This document shows, piece after piece, positions 1 through 64,000 of a stretch of 64,000 nucleotides of DNA. A program made the position numbers and the translations under genes. Origin of the DNA: Colwellia sp. 12G3 (lineage in GTDB: Bacteria; Pseudomonadota; Gammaproteobacteria; Enterobacterales; Alteromonadaceae). The number at the start of each line of letters is the position of its first letter. The first letter of the stretch is position 1. The stretch is from contig NZ_PJAQ01000054.1 in the NCBI RefSeq assembly GCF_002836775.1, positions 124,001 through 188,000 of the forward strand. The letters are read 5' to 3'. The notes beneath the pieces were generated by a model. That model saw only the letters and a program-made list of their open reading frames with translations, searched no databases and had not been told where the DNA came from.

Positions 1-871
1 CCTTGATGCCGACTACGCAAAAGAGCAATTGAAAACAATTCCTGATTTTGACGAAAATGATCCGATACAAGAAATTGATCTCTCTGACGGCATGACCCTC
101 TTTTATGATCCCGCCAATAAAAAAATTAAATTGTCTGTCGAAAATGACAGTTTGTTACTGATTAAAGCAACGAAAATAGCGCAGTTTTCCTTATCTTATA
201 GTCGTAATGTAATAAAAAGTGATGCAGGCGATTTATATTTGGGCATAAAACCTACCTTTTATCGGGTGGGATTAACTAATGTAGGTACACGTATTGGTGA
301 TATCAGCGATACCGACGAATTGTTTGATGATATTAAAAATGCTGATTTTATTTATGAAAATGGTTTTGATGTCGATTTAGGAATCGTTTGGGCAGCAGAG
401 CACTACCAGTTGGGCGCTTCGGTAAATAATATACTTGAGCAGACATATGAATTTCCTGATTTTGATAGAAGTTCATTTACGTCAGTGAGAATCGTCAATC
501 AACTTAATCAAGAGAGTATTTATACTATGGAGCGTCAGTTTAAGTTAGAAGCTGGCATTTTTACCGACCAACGTCATTGGAGTTTAAACGCTGAATTAGA
601 CGTTAATTCTGTTGCAGACCCTATGCGTGACGATTATCAATGGTTCACCTTAACAGGTGGCTATGCAGCCGATAGTTGGTGGTTGCCAAGTGCTCGCTTA
701 GGTTTTAGCCGTAACTTAGCGGGTTCACAACTGGGTTATATCAACGCTGGGGTGACTGTGATGAAGTTCATCAATATTGATGTGGCAACAACCTTAGATA
801 CGGTCATGTTAGATGGCACCGAGATGCGACGCGGTGCTAATATTCGTGTCGGTGTGCAATTTGATTACTAG
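1..871 (+). CDS. TraF-like outer-membrane protein (PF13729-type), 5' end outside window
   Basis: The reading frame is open from base 2, so the gene starts upstream of the window; an internal TTG at 29 should not be taken as the start. The visible 289 residues are rich in alternating hydrophobic and aromatic strands and end in Val-Gln-Phe-Asp-Tyr, an aromatic C-terminus typical of outer-membrane beta-barrels. The overall look matches the chromosomal 'conjugal transfer protein TraF' family common in Alteromonadales, which despite the name is not tied to conjugation genes. No transfer genes are visible here. Function is not established. The family call is from sequence resemblance; alternatives are another OmpP1/FadL-like barrel. 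Confidence 0.6.
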   Translation, partial: LDADYAKEQLKTIPDFDENDPIQEIDLSDGMTLFYDPANKKIKLSVENDSLLLIKATKIAQFSLSYSRNVIKSDAGDLYLGIKPTFYRVGLTNVGTRIGDISDTDELFDDIKNADFIYENGFDVDLGIVWAAEHYQLGASVNNILEQTYEFPDFDRSSFTSVRIVNQLNQESIYTMERQFKLEAGIFTDQRHWSLNAELDVNSVADPMRDDYQWFTLTGGYAADSWWLPSARLGFSRNLAGSQLGYINAGVTVMKFINIDVATTLDTVMLDGTEMRRGANIRVGVQFDY

Positions 872-917
872 ATTATAAAGTTAAATGTACTGGCTAAAGA
901 ATAGATAACGATTGGTT

Positions 918-1400
918 CTATTCTTTTAGCTTGTAGCTAATACTGACAATATCAAAAACTCGCTCACCATCAGGAGCGTGCACTACTATCTCATCATCAA
1001 CGCTTTTACCTAATAACGCGCGAGCCATGGGAGAATCTATACTGATTTCTCCTCGTTTAACGTCCCACTCATCGGGACCAACTAAACGATAAATAACTTC
1101 AATATCATCTTCATTGACTAAAGTGACCCAAGCACCAAAAAAAACTCGTCCCTCTTGCTGAACGTCAGGATAGACTATGGTTAAATCTTCAGTACGTTTC
1201 ATTAAAAAGCGTACACGGCGATCTATCTCACGTAAACGGCGCTTGCCATAGATGTATTCAGCATTTTCACTGCGGTCACCTTGTGCCGCTGCTTCACTGA
1301 CTGAGCGCGTTATTTTTGGGCGTTCGTCTTTCCAAAGAAATTTAAGTTCTTTATCTAAACGATCCCAGCCTGCGCGGGTTATATAGTTTGATTTTTTCAT
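918..1400 (-). CDS. greB: Transcription elongation factor GreB
   Basis: GreB enters the RNA polymerase secondary channel and stimulates cleavage of backtracked transcripts. The 160-residue length is the family norm. The N-terminal antiparallel coiled coil (about 1-75) carries the tip motif AAAQGDRSENAEY, with the two acidic residues D42 and E45 that hold the catalytic magnesium. The C-terminal FKBP-like domain (about 80-158) includes the SPMARALLGK segment typical of Gre factors. The basic patch and the extended KRRLREIDRRVRFL stretch favour GreB over GreA. It is transcribed divergently from the diguanylate cyclase at 1526, with 125 bp between them. Confidence 0.95.
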   Translation of the reverse strand: MKKSNYITRAGWDRLDKELKFLWKDERPKITRSVSEAAAQGDRSENAEYIYGKRRLREIDRRVRFLMKRTEDLTIVYPDVQQEGRVFFGAWVTLVNEDDIEVIYRLVGPDEWDVKRGEISIDSPMARALLGKSVDDEIVVHAPDGERVFDIVSISYKLKE

Positions 1401-1525
1401 GGTGTTATTTTACATAATTAATTAGCTGCTTGTTGGCAATATTAAATATAAATTAGTCCAATTGGTATAACTAATGATCACCAACCATACTGTAAAATAG
1501 TTTACTCATATTGTTGGACGTGTGA

Positions 1526-2812
1526 ATGAAGGCATTGGTTGTTGAACCCTCAAAAATGTATCAATTACTGTTAAATGAATTTCTCAATGGTTTTTCCATC
1601 AGTCATGAAGTTGTCACCACCGGTGAAGCAGCATTAATTGCGTTAGCAAAAGAACCGGTAGATTTCATTATTATTGCGATGAATCTATCAGATACGCTGG
1701 CAACCACACTCGCGAGTCAAATTAAATCCCAGAAAAATTTAGCTAACACCATCATTGTCATTATGACAGGTGAGCAAGATCCGTCGAAACTATTGCAAAT
1801 GAAAACGGCAGACATAAATCATGTGTGTCAACGACATCAGTTAAATCAGCTAAAAGACATTTTAACTAAATTAACGCAAGGTGACCTAACCATTAGCAGG
1901 GTTTCAGGACATATATTATACCTTGAAGACCACTTGACACTTGCCAATATGACGATGGATATTCTTACGCAAATGGGCTTAACTTTTGACCACAGCTGTT
2001 CTGCGGAACAGGGTTTAGTTTTATTCGAAGAAAATTGTTACGACTTAGTCTTACTCGATATTATTTTAGCCGGAAAAAAAGATGGCATTGAAATGATACA
2101 AGAGATTAGAGCCCGCGATGATGATAAAAAGTTAGTCCCAATTTTGGCTATGTCAGCAACGTCTAAAGCCAGTGAAAGAATTAATGTGTTAAAGGTAGGA
2201 TCGAATGATTTTATTACCAAACCTGTCTTGCAAGCTGAGTTGGCAGTTAGAGCTAAAAATCTGATTGTGGCACGGCAACTACACTTGAAAATAATCAGTC
2301 AACAGCAAGCATTAGAAAAGCTTGCGATGACAGATCAGTTAACAGGTTTATATAACCGTTATTTTCTTAATTCCTTTATTGATAAAGCGTTGAGTTTAGC
2401 TAAACGGCATAAATATCCATTAAGCCTTCTCATGATCGACCTCGACAAATTTAAATACATTAATGATACGTTCGGCCATGATCAAGGTGATGAAGTATTA
2501 GTAAATATTGCGGCGGTATTACAACAAAATTGTCGTTTGGAAGACATTGCCGTACGTTTAGGTGGTGATGAATTTTTAGTGGTGCTTCCGCATTGTCCCC
2601 AAGCACAAGCTATCAGTAAAGCCGATGAAATTTGTAGCAAAATACATGCTATAGAAACGAGTCGAGTTGAAGTGGTCGTGGCAGCAAGCTTTGGTGTCAG
2701 TTCAACGGAGCAGGGGAGTTTTAACTATAAATCTTTATTTGATTTGGCCGATCAAGCTGCTTATCAAGCAAAAGCGAAAGGTGGAAATACAGTGCATTGC
2801 GTTAAGTTGTAG
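1526..2812 (+). CDS. Diguanylate cyclase response regulator (REC-REC-GGDEF)
   Basis: Cytoplasmic response regulator predicted to make cyclic di-GMP. Domains in order: REC1 (about 1-118), REC2 (about 127-245), GGDEF (about 262-427). REC2 keeps its phospho-acceptor D178 (DLVLLDI) and the Lys of the ITKP motif. REC1 is degenerate: the acidic pair is replaced by VEP and the acceptor position reads IIIAMNL with no Asp, so it is likely a non-phosphorylated pseudo-receiver. The active-site GGDEF is intact at 346-350. An RxxD inhibitory site (R337, D340) lies five residues upstream, so product inhibition is expected. No histidine kinase adjoins it. PleD has a similar REC-REC-GGDEF order. Confidence 0.9.
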   Translation: MKALVVEPSKMYQLLLNEFLNGFSISHEVVTTGEAALIALAKEPVDFIIIAMNLSDTLATTLASQIKSQKNLANTIIVIMTGEQDPSKLLQMKTADINHVCQRHQLNQLKDILTKLTQGDLTISRVSGHILYLEDHLTLANMTMDILTQMGLTFDHSCSAEQGLVLFEENCYDLVLLDIILAGKKDGIEMIQEIRARDDDKKLVPILAMSATSKASERINVLKVGSNDFITKPVLQAELAVRAKNLIVARQLHLKIISQQQALEKLAMTDQLTGLYNRYFLNSFIDKALSLAKRHKYPLSLLMIDLDKFKYINDTFGHDQGDEVLVNIAAVLQQNCRLEDIAVRLGGDEFLVVLPHCPQAQAISKADEICSKIHAIETSRVEVVVAASFGVSSTEQGSFNYKSLFDLADQAAYQAKAKGGNTVHCVKL

Positions 2813-2909
2813 TAAAGCCATACTATTGAATGTCGCAGTATAATTCTCGTCAGAACAGTTTTCTGTTATTATGCTAACCAACATATTATCCTGCTGGAAC
2901 TGCCTTTCA

Positions 2910-5321
2910 ATGTTAACTATTGCCGAGCAAATCGCTCAAGAACTCAATGTTAACGCGGTACAAATAAATGCCGCTATTACTTTACTTGATGATGGTGCCA
3001 CTGTGCCATTTATTGCCCGCTATCGTAAAGAAGCTACCCAAGGTTTAGATGATAATCATCTTCGCCATTTAGCGCAGCGTTTAAGCTATTTACGTGAGCT
3101 AGAAGACCGTCGACAAGTTATCTTAGTGAGTATTAAGCAACAAGATAAGCTCACCGTTGAACTCGAAAAATTAATCACTCAAGCAGATAACAAAACTCGC
3201 TTAGAAGATTTATATTTGCCCTATAAGCCAAAGCGTCGTACTAAAGGTAAAATCGCCAGTGAAGCGGGTATCGCACCTTTAGCGAATAAGCTCTTTAATA
3301 ACTGGCAACTATCTCCAACAACCGAGGCTAAATATTTTATCAATGAAGCCGCTGGTTTTTCTGATGTGAATGCCGTGTTGGAAGGTGCTTGTTATATTTT
3401 AGCGGAACGTTTTAGTGAAGATGCCAATTTACTAGCGAAATTACGTGCTCATTTATTAAAACAGGCGCATTTAACCAGCAAGCTTGTTAAAGGACAAGAG
3501 AAAGCTGGGGCAAAATTCCGTGATTATTTTGAGCACAGCGAAAAGCTGAAATCAGTACCTTCTCATCGTATGCTTGCCATGTTACGCGGCAGGAATGAAG
3601 GTTTCTTAAAGCTTAATATTGACGTTGACCCAGGACAAGAGACTGCTATTTTTAATAGTGCTGAGCAGATTATCATTGAACACTTAACGTTACGTTGCCT
3701 ATCTACCGGAAATAAACAACCTGCGGCAGAGTTTTTAACTAAGCTAGTGCAATTAACATGGAAAGCCAAACTAAATATTAGTTTAAGCAATGAACTTGTC
3801 ACTAGTTTACGCGAGCAAGCAGAAACACAAGCAATTGACGTGTTTTCAAATAACCTTGCTGATCTATTGATGGCAGCACCTGCTGGGGCACAAGTGACCT
3901 TAGGTTTAGATCCAGGTTTAAGAACGGGCTGTAAAATTGCCGTTGTTGATGGCACAGGAAAATTATTACATACCGCGACCATCTTCCCACACGTCCCGCA
4001 AAATCATTGGGATAAATCGATACGAACCTTGGTCAATATTTGTCGTCAGCATAACGTTGAATTAGTGGCTATTGGCAATGGTACCGGCTCACGTGAAAGT
4101 GATAAATTAATTGCTGAAGTTATTCAATTTTTCAAAGCAGAGGAAAGTAAAATACAACTTACTAAGATGATCGTCAGTGAAGCTGGCGCATCTGTTTATT
4201 CTGCTTCGGAATTTGCCGCTAACGAATTTCCTGATTTAGATGTGTCAATTCGTGGCGCCGTTTCTATTGCTCGACGTCTACAAGATCCATTAGCTGAATT
4301 AGTAAAAATTGATCCAAAAGCTATCGGTGTTGGCCAATATCAGCACGATGTGAGTCAAAGTCAACTGAGTAAAACCCTTGACGACGTCGTTGAAGATTGT
4401 GTAAATGCGGTTGGCGTTGACTTAAACAGTGCTTCAGCGGCTTTATTAACACGTGTTTCAGGGTTAAACAAAACCATGGCGAGCAATATAGTTGCTTATC
4501 GAGATAGCGAAGGTCGCTTTACCAACAGAAAGCAGCTGAAGAAAGTCGCTCGTTTAGGGCCTAAGGCTTTTGAACAAGCCGCAGGTTTTTTACGTATCAC
4601 TGACGGTGACAATCCGTTAGATCAATCAGCACTTCATCCTGAAAGTTATCCTGTAGTTGAGAAAATCCTTAAGTTATTACAACTTGATGTTAGCAAAATA
4701 CTTAATAATGATGAGCAACTAAAATTACTCGACATTGATCAACTAACCAATAATGATTTTGGTGAAGTGACCATTAAAGATATTATCAAAGAATTGTCTA
4801 AGCCGAATCGTGATCCTAGGCCAGCGTTTAAAACCGCTAGTTTTGCTGAAGGCGTTACTACCATGGCTGATTTAACCTTAGGCATGATACTTGAGGGCGT
4901 AGTCTCTAATGTTGCTAACTTTGGTGCTTTTGTTGATATTGGTGTGCATCAAGATGGCTTAGTCCACATTTCATCAATAACCGATAAGTTTGTCAGTGAT
5001 CCGCGTGAAATTGTCAAAGCAGGCGATATTGTCAAGGTTAAGGTATTAGAAATTGATGCGGCTCGTAAGCGAATCAGTTTGACTATGCGCTTGGATGAAC
5101 AAGCAACGGAGCAAACTAAAAAGCCGACACAAGCTCAAGGTGCTAGTAACGCCACTAATAAAGTGAAAAACCACACAGGTAATAAAAATCAGCAAGGAAA
5201 ATCACCTGCACAGCAAAACAATGGGCAAAGTAGGTCACAAGGTCATTCACAAGGTAAGAAAGTAGACAATGCTGTGATGGGTAACGCTTTTGCCGATGCT
5301 TTTGCTAAGCTGAAGAAATAA
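2910..5321 (+). CDS. tex: Tex, S1 RNA-binding transcription accessory protein
   Basis: Tex is a conserved nucleic-acid-binding protein linked to transcription. The protein has the Tex N-terminal helical region, a YqgF/RNase H-like fold ([20 protein letters not shown]), helix-hairpin-helix motifs ([19 protein letters not shown] region), and a C-terminal S1 domain ([20 protein letters not shown]). A low-complexity Gln/Asn/Lys tail follows the S1 domain. An in-frame ATG at 2871 would add 13 residues, but it has no ribosome-binding site. ATG 2910 gives the usual [12 protein letters not shown] start with a GGAA upstream, so it is preferred (803 aa; family about 770). An imperfect hairpin lies just after the stop (5327-5347). 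Confidence 0.93.
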
Positions 5322-5356
5322 AAGCAGACAATTTCTAACTAATTGTCGAAATAGTG

Positions 5357-5386
5357 TTGACTATAGTAATGAGAATGATTATCATT
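5357..5386 (+). promoter_or_regulatory. Sigma-70-like promoter overlapped by a Fur box, no ORF downstream
   Basis: TTGACT at 5357-5362 and TATCAT at 5380-5385 are separated by exactly 17 bp. The sequence at 5368-5386 (AATGAGAATGATTATCATT) agrees at 17 of 19 positions with the hexamer-repeat form of the Fur consensus (AATGATAATCATTATCATT) and covers the spacer and -10. This is the classic geometry of an iron-repressed promoter. No coding gene follows on the plus strand before the next terminator. Confidence 0.65.
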
Positions 5387-5430
5387 TGTCTTGTTGCTTA
5401 GGCAGTGAATGCTCTCTCACTAAATAGGTA

Positions 5431-5694
5431 ATACCAATTCAATTAAGTTTGTTCTCACTCAGCGAGAATTAAAAGTTTTATAGGCAAGGCATTGTTTGAA
5501 GATAATGGTTATTCCCTTATCAAAATCAATAACGCAGTATATAAGACTTTTAAACTCGCCCTAGGGAGCTTGCTTGGAAAACAATAACTGCACAAATTTG
5601 TTTGATTTAGGATGACTAAACCAGCACAAATTTTATTTGCTCTAGTTCTCCAAGCATAGTTCTGAGTTAGGAATAAACATATTTGATTTGGTAT
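5431..5694. repeat. MITE-like element, copy A
   Basis: A 264-bp element with terminal inverted repeats ATACCAA...TTGGTAT; the outer 17 bp match at 14 positions. It is in the opposite orientation to copies at 28305-28570 and 24569-24831. Shared internal blocks include CTCAGCGAGAATTAAAAG, ATGGTTATTCCCTTATC and AAAATCAATAACGCAG. It has no transposase and no coding capacity. It sits between a Fur-type promoter and a terminator. Confidence 0.8.
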
Positions 5695-5699
5695 ATGCA

Positions 5700-5840
5700 A
5701 AGCACGGAACTTAGTGGTTATGCTCCAGGACACATAACCACTAAGTACCACTTTGGGATTCTTCGGAGTTCGATTCGACTTTAAAATTTTTGATGGTTTA
5801 ACCAGTAACACTTTTGATGAAAAATGTTACTGGTTTTTTT
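5700..5840 (+). ncRNA. Candidate small RNA 3' part (hairpin plus terminator)
   Basis: A perfect 14-bp stem (ACTTAGTGGTTATG with its complement, 5709-5722/5733-5746, 10-nt loop) is followed by about 50 nt and an intrinsic terminator on the plus strand. With the Fur-type promoter at 5357 and no reading frame between, a Fur-repressed small RNA is possible. Removing the 264-bp element would leave a transcript of about 180-190 nt. The start of the transcript and its expression are inference. The short AAAGCACG run just upstream of the hairpin recalls the RyhB core but may be chance. Confidence 0.35.
5800..5840 (+). terminator. Intrinsic terminator
   Basis: An 11-bp perfect stem (AACCAGTAACA, 5800-5810, with TGTTACTGGTT, 5825-5835) with a 14-nt loop is followed by a run of T. 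The U-tract is present only in the plus-strand reading, so it does not serve the convergent chemoreceptor gene at 5895. Confidence 0.8.
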
Positions 5841-5894
5841 ATGGTTAAAAGTTATTCTCGATGAATTTTGATCACTAAATTAATGTAAATGATA

Positions 5895-7529
5895 TTAGAT
5901 TTTAAAACGACCTACGACCTCAGACATACCATGGCTACTTACTTTTAATTGCTGGCTAGTCTCACTAAGTTGCGCTGTTGTTGCCAACGATTCATCGGTC
6001 ATGCCCGCTAAATCATTAATACTGCCATTAACTTCATTGGCTGCTTGGCTTTGTTGTTCAGTAGCACGTGCGATTTGCGTATTCATATCTGAGATCACTT
6101 CCATTAAACGGTCTATTTCAGAAAGAGAATCATCCGCTTTAGCTGTCTGCTCTACTGTTTTTAGTGATATATCCTGACTAACTTTCACCGCAGAAACCGC
6201 ATCTTGTGCACCCGCTTGCAGCTTTTGTATCATCTTCTGAATTTCGTTGGTACTTTGTTCTGTTCGGTTCGCTAAGGTACGCACTTCATCAGCGACTACG
6301 GCAAAACCACGACCTTGCTCACCTGCACGTGCTGCTTCTATTGCGGCGTTTAGTGCTAATAAATTGGTCTGCTCGGCAATGCCTCTAATCACATCCAGTA
6401 CTGAGCCGATATTGTCACTCTCAGAGGCCAAACTAGCAATTACTTGGCTAACCTCATCAATGTTGCTCGATAGCGATTGCATTTGTGTAATGGTATTTGA
6501 AATAATTTCTTTGCCATCCGAAGTGTTGCTTCTTGCATCATTCGCTGCTTGTTCTGCAGAGCTGGCATTGTCACTCACTTCTCTAATTTGTGAGGTCATT
6601 TCTTCCATCGCGGTAGCTACTTGCGCAGTAATATCATTTTGACTTTGTATAAGGGTTTGCACGGTATCACTTGCCCCAGATACCGCCTCAGCATGGTCTA
6701 ACACTTGTGCGGTATTATCGGCGACATCTTGTAATGATTGGCGCATTTTTGCCGTAAAGTCATTAAAATATTTAGATAAACGAGAAATCTCATCTTGACC
6801 GCTATCATCTAAGGAATGCGTGAGATCACCTTCGCCTTGCGCTATATCTTTCATTAACGCAGCAGCAGAACGTGTCGGTAATAAAATACTCTTACCAATA
6901 ACATAACTTAACGCGATGATGACCAAGGCGATCACTAGGCTGTCAATAATAACCCTGTTGCGCTGTGCGGCAAAAGTAGCTTCAATATTATCTAGGTAAA
7001 CACCCGATCCAACAATCCATTGCCATGGAGTGAAGCCTTTAACAAAGCCTATTTTATCGACCGGCTCGTCTAAGCCAGGCTTGGCCCATTTGTAATAAAC
7101 GAAACCCTCACCTTTTGCTTTGACAATATTCACCATATCGACAAATAAGGTTTTACCATCAGGGTCTTTAACACCTGCTACATTTTTTCCGTTTAGCTGC
7201 GGTTTCACCGGATGCATTACCATGTTGGGAGTAAAGTCATTCACCCAAAAATAGTTATTTGTGTCATAACGTAAACTGGCAATAATATTCAGCGCTTGTT
7301 CCTTTGCCTGACTTTCACTAAGCTCACCTGATTGCTGCAAAGCATAGTGGTGCTCAACAATACCGTAAGTACTATCAATTAATTCTTTGGTGGTATTCTT
7401 TTTTTGCACCATCATCGATTTATATTCTGCTGACAAGCTCATAACATCGAGTGCTGAAAGGCCAATAATGATTAATGCCACCAGCATAGATAATCGTTGC
7501 TGTATGGTAAATTTCCGTAAAAAATTCAT
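5895..7529 (-). CDS. Methyl-accepting chemotaxis protein with single Cache sensor
   Basis: Inner-membrane chemoreceptor of 544 aa. TM1 lies at about 12-32, followed by a periplasmic Cache_2-type domain (about 35-188) with the family segments [26 protein letters not shown] and [14 protein letters not shown]2 (about 192-213), a HAMP domain (about 215-268) and the MCP signalling domain follow. The CheA/CheW-binding hairpin tip ([20 protein letters not shown]) is intact. The ligand is unknown; related Cache_2 domains bind small organic acids. No che genes adjoin. The C-terminus (VVGRFKI) lacks the NWETF-type CheR/CheB docking pentapeptide. Confidence 0.92.
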
Positions 7530-7657
7530 AAAATTCTCTTTGAAATTAATAAGCTGTATTTGTTAGTTTAGTTCAATTTTTACCATAATCACTCGCAAGT
7601 TAAATATAAAATAGTCATTTGAAATAGCAATTAATCAGACGCGGCAGGAGCTTTTTC

Positions 7658-10597
7658 TCATTCTGGACTAATAGTATGAGGAATAGTTATTTTAAAGGTT
7701 TTTCCTTGAGCCTGGGCTGTTATTAGCTCTATATTGCCCTTTAATTTTTGGGTGACTAGGTTGTAGACAATATGCGCTCCTAAACCTGAACCCCCTTGCC
7801 CTCTTTTCGTGGTATAAAACGGTTCAAATAGCTGCGCTTTTGTTTCTTCATTTAGCTTGCAACCATTATCGCCATAATACAGTTCAATACTTTGAGCTAA
7901 ACGCTTAACTTCAATGGTTATTTCGCTACTGTCATCAGAACTTTCATCAAATGCATGTACTAAGCTATTGATAATAAGGTTATTTGTTATTTGTGCTATG
8001 GCACCGGGATATGAAGTGATTAATACATCTTTAGCGCAAGTAAGCTTGATAGTCACTTGAGCTTGCCTTGCTTTAGGTTGCAGTGACCTAATAATATCTT
8101 CTAAATAATCGTGTACATTAAGTGTGCGAGCATCATCAACAACACTATCAACGGCTATCAGTTTAAAGCCTTCAATCAATTCTACCGCGCGAGTAATATT
8201 TCTAAGCGAGAGGTCAAAACCTAAATCGAGTTCATCAGTAAACTTGGTTAATTGTTTGGCACTTAATGTCTTGTTTTTCATTGCATCAACAATGTTGATA
8301 CACCTTTCTTTCATAAAACTGATTGATGTGAGGACTATGCCGATCGGGGTATTAACTTCATGGGCAACCCCCGCGACTAACCCGCCTAGCGAGGCCATTT
8401 TTTCGTTTTCTAGCAGTTGTACTTGCGTGAACTTTAATTCTTCAAGTGTTTGATTAAGTTCAGCATTGCTTTGGCTTAATGCTTGTGTTCTTTCTGTGAC
8501 TCTCTCTTCTAAATCTTCATTAAGGGAGTTCGCTATTTGCTCTGCTTTTAAACGCTGTACTATTTCATTTTCTAATTTTTCTATGGTCTCTAGCTGTTGG
8601 TTAGCATGGCTCTCTAGCAGTTCACGTTTTTGCTGATGAAAATTAACTTGTTCAAATAGTTCTTTTGGAGAGAGTTGTAATTGAGCAAAAAAGTGAGAAA
8701 AATAGCTAGCGAGGTGTTGTTCTTCTTCTGCATTTATTAAGTTAATGTGTTTAAAGGCTTTATAAGCAGAGGCCATACCAATGGCACCAGCTAAACTATT
8801 TAACGCTGCATTTTTTAGAGAGGATAATTCAACTATCGTGATGTTTTCCTTGTTTAGAATTTCTGCTTTTTCGAGTGATTGTTGTACTTTTATTTCCACT
8901 AACGCTTTAGGCATATATTGCATAAAAACAAGTTTGACCAAGTGTTTTTTACTGAGCACATTAATATTGGCGGGTGTACCATCAGAAAAATGGTCTTGAA
9001 GATGGATATTTTTTATATCAACAAATTGGTGTGCAATGGTTTGTTCTTCCTCAGACATTTTAGTGAATAAAGAAACGCCAACATAACAAAGAATATTGGC
9101 AAGTAAACTCCATATAAGACCGTTGGTTAAGGGCGATATCTCTTGTATGGCAAAAAGTTGCTCTGGATTAAACCAATAAAAAAAACCATTGTCTTGAGAT
9201 AATATAGGCCAATTTAACCAGCCGGAGCGAATTAAAGAGGGTAACAAGGAGCAGTAAAACCAAAAACAAGCTCCAACGGTAAGTCCGCTCATTGCGCCGG
9301 CTAAGTTAGCCCTGCGCCAAATGAGTCCGCCAATAAGTATCGGTGCAAATTGAGCCGTGGCGACAAAGCTTATAGTGCCAATATTAACTATCAGCTGTGA
9401 GTCACCAATAACGCGATAATAGAGTAGAGCTAAAAAGAGTACTACCAATACCATTAACCAACGCAAGGGTAATATTTGACGTTTTAAAACAGACAACTTA
9501 GGTGTCTGCATGATAATGGGCATTAAAATATGATTGGTTAACATGGTTGATAATGTCATCGCACTGATCATTATCATACCAGTTGCCGCAGCAAAACCAC
9601 CAAGAAAGCTAATGAGGGCAATGAAAGGTGCATGGTTAGCTAAGGGCAGGGTTAACAATAATAAGTTGGTTGATTCTAATGACTCGGGCGTAAGTAAGCC
9701 TGCAAGTGCTACCGGAAAAGTAAAGACATTGATCAGTAATAAATAGAGCGGAAAAAGCCACTTAGCACGATCTAAAAACTTAGCATCGCTACACTCTACA
9801 ATACCCACATGAAATTGTCTGGGTAAGGTAATAATACCTAATGCGCCAATTAACATGAAGCTGAGCCACTGCTGGGTAGAGATAGTCAGTACATTAGCAT
9901 TAAACTCAGACTCTTTAGCGACTTGTTCGAATATACTGAAGATGCCAGGGTTTATCACATAACAAATCCACAAAGTACCAATGAGCATAGCAACCAACTT
10001 TAGGATGCTCTCACCAGCAAGCGCCACCATCATACCGGGATGTCTTTCCGTAGGGTCGATATGACGGACACCAAAAATGATAGTAAAAAAAGCCATCATC
10101 AAAACAATAAGCACATCAAAGTAGTCGATAAATATTTGAGCTTGCGGAGAGTCCACTGTAAGTAATTGAAAACTATCGATAACTGATTTTAATTGAATGG
10201 TTAAATAAGGGGTGATACCAATTAAACACAAGACACTGATCAACGCAGCTAATGCTTGAGAACGTTGATAACGTACTGAGATGAAATCAGCAATACTGGT
10301 TGAGTGAAATTCATTTTTGAGCTGCACCATTTTTTTTAATAATGGCGTCATAAAAATGAAAGTTATGGTGGTACCTAAATATAAAGCAACTGGGAATAAA
10401 CCTGATTTGGTTGAGACAGCGATATTGCCAAAAAAAGTCCAGGAAGTGCAAAAAACAGCCAGGCTTAAGGCGTAAGTGTTGGCAGAGTTACGAATTTTTT
10501 TGGCGTGTTTATTGTTGGATTGACCCCATTGAGCCAATAAAAAAAGAGAAACAATATAGAGAGCAAGTAAGCTGAGTAATTGTGCAAATGAAATCAC
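7658..10597 (-). CDS. SSS transporter-type sensor histidine kinase (CrbS/CbrA-like, no receiver)
   Basis: 979 aa. The N-terminal half (about 1-520) is a multi-pass sodium/solute-symporter-like membrane domain. A linker and a coiled coil follow (about 650-735, rich in Glu/Gln/Leu, including LEERVTERTQALSQSN). The HisKA H-box is AGVAHEVNTPIG (His near 744). HATPase_c boxes are N (NNLIINSLVHAF), G1 (YGDNGCKL) and G2 (GGSGLGAHIVYNL). CbrA and CrbS, which control carbon-source and acetate genes in Pseudomonas and Vibrio, share this plan; CrbS often also has a receiver, absent here. It starts with GTG overlapping the stop of the small upstream gene by 4 nt (GTGA), so the two are translationally coupled. 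No response regulator is in the window. Confidence 0.88.
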   Translation of the reverse strand: MISFAQLLSLLALYIVSLFLLAQWGQSNNKHAKKIRNSANTYALSLAVFCTSWTFFGNIAVSTKSGLFPVALYLGTTITFIFMTPLLKKMVQLKNEFHSTSIADFISVRYQRSQALAALISVLCLIGITPYLTIQLKSVIDSFQLLTVDSPQAQIFIDYFDVLIVLMMAFFTIIFGVRHIDPTERHPGMMVALAGESILKLVAMLIGTLWICYVINPGIFSIFEQVAKESEFNANVLTISTQQWLSFMLIGALGIITLPRQFHVGIVECSDAKFLDRAKWLFPLYLLLINVFTFPVALAGLLTPESLESTNLLLLTLPLANHAPFIALISFLGGFAAATGMIMISAMTLSTMLTNHILMPIIMQTPKLSVLKRQILPLRWLMVLVVLFLALLYYRVIGDSQLIVNIGTISFVATAQFAPILIGGLIWRRANLAGAMSGLTVGACFWFYCSLLPSLIRSGWLNWPILSQDNGFFYWFNPEQLFAIQEISPLTNGLIWSLLANILCYVGVSLFTKMSEEEQTIAHQFVDIKNIHLQDHFSDGTPANINVLSKKHLVKLVFMQYMPKALVEIKVQQSLEKAEILNKENITIVELSSLKNAALNSLAGAIGMASAYKAFKHINLINAEEEQHLASYFSHFFAQLQLSPKELFEQVNFHQQKRELLESHANQQLETIEKLENEIVQRLKAEQIANSLNEDLEERVTERTQALSQSNAELNQTLEELKFTQVQLLENEKMASLGGLVAGVAHEVNTPIGIVLTSISFMKERCINIVDAMKNKTLSAKQLTKFTDELDLGFDLSLRNITRAVELIEGFKLIAVDSVVDDARTLNVHDYLEDIIRSLQPKARQAQVTIKLTCAKDVLITSYPGAIAQITNNLIINSLVHAFDESSDDSSEITIEVKRLAQSIELYYGDNGCKLNEETKAQLFEPFYTTKRGQGGSGLGAHIVYNLVTQKLKGNIELITAQAQGKTFKITIPHTISPE

Positions 10598-10821
10598 AGA
10601 CGATTATTTCTTAACGTATCATCTGTCTGTTTGAATTGCGCATTATTACCTTTAGTTTTAGAGGAGGGTATAGCCGATAACAAAATGACAGCAAACCAGC
10701 TGATAAAAATGAATAACCAGTTTGTTAACAAAGACACTTCATCAACAAGAATCAAGGGCACGATAAAGGTAATAAAAATCAGTACCGCGAGAAAGCTGCG
10801 TTTAGCGATATCATGAGACAT
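10594..10821 (-). CDS. Small membrane protein coupled to the SSS kinase
   Basis: 75 aa with two predicted membrane segments (about 8-28 and 32-52) and a polar C-terminal tail rich in Lys, Asn and Arg. Its TGA stop overlaps the GTG start of the sensor kinase, so the two are co-translated. No domain is recognised. The coupling suggests a partner or assembly factor for the kinase's membrane domain, which is inference from position only. Confidence 0.6.
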   Translation of the reverse strand: MSHDIAKRSFLAVLIFITFIVPLILVDEVSLLTNWLFIFISWFAVILLSAIPSSKTKGNNAQFKQTDDTLRNNRL

Positions 10822-10918
10822 TTTATTAACCGGTTACGGAAAAGTGTTGATTCATTATAGGTATAAAAAGATTTATTTATCAATAGCTAATCTAGAATCG
10901 ACAAGCTTATATTTTCGC

Positions 10919-10945
10919 ATAAAAAAAGGGAAGCAAATGCTTCCC
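10919..10945 (-). terminator. Intrinsic terminator of the porin gene
   Basis: Read on the minus strand: GGGAAGC-ATTT-GCTTCCC followed by a long T run (the A run at 10919-10927). It lies about 90 bp after the porin stop. Confidence 0.8.
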
Positions 10946-11036
10946 TATAAAATAACCTCAAAAGAGGTTAACTAACGCAAGTTGTAATACTAAACAGTAT
11001 TGTTTTCTCTGTGCTTTGTTGGCTCAGACGATAAAA

Positions 11037-12137
11037 CTATAATACGAATTTAGTCGAAAATTGTACGTAAGTAGAGTCAGGGTCACTTATAGGATTTTTG
11101 TTTGCATCTAACAAGCTGTCAGCACTAAACTGGCCTATTTCAATACCAAACGATAACTGCTTAGTTACGTTAGTGAATAAGTTTACGCCAACGTGAGTAC
11201 GATCTCTGTCGGTAAGATCTGTCGTGGTATTACCAAAGAATACTGAGCTGCGAAGTTTTTCAGTCCAGAAATGACGATAAGCAACCATCACTGAAGTCGT
11301 TTCTTCAACATCCATTTTACCCTCATTATTCATTGCTACATCAGTTGCTGCGGCAACACCGACATAACGACCGGTATTGCCACCGTGTACTTGGAAACGA
11401 ACATCATCTTTACCAAAAGTATTAATACGACCAGCAACACCAAAACCCACAGCCGATTCAGAGCCATCAACAGTTTGTAATTGACGTGCTAGACCCGAAA
11501 CAGAAACATTACCCCAGTCGCCTTTAAAGGTATATTTACCAATAAAGTCTGGAATAGAGTCCTCGCCATGAACACCGCCATAGGTTTCAGGGTTTTCAAT
11601 GGAAAGTTGTAAACCACCATTGGTATATCGGACCTGACCTTGACGGATAAAGGCAGAGGCTACTAACGGGCCACCAAAATCAGCGGATTCTGCCAGTGAA
11701 CTGGTATTTTGGAAGGTAGTCCACGTTTGACCCACTAAGATATCTTTATATTGAACAAAAGCGTGACGTAAACGTGGTTTAGAAGAGTTAGAAATGATTT
11801 CATTTCCTCCTCCTGAGGTACCTTCACCGTAAAAATCTATTTCAATAAAACCGGTGACGTCACCATGAACATATTTAGTGTTAAAACGGGTTTCATTGGC
11901 CGAAATACCAAAGTTGGAAATGTCACTGTCTAGCGCAGTAGCGCTACCAATAAAGTAATTGTTTGCGGCAATATTACCACTCATATAACGCGCATCAACT
12001 TTAACGTAACCACCAAAAGTTAGGCTGTCACCGTCATCTAAATTAATAGTGTAACCGGCATTAGCGGCACCCGTAACGGCTAATAAAGTGGTTGCGAGTA
12101 CTAATTTTTTAACTTTAAATAATGAATTATTGAACAT
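11037..12137 (-). CDS. DcaP-like outer-membrane porin
   Basis: 366-aa secreted beta-barrel. From ATG 12137 the protein begins MFNNSLFKVKK with a hydrophobic signal core and an ANA cleavage site before GYTINL. The mature part has alternating aromatic strands and ends STYVQFSTKFVL with an aromatic residue near the end and a terminal Leu. DcaP-type trimeric porins take up small acids. An in-frame ATG at 12149 is also possible, but the GGGGA that would serve as its second codon region is ideally spaced as a ribosome-binding site for 12137, so the shorter start is chosen. Two TAGAC-N4-GTCTA palindromes lie 176-222 bp upstream, and a strong terminator follows. Confidence 0.75.
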   Translation of the reverse strand: MFNNSLFKVKKLVLATTLLAVTGAANAGYTINLDDGDSLTFGGYVKVDARYMSGNIAANNYFIGSATALDSDISNFGISANETRFNTKYVHGDVTGFIEIDFYGEGTSGGGNEIISNSSKPRLRHAFVQYKDILVGQTWTTFQNTSSLAESADFGGPLVASAFIRQGQVRYTNGGLQLSIENPETYGGVHGEDSIPDFIGKYTFKGDWGNVSVSGLARQLQTVDGSESAVGFGVAGRINTFGKDDVRFQVHGGNTGRYVGVAAATDVAMNNEGKMDVEETTSVMVAYRHFWTEKLRSSVFFGNTTTDLTDRDRTHVGVNLFTNVTKQLSFGIEIGQFSADSLLDANKNPISDPDSTYVQFSTKFVL

Positions 12138-12312
12138 GGTATTCCCCATTTTGTTTTATTTGTTTTTACGTGACTTATTGTTATGTGATTGATTCAAGCT
12201 TTTAATCTTTTATGAGGTCTTAAATGCCTCTTATTATTTTAGTTTTAATTTGTCTAGTTGTTACTTTTTGTGATTGAATAATAAGTTAGAGTGTAAAGTG
12301 AACAAAAGGAAT

Positions 12313-12359
12313 TAGACCTAAGTCTACATTGCTACAAAAACAGGGTAGACTTTAGTCGA
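12313..12359. promoter_or_regulatory. Two palindromic operator-like sites upstream of the porin
   Basis: TAGACCTAAGTCTA (12313-12326) is a perfect TAGAC-N4-GTCTA dyad. TAGACTTTAGTCGA (12346-12359) matches in 9 of 10 arm positions. The centres are 33 bp apart, about three helical turns, as expected for cooperative binding on one DNA face. Related sites occur at 14104, 24291 and 24447. The binding protein is unknown; a LuxR/NarL-type response regulator partnered with the SSS kinase is an inference. Confidence 0.5.
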
Positions 12360-12378
12360 TTTTTAGCTGTTTAGACAA

Positions 12379-13956
12379 TTAATTGGCTTTAAAGCCAACT
12401 CTAAAACCGCCCCAGTGCTTCCCCTGAACAAATATTGGCGCAGACACATCATGCATAATTTCACCGGTATCACGCTTATAAGTTTGTAAAAGAAATTTGT
12501 CAGTATGCTTGCCACAACGAATGCCTGTTGGGTCATTAAATAGTCGCTTAGTACGATTATTGATAACATCAACTTCGGCATTACCCGTTAGAGGTTTAGA
12601 GAAACACTTGTTATGCGTTGGGAAGTAGCCATTGATATCAACTGCACCGGCATAAATCATCTGAGGAAATTGTACTAATAAGGGCTCTTGAATTTTAGGT
12701 AAGTGTTGGTCGGTAAATGTATCAAAAGAGGTGCTGTATTTTTTTGGTTCACTACACCCTAATTGTTGGTAATTAAAGTTGAATAACTTCTGCTGAGCGA
12801 TAATGTTTTTCTCGATACTTTGTTCAAATAATTGACTGACTTGGCTGGCGGCAAGTTGTGCCTGTTGACACATATTCGCAATGAGAGAATTACTTTCAAA
12901 AGACGAAATATGAACGAAAATTGATTCGGTACTATTGGACAGAGATTGCGCTTGAATTGATGCGGCTTGAGTCTCGCTACTTTTACTCAATAAAAAATCA
13001 TGTAAACGAACTACCGAAGATGAAATCTCTTCTGCGGCAAAATCTTGCTCTTTCAATGCATGGCTGATCTGATCACTAGCTGCAGAGGAGTCAGTCATCA
13101 GTTGGTCAATTTCAGCAAAACCGTGTGACAAAGCTGTCATTGTGGTGACTACGCTATTCGTTTGTTCCACAATTTGAGACATGACCTTTGTTGTTTCACT
13201 GGTTTCATCACTGGTTTTTTTCAGCATCTCACCTATTTGTGCCGTAGCGTCGGCTGTTTTCCCCGCAAGAGCTCGTACTTCATCAGCGACAACCGCAAAA
13301 CCACGACCTTGCTCCCCCGCACGTGCGGCTTCAATGGCGGCATTAAGCGCAAGTAAATTAGTTTGTGAGGAAATGCCATCGATAACATCAGTAATACTTT
13401 GAATCGCCTGAGATTTTTGTTGAAGTGAGTGTATTTTATCTGCGGCATTATTTACTGATTGGCTAAGCTGATTAACAATATTGATATTGTCAGCTAGTTG
13501 GCTTGAACTCGCGTTACTTGCTGTCATAGCATGGCTGGCCTGTTGAGAAGCAAGCACGGCATTGTCGTTGATTTGTTTACTGTTGGCTGACATTTGTTCT
13601 GCTGCAGTCGCTAGGCGATCAACATCATCACTCGATTTGTTTATTGCACCACTTAGCTGCGTTAAGAAAAAGCTAATTTCGGCGGAATTAATCGCAAGTT
13701 CACTTGCTTTACTATCAATTTCACCGCCAATTATGCCTAGTTCAACTTTGCTAGGGGTTTGCTTAGCTAAAGTTTCAGCACGTTTTTGGCTTTGTTTAAG
13801 CATCATCTTGGACAAAACTACCAGCGAAACGCTGCTAAAAATAAAGATACAGGCTGCAGTAATGAGTGCTGAAGTAATATAGAAATGGCTAAAATAAGCG
13901 AACAAGGTTATTAAAGTCGATAGTAATACTATGGTAGGAAAGCGGTTTTTATGCAT
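12379..13956 (-). CDS. Chemoreceptor with C-terminal cytoplasmic sensor-like domain
   Basis: 525 aa. A short N-terminal hairpin of two membrane segments (about 8-27 and 31-50) has almost no periplasmic loop. The MCP signalling domain (about 80-370) has an intact hairpin tip ([17 protein letters not shown]). A distinct C-terminal domain (about 390-525) includes [30 protein letters not shown] and [12 protein letters not shown] and ends [12 protein letters not shown]. That tail is seen in a subgroup of bacterial MCPs and resembles a Cache-like fold, so sensing is probably cytoplasmic. Upstream of the gene (14104-14117) is a partial copy of the TAGAC-N4-GTCTA motif. The ligand is unknown. Confidence 0.85.
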
Positions 13957-14103
13957 TTTATTCTCACTAACAGCTTAGCGCACGAAGCACCGTAAAGTAT
14001 GGTTAAATAAGTTCCTTATACTTGTTAACTTCCCTGCCAACTTTTTAGAAAGTATAGAAATAACTAATGACGAGGCTAACACTAAAAACAATGGTGCGGG
14101 CAT

Positions 14104-14117
14104 TAGACTTTAGTGTT
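14104..14117. promoter_or_regulatory. Partial TAGAC-N4-GTCTA site upstream of chemoreceptor
   Basis: TAGACTTTAGTGTT keeps the first arm, the TTTA core seen at 12346 and part of the second arm. It lies about 150 bp upstream of the chemoreceptor start at 13956, a position similar to the porin sites. Confidence 0.3.
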
Positions 14118-14159
14118 GAATGGCTTAAATTTAATGGAAATATCATCGGGAAAAGTAAC

Positions 14160-14210
14160 AAAAAAGCCTAGGGAAAAGCAGTTGATTTTTGCTTTAACCG
14201 CTAGGCTCTT
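14160..14210 (-). terminator. Intrinsic terminator of the TonB receptor gene
   Basis: On the minus strand, AGCCTAG and an inner AAAGCA pair with TGCTTT and CTAGGCT, then a T run follows. It starts about 30 bp after the receptor stop codon. Confidence 0.7.
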
Positions 14211-14237
14211 TGTTGTTATTTTACCTTAGTAGGCTGA

Positions 14238-16358
14238 TTAAAAAGCCACTTGCATGGCAAGGCGATAACTTCTGCTATCACCCACGGTTACGTTAGATAT
14301 GCCGCCACCAGCAAGGTAGTCGGTATCAAATAAGTTCTGCACATTAAAGCGTAAGTTAATATCAGTATTACTTACGTTTATTTTATAGGTAGCACCCACA
14401 TCAATACGGGTATAAGCCTCTTTAACAATCGTATTATCAGTATCAGCAAAGCGCTCGCCTTCATAAAAAGCGCCAGCATTAATGGCAAGGTTTTCGGTGA
14501 TTTCATAACGAGACCAAATGGATGCTGACCACTCTGGAGCATCAACAGGTGTTTTACCGGTGTACTGTTCATCATTTTCATAAACTGCATCAAGATTCAT
14601 AACTGATGTCATAACAAAAAGTTTATCGGTAACCGCGCCTTGCGCTGCCATTTCAAAGCCTTTGTGACGTTGCTCGCCTACTTGTGAAGTTCGGTAGCTA
14701 TCGTCTTCATAATACTCGGTCACTAACACGCCGGATTTGGTAATATCGAATATGGCTGATGTCAGTAATAAGCGATCATCGAATAGTTGCCATTTTGCCC
14801 CTAGCTCATATTGCTCAGAGGTCATGGCATCGATTTCCATGCCGTAGTTTAAATCGTCATCATCATTAATGGTTTCACTGCGTTGAGGTTCAAAACCTTC
14901 GCTATAACTGGCATAGAAAGTAGTGCTATCACTTGGATGGTAAAGCAAACCCGCTTTAGGCAGTAATGATTCATTATCAGCACCTTCTTTGCTTTGTTGA
15001 TCATATCGACCACCAATCATCACTTGCCACGCTTGGTTAATCGTTATTAAATCTTGGATATAAATACCGTAATAGTCGTATTCGCTATTAGAAGTGCTAT
15101 CGGGGGCGGAATAGTCAATATCAGGGCGAGGGGGCTCAGTTTGACCCGCAGCATAGGTAAACGATTTCTCTCCAGCCTTATATTTCACTTGGTCGTAAGA
15201 ATAATCAAGATAGTTAGCACCGATCAGCAAGTTATGCTCAACACCAGCCAGCTCAAATTCACCAGTAAAATCAATGAAGCCAGTAGTAAACTGCCAATCA
15301 TCATAACGATCATAAGGTTTTGAGGTATAGCTATCACCTTCAACAAAGCCACTAGGTTTTTTCGGCGCTGACTCAAAACGTTGACGCTCGAACGTTTGCT
15401 CGTTATAGCCCACTTTTACTTGCCATGAATCATTTAATATATAATTAACATCAACACCGTAATTTTCTACTGTGATGTCGGTAAATGCCCATGACATATC
15501 ACGAATCGTTTTATCATCACCAATAACCTTGCCTGCATCATCAAGCCAAGCACCGGTGTCTAAGCCCGCTTTATCGTTGGTTCTATCGTAGTGAACGCTA
15601 ACCAGTAAATCGTCATTCACATCGTAATCAACCACAAGTGCGCCAAGGAAACGTTCACGCTTTCTTTGCTCGCCATTTTGATATTCACGCAGATAGGTCA
15701 CATCTTGTTTTACTAAATTTGCGCGGTATCGCAGCGATTCATCGTCAGTAAGTGCGCCACCTGCATCTAACGTTAAGCGAGATGAGCCTTCTTGGTCAAA
15801 ATCCACGCCTAGGGTAAAAATACTGTTAGCCGTTGGTTTTTTGGTAACCATATTAACTAAGCCACCAGGACCCGATTGGCCGTATAGTATGCTTGATGGG
15901 CCTTTGATTACCTCAATGCTTTCAAGTGTTTCAATCGGTTGTTGGTAATGAGACCAATGCTGATGACCATCGCGTAAGTAACCATTTGATGAGCTTAATT
16001 CAAAGCCACGTAAGTTAAATACTTCACGGTTACGTTGTTTTGAACCAGCGGTTAAGCTGGCGTCATTTACCAGTACTTCACCTAAGGTCGTGGCGAGTTG
16101 TTCGTTAATTACTGTATCAGGAATAACGGTGACTGATTGTGCTGTTTCTAATAATGAAATATCACCACGCATGGCACCATTAGCATTATCAACCTTATAC
16201 CCATGAAAATAACTGCCTTTAACTTCAATGACTTCCAGTGCATTGTTTTTTTGAGAACTGTCTGGGGTACTAACGGCTGAATTATCAGGTGTATTAGCAA
16301 AAACTGCCGTAGAGGAAAGCACCGCACTGACGGCTAAAAAGAGTGGAGAAAACTTCAT
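14238..16358 (-). CDS. TonB-dependent siderophore receptor
   Basis: 706-aa outer-membrane ferric-siderophore receptor. A signal peptide (cleavage after AVFA, about residue 21) precedes a TonB-box-like ALEVIEVKG. The plug domain has the segments LLETAQSVTVIPDTVI, GFELSSSNGYLRDG and VIKGPSSILYGQSGPGG. A 22-strand barrel follows and ends in the expected terminal Phe (SYRLAMQVAF). This layout matches the TonB siderophore receptor family (FhuE/FcuA/FpvA type). A near-perfect Fur box 67 bp upstream indicates iron repression. The exact siderophore cannot be read from sequence. No transport or biosynthesis genes adjoin. Confidence 0.92.
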   Translation of the reverse strand: MKFSPLFLAVSAVLSSTAVFANTPDNSAVSTPDSSQKNNALEVIEVKGSYFHGYKVDNANGAMRGDISLLETAQSVTVIPDTVINEQLATTLGEVLVNDASLTAGSKQRNREVFNLRGFELSSSNGYLRDGHQHWSHYQQPIETLESIEVIKGPSSILYGQSGPGGLVNMVTKKPTANSIFTLGVDFDQEGSSRLTLDAGGALTDDESLRYRANLVKQDVTYLREYQNGEQRKRERFLGALVVDYDVNDDLLVSVHYDRTNDKAGLDTGAWLDDAGKVIGDDKTIRDMSWAFTDITVENYGVDVNYILNDSWQVKVGYNEQTFERQRFESAPKKPSGFVEGDSYTSKPYDRYDDWQFTTGFIDFTGEFELAGVEHNLLIGANYLDYSYDQVKYKAGEKSFTYAAGQTEPPRPDIDYSAPDSTSNSEYDYYGIYIQDLITINQAWQVMIGGRYDQQSKEGADNESLLPKAGLLYHPSDSTTFYASYSEGFEPQRSETINDDDDLNYGMEIDAMTSEQYELGAKWQLFDDRLLLTSAIFDITKSGVLVTEYYEDDSYRTSQVGEQRHKGFEMAAQGAVTDKLFVMTSVMNLDAVYENDEQYTGKTPVDAPEWSASIWSRYEITENLAINAGAFYEGERFADTDNTIVKEAYTRIDVGATYKINVSNTDINLRFNVQNLFDTDYLAGGGISNVTVGDSRSYRLAMQVAF

Positions 16359-16424
16359 AAATAACTAAAACCTTAATTAATATAAGCGTAAAAAAGTGTG
16401 CAATAAAATTATGGTGCGAATTCT

Positions 16425-16443
16425 AATGACAATCATTATCATT
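16425..16443. promoter_or_regulatory. Fur box of the siderophore receptor
   Basis: AATGACAATCATTATCATT agrees with the hexamer-repeat Fur consensus AATGATAATCATTATCATT at 18 of 19 positions. It lies 67 bp upstream of the receptor start. Confidence 0.85.
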
Positions 16444-16523
16444 TGCAACGGGTATTTTGTTTTTATTTGAGTTATCTTTCTGGCGTTTGATTTAACGCAC
16501 ATTTATCTTGTTTTTAAGGCAAT

Positions 16524-16550
16524 AAAAAAGGCCAGCAAAGCTGACCTTTT
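16524..16550 (-). terminator. Intrinsic terminator of the S9 peptidase gene
   Basis: Minus strand: AAGGTCAGC-TTT-GCTGGCCTT followed by T residues, about 30 bp after the peptidase stop. Confidence 0.8.
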
Positions 16551-16580
16551 GGGGGATATTTTAACTAAAGCGACTGCTCT

Positions 16581-18662
16581 TTATAGCTTATCAGCGTCTT
16601 TTTTTGCTGTTAAGTTAGCTGCATGGGGTAAATCATGAGCAGGCATTGGCTTGTTATCATGTTTTAGATAGTTATCCATCCAACGCATTAAACGTAAGCT
16701 GTAATCATACTTAGCTGCAGCACGTTTATTTCCATGACCTTCGCCTGGATAATAAACTAAACGAACTGTTTTACCATGTACCTTCATGTAACGGTACATT
16801 TCCATCGATTGTGCAGGATGTACGCGAGGATCGGCTTTACCATGCATGATAAGTAACGGCGTTTGTGATTGCTCTACCCAATAAATAGGGCTACGTTCTA
16901 GATACCATTGCCATTTGTCCCACGGATACGAACGCGCATGCACTAAATTCATTTCGTTAGAAATATCGGTAGTACCAAATTTTGATAACTGGTTAGAAAT
17001 ACCAACAAACATAACACTGGCGGCAAAATGCTTAGTTAACTTAGTTGCGCCCCAAGCGGAAGCATAACCACCGTATGAACCACCGGTAATACCGACTTTT
17101 TTCTCATTGACTAAACCAATGTTAACGAGGTGATTTTTAAGGTCAACCAAGTCATCAAATTCTTTACCCGCATAATCGTTTTGACCCAATTTAGAATAGT
17201 CTACGCCCTTACCTGTGCTACCACGGTAGTTTGGATGAAACACAGCATAACCTTGTGCAGCGGCTAATTGGCCAGGACGAGAGTAAGCGGTTATCCAACC
17301 ATCTTTATCGTGGCTTTCTGGACCGCCGTGAACAGACATGATTAATGGGTAACGTTGACCTTTTTTGTAATCAAGTGGATAAACTAAAACACCACCAATC
17401 TCAACACCGTCACGGGCTTTAATGGTAATGCTTTCTTGTTTCGCAAGCGCTATATCGTTTAACCAAGTATTTGAGTCAGTTAAACGAATTTCTTTTTTAC
17501 CGCGCAACAGAAATACTTCGTTTGGATGCTGTGCTGTATTCGCTTTAACAACAACCGTTTTGTCTGAATTAGAGATACTCAGGTTACCCGCGATAAATTT
17601 ACCACCGGCAACAACCGTTTTGTATTCATTAGAGCCAGGTTTAATTTTGGCAATAACAGACTGGGTGCCTATATTGGCAATAAAAAATAATTCATTGCGC
17701 TTATTAGACCATTCAAAGTCACTAACGTGACCTTTAAAGTTTGGTAACCAGTTATCTACTTTACCTGAGCTAACATTAGCAATAAATAAACGACCTGTGG
17801 CAGGATCATGTTTGTTTTGTGCACCGTGTAGTGCAACATATTGGCCATCGTATGAAAATTCAGCGGCACCTAATTTACCTTCAGTTGCAAAAGAAGTCTT
17901 AACGGTTTTTTTCGCGATATCAAAAATATGCCATTGTGACTTCATGTACTTGTCATCAATGAGTGCAGTTGGTTGAGTTTTTACTAACAAGTCTTTACCC
18001 GTTGGTGAAAAATGCACATCAGAAACATAACCTTTAATTTTCCATGCTTCTGGAGTGATTGCCTTATCAGATTGGGTAAGGTCAGTGACGTATAAAAGTT
18101 GATTAGTTAACTCTTCTTCAAAAACTTCTGCTTTAAAGCCTAAATCTGTCAGCTTTTTAACGGATTTTTCTTTTGCTTTCTTCGCTAAAATGGCGATTTT
18201 TTTGTTATCAGCGCTAAGTGAGTAGTTACTAATGCTGGTATCTTTTAACACAAGGGCTTTTTGCGCTTGACCACCGTTTGCTGGAATTTGATAAAGCGTA
18301 GTGAATTTGTCATCGTTCATTTTTGCTAAGAAATATATCAGTGAGCCATCAGCAGACCACTGAATATTGCTAACATTTACTTTACCGGTAATATAAGGAC
18401 GCTCTTCACCTTTATCATTAACAAGATAGAGTTCACCCCAGTTAGTACCATCTTTTTCAACATAAATTTCACGAGGCACTGAGCGCGTGTAAGCAATGTG
18501 CTCACCACTTGGACTTACTTGTGCTTGACTTACTGATTGCAGGGTCGCAAGGTTTTCAGCGGTAATAATTTTACTTGCTTGCTCTGCCGATGCGACTGAA
18601 CAAGTAAGCAAACCTAAGCTGATCGCTAAGGCCTGTTTTAACGCGTTTATTTTTGGTTTCAT
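16581..18662 (-). CDS. Secreted S9 family prolyl oligopeptidase-type peptidase
   Basis: 693 aa with a signal peptide (cleavage after SVASA, about residue 26). An N-terminal beta-propeller (WD40/PD40-like repeats such as QVSPSGEHIAYTRS, FSYDGQYVALHG) precedes an alpha/beta-hydrolase domain (about 430-675). The catalytic triad is visible: S529 in GGSYGG, D611 in HGKADPRVHP and H643 in GEGHGNK. The family cleaves short peptides, often removing dipeptides or acylated residues; the exact specificity is not readable. It is probably periplasmic. It has its own terminator and no clear operon partner. Confidence 0.92.
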   Translation of the reverse strand: MKPKINALKQALAISLGLLTCSVASAEQASKIITAENLATLQSVSQAQVSPSGEHIAYTRSVPREIYVEKDGTNWGELYLVNDKGEERPYITGKVNVSNIQWSADGSLIYFLAKMNDDKFTTLYQIPANGGQAQKALVLKDTSISNYSLSADNKKIAILAKKAKEKSVKKLTDLGFKAEVFEEELTNQLLYVTDLTQSDKAITPEAWKIKGYVSDVHFSPTGKDLLVKTQPTALIDDKYMKSQWHIFDIAKKTVKTSFATEGKLGAAEFSYDGQYVALHGAQNKHDPATGRLFIANVSSGKVDNWLPNFKGHVSDFEWSNKRNELFFIANIGTQSVIAKIKPGSNEYKTVVAGGKFIAGNLSISNSDKTVVVKANTAQHPNEVFLLRGKKEIRLTDSNTWLNDIALAKQESITIKARDGVEIGGVLVYPLDYKKGQRYPLIMSVHGGPESHDKDGWITAYSRPGQLAAAQGYAVFHPNYRGSTGKGVDYSKLGQNDYAGKEFDDLVDLKNHLVNIGLVNEKKVGITGGSYGGYASAWGATKLTKHFAASVMFVGISNQLSKFGTTDISNEMNLVHARSYPWDKWQWYLERSPIYWVEQSQTPLLIMHGKADPRVHPAQSMEMYRYMKVHGKTVRLVYYPGEGHGNKRAAAKYDYSLRLMRWMDNYLKHDNKPMPAHDLPHAANLTAKKDADKL

Positions 18663-18986
18663 ATCTAGTCCTAGAGGTCTATTTGAAAAAGAAAGGAATA
18701 AAGAGCACTCCTGAGTTTATGTTTTTTTGAGCGTTAAACCAATGGTAATTGTATAAAATTCGATGAAAAGAGTGATAATCGAGATTAAATAGAGATTACC
18801 TAGGTATCTGCAGACCACTCTAGGGCTTAGATCAAGGTGTTAGTTTAGGTAGTGGTTAAATAATTTAATAGAAAGGTATAACTAGCAAAGATTATTCAAT
18901 ACAAAAAAACCTGCATTTTATCTAGCAGAGATAAAAGTGCAGGCTTTTTAGGTTTTAGCTGTGACGATTTTAATGAATATTCTTAA
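18663..18986. other. 324-bp gap between peptidase genes
   Basis: Holds the aminopeptidase terminator (18904-18951) and the promoter region of the S9 peptidase. No ORF, repeat element or convincing operator was seen. Confidence 0.6.
18904..18951 (-). terminator. Intrinsic terminator of the M17 aminopeptidase gene
   Basis: Long stem CCTGCA-TTTTATCT paired with AGATAAAA-GTGCAGG (one unpaired base), 5-nt loop, with T runs on both strands. It may work in both directions; on the minus strand it follows the aminopeptidase stop by about 35 bp. Confidence 0.8.
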
Positions 18987-20348
18987 CTATTTAAATCGAG
19001 CTGCTAAGTAATCAAATACTGCACGAATACCGAATGCTTCACCACCTAATGGTCGACCTGATAAATGACGCACATTAAAGGCCATTACATCAAAATGAAC
19101 CCAATCTGTTTTTTCAACAAAACGTTGTAAGTATAATGCTGCAGAAATAGCGGCACCAAATGGCTGAGTAGGGCAGTTGGTCATATCGGCGATAGTGCTG
19201 TCGAACAAGTTATCATAAGGCTTATGCAATGGCATACGCCATACCGGATCACTATTGCGAAGACCTGCAGTGGTAATATCAGTGGCAACTTGATCATTAT
19301 TTGAGAAGAAACCAGGTAATTCAGTACCTAAGGCGACACGCATAGCACCTGTTAACGTAGCAAAATCTATGATTAGTTCAGGTTCATCGTTTTCAGCTTC
19401 TGCTAAGGCATCACATAAAACTAAGCGACCTTCAGCATCGGTATTGTGAATTTCAACCGTCAGACCTTTACGGGTAGTAACCACATCACCAGGGCGAAGC
19501 GCATTGCTTGAGACTGCGTTTTCAACGGCAGGAATTAAAACACGTAAATTAATAGGTAAGTTATGCGCCATAATTAATTGGGCTAAACCTAAAACATGCG
19601 CCGCACCGCCCATATCTTTTTTCATGTTACGCATGCCAGCAGCCGGTTTCATATCTAAACCACCACTATCAAAACAAACGCCCTTACCGACTAAAGTAAC
19701 TTGTGGGTTCTTACTATCACCCCATGTTATATCAACTAAACGAGGCGTATGAACACTGGCGCGACCAACGGCATGAATGGTTGGATAATTATGAACAAGC
19801 AGTTCATCACCAATAATTTGCTTAACCTCACCGTTAAATTGCTCTGCTAGCGCTAACGAAGCCTTGGCAATATCTTCCGGCATCATATCGGCAGCAGGTG
19901 TATTGATTAAGTCACGCGTTAAGGCAGTCGCTTGTGCAAATTTAATTGCACTTTCTACAGCATCAGCATTGTTAATTGCTAAGCTGGCTAATACTTTATC
20001 TGACTTGTTACTGATATATCTATCATATTGGTAAGCGCCAACTAACCAACCAAAGCTAATTGCTTCAACATGCTTAGCATCTGCATTTAATAAATATTGA
20101 CCTTGGGGTAACTGCTTAATTAAGTCACCACAGGCAAAGAAATCGCTAGCATCAGCAACGACAAATACAGCTTGGTTAATCTCGCCTTGGCTATTTGGGA
20201 TAAGGGCTAAACCGTTACCTGAAAACTGCGTATTGGATAGCCACGTTTGAGCTTGCTTATCTTGGCTTACAAGCCAAGTTGGATAAGTGTTTTTTTCAAT
20301 GATTATTAGTGGTGTACCGGTATTTTCTGCGTTCAATAAATTATTCAT
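18987..20348 (-). CDS. Leucyl aminopeptidase family (M17) metallopeptidase
   Basis: 453-aa cytoplasmic di-zinc aminopeptidase. The M17 signature NTDAEGRLVLCDAL is present, and the metal/active-site segment GKGVCFDSGGLDMKP with the downstream KKDMGGAAHVL is intact. The N-terminal domain is shorter and diverged relative to PepA. Length and N-terminus suggest the sub-group found as a second M17 enzyme in gammaproteobacteria, rather than PepA itself. It removes N-terminal residues from peptides in turnover. It is monocistronic, with its own terminator. Confidence 0.9.
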   Translation of the reverse strand: MNNLLNAENTGTPLIIIEKNTYPTWLVSQDKQAQTWLSNTQFSGNGLALIPNSQGEINQAVFVVADASDFFACGDLIKQLPQGQYLLNADAKHVEAISFGWLVGAYQYDRYISNKSDKVLASLAINNADAVESAIKFAQATALTRDLINTPAADMMPEDIAKASLALAEQFNGEVKQIIGDELLVHNYPTIHAVGRASVHTPRLVDITWGDSKNPQVTLVGKGVCFDSGGLDMKPAAGMRNMKKDMGGAAHVLGLAQLIMAHNLPINLRVLIPAVENAVSSNALRPGDVVTTRKGLTVEIHNTDAEGRLVLCDALAEAENDEPELIIDFATLTGAMRVALGTELPGFFSNNDQVATDITTAGLRNSDPVWRMPLHKPYDNLFDSTIADMTNCPTQPFGAAISAALYLQRFVEKTDWVHFDVMAFNVRHLSGRPLGGEAFGIRAVFDYLAARFK

Positions 20349-20568
20349 AAATTTCCTTATGGGGCGTCTGTGGTGATTGTAACTTAAGTGAGATAAAGAG
20401 GAAAACCAGTAGCGAACATATTGGTATTAGTAACATAAAAGCAAAGTTAAACCTAACGTTGCTAAAATTAATTCTTTAGTGACAAACGATGTCAATAAAA
20501 TTTACACATGAAAAGCTACAGATGTAAACAAAAAGTAAATAAGTAGTGAAAACAGGGTGTTGAGTGTT

Positions 20569-20584
20569 TGGCTCGTTCTTTGCT
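20569..20584 (+). promoter_or_regulatory. Sigma-54 (RpoN) promoter of the PEP-CTERM gene
   Basis: TGGCTCG-TTCT-TTGCT matches the sigma-54 consensus TGGCACG-N4-TTGCW at all but one position. The invariant GG (20570-20571) and GC (20582-20583) are separated by the required 10 bp. The start codon is 45 bp downstream. PEP-CTERM/exosortase systems are often accompanied by the PrsK/PrsR sigma-54 regulators. Confidence 0.75.
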
Positions 20585-20628
20585 TATAGGTTGGCAGGTC
20601 AAATTATTATTTATTAAAAGGATTAAAA

Positions 20629-21240
20629 ATGAAAAAATTTATTTTGGCAATTGCTTGTACCATGTTGATGGGAACTGCTCATGCAACACCACTTTATTCA
20701 CTATCTTCGGACAGTGGTTATAGCAATGGTAACTGGTCGTTTGGAGAGATCTTTACTGTCGGTTCACAAGATTTAACTGTTACAGCACTTGGCGCATACG
20801 ATAATAACCTAGATGGCTTTATAACAACTGGTGGTATTCAAGTTGGTTTGTATTTAGAAAGTGACGGTAGCTTATTGACGTCAACGTCAGTGCAAAGTTC
20901 TGATACTATTGAAGGTCAATTCCGTTTTTCTGATATTGCCGATTTTACCCTATTAAGCGGTGCACAATATCGTCTTGTTGCGGCAAGTGGTTCTGATTTA
21001 TACAATACTTCAACGGGCACGGCGACATTTGATCCAAGTGTTTCATATGATGGTTATGAGTATTGTAGTGGCAACATGCAGTTTTGCAACAATGGTTATA
21101 CAGGTCTTGAGCGTACTTGGATGGCAAATATGCAATTCAATATCTCTTCTGACTCTACATCTGTTCCAGAGCCAATGAGTCTAGGTTTGTTAGCACTCGG
21201 TTTGGCTGGTATTCGTCTATCAAGAAAAGCAAAAAAATAA
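20629..21240 (+). CDS. PEP-CTERM sorting-domain exported protein
   Basis: 203 aa. The N-terminal signal peptide MKKFILAIACTMLMGTAHA is followed by a beta-rich ectodomain (about 20-172) with Gly/Ser/Asp-rich repeats such as GSQDLTVTALGAYDNN. The C-terminal sorting tail has SVPEP (about 178-182), a hydrophobic span (MSLGLLALGLAGIRL) and a basic end (SRKAKK). This is the PEP-CTERM signal handled by exosortase, linked to export with exopolysaccharide. No exosortase gene is in the window. A good ribosome-binding site (AAAGGA) precedes the start. A sigma-54 promoter lies upstream and a terminator downstream, so the gene is monocistronic. Confidence 0.9.
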   Translation: MKKFILAIACTMLMGTAHATPLYSLSSDSGYSNGNWSFGEIFTVGSQDLTVTALGAYDNNLDGFITTGGIQVGLYLESDGSLLTSTSVQSSDTIEGQFRFSDIADFTLLSGAQYRLVAASGSDLYNTSTGTATFDPSVSYDGYEYCSGNMQFCNNGYTGLERTWMANMQFNISSDSTSVPEPMSLGLLALGLAGIRLSRKAKK

Positions 21241-21296
21241 TAAACTTGAATAATGGGGTGAGATAACTCTTATTATTGAAGAATAATTAATTTTAA

Positions 21297-21331
21297 AAGC
21301 GACTAACGGTTTATCCTTAGTCGCTTTTTTT
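21297..21331 (+). terminator. Intrinsic terminator of the PEP-CTERM gene
   Basis: AAAGCGACTAA pairs with TTAGTCGCTTT around a short loop, followed by seven T residues. Confidence 0.85.
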
Positions 21332-21381
21332 ATTCACAAGGCCGCAACCGGGTGAATAATTGTTGTAATAAAAGACTTAAC

Positions 21382-21613
21382 TAACCTGAACTCTGGATTA
21401 TGAGTGCTTGATATTAATTTAAGAACAACAACTTACGGTTGTTAAGGGAGAAGTTTACAAAATTAAGTAGCAATAAACTATACCAATGCTTCAATTTATT
21501 CGATTATCAAGGCAAAACGTTTATTAATAATGAGTTATTTATCAACGTTTTAATGCTGGTAATCGGATAAAGGGGAATATTGAGCAAGTGCTGCTTATCC
21601 AGAGTTCAGGTTA
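21382..21613. repeat. MITE-like element with 17-bp perfect terminal inverted repeats
   Basis: TAACCTGAACTCTGGAT (21382-21398) and its exact complement (21597-21613) bound 232 bp of AT-rich non-coding DNA. The right end stops one base before the exonuclease stop codon. The interior contains a smaller AAACGTT/AACGTTT stem. It differs from the ATACCAA-ended family. Confidence 0.6.
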
Positions 21614-21614
21614 A

Positions 21615-22331
21615 CTATAACAGCACATCTTTTAACGTGGTTTCGCCGTTTTTATTGGCTTTGCTCATTTGTGCCATAAATAATTCAGCGGTAGCAATTG
21701 CATCGTTTAGTGCATTATGAGCATGGTGTTCAGGCAGTTCAAACTTGCGTCGTAAATTGGTTAGGCGTAATTCTGACGGGTCGTAGGCAACATCGCGTTT
21801 ATCTAAACGGCGCTTAGCAAGTGCTAGTGTGTCTATCATCGGAAAAGTGGGCGCCATGCCATAAAGTTCAAGACAAGCTTCCGTCAAAAATTGTTTTTCA
21901 ATACGGGCAAAATGTACCAGCATTACTTTGCCTGCTAAGGCTTTTAGTAGCGTTTCAACCACTATCTCTAATGCTTGTCCTTGTTCTTTTTGGCTGTCGG
22001 TAATGTGGTGAATAATGACATTACTTTCTTCAAGCTGCGCTTTGGTTTTGATAATTTGGTGGTAGCTCGTTTTAAGTGACATATGTTGTTTTTTAAGCGT
22101 GATAAAACCAACGCTAAGTAGCTTATCTTGTTTGGCATCAAGGCCCGTTGTTTCAAAATCAACAGCTAATATTTCTACCTTATCAAGGGGGGTGTCAATA
22201 CTAGGTAAAGGCACCGATAAAAAATCACGTAATGCGCCTGCAGGAGCCTTTTTTAATAGCTGTTTACGTTTGGCTTCATAACCAAGCAGCCAGCCAAATG
22301 TCGATGAATTTGCTAAGGTTGTACTGGTCAT
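21615..22331 (-). CDS. DEDDh 3'-5' exonuclease (DNA polymerase III epsilon-like)
   Basis: 238 aa. ExoI motif DFETTGL (the Asp/Glu pair), a central ExoII region and ExoIII with HHAHNALNDAIATAELF give a complete DEDDh active site. There is an N-terminal extension of about 50 residues relative to DnaQ, so this is a stand-alone exonuclease rather than the replicative subunit. Its ATG overlaps the stop of the CBS/DUF294 gene by one base (TAATG), so the two are coupled. The same pair accompanies acetate-metabolism genes in several Vibrio and Shewanella genomes (recollection). The nucleic-acid or nucleotide substrate is unknown. Confidence 0.88.
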   Translation of the reverse strand: MTSTTLANSSTFGWLLGYEAKRKQLLKKAPAGALRDFLSVPLPSIDTPLDKVEILAVDFETTGLDAKQDKLLSVGFITLKKQHMSLKTSYHQIIKTKAQLEESNVIIHHITDSQKEQGQALEIVVETLLKALAGKVMLVHFARIEKQFLTEACLELYGMAPTFPMIDTLALAKRRLDKRDVAYDPSELRLTNLRRKFELPEHHAHNALNDAIATAELFMAQMSKANKNGETTLKDVLL

Positions 22332-24205
22332 TAGTAACTCGATTGCCTAGCGTCTTGTAAGCTTTTAATAACCTTGAAGGCGTCTTTAAGATGCTCTCGC
22401 TCTAATTTAGAAATCTCTTTAGGTGATAGGTAGTTATCAGGACTTTCTCCTCGCACTAACTCTTTCGCTTGGTGATCAACTCTGAGCATACCTAAAAACT
22501 CATAGGCATCAATTAAGTTATCTGCCGCTTCTCTCGATAGTGAAGGTGTGCCTGCCGCTTGTTGAATACGTTCTATGGTATTTACCGCGCTAATACCTTC
22601 AGCAAGTGCATAAATTCGTGCTAAATCGACCACAGGGGCTATGCCATTATGTTTTAAATCCAGTGTGGCTCTGTGTTTACCACTTTGTTTTAAAACAAAA
22701 TCACGGAAAAACCCCAGTGGCGGACGTAAATTCAGCGCGTTTTTAGATAAGTGCGCGATAAATAGCGTACTCTTTTGAGTTTTTATCAGCAGTTGTTTTC
22801 TTACGTCGTTAAGTAAAGAGACATCACCATAAATGGTCTCTAAATCAAAGAAGATGCTACTATTTAACAAGGCTTTCGGACTCGGTGTTTCCACCCAAGC
22901 AGAAAAATAATTATGCCAGATTCTTTGAGGTTGTCGCCACTTAGGATTGGTCGCCATAATATCGCCTGGACAATAGATAAAGCCGCATTCAGCTAAACCA
23001 TCGCAGACAAAAGTGGCGAGACTTTCAAACCAAGCATCATCATAGGGCTTCATAGAATCACAGATAATAATGGCATTATCTTGATCAGAATGAGCTAACT
23101 GCTCTTGTCTCGCTTGGGAACCAGCAGCAAGCCAAGCATAAGGCACGGGGGCTTGACCATACTTGTATTCAGCCATTTCAATTAAGCGTTTGGTAAATGC
23201 CATGGTAATGGCGCTAATACTTTTACCTACATGATCGGCACTACTACCTAATTTGGCCAAACGGATCTGTAGTTTAGGGATAAACTGGCTGATTTCTTTA
23301 AGCTCAGTGAGCGAGCTAGCTTTGTGGATAATGCTCGATAAGTTAATGGCATTATGGCCTTCATTATTGATTAAATCAGTGACGGTAACCATACCAACAA
23401 GCTGACCATGTTTGGTGACAGGAAGGTGATGGATATGCTTAGCTGTCATCTTCATTAAAGCATCATAGGCGTTGCTTTTTACATCAATGCTACACATGTC
23501 GCGCGTCATAATCTCACTAATGGCGTTACTGGTCGCTAACCCCATAGCAACGCAGCGGCGACGAATATCTTTATCAGTGACAATGCCAACCGGATTATCA
23601 TGCTCGATCACCACTAAACAAGAGTAACCTTCTTCATTCATTTGTATTGCAGCTTGTTGAATCGTTTTTTCAGCATTAATAGAGGCGACTGGGGTATGGT
23701 AGAAGTTACTGACTGAAGTATTCATCAAAGTGGAAGATAAAATGGCCTCTTCATTCACTCGAGTCATCTTAGTTTTCAATCGCTGTGCTGAATTTTGGCT
23801 GAAATAATCACTGATACTGGGAAAACGCTCACCGATATCATGCAATACACTGGCCTCGACACTATAGATTAAACAGTCTTCATCGGTATGCACTTGTAGC
23901 TGGTTAGCATTGGTTGTTTTACTGCTATTTAACGCTTCTGTCCCTGCGTGATAAAAGGCATCGCATAAGTCACCTTCACCCAAGCGACTAACGAGCTCAC
24001 CATTAGGTGAAAGACAGCTGATAGCCCCTTTTCGTAATATGTATAATCTTGGCTCGTTAATGCCTTTAGGCGGTAAATAGTCATCCTTTCTTACATAATT
24101 GATGCTTAATTCACGAACTAAGTGCGCTAACACTTGCTTGGGCAAGCTATCGAATGGCGGGATACTATAAATAAAGCTGCTGATTTCTGAAAGTTCGGTG
24201 TCCAT
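22331..24205 (-). CDS. cNMP-binding/CBS/DUF294 nucleotidyltransferase-like protein
   Basis: 624 aa, soluble. Order: cyclic-nucleotide-binding-like domain (about 15-135), paired CBS domains (about 160-290; EEGYSCLVVIEHDNPVGIVT and KHIHHLPVTKHGQLVGMVT), a DUF294 nucleotidyltransferase-like domain (about 320-460) with the active-site pattern GSQARQEQLAHSDQDN, and a C-terminal DUF294_C helical domain (about 490-610). Related proteins look like GlnD-type nucleotidyltransferases with ligand-sensing front ends; the target is unknown. It is co-translated with the exonuclease. It is divergent from the symporter operon, with the TAGAC-type sites in the shared upstream gap. Confidence 0.88.
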   Translation of the reverse strand: MDTELSEISSFIYSIPPFDSLPKQVLAHLVRELSINYVRKDDYLPPKGINEPRLYILRKGAISCLSPNGELVSRLGEGDLCDAFYHAGTEALNSSKTTNANQLQVHTDEDCLIYSVEASVLHDIGERFPSISDYFSQNSAQRLKTKMTRVNEEAILSSTLMNTSVSNFYHTPVASINAEKTIQQAAIQMNEEGYSCLVVIEHDNPVGIVTDKDIRRRCVAMGLATSNAISEIMTRDMCSIDVKSNAYDALMKMTAKHIHHLPVTKHGQLVGMVTVTDLINNEGHNAINLSSIIHKASSLTELKEISQFIPKLQIRLAKLGSSADHVGKSISAITMAFTKRLIEMAEYKYGQAPVPYAWLAAGSQARQEQLAHSDQDNAIIICDSMKPYDDAWFESLATFVCDGLAECGFIYCPGDIMATNPKWRQPQRIWHNYFSAWVETPSPKALLNSSIFFDLETIYGDVSLLNDVRKQLLIKTQKSTLFIAHLSKNALNLRPPLGFFRDFVLKQSGKHRATLDLKHNGIAPVVDLARIYALAEGISAVNTIERIQQAAGTPSLSREAADNLIDAYEFLGMLRVDHQAKELVRGESPDNYLSPKEISKLEREHLKDAFKVIKSLQDARQSSY

Positions 24206-24290
24206 GCTTTTACCTCTCAGGCATTAGTGTGCAAGTTAATACCCTAATTTAGGGTTTTGTTGTCGTATAGACAAGCCTTATTCCCTAAAC

Positions 24291-24460
24291 CTAGACTAAA
24301 GTTTGATATAGATTATCAATCACTGTTTATAACAATTAATGTTATTTATTAATGAAGCATGACCCCCGTTTTCCCCGCCTTATTAGCGCAGCTTTAATTA
24401 GACTAATTACTCAGGTTTTATCGGTGTTACCGGCTTTTTTGGTAATCTAGACTAAAGGCT
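24291..24460. promoter_or_regulatory. Two TAGACTAAAG operator-like sites upstream of the symporter operon
   Basis: CCTAGACTAAAGTTTG (from 24290) and TCTAGACTAAAGGCTA (from 24446) share the TAGAC arm and an A/T core with the porin sites; the second arm is only partly kept. They lie 85-250 bp upstream of the CBS gene and 480-650 bp from the symporter operon, or about 220-390 bp if the MITE is removed. Confidence 0.4.
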
Positions 24461-24568
24461 AATATCCCGCCAAAACAAAGCTTGTTAAATTAATTAACAG
24501 TTAAAAGTTGAATATGGATTTTTGCCACTATTACCCTTTCCGGTAAGTTTTGACAGAAATCTATATTT

Positions 24569-24831
24569 ATACCCAAGCTGCCTCGTGATTCTTGCTTCAG
24601 GACAACAGAGCGATTCATATTCAAGGCTCATTTTTTTATTAATGGTTATTCCCTTAAAAAAGAATGTAACGAAGAAGATGATTTGCTCAGTAGCCCCATT
24701 GGGCGAGTTTTAAAGGCTTATATGTTGCGTTATTAATTTTGATAAGGGAATAACCATTATCTGCAATTAATGCCTTACATATAAGCCTTTAAATTCTCGC
24801 TGAATCCAGAATATCGAGGTAACTTGGGTAT
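24569..24831. repeat. MITE-like element, copy C
   Basis: 263 bp. Ends ATACCCAAG and CTTGGGTAT are part of an inverted repeat of about 17 bp. The interior shares with copy B, in the same orientation, GGCGAGTTTTAAAGG, TTTTGATAAGGGAATAACC and AATTCTCGCTGA. The terminal sequence differs slightly (CCC for CC) from copies A and B. Confidence 0.75.
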
Positions 24832-24943
24832 TCCTTTTACTGCAATGTTCATAAATTATTACTAACTCTTTTTTAAGAAAGGCGTAATAAAGCGAAATAA
24901 AAAAATTAATCGCTAAAAAACGCTATGTCGCTAGGAGACTATT

Positions 24944-25195
24944 GTGGAAGAAAATAAAGAAGCATACTGGCAAGAAAATCTACGCTTGATCTTTATCTGT
25001 CTTGCAATCTGGTTTGTTGTTTCATTTGGTTTAGGTTTACTTTTGGTAGAGCCGCTAAATGAATTTCGTCTAGGTGGGTACAAACTTGGTTTTTGGTTTG
25101 CACAGCAAGGTTCAATTTATTCATTTTTAGGTTTGATCTTTTGGTATGGTGCCAAAATGAACAAGCTTGATAAAAAATATCACGCGGAGAGCTAA
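24944..25195 (+). CDS. DUF4212 small subunit of sodium/solute symporter
   Basis: 83 aa, starting with GTG behind a strong AGGAG seven bases away. Two membrane segments (about 14-36 and 50-70), with the family pattern YWQENLRLIFICLAIWF, FWFAQQGS and a terminal KKYHAES. This family (TIGR03647) always precedes a VC_2705-type symporter gene, as here with 3 bp between stop and start. It probably stabilises or regulates the large subunit. Confidence 0.93.
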   Translation: MEENKEAYWQENLRLIFICLAIWFVVSFGLGLLLVEPLNEFRLGGYKLGFWFAQQGSIYSFLGLIFWYGAKMNKLDKKYHAES

Positions 25196-25198
25196 GAG

Positions 25199-26935
25199 AT
25201 GGAAGAGCTAAAACTATATACTTACATCGCAGTATTTGGCACGTTCGCTTTATACTTCGCCATTGCTTGGTGGGCTCGTGCGGGTTCTACCAGTGATTTC
25301 TACGTAGCGGGCGGCGGCATTACCCCATTACAAAACGGTATGGCAATTGGTGCCGATTGGATGAGTGCCGCGTCATTCATTTCAATGGCAGGTATGATTG
25401 CCTTCATGGGTTATGGTGGCTCAGTCTTCTTGATGGGTTGGACCGGTGGTTATGTATTATTGGCAATGCTATTAGCACCTTATATGCGTAAACACGGTAA
25501 GTTCACTGTACCTGAGTTTATCTTCGATCGTTATTATTCAAAAACTGCCCGTATTGTTGCGGTAGCTTGTTTAATCATTGCCTCACTAACTTACATCATC
25601 GGTCAAATGAAAGGTGTGGGTGTTGCTTTCTCTCGCTTCTTAGAAGTTGATTACGGTTTAGGCTTAGGCATCGGCATGTTCGTTGTTTGGGTATACGCTG
25701 TACTAGGTGGTATGAAAGGTATTACTTACACGCAAATCGCTCAGTATGTGGTAATGATTTTTGCTTACACTATTCCAGCGGTATTTATCTCATTACAACT
25801 TACCGGTAACCCAATTCCACAGCTAGGTTTAGGTAGTACATTAGCTGACGGTAGCGGTGTTTACTTACTTGATAAGCTAGATATGGTTGTTACTGACTTA
25901 GGCTTTAAAGAGTACACCACAGCGAGTTTAGGTGGTGGATTGAATATGTTCGCTTATACCATGTCTCTGATGATTGGTACTGCAGGTCTTCCTCATGTAA
26001 TTATGCGCTTCTTCACTGTACCTTCAGTACAAGCAGCACGTGCTTCAGCGGGTTATGCGTTAGTCTTTATTGGTCTTCTTTACACCGTTGCTCCGGCAGT
26101 TGGTGCAATGGCTCGCTTAAACTTAATGAATACTATTGAGCCGACAGCAGGTCAAAACCTTGAGTATTCAGAACGTCCACAATGGTTTAAAGATTGGGAA
26201 CGAACTGGCTTATTGAAGTATGAAGATAAAAATGGCGACGGTAAAATTCAGTACACTGCTGATGCAGCAACGAATGAAATGATTAAAGTTGACCGTGACA
26301 TTATGGTACTAGCAAACCCTGCTATTGCGAATTTACCAAACTGGGTTATCGCGTTAGTAGCAGCCGGTGGTTTAGCCGCGGCACTATCAACAGCAGCCGG
26401 TTTATTACTCGCGATATCGTCCTCAATTTCTCATGATTTAATGAAAGGGGTCTTAACACCAGACTTGTCAGAGAAAAATGAGTTGTTGGCAGGTCGTGTT
26501 GTAATGACCATTGCAATACTGGTATCGGGTTACCTTGGTTTAAATCCGCCTGGCTTTGCCGCAGGTACTGTTGCGCTAGCCTTTGGTTTAGCGGCATCAA
26601 GTATCTTCCCAGCATTAATGATGGGTATCTTCTCTAAGAAGATGAGTGGTACAGCAGCAATATCAGGTATGGTTGCAGGTATCGGTGTAACAATGTTATA
26701 CGTGTTCCAACACAAAGGTATTATGTTTATCCCAGGTACTTCATTCCTAGGTGACATGGGTAAAGATTGGTTCTTTGGTATCTCTCCTAACGCATTTGGT
26801 TCAGTTGGCGCATTAGTTAACTTTGGTGTAGCGTTTGTAGTACTTAAGTTTACTGGTCCAGCGCCAGCACATATCCAAGCTATGGTACAAAATATGCGTA
26901 TCCCTGGAGATGTTAGTGCAGCACACGATCACTAG
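25199..26935 (+). CDS. Sodium:solute symporter, VC_2705 subfamily (ActP-like)
   Basis: 578-aa inner-membrane transporter of the SSS family with about 13 membrane segments. The TM1 region carries STSDFYVAGGGITPLQNG and DWMSAASFISMAGM, typical of monocarboxylate symporters. A periplasmic or cytosolic insertion of about 80 residues (about 310-385) has an EF-hand-like DKNGDGKI segment, which may bind calcium. ActP imports acetate with sodium; the VC_2705 group is its close relative, and the exact substrate here is inferred. It forms an operon with the DUF4212 gene and is closed by a strong terminator. Confidence 0.9.
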   Translation: MEELKLYTYIAVFGTFALYFAIAWWARAGSTSDFYVAGGGITPLQNGMAIGADWMSAASFISMAGMIAFMGYGGSVFLMGWTGGYVLLAMLLAPYMRKHGKFTVPEFIFDRYYSKTARIVAVACLIIASLTYIIGQMKGVGVAFSRFLEVDYGLGLGIGMFVVWVYAVLGGMKGITYTQIAQYVVMIFAYTIPAVFISLQLTGNPIPQLGLGSTLADGSGVYLLDKLDMVVTDLGFKEYTTASLGGGLNMFAYTMSLMIGTAGLPHVIMRFFTVPSVQAARASAGYALVFIGLLYTVAPAVGAMARLNLMNTIEPTAGQNLEYSERPQWFKDWERTGLLKYEDKNGDGKIQYTADAATNEMIKVDRDIMVLANPAIANLPNWVIALVAAGGLAAALSTAAGLLLAISSSISHDLMKGVLTPDLSEKNELLAGRVVMTIAILVSGYLGLNPPGFAAGTVALAFGLAASSIFPALMMGIFSKKMSGTAAISGMVAGIGVTMLYVFQHKGIMFIPGTSFLGDMGKDWFFGISPNAFGSVGALVNFGVAFVVLKFTGPAPAHIQAMVQNMRIPGDVSAAHDH

Positions 26936-26992
26936 GTCTCTATTACTAGAAAAGTGTTAGTTGAAATGGTTATTTTAACCAACACGTAAACT

Positions 26993-27038
26993 AAAAGGCT
27001 AGACGACCCATTTTAACAGTCGCCTAGCCTTTCTTTTT
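26993..27038 (+). terminator. Intrinsic terminator of the symporter operon
   Basis: AAAGGCTAG and an inner CGAC pair with GTCG and CTAGCCTTT; a T-rich tail follows. A weaker hairpin (GTGTTAGTT with AACCAACAC) lies just upstream at about 26954-26985. Confidence 0.8.
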
Positions 27039-27110
27039 CTAGGGCAATTTGTTCTAATGCAATGAAAGATAAACCGCCCCAACATAACTTACTACTAAAA
27101 AGATAATCTT

Positions 27111-27551
27111 ATGAATAAACACATAAAACTTGCCTTCATGGTCGCGCCTATTCTTGCAATTGTTGGTTTTATTGGTGCCGATCTCTATGAAGAGAATGAA
27201 GCTTCTCAAGATAAAATAGTGCAACTAGTACCCGAAGGGCATTGTGATATTGCCAATAAAAGTTGCGTACTTATCTCAGGTGAATTTAAAATAAATGTTT
27301 CTGACGAGGCTGGTGTTACCGAAGTTAATTCAACTTTTCCATTAGATAGTGCGACGCTATTTTTAGTCAATAAAAGTGACAAGATGACACCGTATCCTTT
27401 AGGCATGAAAAAGAGCCCATATTATTGGCGTAGCAATACACCGCTAAGTGGTTTACTGGCGAATAAAGGTGATAGCTATAAACTACGTTTAATTGTAAAA
27501 ATTAAAGGTGGCCAATACATTGGCGAATTTTACACGCAAACAGTGCAGTAA
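27111..27551 (+). CDS. Membrane-anchored periplasmic protein of unknown function
   Basis: 146 aa with one N-terminal membrane segment (about 7-25) and a periplasmic beta-rich domain holding two Cys (GHCDIANKSCVLIS), which could form a disulfide. No family is recognised with confidence; the size and topology recall FixH-like accessory proteins, but the sequence support is weak. It lies between the symporter operon and the MCP-tip-like gene, on the same strand. The symporter terminator precedes it, so it probably has its own promoter. Confidence 0.6.
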   Translation: MNKHIKLAFMVAPILAIVGFIGADLYEENEASQDKIVQLVPEGHCDIANKSCVLISGEFKINVSDEAGVTEVNSTFPLDSATLFLVNKSDKMTPYPLGMKKSPYYWRSNTPLSGLLANKGDSYKLRLIVKIKGGQYIGEFYTQTVQ

Positions 27552-27693
27552 CCTCGTTATCTGTATTATTTGAAAGCGTAATCGTCAGGAAATGAACTGT
27601 CCGCTAAAATCTTGATTTAGATCAATAAATCAATCTACATGCCTTGTTATCTGTGTCTATAGTTAATAGACCGTTGGTAAGATAACAATAAAA

Positions 27694-28305
27694 ATGACCG
27701 AATTTTCAAATAATTACTTTGTTTGTGTCGCAGAAATTGCTGCAAAGCTTGATCAAGCGACGGGCATTGCCCAACAACTCTCCTTAACTGCCAGTAACGC
27801 TCGAGCTGTCGCATTACGCGCCGGTGAGCGAGCCGCTGGTTTTCGGCCACTGACTGACTTTATTGATCGTTTGGCTGAATTAACGATTAAATCTTCCCGC
27901 AGTATAAATCAATTGGCAGCGACATTAAGTCAAACTTCAGCAGATAAAGTTCGCGCTGATTCTGCCATAGAGCATTTTAATATTGTCTTTATCAAGGCAA
28001 AAGACTCTCAATTCATTGGTAGCTTAGATCAGGTATATCAACGTTGCCAAGCTAAACAAGCGCAACTTGAAAAAAGCTATAAAAGGCAAATTGATCGTCT
28101 GAGTGAAGAACTTATAATGCTCAGTAATGAGCTACGTAACGCGGTGATTTTAGCGACTTTATCTCGAGTAGAAGCGTCACAGGCAGGCATAGAATATCAA
28201 GATGCACTGATTAATGTTGCTGATAATGTTGAAGGTGCCGCCAGTAAAATTAAAGAGCATATTAACTACTCGCAGCAAATGGTTTCTACCCTAGAAGAAT
28301 ACTAA
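27694..28305 (+). CDS. Soluble helical protein with degenerate chemoreceptor hairpin tip
   Basis: 203 aa, almost entirely helical, with no membrane segment and no sensor domain. Residues 25-70 align without gaps to the MCP hairpin tip: GIAQQLSLTASNARAVALRA, then GERAAGF, against the canonical IAxQTNxLALNAAxEAARAG with GExGRGF. Using E. coli Tsr as reference, the residues matching N381, R388 and E391 are kept (N35, R42, E45), but E385 is Val (V39). It may therefore be an MCP-derived scaffold with altered CheA/CheW contact. The stop codon overlaps the first base of MITE B. The next gene encodes a diiron ODP-type protein. Confidence 0.65.
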   Translation: MTEFSNNYFVCVAEIAAKLDQATGIAQQLSLTASNARAVALRAGERAAGFRPLTDFIDRLAELTIKSSRSINQLAATLSQTSADKVRADSAIEHFNIVFIKAKDSQFIGSLDQVYQRCQAKQAQLEKSYKRQIDRLSEELIMLSNELRNAVILATLSRVEASQAGIEYQDALINVADNVEGAASKIKEHINYSQQMVSTLEEY

Positions 28306-28570
28306 TACCAATTTGATTAAATTTCTTCCCAACTCAGAGCTCTGCTTGATGTTCAATAACAAGGCAAATTTGTTTCGGTTTAGTCATTCTAAATCAAATA
28401 AACTTAACGATGTTAGTGAACATCGAGAAAGCTCCCAGAGGGCGAGTTTAAAAGGTTTACATGCTGCGTTATTGATTTTGATAAGGGAATAACCATTCTC
28501 TTCAATCAATGCCTTGCCTCTAAGCCTTTTAATTCTCGCTGAGTGGGAAAGAACTTAATCAACTTGGTAT
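28305..28570. repeat. MITE-like element, copy B
   Basis: 266 bp, ends ATACCAATTTGATTAA and TTAATCAACTTGGTAT. Its reverse complement aligns along its whole length with copy A (5431-5694), including CACTCAGCGAGAATTAAAAG and ATGGTTATTCCCTTATC. Its first base is the last base of the preceding stop codon, and it fills nearly the whole 302-bp gap before the ODP-like gene. Confidence 0.8.
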
Positions 28571-28607
28571 AATCATAGCTATAAAAATAATATCACAAGG
28601 AAGATAG

Positions 28608-29357
28608 ATGAAAACGCATAAGCTTTTTGAGAGCAAATCACATACTTGGTTAATGTTTGGTCGTGATGATGAGAAACCCGATGAAATTATTGATACCAAC
28701 CAATATATAGTCATTACCCATAAGAATGCTTTATTAATGGACCCTGGCGGCATTGAACTTTTTTCGTCAATGCTTGCCGCTGTTATTAAACAATTACCCG
28801 CAGATAAAATAACCCATCTTTTTGCATCACACCAAGACCCGGACATCATTTCTTCTCTGGGATTGTGGGACCAAGCATTACCGTCGGCAACATTGCATTC
28901 TCCTTGGATATGGGAGAGTTTTATAAGACATTTTGGCATGCATAATATTAGCTATTCAGCCATACCCGATGAAGGTAGTACATTAAAAATAGATCAAGTT
29001 AGCTTAGATTTTATCCCTGCGCATTATTTGCATTCTTCGGGCAATTTTAATGTTTATGATGGCGAAGCAAAAATATTGATGTCCGGTGACATTGGCGCTG
29101 CATTGGAAAGTGTTGAAGCGCCGCTATTTGTTGAAGACTTTGATGAACATATTGGCAAGATGAAAATGTTCCACCAACGTTGGATGCCATCAAATGAGGC
29201 GAAAAATGATTGGGTTAGACGTGTACGTAAGCTAGATATAGAGATGATGTGCCCACAACACGGCAGAATATTTAAAGGTGACAATGTTAAGCGCTTTTTA
29301 GATTGGTTTGAGGCACTTGAAGTCGGCATCATTAGTAAGGCTTCCACCGAGGCTTAA
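28608..29357 (+). CDS. MBL-fold diiron oxygen-binding (ODP-type) protein
   Basis: 249 aa, the metallo-beta-lactamase-like diiron core of flavodiiron proteins without the flavodoxin domain. The expected ligands are visible: H75, D77 and D79 in SHQDPD (flavodiiron proteins have HxExD), H142 or H139 in AHYLHSSGNF, D161 in SGDIGA and H218 in CPQHGR. Stand-alone ODP proteins act as oxygen/iron sensors for a soluble chemoreceptor in spirochetes. Here the preceding gene encodes a soluble MCP-tip-like protein, so a similar role is possible. A plain hydrolase or O2/NO-reducing enzyme is the alternative. A good AAGGAAG site precedes the start. Confidence 0.75.
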   Translation: MKTHKLFESKSHTWLMFGRDDEKPDEIIDTNQYIVITHKNALLMDPGGIELFSSMLAAVIKQLPADKITHLFASHQDPDIISSLGLWDQALPSATLHSPWIWESFIRHFGMHNISYSAIPDEGSTLKIDQVSLDFIPAHYLHSSGNFNVYDGEAKILMSGDIGAALESVEAPLFVEDFDEHIGKMKMFHQRWMPSNEAKNDWVRRVRKLDIEMMCPQHGRIFKGDNVKRFLDWFEALEVGIISKASTEA

Positions 29358-29835
29358 TATGCTGTCGCGGTAACGCATACCTATGTATACCCGTTCCACT
29401 TGAAGATGCAGGATTCAACTGGAATTATAAACGCCTTTAGGCAAGGCATTGATTGAAGAGAATGGTTGTTCAGGAGAATATGCTCCTGCATTCTCTAAGA
29501 AGCTACATGGAGGTAGCTTCTGAGCGTTTAATGCCGTAATTTATCGAATATTGCAATCTATTCACCATCTATTCAACCATCTATTCAATACATGTAGCAC
29601 AAAAAGCTATTACATCAAGCTGAGTCATCACCCTAAAATGGCTCGTTCACCTGCTTTTCTCCGCTGATATCACTGCACTGCCTAGGTGCGTCGCCCCCAT
29701 AAATAGTGCATTTCTCTTCTTGAATGCTTAGTGCTAACTATCGTATCTAATTGATATTTAAGTTTTATAAAATAATATCAGTCACTGGCATTGAGTTTGC
29801 TCTATAAAGTTATATACATTTTATAGGGTAAAATA
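29358..29835. other. 478-bp gap upstream of the nitrate transporter
   Basis: Contains a repeat-like stretch starting ATACCCGTTCCACTTGAAG (29387) that shares the block GGCAAGGCATTGATTGAAGA with MITE B read in reverse, so it is a diverged or partial relative. It also contains three tandem 11-12-bp units of ATCTATTCAAC (29556-29591). No ORF. No clear FNR or NtrC site was seen. Confidence 0.55.
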
Positions 29836-31317
29836 ATGAGTAATCAAGTTGGCATAAAGTTGTGGTCATTTACAGGGAAAATGAAAATACTCCATTTAAG
29901 TTGGATGGCATTTTTCATTACCTTCATGGTGTGGTTTAACCATGCACCATTACTTGCCGTCATTGCCGATAGTTTAGGCCTTAGCAGCAGTGAAATTAAA
30001 ACATTACTGATTTTAAATGTCGCGTTGACCATACCTGCACGTGTCATTATTGGCATGTTAACCGATAAATATGGGCCTAGATTAACTTTTGCTGTGTTAC
30101 TTGCGGTCTGTAGTGTGCCTTGTTTTATGTTTGCTTTAGCACAAAATTTTGAACAAGCAGCAATATCTCGATTTTTACTTGGTTTTATCGGTGCTGGTTT
30201 TGTGATTGGTATTCGTATGGTAAGTGAGTGGTTTCCTGCACATGAATTAGGCACTGCTGAAGGTCTTTATGGTGGTTGGGGTAACTTTGGCTCTGCCGCT
30301 GCAGCGATGTCTTTACCTATGTTGGCCCTTTTTATTGGCGATGCTTTCGGGGTAGAAGAAGCGTGGCGTTATTCAGTTGCTCTTACTGGTTTACTAAGTT
30401 TAATTTTTAGTTTCATTTGGTATGCCAATGTTACTGACACACCTAAGGGAGCGACCTACTTCAAGCCTAAACAAACAGGCGCGATGGAAGTAACCAGTGT
30501 TGGTGATTTTTATTTACTATTAATCATGAAGTTACCTATGTACGGCGCATTAGCGTTACTGACTTGGAAACTTTCTCCAGAAGGCGTTAGTTTACTTTCA
30601 AGTAATATGGCCATTGCTGCCTATGTCGGTTTAGTTGCACTCTTTATTGTTGAAGTAAGAAAAACCTTTCAAATTAACGGACACTTATTTAGCGAAGAAG
30701 TCCCTGAGATGCACCGCTATGAATTTAAACAAGTTGCGGTACTAAATATTTTATATTTTGCGACGTTTGGTTCTGAATTGGCGGTTGTTTCTATGTTGCC
30801 TTTATTCTTTGCTGAAACCTTTAGCTTAGATATGGTTTATGCAGGTTTACTCGCTTCTTTGTATGCTTTTATGAATCTAATGTCTCGTCCGGGCGGCGGT
30901 TGGTTAAGTGATAAGTTTGGCCGTAAAAAAACCTTACTCATCTTAACGGCTGGTTTAGCGGTAGGTTATTTGGCTATGTCACTTATTGACAGTACTTGGC
31001 CACTGGTCTTGGCTGTTGTTACGGCAATGGCATGTTCGTTCTTTGTTCAGGCTGGTGAAGGGGCAGTATTTGCGGCAGTACCTTTAATTAAACGTCGATT
31101 AACAGGACAGATAGCGGGTATGACTGGTGCTTATGGTAATGTTGGTGCAGTTGTTTATCTCACTGTATTATCTATGGTGAGCTACCAAGACTTCTTCTTA
31201 GTGATTGCAGCGACTGCTGTCGTTGGTTTTATCACGTTACTCTTTATGAAAGAGCCAAAGGGTTCAATGACTGAGATTCGTGAAGATGGCACAGTAGAAT
31301 TAATTCAAGTTAGTTAG
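29836..31317 (+). CDS. Nitrate/nitrite transporter, NarK/NasA (NNP) family
   Basis: 493-aa major facilitator with about 12 membrane segments. NNP signatures are present: the first [20 protein letters not shown] region and a second Gly-rich signature around [25 protein letters not shown], with the conserved nitrate-binding Arg residues in TM2 and TM8 regions ([30 protein letters not shown]). It imports nitrate for the downstream assimilation enzymes. The gene order transporter, kinase, nirBD, nasA indicates assimilation rather than respiration. Confidence 0.9.
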
Positions 31318-31369
31318 TTAAGTCGGATCCGCTTATCACTAACATGAGCAACACTACCATGAGAAAGTA

Positions 31370-33199
31370 ATGACAATAGACAGCACAGCACGCGTAAAAA
31401 CTGCTCAAACAACTCAAACAACTCAAACAACTCAAACTAAGTTAGAGGTCTCTTTGGGTGGTTACAGCAGTGCGGGTATTAAGGCAGACAATCAAGATGC
31501 TTTTGCTTCTTTAGTGCCTAATCCCGCAGAGCTAACCGCCAAAGGTGTTGTTGCTGTAATTGCGGACGGTGTTTCTAGTGCCACTAAGGCGGCAGAAGCC
31601 GCTCAAATATCGGTTACACAATTTATTGGAGACTATTATGCAACGCCGGCAACTTGGTCGACCCAAAAGTCTGCCAGTAAAGTGCTATCGAGTTTAAACC
31701 AGTGGCTTAATGCACAAGTTGATAACAAATCAGGTTATTCGCTTCAATGGTTAACAACGTTTTCAGCGTTGATCATCAAATCCTCAACCGCTTACATTTT
31801 TCATGTCGGCGATACTCGAATTAGCCTATATAGACATAGTTCACTCGAGGCAATTACGACTGACCATCAACAAAAGCAGGGGCCATCTCATAGTGTATTA
31901 ACTCGGGCTTTAGGTTCTGATCACCGCTTACAGGTTGATGTGCAACAAGTTGCCGTTCAAGCAGGTGATGTTTTTGTATTAACCTGCGATGGAGTGCATG
32001 ACTATATACCTACCCAACAATTGAAGGGGCAGCTCAATAACATCTCTAAGGAATCGACTAGCCAAGACTTAGAGAAAATGTCCAAGTCCTTGACTGAGTT
32101 AGCCATAACTAATGGTAGCAAAGATAATGTCAGCTGCTTATTAGTACAAATTGGCGCCACACCTAACAGAGCATTAATCGAGATTGAGCGAGAGTTACTC
32201 AATAAAGTCATCCCACCTGCTTTGGCTGTGGGCAATAAAATCGATGGCTATAAAGTGTGTAAAGTTATTCATAACAGTGTTCGTTCGCACCTCTATTTAG
32301 CTACCCACCCTGATCAAAAAGAGCCTTGCGTACTTAAAGTCCCTTCACAAAATCTCACTGAAGACAGCTACTACTTACAAGGTTTTATTCGTGAAGCTTG
32401 GTTAGGCGAAAAACTCAGTAATCCACATGTGATGAAAATAAAACGCGGCAGTGAAAATAGCCAGTTTCTTTATCACATTTGCGAATATATTGATGGGCAA
32501 ACTTTAGGGCAATGGATGTTTGATAATCCAAAACCTCAGCTTGCACAAGTGCGTGATATTATTGAACAGATTATTATCGCCTTACGTTCGTTTCAGCGCT
32601 TAGAGGTTATTCATCGTGATTTAAAGCCTGACAACATTATGATTGATGCCTATGGCAAAGTGTTCCTTATTGATTATGGCACCGCGCTTATTGCCTCACT
32701 GGCGGAAAATAATGATGTGTTAACTGAAACAGTACCTCAAGGCACATTGAATTATATCGCGCCAGAAACACTACTGACTTTACATGCCGACCATCAAAGT
32801 GATTTGTTTTCCTTGGGGGTTATTGCTTATGAAATGCTGTGTGGAGAATTGCCTTACAAACCGATGCAAAGAGCTGACATGAATAATCATAGTCATGCTA
32901 TTAATGACGAAAAGAGTCATTTAGATAACTATTCACAATGGCAGTATCGCAGTATTCGGCAATTTCGTAGCGACTTACCTTTTTGGCTTGATATGGTGCT
33001 ATCCAAAGCAACCCAAGCTGACCCTAAATTTCGTTTTCAGGCTTATTCTGAATTCAAAGCTGATCTGAGAAAACCTACCTCATCAGCATTGGAAGAATAC
33101 AAAAGCCAACCACTCTTACAGCGTAATCCGATAGTATTTTGGCAAGGCGCGACACTGCTGTTTTTCATATTATGGTTATCTGCCTTATTTATTAATTAA
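31370..33199 (+). CDS. Fused PP2C phosphatase-Ser/Thr protein kinase, membrane-anchored
   Basis: 609 aa. The N-terminal PP2C domain (about 28-262) has the metal-binding motifs DNQDAF, VIADGVSS, CDGVHDYI and GSKDNVSC. The kinase domain (about 290-565) has the ATP-site Lys in VLKV, catalytic H415-R-D417-LKPDN and DYG in place of DFG. The Gly-rich loop is poor (VIHNSVRSHLYLA). One C-terminal membrane segment (about 587-607) anchors it to the inner face of the membrane. A Gln-Thr-Thr repeat near the N-terminus comes from a 9-bp tandem repeat. Such fused enzymes recur in gammaproteobacterial nitrate assimilation clusters; the substrate is unknown. Confidence 0.9.
   Translation: MTIDSTARVKTAQTTQTTQTTQTKLEVSLGGYSSAGIKADNQDAFASLVPNPAELTAKGVVAVIADGVSSATKAAEAAQISVTQFIGDYYATPATWSTQKSASKVLSSLNQWLNAQVDNKSGYSLQWLTTFSALIIKSSTAYIFHVGDTRISLYRHSSLEAITTDHQQKQGPSHSVLTRALGSDHRLQVDVQQVAVQAGDVFVLTCDGVHDYIPTQQLKGQLNNISKESTSQDLEKMSKSLTELAITNGSKDNVSCLLVQIGATPNRALIEIERELLNKVIPPALAVGNKIDGYKVCKVIHNSVRSHLYLATHPDQKEPCVLKVPSQNLTEDSYYLQGFIREAWLGEKLSNPHVMKIKRGSENSQFLYHICEYIDGQTLGQWMFDNPKPQLAQVRDIIEQIIIALRSFQRLEVIHRDLKPDNIMIDAYGKVFLIDYGTALIASLAENNDVLTETVPQGTLNYIAPETLLTLHADHQSDLFSLGVIAYEMLCGELPYKPMQRADMNNHSHAINDEKSHLDNYSQWQYRSIRQFRSDLPFWLDMVLSKATQADPKFRFQAYSEFKADLRKPTSSALEEYKSQPLLQRNPIVFWQGATLLFFILWLSALFIN
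31404..31439 (+). repeat. In-frame 9-bp tandem repeat
   Basis: Four consecutive copies of CTCAAACAA (the last reads CTCAAACTA). Slippage would add or remove three-residue units near the N-terminus of the kinase without shifting the frame. Confidence 0.85.
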
Positions 33200-33653
33200 C
33201 CAATAATGATGGTATAGATTATTAATATATTAAGGGCCATAACTGCTTCAGGTTTAGTTAGCCGCACTACTTTTAACAGGAATAAGCTTTCGTTTTATAG
33301 CCACTTATTCACTTATACCATCAAGAACATTGTTGTTAATTATAGCGAAAGCTCATACCCCTCCCCTTAGAATTTACTTTTACCTCGAGTTGGAAGCCCC
33401 ATTATTTAATTAATTTGTTAGGTTATGAGCATGATGGACACTGCACCGTCTGAGTGCTAAATAGTCTTCACTCTAGTGCAAAGATACCACTTTTAAAGAG
33501 TGGGTTTGCTGTAACTGATTGTTATTATGATGGAAAAAATATTGGCATTCAGCTTGCTCTACTAAAGGCATCTTGAATAAAACCTTATAAAGAGTGTGTC
33601 CTTTACTCATTGGTTTTATTTCATTCACGCATTATGAGTAGGATTACGCCCTT
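33200..33653. other. 454-bp leader region of nirB
   Basis: No ORF. Weak dyads include AGCTTTCG (33283-33290) with CGAAAGCT (about 33346-33353) and CCACT...AGTGG (33487-33503). An ANTAR-type antitermination leader is possible for a nirB operon, but no convincing twin-hairpin motif or terminator with a T run was found. Confidence 0.4.
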
Positions 33654-36239
33654 ATGAGTACAGATAAGCAGTTGTTAAAAAAGTTTAAAGTTGTTGTGGT
33701 AGGTAATGGCATGGTTGGCCATCATTTTGTTGAAGAAATGGCACAAAATACCGATTACGACATCACTGTGCTATCGGCAGAGTCTCGTTTAGCTTACGAC
33801 AGAGTTCACTTGTCTGAATATTTTGGTGGTAAAACAGCTGAAGATTTAGCGATGACTACCCCAGAGCACTATGAAGAATTGGGCGTTAATTTTAAGACCA
33901 ATGCCAAAGTTACTGCCATTGATAAAGTGGCTAAATTTGTTAGTACACAAAGTGGTGAAACATATCACTATGACAAGCTTGTTCTAGCGACCGGTTCTTA
34001 TCCGTTTGTGCCGCCTATTCCAGGTAAAGATCAAGACCATTGTTTAGTTTATCGTACTATCGATGATTTAGAGGATATCGCCGCCAGCGCTAAAGTAAGT
34101 AAAGTCGGTGTGGTTATTGGTGGTGGTTTATTAGGTCTTGAAGCGGCAAACGCTATCAAACAACTAGGTCTAAAAACACACGTTGTTGAATTTGCCCCAC
34201 AATTAATGGGCGTGCAAATCGATGGCGGCGGTGGTCGTTTATTAAGACAAAAAATTGAAGACTTAGGTGTACAAGTTCATACCTCTAAAGCAACGAGCGT
34301 AATCGAAAAAGGTAATACTAGCCGTTATAAATTATGTTTTAGTGATGACACAGAATTAGAAACAGATTTAATTTTATTCTCCGCGGGTATTCGCCCGTAC
34401 GACAACCTTGCCCGTGAATTTGACCTAGCAATGGGCGAACGCGGCGGTATTGTTGTTAACAACCAATGTCAAACGTCAGATGCAAACATTTACGCGATAG
34501 GTGAATGTGCTTTATGGAATAACTTTATCTTTGGTTTAGTGGCGCCAGGTTATGCCATGGCTAAAGTAGCAGCCAAACACATTAGTGGTGAAGAAGGTGA
34601 ATTTACCGGTGCTGATATGAGCACGAAGTTAAAGCTAATGGGCGTAGAAGTGGGTTCAATTGGGGATGCACATGGCAAAACTGAAGGCTCATTAACCTAC
34701 ACCTACGAAAACCAACCTGAAGGTGTTTATAAAAAGATCGTCGTTTCAGCTGATAAAAAAGCCTTGCTTGGTGCCGTGCTAATTGGTGATACCAGTGAAT
34801 ACGATACCTTATTACAATACATGCTTAATGCCATTGAATTACCTGAATCTCCGGAAGGACTTATTCTGCCAATGGCAGCTGATAAGCCAACACTAGGTGT
34901 TGATGCCTTACCTGATACCGCAACAATTTGTTCATGTCATAACGTTACTAAAGGCGACATTATTGCCGCGATTGATTGTGGCGCCGTTGATGTTGGTCAA
35001 GTGAAAAGCGGCACTAAAGCGGGCTCTGGTTGTGGTGGTTGTGCTGCCTTAGTTAAGAGTGTTGCCGATAACGAATTTGAAAAACGCGGTGTTGAAGTTA
35101 AAAAAGACATTTGTGAACATTTTGCTTATTCACGCCGTGAATTGTTTGACATTATTAGTGTTGAAAAAATTAAAACCTTTGATGAACTACTTTCCGCACA
35201 TGGTCGTGGTTTAGGTTGTGAAATTTGTAAACCGGTAGCTGCTTCAGTACTCGCTTCAGTATGGAATGATTACATTCTTAAAAAACCTCATTTATCACTA
35301 CAAGATACCAACGATACTTACCTAGGCAACATGCAAAAAGATGGTACTTATTCAGTGGTGCCGCGCATTGCCGGTGGTGAAATTACCCCAGATAAATTGA
35401 TCGTACTTGGTGAAGTTGCTAAAAAATATAACTTATATACCAAAATTACCGGTGGCGCACGAGTTGATTTATTCGGCGCACGAGTAGAACAGCTACCACC
35501 CATTTGGAAAGAGTTAGTGGATGCTGGTTTTGAAACAGGCCACGCCTACGGTAAATCATTACGTACAGTTAAATCCTGTGTGGGCTCTACTTGGTGTCGT
35601 TACGGCGTGCAAGATAGCATGACCATGGCAATCGATTTAGAACACAGATACAAAGGATTACGTGCACCACATAAAATTAAATTTGGTGTTTCAGGTTGTA
35701 CCCGTGAATGTGCTGAAGCGCAGGGTAAAGATATCGGCATTATCGCCACAGAAAATGGTTGGAACCTTTTTGTCGGCGGTAACGGCGGCATGAAACCACG
35801 TCACGGTGATTTATTTGCCACCGATTTAGATGATGACACCTTAGTAAAATATGTTGATCGTATTTTGATGTTCTACGTACAAACGGGTGACAGATTACAG
35901 CGTACTTCAGTTTGGATGGATAACTTAGAGGGCGGTTTAGCTTACTTACAAGACGTTATCATGAAAGACAGCTTAGGCATTAACGATGTGCTCGAAGCGC
36001 AAATGGAAGCTATTGTTGGTACTTATCAATGTGAATGGAAAACAACGATAGAAGATCCAGAAGCCTTGAAGCGTTTTCAACCTTTTGTTAACTCAGATAA
36101 AGGTGATAGTAATATCCAGTTTGTTACTGAGCGCGAGCAAATTCGACCTGCACGTGGCGCAGAAAAAATTGCCGTAACCCTGATCGATACTATGGAAAAC
36201 GAGATTGAAACTGCTGATGCAGTAGCTGAAGAAGCTTAA
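33654..36239 (+). CDS. nirB: NAD(P)H nitrite reductase large subunit
   Basis: 861 aa, cytoplasmic; reduces nitrite to ammonium. Domains: FAD/NAD(P)H pyridine nucleotide-disulfide oxidoreductase (about 10-330, VVVVGNGMVGHH and GVVIGGGLLGLEAANA), NirB-specific C-terminal oxidoreductase part, BFD-like [2Fe-2S] domain from C426 (CSCHNV ... GCGGC), then the two nitrite/sulfite reductase half-domains. The sirohaem-[4Fe-4S] ligands are present in KSCVGSTWCRYG (C642, C648) and SGCTRECAEAQGKD (C682, C686). Length agrees with E. coli NirB (847). It is followed 15 bp later by nirD, with a good ribosome-binding site. Confidence 0.97.
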   Translation: MSTDKQLLKKFKVVVVGNGMVGHHFVEEMAQNTDYDITVLSAESRLAYDRVHLSEYFGGKTAEDLAMTTPEHYEELGVNFKTNAKVTAIDKVAKFVSTQSGETYHYDKLVLATGSYPFVPPIPGKDQDHCLVYRTIDDLEDIAASAKVSKVGVVIGGGLLGLEAANAIKQLGLKTHVVEFAPQLMGVQIDGGGGRLLRQKIEDLGVQVHTSKATSVIEKGNTSRYKLCFSDDTELETDLILFSAGIRPYDNLAREFDLAMGERGGIVVNNQCQTSDANIYAIGECALWNNFIFGLVAPGYAMAKVAAKHISGEEGEFTGADMSTKLKLMGVEVGSIGDAHGKTEGSLTYTYENQPEGVYKKIVVSADKKALLGAVLIGDTSEYDTLLQYMLNAIELPESPEGLILPMAADKPTLGVDALPDTATICSCHNVTKGDIIAAIDCGAVDVGQVKSGTKAGSGCGGCAALVKSVADNEFEKRGVEVKKDICEHFAYSRRELFDIISVEKIKTFDELLSAHGRGLGCEICKPVAASVLASVWNDYILKKPHLSLQDTNDTYLGNMQKDGTYSVVPRIAGGEITPDKLIVLGEVAKKYNLYTKITGGARVDLFGARVEQLPPIWKELVDAGFETGHAYGKSLRTVKSCVGSTWCRYGVQDSMTMAIDLEHRYKGLRAPHKIKFGVSGCTRECAEAQGKDIGIIATENGWNLFVGGNGGMKPRHGDLFATDLDDDTLVKYVDRILMFYVQTGDRLQRTSVWMDNLEGGLAYLQDVIMKDSLGINDVLEAQMEAIVGTYQCEWKTTIEDPEALKRFQPFVNSDKGDSNIQFVTEREQIRPARGAEKIAVTLIDTMENEIETADAVAEEA

Positions 36240-36254
36240 TAGGAGCATAACAAC

Positions 36255-36611
36255 ATGACTACAACAATTGATAAATTATGGCGTACTATCTGCGGATCAG
36301 CAGACTTAGTTAAAGATTCAGGTATTAGCGCATTACTTGCTAACGAAGCAGGTAACGAAGAACAAATTGCTATTTTTCATTTACCTAACAGCGAAGAAAA
36401 AATATATGCCGTAGGAAACTACGACCCTATCGGTAAAGCCAACGTGCTTTATCGTGGCATTGTTGGTTCTATTGACGATGAACCAGTGGTGGCTTCACCC
36501 TTATACAAACAGCATTTCTCGTTAAAAACAGGTCAATGTTTACAAGAAGAACACCGCATTGCGGTTTATCCTATTCGTATTGAAAACGAACAAGTACAAG
36601 TGTTTTATTAA
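36255..36611 (+). CDS. nirD: Nitrite reductase small subunit
   Basis: 118 aa, the NirD Rieske-like partner of NirB. The fold is kept (FHLPNSEEKIYAVGNYDPIGKANVLYRGI and DEPVVASPLYKQHFSLKTGQC), but, as in other NirD proteins, the [2Fe-2S] ligands of true Rieske proteins are absent. It is preceded by TAGGAG and directly follows nirB. Confidence 0.95.
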   Translation: MTTTIDKLWRTICGSADLVKDSGISALLANEAGNEEQIAIFHLPNSEEKIYAVGNYDPIGKANVLYRGIVGSIDDEPVVASPLYKQHFSLKTGQCLQEEHRIAVYPIRIENEQVQVFY

Positions 36612-36697
36612 CTTGTACCTAAGTTATTCGTTCGATAAATACGCTTATTTAGTCAGTTGTTTGATAGATAGGTTAAACCTTGTTTGAGGAGTTCAGT

Positions 36698-39415
36698 ATG
36701 AGCAGATTAATACCTGCTTCAGCGCACGTTTTACCCGCTGTGACAGAAAGTACACCGTCACTTATCCAAAGTACTTGCGCATACTGTGGCGTTGGTTGCG
36801 GGATTGATATTGGCGTAGCAGATGGCAAAGCAATGTCATTAGTTGGCTCAGTAGATCATCCGGCAAATTATGGCAGATTGTGCGTTAAAGGCAGTAACTT
36901 ACTTAATACTATTGATTTAACTAATCGTTTATTAGTGCCAGAGATTTCAGGCGAGCAAGTGAGCTGGCAACAAGCGACAGACCATGTTGCAAATAAGTTC
37001 AGTGATATTATTAAAAAGCACGGTAAAGACGCCGTGGCTTTTTATGTGTCAGGCCAGTTATTGACTGAAGATTATTACTTGGCCAATAAATTGATGAAAG
37101 GTTATATCGGCTCGGGCAATATTGATACTAACTCCAGACTCTGTATGTCGTCAGCGGTATCTGCATATAAGCGCGCGTTTGGCGAAGATGTAGTGCCTTG
37201 TACTTATGAAGACCTTGAACAAACTGAACTGCTATTACTTACTGGCTCTAACGCTGCGTGGACACATCCTGTTTTGTATCAACGTATTGAGCGCGCTAAA
37301 AAAATCAATCCGTTGATGAAAGTCGTAGTCATTGATCCAAGAAAAACCGCCACCTGTGAATTAGCCGATAATTTTGTGCAACTAAAGGCGGGCACTGATG
37401 GGGCATTTTTTAATGGTCTTTTGAATTATTTAGCTGAAAATGGCGGTTTAGATGCGGATTATATAGACGAGTTCACCGAGGGTTTTGAAGAGACCCTAAA
37501 AGAGGCGGCCATTTGGTCAATCGCTAATGTGGCTGAGTATTGCCAAGTGAGCGTTGCAGAGCTAACGGCTGTTTATCAATTGTTCTGTCAAAGCAAAAGT
37601 GCTGTTACCTTTTATTCTATGGGTATCAATCAATCGTCTTCTGGTGTTGATAAATGCCAAAGTATTATTAACTGTCATTTAGCCAGCGGAAAAATAGCCA
37701 AAGCGGGTTGTGGACCTTTTTCAATCACAGGGCAACCCAATGCCATGGGTGGTAGAGAAGTGGGCGGTTTAGCCAATCAACTTGCCGCTCATTTGGATAT
37801 TGATAACCCTATACACCAAGACAAAGTACAGCGCTTTTGGCAATCACCCACTATGGCAAGCAAACAAGGCGCGAAGGCCGTTGAACTGTTTGATAAAATA
37901 GCGAGTGGTGAAATTAAAGCGGTATGGATAATGGCAACCAACCCTGTGGTTAGTTTACCTGATCGCGATAAAATCACCGCAGCCCTGAAAAAGTGTGAGC
38001 TAGTAGTTGTGTCAGATTGTGTTGAGCAAAACGATACCTTGGCTTTTGCCGATGTAAAATTACCGGCGACACCATGGTTGGAAAAAAATGGCACGGTCAC
38101 CAATTCAGAGCGACGAATTTCTCGTCAGCGCAATGCGGTTTCACCCGCTGGGCAAGCCAAGCATGATTGGCAAATTATTCGCGATGTTGCGCAAGCAATG
38201 GGCTTTGATGGCTTTGATTTCGAAGACGTTAGCGATGTTTTTAAAGAATACACCCAATTAACTGCTTTTGAAAATAACGGTGAACGACTGCTTGATTTAT
38301 CGGGTTTAAGTCAACTAACCGAGCAAGAATACCATCAGTTAGCGCCTATTCAATGGCCTGTTAATGAGCAGTACCCGCAAGGCTGTGCTCGGGTTTATGC
38401 TGAAGGTAAATTTAACACACAGTCAACTAAGGCACAGTTTATTGCGGTTAGCCCACAGTTGCCAATACAACGAACGTCAGCAGAGTTTCCTTTCCTGCTA
38501 AACAGTGGTCGAATGCGTGACCAATGGCACACCATGACCCGTACAGGAAAAACCAGTAAACTTTCCGCACATACAGACAAGCCTTATCTATATTTACATC
38601 CTAAAGATGCCAAAGACTTAGCCGTGCAAGATAACGATATGATTACTATTAACGCAAAGACAGGGCAGGCGATTACTCATGTGAAAATTGATAATCAACA
38701 ACGCGTTGGCGAATGTTTTATGCCAATCCATTGGAACAAAAGCTATGCCTCACATGGCAACGTTAGCGCTCTGTATCAAAGTATTGTCGATCCTATTTCA
38801 GGACAGGCTGAATGTAAGCAAGGCGCTGTTGCCTTAAGCAAAAAAATATATCAACAATATGTCAGCGTACACACCACTAGCGACGTGAATCTCAGCGCAG
38901 ACTTTTGGGTTAAAAGTGCCGCCATTTATGGTGATGTATATCAAGTGGCACTTCATCAACCAACGAATGATGCCTTGTTGTGGAGCCAAAAAACGAGTGG
39001 TTTATCTGGAGAGTGGTTAACCTTTCAACAAGGAGAACAGTGTTATATTGTTTGTTTACAAGCAGGTAAACTTGCCTTTTTAGCCTATTTTTCAAGTGGC
39101 TGGCCTGAAATTGAACCGTCATGGCTTGAACACGTTTTTAGTACAGAAACGCTAGCATTTGCCACAATACAATCACTTTTACTCGGCATTTCAAGTGAAG
39201 AGTTTAATCAAGGTAAACAGGTGTGTAGTTGTTTTAATGTCGGTGAAAAAACCATTAATAAAGCGATAGGGCAAGGTTGTAGCAGTGTTGATGCCTTGGG
39301 CGAAAAACTACAGTGTGGCACTAAATGTGGGTCTTGTAAGCCCGAATTAGCCAGCTTAATTAACCAATACCAAGCAGCTCCTATTGCCGTAATAACCGAT
39401 CTAGCGGTCAGCTAA
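36698..39415 (+). CDS. nasA: Assimilatory nitrate reductase catalytic subunit
   Basis: 905-aa cytoplasmic molybdenum enzyme reducing nitrate to nitrite. An N-terminal [4Fe-4S] motif (C27-x2-C30-x3-C34, then RLCVKG) is followed by the bis-MGD molybdopterin oxidoreductase domain (about 70-560), the molydop-binding domain (about 590-710) and a C-terminal BFD-like [2Fe-2S] domain (C843 onward, CSCFNVG ... CGTKCGSCKPEL). There is no Tat signal, as expected for NasA rather than NapA. An upstream in-frame TTG at 36680 is rejected because GAGGAG lies six bases before ATG 36698. Follows nirBD by 86 bp. Confidence 0.93.
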   Translation: MSRLIPASAHVLPAVTESTPSLIQSTCAYCGVGCGIDIGVADGKAMSLVGSVDHPANYGRLCVKGSNLLNTIDLTNRLLVPEISGEQVSWQQATDHVANKFSDIIKKHGKDAVAFYVSGQLLTEDYYLANKLMKGYIGSGNIDTNSRLCMSSAVSAYKRAFGEDVVPCTYEDLEQTELLLLTGSNAAWTHPVLYQRIERAKKINPLMKVVVIDPRKTATCELADNFVQLKAGTDGAFFNGLLNYLAENGGLDADYIDEFTEGFEETLKEAAIWSIANVAEYCQVSVAELTAVYQLFCQSKSAVTFYSMGINQSSSGVDKCQSIINCHLASGKIAKAGCGPFSITGQPNAMGGREVGGLANQLAAHLDIDNPIHQDKVQRFWQSPTMASKQGAKAVELFDKIASGEIKAVWIMATNPVVSLPDRDKITAALKKCELVVVSDCVEQNDTLAFADVKLPATPWLEKNGTVTNSERRISRQRNAVSPAGQAKHDWQIIRDVAQAMGFDGFDFEDVSDVFKEYTQLTAFENNGERLLDLSGLSQLTEQEYHQLAPIQWPVNEQYPQGCARVYAEGKFNTQSTKAQFIAVSPQLPIQRTSAEFPFLLNSGRMRDQWHTMTRTGKTSKLSAHTDKPYLYLHPKDAKDLAVQDNDMITINAKTGQAITHVKIDNQQRVGECFMPIHWNKSYASHGNVSALYQSIVDPISGQAECKQGAVALSKKIYQQYVSVHTTSDVNLSADFWVKSAAIYGDVYQVALHQPTNDALLWSQKTSGLSGEWLTFQQGEQCYIVCLQAGKLAFLAYFSSGWPEIEPSWLEHVFSTETLAFATIQSLLLGISSEEFNQGKQVCSCFNVGEKTINKAIGQGCSSVDALGEKLQCGTKCGSCKPELASLINQYQAAPIAVITDLAVS

Positions 39416-39514
39416 CAAATAAAGAGTAACTATATTAATCAAGCGTACTAGCATAGTCAGTAGAAACTTGGTTACAATACGCGCTCTTAAAAATGCTCAA
39501 TGAATGGATTTATC

Positions 39515-40888
39515 ATGTCACTTTCTGTTGTTATTCTTGCTGCGGGTAAAGGTACTCGCATGCGCTCTTCTTTACCTAAAGTTCTGCATAGTATTGCCGA
39601 CAAGCCAATGGTTGCTCATGTTATCGATAGTGCTCGCCAACTTGGTGCTAGTAATATCTATGTGGTTTATGGCTTTGGCGGAGAAGTATTAAAAGCGCGT
39701 GTTACAGGTGATGATTTAACGTTTGTTGAGCAAGTAGAACAGCTAGGTACAGGTCATGCGGTTGACCAAGCATCTCCTTTTTTGAAAGATGATGAAAATG
39801 TATTAGTACTTTATGGTGACGTACCGTTAACTAAAGTATCTACGCTAGAGCGTTTATTAGCGGTTAAACCAGAAAATGGCATGGCGCTATTAACGGTAAA
39901 CTTAGCTAACCCAATGGGCTACGGCCGTATTGTTCGTGAAGAAATTGCCGGACAACAACAAGTCGTTGGTATTATTGAACAAAAAGATGCCAGTGAAGAG
40001 CAACTTAAAATTAATGAAGCGAATACCGGTATTTTATTAGCTAATGGCGGCGATTTAAAACGTTGGTTAAGTAACCTATCAAGTGATAATGCTCAAGGCG
40101 AATATTACCTTACCGATATTATCGCTTCCGCTCATGGGGAAGGTAAAGTTATTGCTACCGCACACCCTGACACTGAAGTGGAAGTCGAGGGCGCTAATAA
40201 CCGTGTACAACTCGCTGCGCTAGAACGTGCTTTTCAAGCCCGTGTTGCTGAAGAACTAATGATTGCTGGCGCTAGTTTACGTGATCCGGCACGTATTGAT
40301 GTTCGTGGTAACTTAACCACAGGCACTGAAGTGAGCATTGATGTGAACTGTATTTTTGAAGGTAAGGTAACACTGGCTGATAACGTACTCGTTGGTGCGA
40401 ACTGTATTATTATCAATAGTACTATTGGCGAAAATGTTGAAATTAAAGCTAACAGTATTATTGAAGATGCCATTATTGAAGCCGATTGCTCTGTTGGTCC
40501 TTTTGCTCGTATTCGTCCGGGCACGGTAATGAAAAAAGATTCGCATATCGGTAACTTTGTTGAAATGAAAAACACCACCTTAGGTGCTGGTAGTAAAGCA
40601 GGGCACTTAAGCTACCTTGGTAATGCAGAAATTGGCACTAAGGTAAATATTGGTGCGGGAACAATTACCTGTAATTACGATGGTGTAAATAAATCAACAA
40701 CCGTAATTGGTGATAATGCCTTTATTGGTTCTAATAGTTCATTGGTAGCGCCAGTGTCTATTGGTAAATCTGCGACAATTGGTGCAGGCTCAGTGATAAC
40801 TAAACAAGTAGAAGACAGTGATTTAGGACTTGGTCGCGCTAAACAACGTAATGTTGCTGGCTGGCAGCGTCCAGTAAAAAAGAGTTAA
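39515..40888 (+). CDS. glmU: Bifunctional UDP-GlcNAc pyrophosphorylase / GlcN-1-P acetyltransferase
   Basis: 457 aa. The N-terminal uridyltransferase domain carries [20 protein letters not shown] and the C-terminal left-handed beta-helix acetyltransferase has hexapeptide repeats ([34 protein letters not shown]). It makes UDP-GlcNAc for peptidoglycan and LPS. An in-frame ATG at 39500 would add five residues; ATG 39515 gives the usual [13 protein letters not shown] start and a length equal to E. coli GlmU (456). It is separated from the DeoR gene by a terminator, while glmS lies downstream of the DeoR gene. Confidence 0.97.
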
Positions 40889-40916
40889 TTATCTGAAAAA
40901 CTAAGTCCCTTATTAA

Positions 40917-40943
40917 AGACGCTATTTTTATAGCGTTTTTTTT
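40917..40943 (+). terminator. Intrinsic terminator of glmU
   Basis: ACGCTAT-TTTT-ATAGCGT followed by eight T residues. Confidence 0.9.
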
Positions 40944-41098
40944 ATGTCTAAAATTCGAGCATTATTTGTTAGATAAGTTATAACTAAAAATTGCATTATC
41001 TTTCGGTATGAAACATAATACGACCAATAGCGAAACTAAGTTAAGTAGTTCGAAACTTTTCGCAATAAATTAATTATATAAGTTAACCATTAAATCCC

Positions 41099-41863
41099 AT
41101 GTCGAAAAGAAATACTCAACAACGTCGTCATAATATAATTGCCGACTTAAATGCCCAGGGCGAAGTGAGCGTAGATAGCTTAGCCAAGCAATTTGATACG
41201 TCAGAAGTTACCATCAGAAAAGATCTTGCTGCACTAGAAAACAGTGGCTTGTTGCTAAGACGTTATGGTGGCGCGGTGGCTTTGCCAAGTGAAATTACTG
41301 AAACAAAAGCAGATCCTCTGTCGCAACAAAAACTACTCATTGCGAAAAAAGCAGCGATGCTTATTCGTGATCATAACCGCATTATCATTGATAGCGGTCA
41401 AACCACCTCTGCTTTAGTCAGTGAATTAGCCAATAAAAAAGGCTTAGTGGTCATGACCAATGCACTTAGCATTGCTAACGAGATTCACGCATTAGAAAAT
41501 GAACCAACATTATTGATGACCGGTGGAACTTGGGATGCTAACTCTGAAGCTTTTCAGGGACAAGTTGCCGAACAAGTTTTACGGTCGTACGATTTTGACC
41601 AACTATTTATCGGTGCTGATGGTATCGATATTAAGCGCGGCACGACTACTTTTAATGAATTAATTGGCTTGAGCCGAGTAATGGCTGAAGTAGCTCGCGA
41701 AGTTATCGTGATGGTTGAATCAGATAAAATATCTAAGAAAATCCCAAATTTAGAACTCACCTGGGAGCAAATTCATACAGTGATCACCGATGACGGTCTC
41801 TCTGAAGAAATGCGAACAGCTCTCACTGAGCAAGGCGTAAAATTAATAATCGCCAAAGGTTAA
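41099..41863 (+). CDS. DeoR-family transcriptional regulator of the glm locus
   Basis: 254 aa. The N-terminal winged helix-turn-helix (about 6-60; VSVDSLAKQFDTSEVTIRKD, LLRRYGGAVAL) precedes a DeoR C-terminal sensor domain (about 75-235) with IIIDSGQTTSALVSEL, VMTNALSIANE and the phosphosugar-site pattern FIGADGID. Placement between glmU and glmS suggests it senses an amino-sugar phosphate and controls glmS. That role is inferred from position. The E. coli relatives AgaR and GlpR act as repressors. Confidence 0.9.
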   Translation: MSKRNTQQRRHNIIADLNAQGEVSVDSLAKQFDTSEVTIRKDLAALENSGLLLRRYGGAVALPSEITETKADPLSQQKLLIAKKAAMLIRDHNRIIIDSGQTTSALVSELANKKGLVVMTNALSIANEIHALENEPTLLMTGGTWDANSEAFQGQVAEQVLRSYDFDQLFIGADGIDIKRGTTTFNELIGLSRVMAEVAREVIVMVESDKISKKIPNLELTWEQIHTVITDDGLSEEMRTALTEQGVKLIIAKG

Positions 41864-41943
41864 CTTAGCTAAGTTACTACAGCTAATAACGTTAACCAAG
41901 CTCAAACAATTAAATATGTAAAAATGAAAAAGGAATCAATATT

Positions 41944-43776
41944 ATGTGCGGTATAGTCGGCGCAGTAGCGCAACGCGATGTAGCAGATATTTTAGTAGAA
42001 GGTTTAAAGCGATTAGAGTATCGCGGTTATGATTCTGCTGGTGTTGCAGTGATCAATAGCAATAACGAACTATTAACGACAAAACGTTTAGGTAAAGTAC
42101 AAGAGCTTGCCCAAGCATTAGAGCAGCAACCTGTAACGGGTGGCACTGGCATAGCACATACACGCTGGGCTACACATGGTGTACCAAGCGAAGTAAATGC
42201 TCACCCTCATGTTTCTAATAGTACTATTGCGGTTGTGCATAATGGCATTATTGAAAATCATCAAACCTTACGTAGTCAGCTACAAGGTTTAGGTTATGAG
42301 TTTTTATCGCAAACTGATACCGAAGTTATTACGCACTTAGTTCATCATGAACTAAAAACCAGTGATACTTTATTATCAGCAGTACAAAAAACTGTTAAGC
42401 AGCTTGATGGTGCTTACGGTACGGTTGTCATGGATAGTCGCGATAAAGACAACATCATTGTTGCGCGTTCTGGCAGCCCATTAGTTATCGGCTATGGTTT
42501 AGGCGAAAACTTTATTGCTTCAGACATTATGGCGTTACTACCAGTAACACGTAAATTCTCTTACCTTGAAGAAGGCGATGTCGCACAAATTAGTCGCTTC
42601 AACGTGAGTATATTCGACACCAATGGCGAACCCGTTGAACGTGAAGCGAAAGATGCTAACGTTTCGCATGACAGTGGTGATAAAGGTGAATACCGTCACT
42701 ACATGTTAAAAGAAACGTACGAACAACCTACTGCTATCCGTAATTCATTAGAAGGTCGTTTAGTAAATGGCATGTTAGATATCAACACGTTTGGCGAAGG
42801 CGCTGATGAGATATTTAAAAATGTAGAACACGTACAAATTATTGCCTGTGGTACGAGTTACCACTCAGGCATGGTTGCAAGATACTGGTTAGAAGAGCTA
42901 GCGGGTGTTTCTTGTAATATTGAAATCGCTAGTGAGTTTAGATACCGTAAATCTTTTGTGCCTAAAAACTCTTTATTGGTAACTATTTCGCAATCAGGCG
43001 AAACTGCAGATACCTTAGCGGCTTTACGTTTAGCGAAAGAAATAGGTTATGAGTCAAGCTTAGTTATTTGTAATGTACCGGGTTCATCGTTAGTTCGTGA
43101 ATCAGATCTTGCTTTCATGACTAAAGCGGGCGCAGAAATTGGTGTAGCATCAACCAAAGCTTTCACTACTCAGCTGGTTGGTTTATTAATGATGACCGTA
43201 GCTATTGGTCAACATCATGGTATGTCTGATGAGAAGCAAGCCGAAATTACGCAATCATTAATGTCGTTACCGGCAAAACTTGATGAAGTATTAGCACTGG
43301 CTTCTTCAATAGAAGATTTAGCCGAAGATTTTGCTGATAAACAGCACGCGTTATTTTTAGGCCGTGGTGATCAATACCCAATCGCAATGGAAGGTGCATT
43401 GAAGCTGAAAGAGATTTCTTATATTCATGCAGAGGCTTATGCCGCTGGTGAACTTAAACATGGTCCTCTAGCGCTTATTGATGCGGAAATGCCAGTCATT
43501 GTTGTCGCACCAAAAAATGATTTAATCGAAAAACTTAAATCAAATGTTGAAGAAGTTCGTGCACGTGGTGGCTTAATGTATGTGTTTGCCGATGTTGATG
43601 CGCACTTTGAAAGTGACAATACCATGAAAGTAATTAACGTACCGCATTGTGACGATATTATCGCACCAATCGTTTACACCTTACCATTACAGCTACTTTC
43701 TTATTATGTAGCGATAATCAAAGGTACGGATGTAGATCAACCACGTAACTTGGCGAAATCAGTTACGGTCGAGTAA
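41944..43776 (+). CDS. glmS: Glutamine-fructose-6-phosphate aminotransferase (isomerizing)
   Basis: 610 aa. Starts MCGIVGAV with the N-terminal nucleophile Cys of the class II glutaminase domain (to about 240), followed by two SIS isomerase domains (about 285-600; [37 protein letters not shown]). Its end, LAKSVTVE, is near-identical to E. coli GlmS, and the DNA coding for it is the TnsD-binding part of attTn7. It makes glucosamine-6-phosphate, the entry step to UDP-GlcNAc, which GlmU completes. Confidence 0.97.
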
Positions 43777-43799
43777 TGATGACCGATTAGCCTGGCAAT
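43738..43799 (+). other. attTn7 attachment site (glmS 3' end and flank)
   Basis: The last codons of glmS (CGTAACTTGGCGAAATCAG, then TTACGGTCGAGTAA) match the E. coli TnsD target nearly base for base. The transposon end begins at 43800, 23 bp after the stop codon, as expected for Tn7-type insertion. The 5 bp next to it (GCAAT, 43795-43799) recur at 43901-43905. Confidence 0.8.
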
Positions 43800-43951
43800 T
43801 GTGGGTTCTGAATAAAGTTGGAAACGTCTAAATAAAGATGGAAACAATATCCTAAATAAAAGGCCTCACTTTGTAAGTGGGGCTTTTTTTGTTTGTAGTG
43901 GCAATTTTAGGAGTTGAATAAAGATGGAAACCGTTAATTAAAGTCAGAAAC
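43800..43951. mobile_element. Two tandem Tn7-like transposon ends (remnants)
   Basis: End 1 begins TGTGGGTTCTGAATAAAG at 43800 and has two TnsB-like sites AATAAAG(T/A)TGGAAAC spaced exactly 20 bp (43811, 43831). End 2 begins TTTAGGAGTTGAATAAAG at 43906 with sites at 43917 and 43937, again 20 bp apart. Both are preceded by GCAAT. Tn7 right ends begin TGTGGGCGGACAATAAAG with repeated AATAAAG...AAAC sites at about 20-bp spacing. No tns genes are in the window, so these are remnants. Confidence 0.7.
43861..43892 (+). terminator. Intrinsic terminator downstream of glmS
   Basis: GGCCTCACTT-TGT-AAGTGGGGCT (10-bp stem with two G-T pairs) followed by seven T residues. It lies between the two Tn7-like ends, as if the glmS terminator had been displaced by the insertion. 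Confidence 0.8.
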
Positions 43952-44160
43952 TGGAATTATTACGTTTAAGTACAGAAAATCCTTTCAAAAAATTTAATTA
44001 AACTTTGAAATAGTTAACTTCTAAAATATAACTCTAAGGGCAGTAGCTGGCTATCCGTTGACCTAAAGAACAAACCATAGTTAATTAATTATGATAATCG
44101 TCGCCACTTTCATGACATTGAACTAACTGTCTATAAGTGAGTTTTGATTAGTTTTTGTAT

Positions 44161-44229
44161 CGCTAACGTTAGAACTAACAGGCGTGCGAAGCGTTAGCGT
44201 AGCACGTCCGGTTAAGTGATTTATTAGGC
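44161..44229 (-). repeat. attC-like recombination site of the PliI cassette
   Basis: Read on the minus strand it begins GCCTAAT directly after the cassette gene's stop region and ends GTTAGCG. The two arms form an imperfect dyad: ACTTAACCGGACGTGC aligns with the complement arm ACTAACAGGCGTGC, with an extra base on one side, as in attC L boxes. The outer boxes fit RYYYAAC/GTTRRRY with one or two deviations. Length is 69 bp, within the usual range for attC. Confidence 0.65.
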
Positions 44230-44231
44230 AT

Positions 44232-44678
44232 TTATCTGGCCCTTGGTTTCTTTAGAGCCGAGATAGGGTTTGCTTCTGCTTGAAGACCCTCAACTTTAGA
44301 GATTAAGTTCATCTTCTGGTCATTGCTTATTTCGAATGCATAAGCAGAAAGGTAGCCACCAGTCCCTGCAGAACGAATGATCACAATGACCTCTGGCTTA
44401 TTGTCACTATCTATATCACTAAGTATTGCCTTCTCTATGAAGCCATCTCGAGCATTGATAAGCCCACTAATGAAAAAAGTCGTTTCATCACCGGCTGGAG
44501 CAGTTTGGTACAGTCGAATACTGAAACTGCCTATGGATCTAGCCTCGAATTCCCCCTCTGAAATTACAATTGTTTGGCCAGAGGGAAGTGTTAATTTTTT
44601 TATAAATCTATCTGATGCCATGGCAGGCAACGTGCCAAGTAGAAGTATAATTGTTGCGAGTGCAAAAATTTTTGTCAT
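44232..44678 (-). CDS. PliI-like periplasmic i-type lysozyme inhibitor (gene cassette)
   Basis: 148 aa with a signal peptide (MTKIFALATIILLLGTLPAMA). The mature part resembles PliI: LTLPSGQTIVISEGEFEARS, SFSIRLYQ, FISGLINARDGFIEKAILSD and VIVIIRSAGTGGYLSAYAFE. PliI binds animal invertebrate-type lysozymes in the periplasm and protects the cell wall. The identification is by recognition of these segments, not by a search. It is oriented opposite to glmS. The gene fits a single-gene integron cassette: GTTAGGC just upstream, and an attC-like site two bases after its stop. Confidence 0.75.
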   Translation of the reverse strand: MTKIFALATIILLLGTLPAMASDRFIKKLTLPSGQTIVISEGEFEARSIGSFSIRLYQTAPAGDETTFFISGLINARDGFIEKAILSDIDSDNKPEVIVIIRSAGTGGYLSAYAFEISNDQKMNLISKVEGLQAEANPISALKKPRAR

Positions 44679-45253
44679 ATCTGCTCCATTTGCAGCGGAA
44701 ATAGCTCAGACACTAGCGGTGCCTAACGGCCATTTAAGGACTTGTTGGTAATTGATTTGTAGCATAGGTGTAGCAATTTTATTTGGACTTCTATTGTATA
44801 AACAATATCGCTAAAACGTCACTATTGCCACTTAATGAGACATTAATATTTTCAATCCCTTACGTCAACTAAGCGCACTTTTTTGATGTTAGCTTTTGGT
44901 GAAGACAAACTTAAAAGATCTCATTGTTCTAAGGTCATTATCTGCCACATTGCTGAGCTAAATTAGTCCTCAAAATTAGTCAAATTTATGTTCACTTAGA
45001 TACGTTAGCTGACCTTTCACTATTCCGTTTTTATGACTTTTCTGTGCGCTAGGCGGAAACTTAGAGTGATAAAATCAAAGCTTCTGCATCACACCTATAA
45101 GCTGACGTTAATTTTAATGCTGCTATTGGCAACTGTGAACACATTGCTGCCCTTAGTAAAGGTAAATTTTTAAGGTTTTTAGGGGTAAAAGAACGAATAC
45201 GGACGTTAGCTTTAATACTTAATCTATTAGTTTCAAGTAGCCTTGTCGTTTAT
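44679..45253. other. 575-bp gap with attC half-site and inverted-repeat module
   Basis: Starts with the attC half-site (44721-44750). From about 44988 it holds blocks GTTCACTTAG, AAGCTGACGTTA, GGCAACTG, GCTGCC and CGGACGTTAGC that recur inverted at 51420-51600. No ORF. Confidence 0.65.
44721..44750 (-). repeat. attC half-site upstream of the PliI gene
   Basis: On the minus strand GTCCTTAAATGG-CC-GTTAGGC: a consensus GTTRRRY core with a plausible L' arm. The left half of this site is not found beyond 44750. It marks the 5' boundary of the cassette (G/TTAGGC). Confidence 0.5.
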
Positions 45254-47137
45254 TTATCTCTGCCAACTAGCAACAGGCTTCCAGTCATTAATCCACGCTG
45301 GAATATCACTTGCAGGCATTGGTCTGGCAATGCCATAACCTTGTGCCAAATCACAGCCCAGTTGCAACAACTCAGTACCGTGTTCAATCGTTTCCACACC
45401 CTCAGCAATCACTTCACGTTTGAAGGATTTAGCTAAGGCTATTACCCCTTCAACAATGGCTAAGTCATCAGCGTCATGTAACATGTCGCGTACGAAGGTC
45501 TGGTCTATCTTAATTATTTTTGCTGGTAATCGTCTTAAGTAAGTTAGGGAAGAATAGCCTGTGCCAAAATCATCTAAGGCAAAGTTTACGCCCAGTACCA
45601 TACAAGCATGCATCGTTGCTGAAACATGATTTACATCCTCTAAAGCACTTGTTTCCAGCACCTCTAGCTCTAAATAGCGCGGTTCAATATCCGGGTGGGC
45701 CGCCAACAGTGTCGTTAGTCGTTGGGCAAAGTCAGGCTGTTGTAATTGAACTGCGGCAATGTTTACGCTAGTACTTATAGGGAGATTAAGGCACATGGCT
45801 TGCCATTGGCTCATTTGTGTCAGTGCACTGTCAATAACCCATTCACCCAGCTCAATCATCATGGGATTATTTTCAATAACAGGTAAAAATTCGATTGGAT
45901 TTAATAACCCTCGCTCTGGATGTTGCCAACGGATTAACGCTTCAGCTCCAATCACCTTACCTGTTCGCATATTAACCTTTGGCTGATAATAAAGCACAAA
46001 TTGATGATTATCTAATGCGCTGCGAATACCCTCTAAGCTTTCTCGTCGCACTTTAACCGCGTCATCTTGAACGGTATCAAATAAGTGATAACGGTTTTTA
46101 CCTGATTCTTTAGCCACATACATGGCTTGGTCTGCATGGCGCATGAGCTGGTCTGCATCCACATTGTCTTGCGGGTAGAGGGTGACGCCAATACTGGCTG
46201 ATACATTTAATACCACATTATCGATTGTAACAGGCTCAGACGATGCCAATAAGAATCGCTCTAATACTGGCTCACAGTCTTCAACGGTGTTTAAGTCAGT
46301 TAATACGGCCACAAATTCATCACCGCCAATACGAGCTAAGCTATCACCTTCACGTAACGCCTTCTTCATACTGACTGACAGTGCAATTAGCAGCTCATCC
46401 CCCAGATCATGCCCATAAGTATCATTAACGGCTTTAAAACCATCTAAATCTAAAAATACGACAGCGAGTGACTGCTTATTTCGACTACAATGCAACATGG
46501 CTTGAGATAATCGGTCAGAAAGTAATACACGATTAGGTAGGTTGGTCAGTAAATCGAAATGGGCTATGTGCTCTAGTTGCGTTTGATGTTCTTTCATTGG
46601 GGTGATGTCAATTAACGCGATAAGACAATCAGTACCAAAGTCACCGAATTTAGCCTCAACACTGAGCCACAGCGTACGAGTATCAAGCTGCACTAAAATC
46701 TCACAGGTTTGTATACCTTCGTCTTCAAATGTTGCTACCAGAAATGTCTTGAATACCTCTTGATGTTGATCCGCGATGTAATTCAAAAAGTTTTTTCCTG
46801 CCAAGTTGATTCGTTCAATACCCAATAGGCTAGCACCTCGCAAATTAACCTGACTGATGGTACCACTCATATCGAGCGCAAAGTAACCTATCGGTGCAAA
46901 CTCAAATAACGCTGTATAGCGTTGAGCAGACTTTCTTTCAACTATTCGTGCTTGTTGGAGTTCCTCGTTCTGCATCTCCAGTTCAATTTGATGCACTTGC
47001 AGCTCGTGTAGCATCTTCTTGGCGCTTTCTTCGCTTGAGGCGCCTTTGTTACGCCCAACCTGAGCTTGTTTTTTCAGTTTCGCTTCGGCTTGCTGGCGAA
47101 TCGCTATTGAGGGTGGCTTATATGACTTTGATTGCAT
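45254..47137 (-). CDS. PAS-GGDEF-EAL cyclic di-GMP signalling protein
   Basis: 627 aa, soluble. An N-terminal coiled-coil (about 25-75, LHELQVHQIELEMQNEELQQ) is followed by PAS (about 75-190), GGDEF (about 198-358) and EAL (about 372-612). The GGDEF motif is intact (ARIGGDEF), with an RxxD inhibitory site (REGD) five residues before it. The EAL domain has EALIRWQ, DDFGTGYSSL and EGVET, so both synthesis and hydrolysis are possible. Ten bases upstream is a 29-codon relic of a CheB/CheR-PAS gene. In intact loci of this type the EAL protein follows a CheB/CheR fusion, as the relic implies. Confidence 0.93.
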   Translation of the reverse strand: MQSKSYKPPSIAIRQQAEAKLKKQAQVGRNKGASSEESAKKMLHELQVHQIELEMQNEELQQARIVERKSAQRYTALFEFAPIGYFALDMSGTISQVNLRGASLLGIERINLAGKNFLNYIADQHQEVFKTFLVATFEDEGIQTCEILVQLDTRTLWLSVEAKFGDFGTDCLIALIDITPMKEHQTQLEHIAHFDLLTNLPNRVLLSDRLSQAMLHCSRNKQSLAVVFLDLDGFKAVNDTYGHDLGDELLIALSVSMKKALREGDSLARIGGDEFVAVLTDLNTVEDCEPVLERFLLASSEPVTIDNVVLNVSASIGVTLYPQDNVDADQLMRHADQAMYVAKESGKNRYHLFDTVQDDAVKVRRESLEGIRSALDNHQFVLYYQPKVNMRTGKVIGAEALIRWQHPERGLLNPIEFLPVIENNPMMIELGEWVIDSALTQMSQWQAMCLNLPISTSVNIAAVQLQQPDFAQRLTTLLAAHPDIEPRYLELEVLETSALEDVNHVSATMHACMVLGVNFALDDFGTGYSSLTYLRRLPAKIIKIDQTFVRDMLHDADDLAIVEGVIALAKSFKREVIAEGVETIEHGTELLQLGCDLAQGYGIARPMPASDIPAWINDWKPVASWQR

Positions 47138-47146
47138 GACTATTCA

Positions 47147-47236
47147 CTAGGCCTTATTAAGCTTAGTCCGTTCTTTAGCTTGGCTAGTATCAATAAAGAT
47201 AATGACCACGCCATCGATTGTTCTATGCTTTTTCAT
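47147..47236 (-). pseudogene. Internal-deletion relic of a CheB/CheR-PAS gene
   Basis: A 29-codon frame starts ATG-Lys-Lys and runs directly into IDGVVIIFIDTSQAKERT, ending LNKA-stop. The second part matches the late PAS segment of the intact CheB/CheR gene (IDGVVITFIDITESKR). The DNA upstream (47237-47395) matches the DNA upstream of the intact gene (51159-51307). The body of the gene has been lost. Confidence 0.7.
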
Positions 47237-47395
47237 CAGGATAAATATTCTTTAAAATGAATGTATTTATTTATTGTAGACTACTTAATGCTACAAGCGG
47301 TCAACTTATCATGGAAAACTTTTTATAGAATGCCTCGAACTTCTGTTTCGGTGTTAATCAGAAAATACTCTCCTAATTTACTGTTATTACTGTTA
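47229..47395. repeat. Direct repeat, copy 1 (duplicated upstream DNA)
   Basis: Shares TTTTTCATCAGGATA, TTATTGTAGAC, GGTCAACT, TTATA, TGTTTCGG-GTTAATC and ATTTACTGTT in the same order and spacing with 51150-51307. It is diverged but alignable along its length. Confidence 0.7.
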
Positions 47396-47435
47396 TTACG
47401 TTATAATGGGTAATATGCTTTAATTAATTTTGATG

Positions 47436-48155
47436 CTATTTCTTCAATGTAATATTAGTGAAAAATGCGATGTAGTTACTTATTTCACCACTAACATCCT
47501 CGACTGAACTAATGTTGAGTATTTGGGCATATATTTCCCCACTTTTACGACGGTTCCATAGTTCACCAGACCAAAACCCTTTTTCCAGTAGTACTTGCCA
47601 CATGTCGTCATAAAACTCGGGGACTTGTCGGTCAGATTTAAGCATACTCTGATTCTGCCCAATTGACTCTTCACGGCTATATCCCGTTGTAGCAGTAAAT
47701 GTATCATTTACATCAATAATGGCACCTAGTGCATCGGTGATAAAAACTCCTTCTGTTGCATGGGTGAATACATTAGTGTCAAGTTTGAGTCTTTCTTCTG
47801 CTAGTTTAAGCTTGGTGATATCATAGGCAATAGCATATATGTCTCCTCCGTCGACAAAAGAGCGAGCTGTCCATTCAAGCCATTTATAAGAGCCATCTTT
47901 GCATATATAACGGTTTGGGAATCGTATAATCGGTAACCCTCTTGCGAGAGGCTCCATTTTATCTTCAGTAGATTCTCTGTCAGCCGGATGAACGAAGTCA
48001 GCAAAAGGTTTAGCAAGAAACTCTTTTTCAGAAAACCCAAGAGTTTCAGTAAATGCAGGGCTAACCTTCCTAAAAGTTCCTTCTAGAGAGGCAATACAAA
48101 CCATGTATGCTGACAACTTAAAAATTCTCTCGAAGTATTCTAAACTGTTCTCCAG
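47436..48155 (-). pseudogene. PAS-PAS fragment, in-frame continuation of CheB/CheR gene
   Basis: Two PAS domains with PAC motifs (YICKDGSYKWLEWTA, YAIAYDITKLKLAEER; then VNDTFTATTGYSREESIG and ISNYIAFFTNITLKK). The frame is that of the upstream CheB/CheR gene: after its stop the frame reads NTQK, stop, LENSLEYFERIFKLSAYMVC. The visible TTG start at 48116 is inside the first PAS domain. After the terminal stop the frame reads HQN, stop, LKHITHYN, the start of a GGDEF linker, then ends. It is best read as the broken middle of a longer sensor. Expression by re-initiation cannot be excluded. Confidence 0.75.
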
Positions 48156-48170
48156 TTATTTTTGGGTATT

Positions 48171-51140
48171 TTAAAGGCCCGCTTCTCTCTTTTTTCGCTC
48201 GGTGATGTCCTCGATAGCCAACAGAATACTTCGCTTCTGTCCCTTCTCTTGTTCAATCTGTCGAGCATTCAAAAGCATGGTGCGATTGCCTATGCTGGCA
48301 AAATCGTGTTCAACCTCATAGTTGTCAAAACTGGTCTTTTCAGGGAGAATTTTTTCCAGCAGTTCTCGCAGCTTGGGGATATCCCACTGTTTGTTGCCTA
48401 AGTCATAAATAAGTTGCCCGATGGTCTGTTCCGGCTTTACTTTGAATAAGTCATAGAAAGAACGGCTGACGGTGACCACCCTGAGATTTTGATCCAAAGA
48501 AATTAAGGGTTCACGCACGGTATTGATGAGGCAGTCTGCAAATTGATGAGCTTGACTCGCAGATTCATTAATAATCACCAGTTCTTTTCGAGCACTTTCA
48601 ATATCCGCTGCTATCCGTTTACTTTCGGTGATATCAATAAAGGTAATGACCACACCATCAATTACGTTCTCCTGTGTCCGGTATGGCATGATGCGGACTT
48701 TGAACCAGCGTTCATCGCTCGCCGTTATATCTTCTTCTATGGATGACAAAGTCTGTAACACCATCCTCGCATTATGCTCTAGTTCGAGATAGTTTAGATT
48801 AGTATAAATGTCAGAAAGTGGGCGACCGACATCACTTGATATTAATTTGAATAGATGGGACACATGGGCGGTGAAGCGTCGCACATGCAGCTCGTTATCC
48901 AGAAATATAGTGGCGATTTCGGTACTATCGAGCAGATTGTTCATGTCGTTGTTGACCCACGATAAATCATCAACTTTGGATTGTAGCTCAGCGTTGACTG
49001 TTTGCAGCTCTTCATTCATCGACTGCATTTCTTCTTTAGACGTGGTCAGCTCTTCATTGGTGGACTGCAACTCTTCGTTAGTCGATTGCATTTCTTCATT
49101 GGTGGACTTCAGCTCCTCTTGCGAGGACTGCATTTTTTCGCGAAGCATTTGGATTTGTTCATGTGCCTGTTGCAGCTCGGCCTGACTTTCTTGCTCAGCA
49201 GCCCCGCGCTTTCTGCGTGGTGACTTGACTGGTTTTACAACATCAGTAAACACCACCATCAGTAAGCCACACAAATCTTTTGGTTTAGTAATGGCTTGTA
49301 CTGTCAGATTAATAGTGACTGTATCTAGCGTCAGATCTTTAATAATAACGGGCTCTACTTGCTCTTGTGCTTTCTTCATAGCAACGTCAAGCTGATGTTG
49401 TAATGCTTCATGCGCCATCACGTGAATATTCCAGTTGGCTTTGCCCGCTGCTGGCTCTAAATACTTTCCGGTACGACCATTGATGTAGAGAATGTCGCCG
49501 TCAGTATTAATCAATACCGCTGCTGGCGAGTAGCCCTGTAGAATAATTTGATCTGCCTGTGTTTGCAGGTTGGTGATATTTGTATTCATCTCTGTGAAGC
49601 TCTCTGGTTGATTATCTAGCAAAGATACAATGGGAAATACTCGTGTGGGAAAGTCGACATCTATTTGTTGTGAAGGATTATCGATGCGAGTGAATAATTG
49701 AATACTTTCATTAATCGGTTTGAATAATGAGGTGAAACTCCCAATAGTTTCAGCATTACCCAGCAACAGAATACCGTGCGGAGTGAGTGAATAGTGAAAC
49801 AATGGGAGTAGCTTATTCTGTAGTGCTGGTTCGAAGTAAATAAGCAGGTTACGACAAGTGAGTATATCTAACTTAGTAAACGGTGGATGCATGATAATGT
49901 TCTGTGGTGCAAAAATTATCATGTCACGTATTTGCTTGTTGACGCGATAACCCTGTTCATCTTTAACGAAGTAACGAGTCAATTGCTGTGGAGATACGTC
50001 AGCTTCAATATTTGCTGAATAATAGCCTCTTCGTGCAATATTGACGGCATCCTCATCAAGGTCGGTAGCAAATATTTGCAGTTTGAAACGCCCTTTAGGC
50101 TTAATGTTATCCAATACATCCATTACTGTCATGGCGAGAGAGTAGGCTTCCTCTCCGGTAGAGCAAGCAGTGACCCATGCTCGCAGCTCTTTACCTTGTG
50201 GATAATTGGCTAAGAGTGCTGGCAGTGAAATTGACTTGAGCTGCGCCCAAACGTCTTTATCACGAAAGAAATTGGTTACCCCAATTAACAGCTCCTTAAA
50301 CAGTAGGTCTTGCTCTTGTGGATTCTCACGCAGATAGCGTGCATAGAGTGCGATGGTTTTAAGCTGATGTAGGCTCATACGTCGTTCAATACGGCGATAT
50401 ATGGTGTTTTTCTTGTAGAGTAAGAAGTCGTTTCCAGTCCGTTCACGTAATATGATGACGATTTGATCTAGTGCGCTTTTTGACTTGAGTGCCAATCCCT
50501 GCTCAATAACCTTTGTGACGCCTCGTCGGTTATGGTTGAAAAATGCCATCATCTGCTCTGGTAGTTCTTCAACAGGGGCTATGATGTCAGCCAGTCCCCC
50601 GTTAATCGCGCTACATGGCATTGAATCAAATTTTGCAGACTCAGGTGACTGCACCAAAGACAGTCCAGCATTTTCTTTGATGGCGCGTAAACCTATTGTA
50701 CCATCAGAGCCCATGCCAGACAGAATGATACCCACAGCACGCTCATGCTGATCATCAGCCAGTGCTCGAAAAAAGAAGTCAATGGGTAACCGTAATCCTC
50801 TACTAGCCACGGGTTCAAGCAGAAGTAATGAGCCGTGAAGAATGGACAAGTCTTTGTTAGGTGGGGTCACATACACGCAGTTAGGCTTTACTTTTAAGCG
50901 GTTACGAGCTTGTGTTACTTTCATCTGCGTTATACGTTGCAACAGCTCTGGCATGATGCTTTTGTGAGTTGGGTCAAGGTGTTGGATGACAACAAAGGCT
51001 ATGCCACAAGGGGTTGGCACATGGGAAAAAAAATCCTCTAAGGCTTCCAAGCCTCCAGCAGAAGCGCCGATACCTACAATTATTGGAGTATTCACAACAG
51101 GCAATCGACTGGAGTCAGAGGAAAGACTTCGTTTAGCCAT
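48171..51140 (-). CDS. CheB-CheR-PAS fusion signalling protein
   Basis: 989 aa from ATG 51140. The CheB methylesterase domain (about 20-200) has the Ser nucleophile in GASAGG, VIQHLDP and GMGSDGTIG. The CheR methyltransferase (about 220-480) has ACSTGEEAYSLAM and ILTCRNLLIYFEP. A PAS domain (about 540-650) and a long coiled coil of repeated STNEELQ heptads (about 655-740) follow, then two more PAS domains, ending DITERKKREAGL. An ATG at 51158 is in frame, but AAGGA lies 8 bp before 51140, so the shorter start is preferred. The C-terminus is cut by a stop, beyond which the frame continues with more PAS sequence. Confidence 0.9.
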   Translation of the reverse strand: MAKRSLSSDSSRLPVVNTPIIVGIGASAGGLEALEDFFSHVPTPCGIAFVVIQHLDPTHKSIMPELLQRITQMKVTQARNRLKVKPNCVYVTPPNKDLSILHGSLLLLEPVASRGLRLPIDFFFRALADDQHERAVGIILSGMGSDGTIGLRAIKENAGLSLVQSPESAKFDSMPCSAINGGLADIIAPVEELPEQMMAFFNHNRRGVTKVIEQGLALKSKSALDQIVIILRERTGNDFLLYKKNTIYRRIERRMSLHQLKTIALYARYLRENPQEQDLLFKELLIGVTNFFRDKDVWAQLKSISLPALLANYPQGKELRAWVTACSTGEEAYSLAMTVMDVLDNIKPKGRFKLQIFATDLDEDAVNIARRGYYSANIEADVSPQQLTRYFVKDEQGYRVNKQIRDMIIFAPQNIIMHPPFTKLDILTCRNLLIYFEPALQNKLLPLFHYSLTPHGILLLGNAETIGSFTSLFKPINESIQLFTRIDNPSQQIDVDFPTRVFPIVSLLDNQPESFTEMNTNITNLQTQADQIILQGYSPAAVLINTDGDILYINGRTGKYLEPAAGKANWNIHVMAHEALQHQLDVAMKKAQEQVEPVIIKDLTLDTVTINLTVQAITKPKDLCGLLMVVFTDVVKPVKSPRRKRGAAEQESQAELQQAHEQIQMLREKMQSSQEELKSTNEEMQSTNEELQSTNEELTTSKEEMQSMNEELQTVNAELQSKVDDLSWVNNDMNNLLDSTEIATIFLDNELHVRRFTAHVSHLFKLISSDVGRPLSDIYTNLNYLELEHNARMVLQTLSSIEEDITASDERWFKVRIMPYRTQENVIDGVVITFIDITESKRIAADIESARKELVIINESASQAHQFADCLINTVREPLISLDQNLRVVTVSRSFYDLFKVKPEQTIGQLIYDLGNKQWDIPKLRELLEKILPEKTSFDNYEVEHDFASIGNRTMLLNARQIEQEKGQKRSILLAIEDITERKKREAGL

Positions 51141-51149
51141 TTTAATTTC

Positions 51150-51307
51150 CTTTTTCATCAGGATAGATTTGCTTTATGGTGGTGAGTTTATCTATTGTAG
51201 ACATACTGTTGCAGTGGTCAACTAATTCTAGACAACTGTTTATAAAATTCATCATTTTTGTGTTTCGCAGTTAATCGGAAAGTGCGAACTGATTTACTGT
51301 TGTTGAA
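51150..51307. repeat. Direct repeat, copy 2 (upstream of intact CheB/CheR gene)
   Basis: The counterpart of 47229-47395, same orientation, covering the start and upstream region of the CheB/CheR gene. Confidence 0.7.
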
Positions 51308-51706
51308 AGACGCTCTAAGCTTCAAGTTGGCATGACAGGCATTAAATCTAATAACTGCTTTTAGCGAAATAAAGCCATAAAATATTAATTGATGCTAATG
51401 GCAGCTGTGTCGGAGCAGTTGCCGTTAGATACGTAATGACTAACGTCAGCTTTCATATCCTAAGTGAACGTAAATCTAAATGAATTCTAGAGATAATTTA
51501 GGTCAGGTTTTTGGCATGACCTGAACTGTGTTGATGATTGCTCTACTTCCGCTTTTGGCTAAAAGAAGTCAAAAGGTAATCTTGAATGCTAACGTCCGCT
51601 TTAGATTGTGAGCAGTCCTTTTTGAATTAGGGGCTAGTGTCTCCTTTGTGGCAACACCGGAAGAAAATCGTTAACTGTTGGTAGTTTGGTTTTCAGTCAG
51701 ATACTA
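51159..51706. other. 548-bp gap, right boundary of the signalling island
   Basis: Direct-repeat copy 2 followed by the inverted counterpart (51420-51600) of the module found at 44988-45212. No ORF. Confidence 0.65.
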
Positions 51707-52681
51707 TTATTTATTTAAAGCAGATAATTCTTTTTTTGCTAAAAAATTATCCATTTTTGAACGTAATAATTTATACAATAAAATAGAGCCGTCTATTTCT
51801 TCTTTACGATTCGTTAGACTCTCAATGTTTAAACCTAAAGGTAAATCATAAGGAAGAATAGCATCTAAAATTTGTTGCAAGCTATTGACACAATTACGAA
51901 TTGATTCATACAACGGGTTGTCTGCATTAAGAATACGTAAACTAGTTGCCTCGGGAACATTAACGCCTAACCATTCAATAAACTCTAAGGTTTTTTTACT
52001 GCCACATGGCGAGAATGTTAAGATCAATCGTTGTGGTTTTATGCCTTCTTTTTGGCATTCAATAGCATAACGAGTAAGTAAGTCGATGGTCGCTTGTGGA
52101 TTGTATATCGCTTGGGAAATAAAGAAACTACAGCCTTGTTGGTGTTTTGAAATTAGGCGTTTATGCTCATCTTTCTTACTCGCATGGCGCTCAGCAATGG
52201 TGACACCGCCAATAAAAAAATTATTGGGATTATCGACTAAGGCTTTATAAGCATCAGCTAAGGGTAAAGATATTTCATTATCTTTTGACGGACTACCCAC
52301 TAGCACCACATCTTTTACACCATATTTATCCCATGCTTCGTTTGCCCACTCATTAAAGTCTTCACTATTCGATTGAATAACACTTTTATAAGTAATCACA
52401 GGATGATTCGATTTTTTATTCAATAAAGAAGAATAAAGCCGCGTATCATGGGTTGATTTAAACGGGAAAGGTCTAGGTTTACTAATACGAGAATTTTCAT
52501 CTTGAATGTCATAAACAATAAGACCATCAAAGTCGATATCACTGACGCGCTCAAGCAATTTTTCGGCAATTTCGGCTACTTTATCAAGTGGAGTATCACT
52601 TTTTGGCGGTGTAGTGCCAATAAAGTAAACACCTCGATTAATGTCATTGTACCTGGCTTGAAGCTCTGATTGTGTAGTCAA
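51707..52681 (-). CDS. Methylenetetrahydrofolate reductase-like protein
   Basis: 324 aa, cytoplasmic, with the pattern of the MTHFR/MetF TIM barrel: DFDGLIVYDIQDE near the start, VVLVGSPSK, FFIGGVTIAERH, GCSFFISQAIYNPQATIDLL and LILTFSPCGS. It is diverged from MetF of E. coli, and no met genes adjoin, so it may be a paralogue with a different one-carbon substrate. It is monocistronic and marks the return to core genome after the island. Confidence 0.6.
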   Translation of the reverse strand: MTTQSELQARYNDINRGVYFIGTTPPKSDTPLDKVAEIAEKLLERVSDIDFDGLIVYDIQDENSRISKPRPFPFKSTHDTRLYSSLLNKKSNHPVITYKSVIQSNSEDFNEWANEAWDKYGVKDVVLVGSPSKDNEISLPLADAYKALVDNPNNFFIGGVTIAERHASKKDEHKRLISKHQQGCSFFISQAIYNPQATIDLLTRYAIECQKEGIKPQRLILTFSPCGSKKTLEFIEWLGVNVPEATSLRILNADNPLYESIRNCVNSLQQILDAILPYDLPLGLNIESLTNRKEEIDGSILLYKLLRSKMDNFLAKKELSALNK

Positions 52682-53037
52682 AATATTCTACTTTGCTTTG
52701 TCTGGACGTTTAGATGGCTATATATTCTTTCAATTTACCTTTTTTGTCAACCATTGTCTGTCGTATAAGTTGAAATTTTATTCACTAAATTGTTAAGTTG
52801 ATTTTCTGACCTTCTCCCAATTGGCTTGTTCTGGTATTGAAATTTGTTGTTATTCTTCTTTATAGTCAGATATTCATCGATATTCAGCTAGTTATTTTTA
52901 AAGGAATACTCAAGAATAACGTCGGTTATTCAAGTTGAGTAAATAAGGTTACCGGTAAACTTAAACAAGAATGCGACTAAGACACTGTATCTAAGTCGCA
53001 TTTTTCATCTATTTATTTAAGTAAGTGAGTGAAAAGC
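52682..53037. other. 356-bp gap between MetF-like gene and molybdenum hydroxylase operon
   Basis: Contains the promoter region of the MetF-like gene (minus strand) and a long hairpin at 52971-53001. Nothing else recognised. Confidence 0.6.
52971..53006. terminator. Hairpin terminator after the molybdenum hydroxylase operon
   Basis: ATGCGACTAAGA (52971-52982) pairs with TCTAAGTCGCAT (52990-53001) with one mismatch. T residues follow on the plus side; the minus-side tail is only T-rich. Confidence 0.6.
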
Positions 53038-55290
53038 TTAAACGCTAAAGACCTTATTAACAGGTAAGTCACGTATGCGGGTTTTGCTGGCATGATAAAT
53101 AGCATTAGTGATACTCGGAGCCACTGGCGGTACACCAGGTTCGCCTATGCCACCAGGAGGGGCATCAGACTCCACAATATGCACATGCATTTCGGGTACT
53201 TGATTCATACGTGTTACCGGCGAATCATGGAAGTTACTTTGTTGAACCTTACCTTCTTCTACCGATATTTCGCCCATTAACGCAATGGATAGACCAAACA
53301 CCATAGCGCCTTCCATTTGCGCTTTAACCCTATCTGGAGTTACTACAATGCCGCAGTCTACCGCGGTATGCATTTCAAGCACGGTGACTTTATTATTAAC
53401 GACTTCAACCTTAGTCGCCGCGGCAACAAAAGAACCAAAACTACGTAAAAAGCTTATGCCCCAGCCCTGATTGTCAGGTAATTTTTGTTCAACTTTGGCC
53501 TTATCACTAATTAAGTTGATTAAGCTTTTCATACGTTTGGTATCAATTGGGTGAGCGGTTAAGTCTAAATCATAATTAGAGTACTTAAAGCCATTTTCAT
53601 TAGGATCCACGTGACGATCATCACCCAATAAATTCAGCCACATTTGTCTGGTGGGCACCTTTGCTTTCACTGCCAATTCGTCAACAAAAGAGCCCAAAGC
53701 AAAGCCGTTGTTGATGCAAGCAACTGAGCGAACCCAGCCTGGCCTAACGAACGAGTCGACTGCATGTTTTTCGATACTTAAATTATTCAAAGCAAAAGGT
53801 ATATCACCAAAACCAAGGGCGAGTTGCGCATCACTTGGCGTTTTAGCCTCAGCATTCCATAACCAGCCAATAGGTGGATAGGCATTACGGCTTAACCAGT
53901 AGTCAGCGCTGCCATTATCGGTTAATTCAGCTTTGCAATAATTAGCTGAAATTGAATGGTAAAAGCCATGTTGAATGTCATCTTCTCGACTCCAAATCAC
54001 TTTAACTGGACGTTTGCTTGCCTTCGCTAATTCAACCGCCTCAATAATAAAGTCGGCTTTTGACTTACGGCCAAATGCGCCACCCATTAAGGTGACATTG
54101 AGCTCAATATTATCTTGCTCATCTTTTGCTAACCCTAACTCACGTGCGACATTACCTTTAGCCCATTGTGGATTTTGTGTTCCTGCCCAAATAGTACATT
54201 TTTTGCCATTTACTATTGCCGTAGCCGCAGGTGTTTCCATTGGAGAGTGATTTATATAAGGAACAGTATAGGTTGCTTCTACGGTGTTTTTATTATTGTA
54301 TTGATGGTTGTAAACATCCCCTTTTTTGGCAACCGTTTCACCTTGTTGATTTACTTGTTTGGCAAGTTTTTTGCTAAATTCACTACTGTTGTGAAACGCT
54401 TTATCGCCATGTTGCCATTTTATTTTGAGCTTTTTACGACCTTCTAGCGCAGCCCAAGTATTATTGGCAAGTACGGCAACACCGGATAATGGATTAGTGG
54501 TCACAGGAATACTGCGCGGTTTTAAAGCAATAACATCAACCACGCCTTTAATTTTCAATGCTTCACTGGCATCAAAGGATAAAACCTTACCACCGACCAC
54601 GGGTGGTCTTACGATAGTTGCTATAAGCATGTCGGGCAGCTGAATATCCTGCGCGTATTGTGCTTTTCCAGCGACAATATTATCTAAATCAACAAGTTTT
54701 ACATCTTTACCGATAAGAGAAAAGTCAGCGTTGTTTTTAAGCTTCACTGTTTTACTTTCTGGTGGGGTAAGTTTCGCCGCGTGACTAGCAAGTTCACCAA
54801 AACTAATTTTTTCACCGGTAGCTGTGTGGATAACAAAATGCTTTTCAGCTTTTACGCTAGCTTGTTCTACTTGCCAAATATTAGCAGCAGCCTGCTCTAA
54901 CATTTCACGGGCTACAGCGCCAATTTGGCGAATACTGGTAAAATGATTACGGATAGAAGCTGAGCCTGCGGTGCCTTGAGAGCCATATTTTGAATCAGCC
55001 TTAGCTTGAACAACACTTACTTTTTGCCAATCGGCTTCTAACTCTTCGGCAATGATTTGTGGCACGCTGGTGCGAATACCCTGTCCCATTTCACTGCGAT
55101 GACACACTAAGGTCACCATCGAGTCACTGGCAATACTAACAAAGAAGTTTAATTCATGGTTTAGTGCTGAAGTAGCCAATTTTGCTTGTGCATTACTAAG
55201 AGGGAGATTCATGCCTAATACAAAGGTACCACTTGTTATACCGGCAACTTTTAAGAAACCGCGACGACTTACATTTTCAATAGAGTTCAT
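53038..55290 (-). CDS. Molybdopterin-binding subunit of an IorB-type aldehyde/isoquinoline oxidoreductase
   Basis: 750 aa, xanthine oxidase family large subunit. A twin-arginine signal (SRRGFLKVAG, residues 8-17) shows export of the folded enzyme to the periplasm. Two aldehyde oxidase/xanthine dehydrogenase molybdopterin-binding regions follow (VCHRSEMGQGIRTSVPQIIA; GGAFGRKSKADF). The catalytic Glu lies near the C-terminus in GGIGEPGVPP. It pairs with the [2Fe-2S] subunit encoded 2 bp upstream. Members oxidise aldehydes or N-heterocycles; the substrate is not readable. MocA and XdhC upstream supply and insert the cytosine-dinucleotide cofactor. Confidence 0.92.
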   Translation of the reverse strand: MNSIENVSRRGFLKVAGITSGTFVLGMNLPLSNAQAKLATSALNHELNFFVSIASDSMVTLVCHRSEMGQGIRTSVPQIIAEELEADWQKVSVVQAKADSKYGSQGTAGSASIRNHFTSIRQIGAVAREMLEQAAANIWQVEQASVKAEKHFVIHTATGEKISFGELASHAAKLTPPESKTVKLKNNADFSLIGKDVKLVDLDNIVAGKAQYAQDIQLPDMLIATIVRPPVVGGKVLSFDASEALKIKGVVDVIALKPRSIPVTTNPLSGVAVLANNTWAALEGRKKLKIKWQHGDKAFHNSSEFSKKLAKQVNQQGETVAKKGDVYNHQYNNKNTVEATYTVPYINHSPMETPAATAIVNGKKCTIWAGTQNPQWAKGNVARELGLAKDEQDNIELNVTLMGGAFGRKSKADFIIEAVELAKASKRPVKVIWSREDDIQHGFYHSISANYCKAELTDNGSADYWLSRNAYPPIGWLWNAEAKTPSDAQLALGFGDIPFALNNLSIEKHAVDSFVRPGWVRSVACINNGFALGSFVDELAVKAKVPTRQMWLNLLGDDRHVDPNENGFKYSNYDLDLTAHPIDTKRMKSLINLISDKAKVEQKLPDNQGWGISFLRSFGSFVAAATKVEVVNNKVTVLEMHTAVDCGIVVTPDRVKAQMEGAMVFGLSIALMGEISVEEGKVQQSNFHDSPVTRMNQVPEMHVHIVESDAPPGGIGEPGVPPVAPSITNAIYHASKTRIRDLPVNKVFSV

Positions 55291-55292
55291 GG

Positions 55293-55868
55293 TTACGCTC
55301 CTTGTTTCTTATGCGCAAATTGACGGGCATCAAAAATTTCTACACCATTAGGATTATTTATTGTGTTAGTGCTTAATGAAGCCGTTGCTGATGATTTATT
55401 TTCCGACACACGGGTGGCTGCTGATTTTATAGCCGCTTTAATACGTTTATAAGTACCACAACGACAAATGTTGCCTTGCATGTGTTCAATTATTTGCTCA
55501 TCGGTTGGCAGAGGAATGGCCTTCAATAAAGCAGCAGCACTCATCATTTGCCCACTTTGACAATAACCACACTGGGGCACTTTAAATTCACGCCAAGCAA
55601 CTTGCACAGCACTGTCACCTAATTTACCGTTATTATCAGCTAATCCTTCAATGGTGGTAATAGCTTGCTCAGCAATAGCTGAGACTGGTGTTATGCAAGA
55701 ACGCATAGCGACGCCATTGACATGCACAGTACAGGCACCACATTGTCCTGCGCCACAACCAAATTTTGTACCCGTAAGTTTTAACTCGTCACGAAGGGCG
55801 TAAAGTAGTGGCATTTGTGGATCAACATCAAGCTCAACCGGCTTATTGTTTAAGATTATTTTGATCAT
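55293..55868 (-). CDS. IorA-type [2Fe-2S] subunit
   Basis: 191 aa. The N-terminal plant-ferredoxin-type cluster (FGCGAGQCGACTVHVNG with a distal Cys in RSCITP) and the C-terminal four-helix [2Fe-2S] domain (CGYCQSGQ and NICRCGTY) transfer electrons from the molybdenum site. A 40-residue C-terminal extension is unusual, Ser/Ala/Asn-rich and probably flexible. It lacks its own export signal and would be carried out with the Tat-bearing large subunit. Confidence 0.93.
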   Translation of the reverse strand: MIKIILNNKPVELDVDPQMPLLYALRDELKLTGTKFGCGAGQCGACTVHVNGVAMRSCITPVSAIAEQAITTIEGLADNNGKLGDSAVQVAWREFKVPQCGYCQSGQMMSAAALLKAIPLPTDEQIIEHMQGNICRCGTYKRIKAAIKSAATRVSENKSSATASLSTNTINNPNGVEIFDARQFAHKKQGA

Positions 55869-55906
55869 ACTGGCTCCAGGTTTTGTCAGTGTGAAAGTGT
55901 TTATTT

Positions 55907-56554
55907 TTATAAACTCTCATTGGGTAGAGAGCTCTGTAAATGTTCTCTAACTCGCTCTAAGTCAGACAAGGTATCAATATCAATTTTTGCTTGATTACAG
56001 TGTATAGCATCAACTTTTTTGGCATGTTGTAGTAACAATTTACCCGCGCCTTTATCGCCCTGCAGTTTTACTAGCAGAGGAAAATATTTTTCGGGAAAAA
56101 TAGCAGGTGCCATTAATTGATCATCACAGAGGGTAGCAATAACTTTGTTAGGCTGTTCGTTACTGGCATCGAGTAATGCTTGATAATGTTCAGTGGTGAT
56201 TAATGCTTGATCAGCTAAAGCGATTAATACATGGCTGCTCTGCGCTTTAATAGAATGAACAGATTCTGCTAGGGTATGTCCCATGCCATCAGACCAATGC
56301 TGACTTGCAATAACCGAAACACCTTGGGGTAAAACAGCCTGAATAGCATTTTTGTTGGCGCCTAAGGTGACATATAAACTGTTAACGGATGGATCGGTAA
56401 GCAGGGGTTGTAATTTATCAACACTATGAGTAATCAGCGGTTTACCATTGATTTGAGCGAGTTGTTTAATGGTGCCACAGCCAACTTGATTTGGAGAAGA
56501 TGATTGGAAGCGCTGGCCTTTACCTGCCCCTAATAGAATAATATTAACCTGCAT
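55907..56554 (-). CDS. MocA-like molybdenum cofactor cytidylyltransferase
   Basis: 215 aa, MobA/MocA NTP-transferase fold: INIILLGAGKGQRFQSSSPN at the start, GKPLITHSVDKL and ALADQALITTEHY. Builds the cytosine-dinucleotide form of molybdopterin used by xanthine oxidase-type enzymes. Its start overlaps the end of the xdhC-like gene by 11 bp, so they are co-translated. Confidence 0.85.
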   Translation of the reverse strand: MQVNIILLGAGKGQRFQSSSPNQVGCGTIKQLAQINGKPLITHSVDKLQPLLTDPSVNSLYVTLGANKNAIQAVLPQGVSVIASQHWSDGMGHTLAESVHSIKAQSSHVLIALADQALITTEHYQALLDASNEQPNKVIATLCDDQLMAPAIFPEKYFPLLVKLQGDKGAGKLLLQHAKKVDAIHCNQAKIDIDTLSDLERVREHLQSSLPNESL

Positions 56555-57587
56555 GGCTAACTACTTTTTTGATGCTGTTAGCGATATTAGTGCTTATATT
56601 ACTAGGGAAATAGCCTAATGACTTGCCTGAGGCTTGTTCTATTGTGGCATGTGCTTGAGATAAAATGGCTAGGGCAATAGATTCAGGTAGCTCGCCACCA
56701 AGATCAAAGCCAATGGGATTGGCTAACTTATTAGGTAAGTCAGTTGCGTTTAGTTGCGCTTTTTCTAACACCTGCTCTGTTCGATGTTGAGGTCCTAATA
56801 AACCTAAATAGCTAGCGACAGCTAAATTATTTTGGCTGTTAACTAACTGTAAGGCGCGAGCATCAAGTGAAACATTGTGATGCATTATCACCACGGCATC
56901 TGCTTTGGGTAACAGCAGACTTTGCTCTAGGTTGTCGTAATCTTGATTGAGGACTAAATCGGCCTCTTTAAAGTAGGCTGATCTGGCATAGGCGGTGCGG
57001 CTATCAACTAAGCAAATAAACCATCCTAGAGTATGCGCTATTTTAACTAGAGGCTGTGCATCAATACCGCCACCAAATATGACTAAAGCCGGAGCGGGTT
57101 TTATAGCAATTAAAGGTTCTAAAGAACTGTCGGCCTTTGATAAAACTTGATTGTTACTTCCTGAAGTGGCGTGTTTAGTGGAGGTATCAATATGATAAAA
57201 ACACGCGCTGCGGTTATCCAGTTGGTTTTTTAACGTGAGCAGATCGAGGTAATTATTATCTCGATTGATGGGTTGTAGTAATACTTTGACTAAACCGCCA
57301 CAACCTATGCCGAGTTGCCAAGCTATATCACTATCATCTTGCATGTCGTAACAAACAGTAAGGTTAGTTTCGCTCTGCCAACATTTCTGCGCTTGGCGTT
57401 TTAAATCCGCTTCAAGACAACCACCGCTTAATAAGCCATAGCTTTTGCCTAGGCTATTAATGAGCATCATAGCACCCGCTTTACGATAAGAAGAACGCTG
57501 CGTTTCAATGATGCTGGCAAGCACCCATTGGCAGGTATCTTTTTCGGGAAACCAATTAGCTAATAATGCGGCAAGGCGATTACTCAT
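56544..57587 (-). CDS. XdhC/CoxI family molybdenum hydroxylase maturation factor
   Basis: 347 aa. The N-terminal XdhC_CoxI domain (WVLASIIETQRSSYRKAGAM, LSGGCLEADL) precedes a Rossmann domain (about 165-310; LVIFGGGIDAQPLVKIAHTL). The family binds the molybdenum cofactor and supports sulfuration and insertion. It is the first gene of the four-gene operon xdhC-mocA-iorA-iorB. Confidence 0.88.
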   Translation of the reverse strand: MSNRLAALLANWFPEKDTCQWVLASIIETQRSSYRKAGAMMLINSLGKSYGLLSGGCLEADLKRQAQKCWQSETNLTVCYDMQDDSDIAWQLGIGCGGLVKVLLQPINRDNNYLDLLTLKNQLDNRSACFYHIDTSTKHATSGSNNQVLSKADSSLEPLIAIKPAPALVIFGGGIDAQPLVKIAHTLGWFICLVDSRTAYARSAYFKEADLVLNQDYDNLEQSLLLPKADAVVIMHHNVSLDARALQLVNSQNNLAVASYLGLLGPQHRTEQVLEKAQLNATDLPNKLANPIGFDLGGELPESIALAILSQAHATIEQASGKSLGYFPSNISTNIANSIKKVVSHAG

Positions 57588-57708
57588 TTATGGATTATTC
57601 ACTTAAAAAAATATTAAGATAACATAAATGAGAAATACACCAAATTAAACCACTGTAGTTAATTAAAATGTAAGCAATTAAGTAACGTATTTACTCAACA
57701 GCAGTATT

Positions 57709-60700
57709 TTAATTGTTAATGGCGATTTTAGGTTGCCATTCTAACCAGTCTTTATCGACATCTTGATGCAAAATAAAGCTCGTTGGTAGGGATGTTGATT
57801 CTTCATCAAGCTTTTCAGCATCATCTTCATCAACTGAAGGTGTAGCAAAAGCAATACCACCAGCAATCAGGGTTTCTATCGATTCAGAGTCGATATTCAC
57901 GCCAGAGAAAATACCCGCTTCAATTTTGATGCCACTCGTATTCCAAAATTGGCTTTGGCTGTTAACAAGTGGTGCGTAACGCTTGGCTATATTGATAAAA
58001 ACATTGACCTTATCGGCAGTAGGCGATAAATCAATACCAATCACTTTACCGACCTTAATTTGGCGATACAACACAGGGTTTCCCACGCGTACAGAGCCAA
58101 GACGATTTGCGGTTAATTTAATATTTAAGCCATAAGCTAATTGCTCGACCGTAGGGGCTAATTCAAGGGCTTGAAATTCACTTATCGGCTTAGCTTTTAT
58201 ATTATGCGATGGTAGCAAACCAATAAATGCCCCCGTCAGTAAATCGACAATGTTTTTAGAACCCACTAAGCCGATTTGAGGCTCAATTTTCCAAAACTTT
58301 GTGCCTTGGCGAGCGTATTGGCTGCCTAAATCATTTAATAACACTAAAGCGGTTACGCCCACTTTATTTTCATTAAAAATTAAACGTTCAACGGTACCGA
58401 GCGTTTGCTCTTGATAAACGACTTTGGTATTTACTTTTAATCCGGTGACATCATTAAAATGAATGCTAATTGTTTGTCCCGCATTTTTAGCGTGTTCTTC
58501 ATGCTTAAATAAAGTAAAACTAGATAGCTCATCGACTTGCGTACTTGTTGCCATTGATGCTGTTAGCGACAATTCAGGATTATAAAAGCTGATACCACCG
58601 CGTAAAATGGCATCAAGGGATTCAGTTTTTACCACAAAGTCACTTAAACCACCTGAGATACTCAAGCCACCTGCATTATAGAAACGACTGGTACTTTTTA
58701 ATAAGTTTTTGTGCTCTTCATCAATGGTAATACTGACTTTAATATCGTCATCTTTTTTATTTAGTCTGACATTGTCTACTTGACCAATAGTGATGCCACG
58801 GTAACTAATCGCACTACCCGGCGTAGCCACATTGGCATGGTCAGTGGTTAACGTAAGCTGTAAACCAGGAGCGCTGGCAAGTTTTACCGGTGGCTGGCTA
58901 AACAACGTAAAGTGAGTTTTGACTTCACCTTGACCAAGATTGAAAGTGATATAGGTACCTCCCAATAAAGCATCAGTATCGCTAGCACCAGAAAGGCTTA
59001 AGCTTGGTTTAACTAAATAAAACTGCGTATTAGCATTTAATATATGCTGATACTTAGGTAATAACCCTAACTGCAGTTGTTGATAATCACCTTGAATAGT
59101 TACTTGATGAATAGCACCAATTTCAACGCCACGATATAAAAGGCGGGTATCGTTATTTACCTGTTCACTCGCGGCAATATTTAGGGTAAAACTGATCTTT
59201 TGCTGGGCGAGTTTACTATTAGCATAGAGTGAGAAACTATCACCATTTTGAATCAATTTCTTTTGTGACTCTTGGGCATTATCTTGGCTAATAAAGGCAA
59301 TGCCACCGGTTAAAATACTCTGTAATGATTGGGCTTGAATATCAACACCCAGTAAACTAGCAGATATTTTGACTCCTGAATTATTGTAAAAACGGCTGCT
59401 ATTATTCACATAATGGCTAAATTGTGGCTCTACATGAATATGAATTAAATGGCGCTCTGGCGCGCTTGTTTCGATGGCTTGTATATTACCAACAACTTGT
59501 TGTTTGTAATAAACATTACTGCCAACTTGTAATGAACTACGATCACTACTTGTTAGCATTAAGTGCAAACCAGGTTCAGTATATTTATAAGGAGGCTTGC
59601 TACTAAATACATTAAATTTGTTGCTGGTATTACCTGCTAAAGATGGCCTAATACTAATATAGCTACCCGTAAGTAACGTCTTAGCATTGGACAAACCCGA
59701 AAGGCTAATTTGAGGCGAAACGATATAAAACTGTGATTGATCGGTAAGGTAAGGTACTACACGTGGGTTAACTTTAGCCGTAGCGGTAATTTTTCGACTC
59801 ACGGGGTCTATTTTACTGAATGACTCAATAGCACCTATGGTTAAACCTTGGTATAAAATGGCTGCATTGTAATCTATACCAGAGTTCCACTCTAACGTTA
59901 ACTCAATTTCATGACCCATTTCAGCTGATTGAAAGTCAGCATGTAAAGGGAACGTTTGACCGTTCTTAGCGGGTGATAATTCTGTTTGATAAGCTAAAGT
60001 ATCAACGGATATACCGCCTGCCATAATAGCCGCCAATGAATCGGTATTAACTTTCACTCCACCAGAAAGTGAAGCTGTCACTTGTACGCCACTGGTATTA
60101 TAAAATAATGAATTTTCTTTTACTAAGTGAGCAAACTCAGGACGAATGTAAATGTTAATGGCAATTTTTTTACTGCTTTCTATGTAGTGATAACCCGTGA
60201 CATAACCAATGGGGATTTGTTTGAAACTAATAGGGGAGTTTTCACTAATAGAGCCTAATATATCAGTATGTAACGTCAGGTGTAAGCCAGGAGTCGACAT
60301 GTCTAATGTCGGCGCTTCAGATAAGGCAATAAAGTTACTTTGGCTATCGGCATCTTTATTGGTATCCGGCATGATCGTGATATAACTACCGGAAATAAGC
60401 GTGTCCAGTCCTGAGATCCCTTGCAGAGAAATATCAGCACTGACTAACCAAAAACTCGTATTTTCAGTGAGGTAGTCAGTAAAGTCTTTCGAAATTTCTA
60501 CTTCAGCAATAACGCGTTGTAAGTCTCTAGACGGAACGACTTTTTTAACCAAACCAGTGACTAAACCTTTATAACGTACTTCTGTTTTATTAGGTATTAT
60601 GCCTGAGCCATTATCAAACTCTATGGTGATAAAGGTGCCTTGTTCAGAAACCACCTTTACCGTTAGCCATAAGCCAAAAATTAAAGCAATAAAAGGCACA

Positions 60701-60798
60701 AACCAAATAATAGAGATGCCCTGACGAGGTACAACTTCAGCACGATTGTTTGATTTTGTATTTTGCTCAGAGGCAGCAATTTCTTTTTTATTGGTCAT
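57709..60798 (-). CDS. LetB/PqiB-like MCE protein with eight MCE domains
   Basis: 1029 aa. One membrane anchor (about 28-48) precedes eight MCE repeats starting near residues 55, 171, 297, 410, 534, 645, 774 and 890. Odd domains end in a G(S/T/A)(Y/F)I-type motif (LISGSYIT, LLTGSYIS, LLGGTYIT, LLTGAFIG) and even domains in GGI (MAGGISV, LTGGIAF, LRGGISF, IAGGIAF), so the protein is four tandem copies of a two-domain unit. E. coli LetB has seven MCE domains and PqiB three. The stacked rings form a lipid tunnel across the periplasm. Its ATG overlaps the stop of the upstream LetA-like gene (4 bp), giving an operon letA1-letA2-letB. Confidence 0.93.
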   Translation of the reverse strand: MTNKKEIAASEQNTKSNNRAEVVPRQGISIIWFVPFIALIFGLWLTVKVVSEQGTFITIEFDNGSGIIPNKTEVRYKGLVTGLVKKVVPSRDLQRVIAEVEISKDFTDYLTENTSFWLVSADISLQGISGLDTLISGSYITIMPDTNKDADSQSNFIALSEAPTLDMSTPGLHLTLHTDILGSISENSPISFKQIPIGYVTGYHYIESSKKIAINIYIRPEFAHLVKENSLFYNTSGVQVTASLSGGVKVNTDSLAAIMAGGISVDTLAYQTELSPAKNGQTFPLHADFQSAEMGHEIELTLEWNSGIDYNAAILYQGLTIGAIESFSKIDPVSRKITATAKVNPRVVPYLTDQSQFYIVSPQISLSGLSNAKTLLTGSYISIRPSLAGNTSNKFNVFSSKPPYKYTEPGLHLMLTSSDRSSLQVGSNVYYKQQVVGNIQAIETSAPERHLIHIHVEPQFSHYVNNSSRFYNNSGVKISASLLGVDIQAQSLQSILTGGIAFISQDNAQESQKKLIQNGDSFSLYANSKLAQQKISFTLNIAASEQVNNDTRLLYRGVEIGAIHQVTIQGDYQQLQLGLLPKYQHILNANTQFYLVKPSLSLSGASDTDALLGGTYITFNLGQGEVKTHFTLFSQPPVKLASAPGLQLTLTTDHANVATPGSAISYRGITIGQVDNVRLNKKDDDIKVSITIDEEHKNLLKSTSRFYNAGGLSISGGLSDFVVKTESLDAILRGGISFYNPELSLTASMATSTQVDELSSFTLFKHEEHAKNAGQTISIHFNDVTGLKVNTKVVYQEQTLGTVERLIFNENKVGVTALVLLNDLGSQYARQGTKFWKIEPQIGLVGSKNIVDLLTGAFIGLLPSHNIKAKPISEFQALELAPTVEQLAYGLNIKLTANRLGSVRVGNPVLYRQIKVGKVIGIDLSPTADKVNVFINIAKRYAPLVNSQSQFWNTSGIKIEAGIFSGVNIDSESIETLIAGGIAFATPSVDEDDAEKLDEESTSLPTSFILHQDVDKDWLEWQPKIAINN

Positions 60799-61475
60799 TT
60801 ATATCCCTTTTCTTCTGGTAATATGCCTGATATATGGTCTGGCGAATTGTCTGACAATAATGATGTTTGTGTTGCTGTTTTCTTATCCCATAATAAACGC
60901 GGGTCAAAACTGTTGGCAGCAAACATGGTAAAAATTACCGTAATGGTAAAGTAATTTATCGCTGGTCCTGCAGCTACCGAGGTAACAAAACCAAGCTCAA
61001 CTACGGTCACCATTAAGGCGACAACGAAGACATCAAGCATTGACCAGGGCCCTAAAAACTCAAGTGCATGGTAAAATTTACTATGCTTGTCTGGTTTTAA
61101 ACGTATACCGGTATGTACTTTATAAACGAGCACAAATAAGCCAATGATTTTTAGTAAAGGTACTATGATACTGGCAGTAAAGATAATAACAGCAATCGGG
61201 TATAAACCATGGTCAATAAATTCGCCAATACCGGATAATATGGTTGCCTCACTACCTATACCTAATTGATAGACAATCATTATTGGATAAAAGTTCGCGG
61301 GTATAAACGCGAGTAAGGCGGCAAAATTCCAAGCCAAAGTATACTGTAAACTGTTGCGTTTACGTTGATAAAATAAGCCATGACAACGACTACACTGCAC
61401 GGGCTCTGTGACTAAACTATTTAGCTTACGGCATTTAGGACATAAAGCTAAGCCTAGTTGTTTAGCTGTTTTCAT
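60795..61475 (-). CDS. LetA/PqiA-like half protein, second copy
   Basis: 226 aa from ATG 61475. A zinc ribbon (CPKCRKLN and CSRCHGLF, about 12-35) is followed by four membrane segments of the PqiA family. It matches the C-terminal half of E. coli LetA. An upstream in-frame start at 61496 is possible, but GAGG lies six bases before 61475. It overlaps the preceding gene by 14 bp. Its C-terminal 30 residues are polar. It probably pairs with the first half to load lipids into the LetB tunnel. Confidence 0.88.
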   Translation of the reverse strand: MKTAKQLGLALCPKCRKLNSLVTEPVQCSRCHGLFYQRKRNSLQYTLAWNFAALLAFIPANFYPIMIVYQLGIGSEATILSGIGEFIDHGLYPIAVIIFTASIIVPLLKIIGLFVLVYKVHTGIRLKPDKHSKFYHALEFLGPWSMLDVFVVALMVTVVELGFVTSVAAGPAINYFTITVIFTMFAANSFDPRLLWDKKTATQTSLLSDNSPDHISGILPEEKGYK

Positions 61476-62112
61476 CTTGTGCCTCATCCTTAGCAAACGC
61501 TTTTTCTAATTTTTCCCAAATACAGTCTTGATCGAGCGCTACCGCTGACATAGTGGAGCAAATTAACCAAAAAATAAAAGCCAGTAAGCCAAGGTTAACC
61601 GATAGTTCAGTATCATCTATTAACTTATACATAGAAACGACAATGCCAAGCATAAATACATTGAGCATAGTCCAGTTATCAAGATGGTGATAAGCGCGAA
61701 AAAAATTGAGTAACGACGGTTTTAACTTATTAAATTTAAAACAGTAGGAAATATAGAATGCACCAGCTAAACGTACAATCGGCACAGCAATCGCGAAGAG
61801 AAACACGAAGCACGCTATCATAAAAAAACCACGGTCAATCAACACTAAAATACAATCAAACAAAGAAGCTTGATGATATTGGCCTGCCAAGGTTACCCCC
61901 ATAATAGGTAATAAAATTGCGGGCAACATTAACATTAAGCCGGCAAGGGACCAGTTAAAGCTACGTTCAATAGAGTCGACTTTTCGCTCTATTAACATGC
62001 TGCCACAACGAGTACATTTGGCCAGTTGTCCCTGTTTTAATTGCGGCTTGTCGTAGAGCGCATCACACTGCTGACAGGCGACAAATAATAAGGTGTCAAT
62101 TTTGTTGTTCAT
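61462..62112 (-). CDS. LetA/PqiA-like half protein, first copy
   Basis: 216 aa with a Cys4 zinc ribbon (CQQCDALY and CTRCGSML, about 13-40) and four membrane segments (about 57-77, 95-117, 155-175, 180-200). It matches the N-terminal half of LetA, a single 430-residue protein in E. coli, so the transporter is split in two genes here. Its stop lies inside the next gene. Upstream (62122-62280) is a repeat element that contains or displaces the operon promoter. Confidence 0.88.
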   Translation of the reverse strand: MNNKIDTLLFVACQQCDALYDKPQLKQGQLAKCTRCGSMLIERKVDSIERSFNWSLAGLMLMLPAILLPIMGVTLAGQYHQASLFDCILVLIDRGFFMIACFVFLFAIAVPIVRLAGAFYISYCFKFNKLKPSLLNFFRAYHHLDNWTMLNVFMLGIVVSMYKLIDDTELSVNLGLLAFIFWLICSTMSAVALDQDCIWEKLEKAFAKDEAQDENS

Positions 62113-62121
62113 TTAGCTTTG

Positions 62122-62280
62122 ATACCAATGTCATTAAATTATTACCCACTTGCGCTGGTTAAAATACTCCAAGTCGGCGTTGCGCTCAATCCCAATAGCT
62201 CGCTATTGCTCAATCACACTCCTTGAATCTGAAAATTTACCCTCATTGAATTTTGAACACTAAATTAATCCAAATGGTAT
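62122..62280. repeat. Short ATACCA-ended repeat element
   Basis: 159 bp between ATACCAATGTCATTAA and TTAATCCAAATGGTAT, an imperfect inverted repeat. The inside has a dyad-rich block (CAATCCCAATAGCTCGC then TATTGCTCAATCAC) unlike the 265-bp family, so it is a second element type with similar ends. Confidence 0.55.
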
Positions 62281-62322
62281 TATTATCCATTTACCCGTTA
62301 ATTTTGTAAAAATGTAATGAAA

Positions 62323-62349
62323 AAAAAGCAGCGATAAACGCTGCTTTTT
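62323..62349 (-). terminator. Intrinsic terminator of the cytochrome c4 gene
   Basis: Minus strand: AAAAAGCAGCG-TTTAT-CGCTGCTTTTT with a T run, 30 bp after the stop. Confidence 0.9.
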
Positions 62350-62381
62350 AGAAACTTATTAATGAAGCAACCAGGCCATTA

Positions 62382-63338
62382 TTATTTTAATGACGTGATG
62401 TATTGTGAAACAGCTTCAATATCAGCATCTGATAATTTAATGGCGATATTACGCATAATGCCATTATTGTCATTACCACGACTTCCATCACGGAAGCTAG
62501 CCAATTGCTTTTTCAAGTAATCCTGACTTTGTCCAGTAATGCTTGGGAAACCAGCTTGCTTCATGCCCTTACCTGTAACACCATGACAAGCAATACAAGC
62601 GGTAATACCTTTAGCAGCATCGCCACCTAAGTATAATTTATGTCCAGCTTCGTTTGACTCACCAGTACCTGCTTTAGTTGTTTGTACTGCAAAAAATGCC
62701 GCTAAGTCATGCATGTCTTCTTGAGTTAGCCCTGCAACCATACCGGCCATTACTGGGTCTTTACGGTTACCTGATTTGAAGTCAGCTAATTGCTTAGCAA
62801 GGTAGTTAGCACTTTGACCAGCAAGACTAGGGTACATAGGTATTAAGCTGTTACCGTCAGCACCGTGACAAGTTGCACATACCATTGTTTTGCTCTTACC
62901 TGCGGCTACATTACCTTTGTAAATTGCTGCTGCTGGTGTAGACGAAACGATTTCAACAGTACCTGCTGCAGGAGCGGCACTTGTTGGCGCTGCATCTGCA
63001 CTTGTATCTGAACTTGCTGCTGCAGCTTGTTCGTTTACATTAGGTAAACTTGAAAAATGAGCGGCTAAATCAGCCATATCTTCATCAGATAAGTTAGCCG
63101 CCATAGGTGCCATCATGGCATCAGTACGAGCGCCTGACTTAAAATCTTTTAATTGCTTGATGATATAAGCATCATTTTGACCAGCAAGGTTAGGAAACAT
63201 AGGACTTGCACTAACGCCGCTAGGACCGTGACAGGCACTACAAGCACCTGATTTTTCTTTACCTGCGTTTGCATCTGCGGCTTGTACAGCACTTACTGAA
63301 CTTAAAGCTACAAATAGCGAAAAGATAATTTTTTTCAT
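62382..63338 (-). CDS. Three-haem cytochrome c4-type protein
   Basis: 318 aa, periplasmic, signal peptide cleaved after VQA. Three c-type haem motifs: CSACH (33-37), CATCH (about 154) and CIACH (about 247), each followed by a family MAP/MAG or methionine-bearing segment (MMAPMAANLSDEDM, VMAGMVAGLTQEDM, IMRNIAIKLSDADI) that supplies the axial Met. Standard cytochrome c4 has two domains (about 200 aa); here an extra N-terminal domain is joined by an Ala/Ser/Thr-rich linker (about 105-140). It carries electrons to terminal oxidases or other periplasmic acceptors. Divergent from engB, the usual cytochrome c4 neighbour in this group. Confidence 0.92.
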   Translation of the reverse strand: MKKIIFSLFVALSSVSAVQAADANAGKEKSGACSACHGPSGVSASPMFPNLAGQNDAYIIKQLKDFKSGARTDAMMAPMAANLSDEDMADLAAHFSSLPNVNEQAAAASSDTSADAAPTSAAPAAGTVEIVSSTPAAAIYKGNVAAGKSKTMVCATCHGADGNSLIPMYPSLAGQSANYLAKQLADFKSGNRKDPVMAGMVAGLTQEDMHDLAAFFAVQTTKAGTGESNEAGHKLYLGGDAAKGITACIACHGVTGKGMKQAGFPSITGQSQDYLKKQLASFRDGSRGNDNNGIMRNIAIKLSDADIEAVSQYITSLK

Positions 63339-63551
63339 TGAGTTGCTCTCTGCTTGTCATTAATTACGTAGCTGTTTGAATCATAATAATAGCTATCTAA
63401 TTAAAAAATGATAAAAAAGTATGATGGATGTGTCGGCATTTTACACGAATATTAGCGCCGTGTAATAGTGGATAAGTAAAAATCGAGCAAAAAAAAGCGT
63501 AATTTCACTGTTTTATGCATTTATTTAATAATAAAAGCGAAAGAAAAACGC

Positions 63552-63557
63552 TATAAT
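63552..63557 (+). promoter_or_regulatory. Probable -10 box of engB
   Basis: TATAAT sits 18 bp before the GTG start, implying a 5' leader of only about 10-12 nt. No good -35 box was found at the right spacing. Confidence 0.4.
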
Positions 63558-63575
63558 GGCGAAAATTTTAAACGA

Positions 63576-64000
63576 GTGAAGCCCTTGTCTTCTACAAAGA
63601 TACATTTAACTAAAGCCGCCTTTACCATTAGCGCCCCAGATATCCGTCGTTTACCGGCTGATTCTGGTATTGAAGTTGCTTTTGCTGGGCGCTCTAATGC
63701 AGGTAAATCAAGCGCTTTGAATACGCTAACCAATCAGCGTGGTTTAGCTCGCATTAGTAAAACTCCAGGTCGAACTCAGCTTATCAATGTATTTGAAGTA
63801 GCAGAGAATCGACGCCTTATCGATTTACCCGGTTATGGTTTTGCCCAAGTGCCATTAGCCATGAAGAAAAAATGGCAAAAAGCGTTGGGTGAATACCTCG
63901 AAAAACGTCAGAGTCTAAAAGGACTCGTCGTTTTAATGGATATCCGTCATCCATTGAAAGACTTAGACATGGATTTAATACAGTGGGCCGCAGATAGCGA
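63576..64000 (+). CDS. engB: Ribosome biogenesis GTPase EngB, 3' end outside window
   Basis: The frame reads from GTG 63576 (or TTG 63585) through the window end. [20 protein letters not shown] and the P-loop GRSNAGKSS, the G2/G3 region ([23 protein letters not shown]) and [18 protein letters not shown] are all close to E. coli YihA/EngB. It is an essential GTPase needed for 50S ribosome assembly. No ATG lies in the frame upstream; a non-ATG start with a very short leader is therefore likely. Divergent from the cytochrome c4 gene. Confidence 0.93.

Follow-up and report, generated by a model that had tools for sequence, protein, structure and literature searches.

How a gene framed like an integron cassette comes to lie far from any integrase is the question raised by a short minus-strand gene of Colwellia sp. 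12G3. The gene lies within 64,000 nucleotides of contig NZ_PJAQ01000054.1; this whole stretch was analysed and is called the window here. Our answer, which we regard as probable, is that the locus is a laterally acquired pliI cassette, coding for a periplasmic PliI-type inhibitor, in a decayed member of a genus-wide set of cassette islands that have no integrase of their own. The gene at issue is:

44232..44678, minus strand: PliI gene, 148 aa, with a signal-peptide-like N-terminus (by eye); assigned by Pfam PF16743 and PDB 3od9/4pj2

The sequence-only reading of this DNA had called the product PliI-like and had proposed a comparison with PliI structures and profiles, which bore the assignment out. 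The protein matched the Pfam PliI profile with an E-value of 4.8e-37 and 126.8 bits (curated cut-off 27), and it aligned with the solved PliI proteins 3od9/4pj2 over the whole mature domain (residues 22-146, E 3.9e-27). The SAGxGxYLSA stretch of 3od9 and 4pj2 is also present in the window protein, whereas the SGxY loop for which PliI is known reads TGGY. If exported, the protein would bind i-type lysozyme in the periplasm and, by analogy with PliI, may inhibit it; PliI biology would also suggest a role in host defence, and the cassette could be of benefit near invertebrates. Promoter-like sites around pliI occurred at chance level (6, with 3.7 expected). The known PliI is encoded by a resident gene, whereas here the gene is cassette cargo, framed by the following features:

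44167..44726, minus strand: expected excision product of the cassette (TTAGGC ... G), 560 bp, bounded by two G|TT core positions
44161..44229, minus strand: attC, 69 nt, from the sequence and a 15.0-bit covariance match with the same ends
44229-44223, minus strand: R'' of the attC, from the sequence
44216-44202, minus strand: L'' of the attC, from the sequence
44201-44188, minus strand: attC loop, 14 nt, from the sequence
44187-44175, minus strand: L' of the attC, from the sequence
44167-44161, minus strand: R' of the attC, from the sequence
44721..44727, minus strand: upstream core GTTAGGC, from the sequence
44721..44750, minus strand: attC-like remnant that lacks a stem and has the upstream core as its last bases, ACCAACAAGTCCTTAAATGGCCGTTAGGC; matched weakly by the covariance model (4.7 bits, E 3.6)

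On the minus strand the attC reads GCCTAAT, a 6-nt spacer, CTTAACCGGACGTGC, the loop, GCACGCCTGTTAG, a 7-nt spacer and GTTAGCG. The imperfect 69-bp dyad with GCCTAAT/GTTAGCG, described earlier as beginning two bases past the stop codon, was found in the sequence as stated (stop at 44232). The asymmetry reported for one inner arm was also there, with two extra bases (T and A) instead of the one described. A G|TTRRRY core lies ahead of pliI (44727-44721), 42 bases from the ATG, and the attC lies behind the gene (44229-44161), so that the earlier description of a gene framed like an integron cassette holds. Excision to a circle would bring GCCTAAT and GTTAGGC together as outer boxes, complementary at 6 of 7 positions. 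The cassette had also been described as solitary; there is only one whole attC, but the attC-like stretch just upstream is perhaps a second, stem-deleted one.

Taken alone, the dyad is not significant. By core boxes and arm pairing, 3 places in the window (the attC included) are equally good, against a total of 4 in 10 dinucleotide shuffles, and the fold of the attC has a z of -1.49 on the strand opposite the gene and of -0.47 on the gene strand. Since the dyad alone is not beyond chance, the case for a cassette is made by framing and context: we argue, from the arrangement and not from a computed probability, that chance would seldom place a dyad immediately after the stop codon of a gene whose start codon is itself closely preceded by a matching core. 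A chance dyad was rejected on account of this framing and of the repeat directly behind the attC (repeat C, below).

A covariance search for the attC had also been proposed. We built the model with 12 attC sites taken from the Colwellia sp. 12G3 genome, all of the long resident class; it is not a generic attC model, and its first version, R1 (8 pairs), was superseded by R2, with the stem entered by hand. An earlier core-box scan that required GTTRRRY at the end had overlooked resident attC sites. The check came out divided: in 44050-44850 the best match fell exactly on 44229-44161 (15.0 bits, E 0.014 for 801 bases), but the site was not reported when the whole window was searched with default filters at E<=1. 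We rejected an origin from the resident arrays, in which 21 attC sites scored 46-102 bits (12 of them having built the model), against 15 for the window attC.

Like other integron gene cassettes, the window copy holds one gene, no convincing promoter of its own, an attC behind and G|TT cores at both ends. It differs in having no attI or integrase beside it, and its attC is short, whereas resident sites form a longer class, mostly of 90-103 nt. The evidence supports an integron-type cassette, a gene of the PliI family and lateral acquisition; a cassette with PliI cargo is well supported and is a further case of a known kind of thing.

What lies behind the attC bears more directly on the question of location:

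44103..44162, minus strand: diverged copy of C, a dispersed repeat, following the attC immediately; identity of 77-93% with stretches from eight fetched genus loci, and an exact CGATACAAAAACTAAT

Repeat C starts CGATACAAAAnCTAATC and has an inner block near GCTAATGTCCGCAATGTGG. With at most one mismatch, the motif CGATACAAAAACTAAT gave 138 matches in 34 of the 39 genus genomes, compared with 24 for the reversed motif. We counted as clear copies the 59 of 74 motif matches in the fetched loci that passed an inner-block filter; the window copy, which follows GTTAG and misses this stricter filter by one mismatch, was kept out of the count. A GTTA core stands at the start of 45 of the 59 clear copies (42 GTTAT, 2 GTTAC and 1 GTTAG), the other 14 starting otherwise. 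In many loci hits of the attC model end where C starts, and in others short or stem-deleted attC sites precede it (by eye). Many arrays have C at their far end or close to it, although arrays continue past it in L079, L081, L086 and L090. A few copies (L053, L057 and L062) are away from attC. In L062 and in L080 near 4508, about 1.1 kb ending in C are 99% identical and the sequences beyond C differ; in these two genomes C adjoins the end of a gene, with no attC between them. When one locus was compared among 23 fetched loci, C was present in 4 and the remainder was a repeat mosaic, so that no clean filled and empty pair was obtained.

Arrays that close with C are often headed by a second repeat, P, of about 310 bp. 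The last part of P, GGACATTACTGAGAAGTCTCCATAATAAGCTG|TTA, resembles the stretch of G216 between a complete IntI and the first cassette, which is the attI; by this resemblance P would be a copy of an attI. P was found in 36 of the 39 genus genomes and, at a loose threshold and with some matches partial, in 50 of 196 family genomes (19 of 52 genera); it had no match among plasmids. By eye, the left edge of P resembles the right end of C in inverted orientation.

The pairing of P and C was analysed with 97 P matches of at least 50 bits and 117 of the 138 C motif matches, 21 having been dropped by eye as not C. All 42 pairs within 6 kb had both repeats on the same strand (C downstream of P in 29, upstream in 13), in 19 contigs of 12 genomes, so that the pairs are not independent. 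At 18 of 30 fetched P loci (a subset of all P copies) there was a downstream attC on the same strand, two of these loci also having one upstream, and on the other strand there was none; 6 of the 34 model hits had been dropped as opposite-strand shadows. The remaining 12 loci had no attC, several of them being shortened by contig ends.

Integrases are rarely near. Proximity was scored against a picked set of at least 61 IntI matches or remnants, Xer-like and phage-like integrases being left out. Among the IntI matches listed, 91 of the 97 P copies had neither an IntI nor a remnant detected within 2 kb, and the other 6 had either an integrase (2 copies) or a remnant (4 copies); some P copies are at contig ends, where an integrase could be out of sight. 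The Colwellia sp. 12G3 genome nevertheless holds two complete IntI on other contigs (464 and 459 bits, cut-off 265); the same profile gave weak matches in 14 of 14 control genomes and none above the cut-off. Arrays of long attC sites adjoin both, one of them being cut off where contig C11 ends. At C30:2118 on the minus strand (L030), about 35 kb from the integrase, there is a second attI-like copy of the resident type; three attC sites follow it, and no integrase lies beside it in the stretch read. The earlier statement that the cassette is away from any integrase is therefore right for the neighbourhood of the gene but not for the genome, which has two complete IntI with arrays elsewhere.

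It seems from these comparisons that the genus holds integrase-less islands, a typical one opening with P as the attI copy, continuing with a single cassette or a few that each have an attC, and closing with C. For the window the relevant remains are C directly behind the last attC, as the diverged copy at 44162-44103, and the following:

44845..44949, minus strand: terminal part of a C-type repeat, then a linker and the outer left edge of P; 77% identical over 105 bp to L079 5634-5737

In G202 the counterpart, L079 5634-5737, joins one C to the next P. P itself had no match in the window, where only its outer edge and the linker were found. Membership of the window in the islands rests on C and on the 105 bp at 77%, because P itself is absent, and the window looks at best like a decayed member of the family. 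From the order of the edge of P, the attC-like remnant and the cassette, the cassette most likely has what is left of P on one side and a worn C on the other.

In the mechanism that we propose, an IntI made elsewhere in the genome would act on cassettes in circular form, recombining their folded attC with the attI of an island. Cassettes would gather in this way between P and C without an adjacent integrase, and C would mark the far end. At the window site the integration would likewise have been carried out by IntI in trans, and an earlier cassette would seemingly have been lost together with the interior of P, leaving the edge of P, the attC-like remnant, the PliI cassette and C. A wider form of this proposal is conceivable, and we hold it tentatively: the genus, and probably part of the family, would carry dispersed integrase-less platforms with inverted-repeat-like ends and an inner attI, loaded in trans between P and C, and the pliI cassette would have entered through one of them. 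An empty P-C junction was sought, and its absence speaks against the islands: 11 near matches were obtained in 8 of the 39 genomes, none with P ahead of C. The arrays that run on past C, the 14 C copies that follow no GTTA core and the repeat mosaic at the one locus compared count against them as well.

The same missing junction favours the view that C is a small mobile element which seeks attC ends and joined the cassette after its arrival, P being unrelated. Some group II introns and insertion sequences seek attC ends. C begins sharply where an attC ends, even if that attC is short or has lost its stem, which would suit such an element, as would the few copies of C away from attC. An element of this kind would hardly agree in strand with P in every one of the 42 pairs or stand so often at or near the far end of arrays, even with the four loci in which arrays run on; we consider this view unlikely, if less so than the other rivals. 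Unlikely too is a relic of a once complete integron at the site, with integrase and most of the array lost. The attC-like remnant upstream of the cassette and the integrase remnants near 4 of 97 P copies (among the matches listed) would fit it, but no integrase remnant was present around the site among the window's open reading frames of at least 70 aa, and the IntI profile search of the genome listed no match on the window contig.

Cassettes are known to integrate at scattered genomic sites. By plain secondary-site insertion, IntI would have used an ordinary genomic G|TT site, and C would be a bystander repeat that happened to offer one; the absence of P from the window agrees with this. A GTTA core nevertheless precedes 45 of the 59 copies of C, and C pairs with attI copies on the same strand, too regularly for a bystander, and we hold such an insertion to be distinctly improbable. 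That the locus is an ordinary pliI beside a chance dyad, with no cassette at all, could draw on the dyads of equal quality elsewhere in the window and on the low covariance score, yet the two cores occupy the positions that a cassette requires, C follows immediately, 38 of 39 genus genomes lack the gene, and DNA homology with another phylum stops at the attC box. This last reading is very improbable. Compared with all of these, the decayed island remains our preferred reading. CALIN elements are clusters of at least two attC without an integrase. The window cassette is like these and like secondary-site cassettes in lying far from IntI, but it has a single whole attC, the second being a weak remnant, and so is not a CALIN in this sense; the genus islands differ from both in that attI copies precede the cassettes and a constant repeat follows them.

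We then consider the origin of the gene. A single genome of the 39 in the genus had PliI, as did 2 of the 196 in the family, the second family protein being 39% identical over 114 positions. The earlier reading had proposed looking for the same cassette in nearby genomes; PliI was absent from the other 38 genomes of the genus. A class-wide search found PliI in 5 of 369 genomes, including its own, with one other good match (39%) and three weak ones. A scan of one genome per species gave two relatives, in an Akkermansiaceae MAG (45%) and a Desulfobulbaceae MAG (74%), and a plasmid search gave one Aeromonas record (45%).

The Desulfobulbaceae gene, the nearest relative found, is 74% identical in protein and 78% in DNA over 477 bp, and the DNA match stops at the last base of the attC box GCCTAAT. 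Past this box come domains of a group II intron in the MAG, and also a reverse transcriptase that carries a maturase domain, in which it resembles the attC-seeking kind of group II intron; in the window, in contrast, no such intron, and no other Rfam match, was reported at the gathering threshold. Shared DNA that ends at GCCTAAT and is followed by a group II intron fits transfer of pliI as a cassette between phyla. Against such transfer, neither an upstream core nor, by the covariance model, an attC was found in the Desulfobulbaceae MAG, and no attC-like end was seen by eye at the Akkermansiaceae pliI. In the genus genome G206 an end similar to the MAG's intron end occurs at a GCCTAAT box just before C, where Rfam reported no intron. 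Behind pliI and the intron, the MAG (L013 2996-5572) carries genes of the PIN, HigB-like, HicB and YoeB families, which are toxin-antitoxin-type cargo.

These results would add a lysozyme inhibitor to the known cargo of cassettes, and the pliI cassette suggests that one cassette may be common to two phyla. The P-C islands are possibly a new variant, and the more interesting part of the finding. Integrase-less cassette clusters are usually read as remnants. A genus with scattered attI copies, many of them with cassettes closed by one repeat, would show a second route, by way of one integron acting in trans. If the proposal is true, a single integron would provide many genomic landing places, and clusters without an integrase would be explained without integrase loss.

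The location had earlier been ascribed to attTn7. The repeats start 272 bp, and the attC ends 385 bp, beyond the stop of a gene that was identified as glmS by reading its open reading frame, not by a search; both points are past a terminator-like stem. With this distance, and with C copies scattered elsewhere, attTn7 was rejected as the reason for the location, which is better explained by repeat C behind the attC; the proximity of attTn7 looks incidental. Another repeat lies on the far side of C:

44048..44085, plus strand: repeat B, a dispersed intergenic repeat of the genus, from repeat comparison

Repeat B was rejected as the other end of C: it occurs with C in the window, L031 (the same place as L067) and L081, and without C in L007, L047 and L048. 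Its inner end resembles the inner end of C (window 44048-44085; L007, L047 and L048). The window segments 43908-44049 and 44928-45016 are adjacent in other genus genomes (L039 and L040); the intervening 44050-44927 therefore has the appearance of a composite insertion within a further dispersed repeat. Finally, P and the G216 attI (L079 4598-4905; L094 6917-6611, minus strand; L089 1231-1620) contain two near-perfect palindromes of the type TTACTGAG-nnnn-CTCAGTAA, and a third half copy lies at the crossover site; the palindromes are candidate binding sites, possibly for the integrase or for a regulator.
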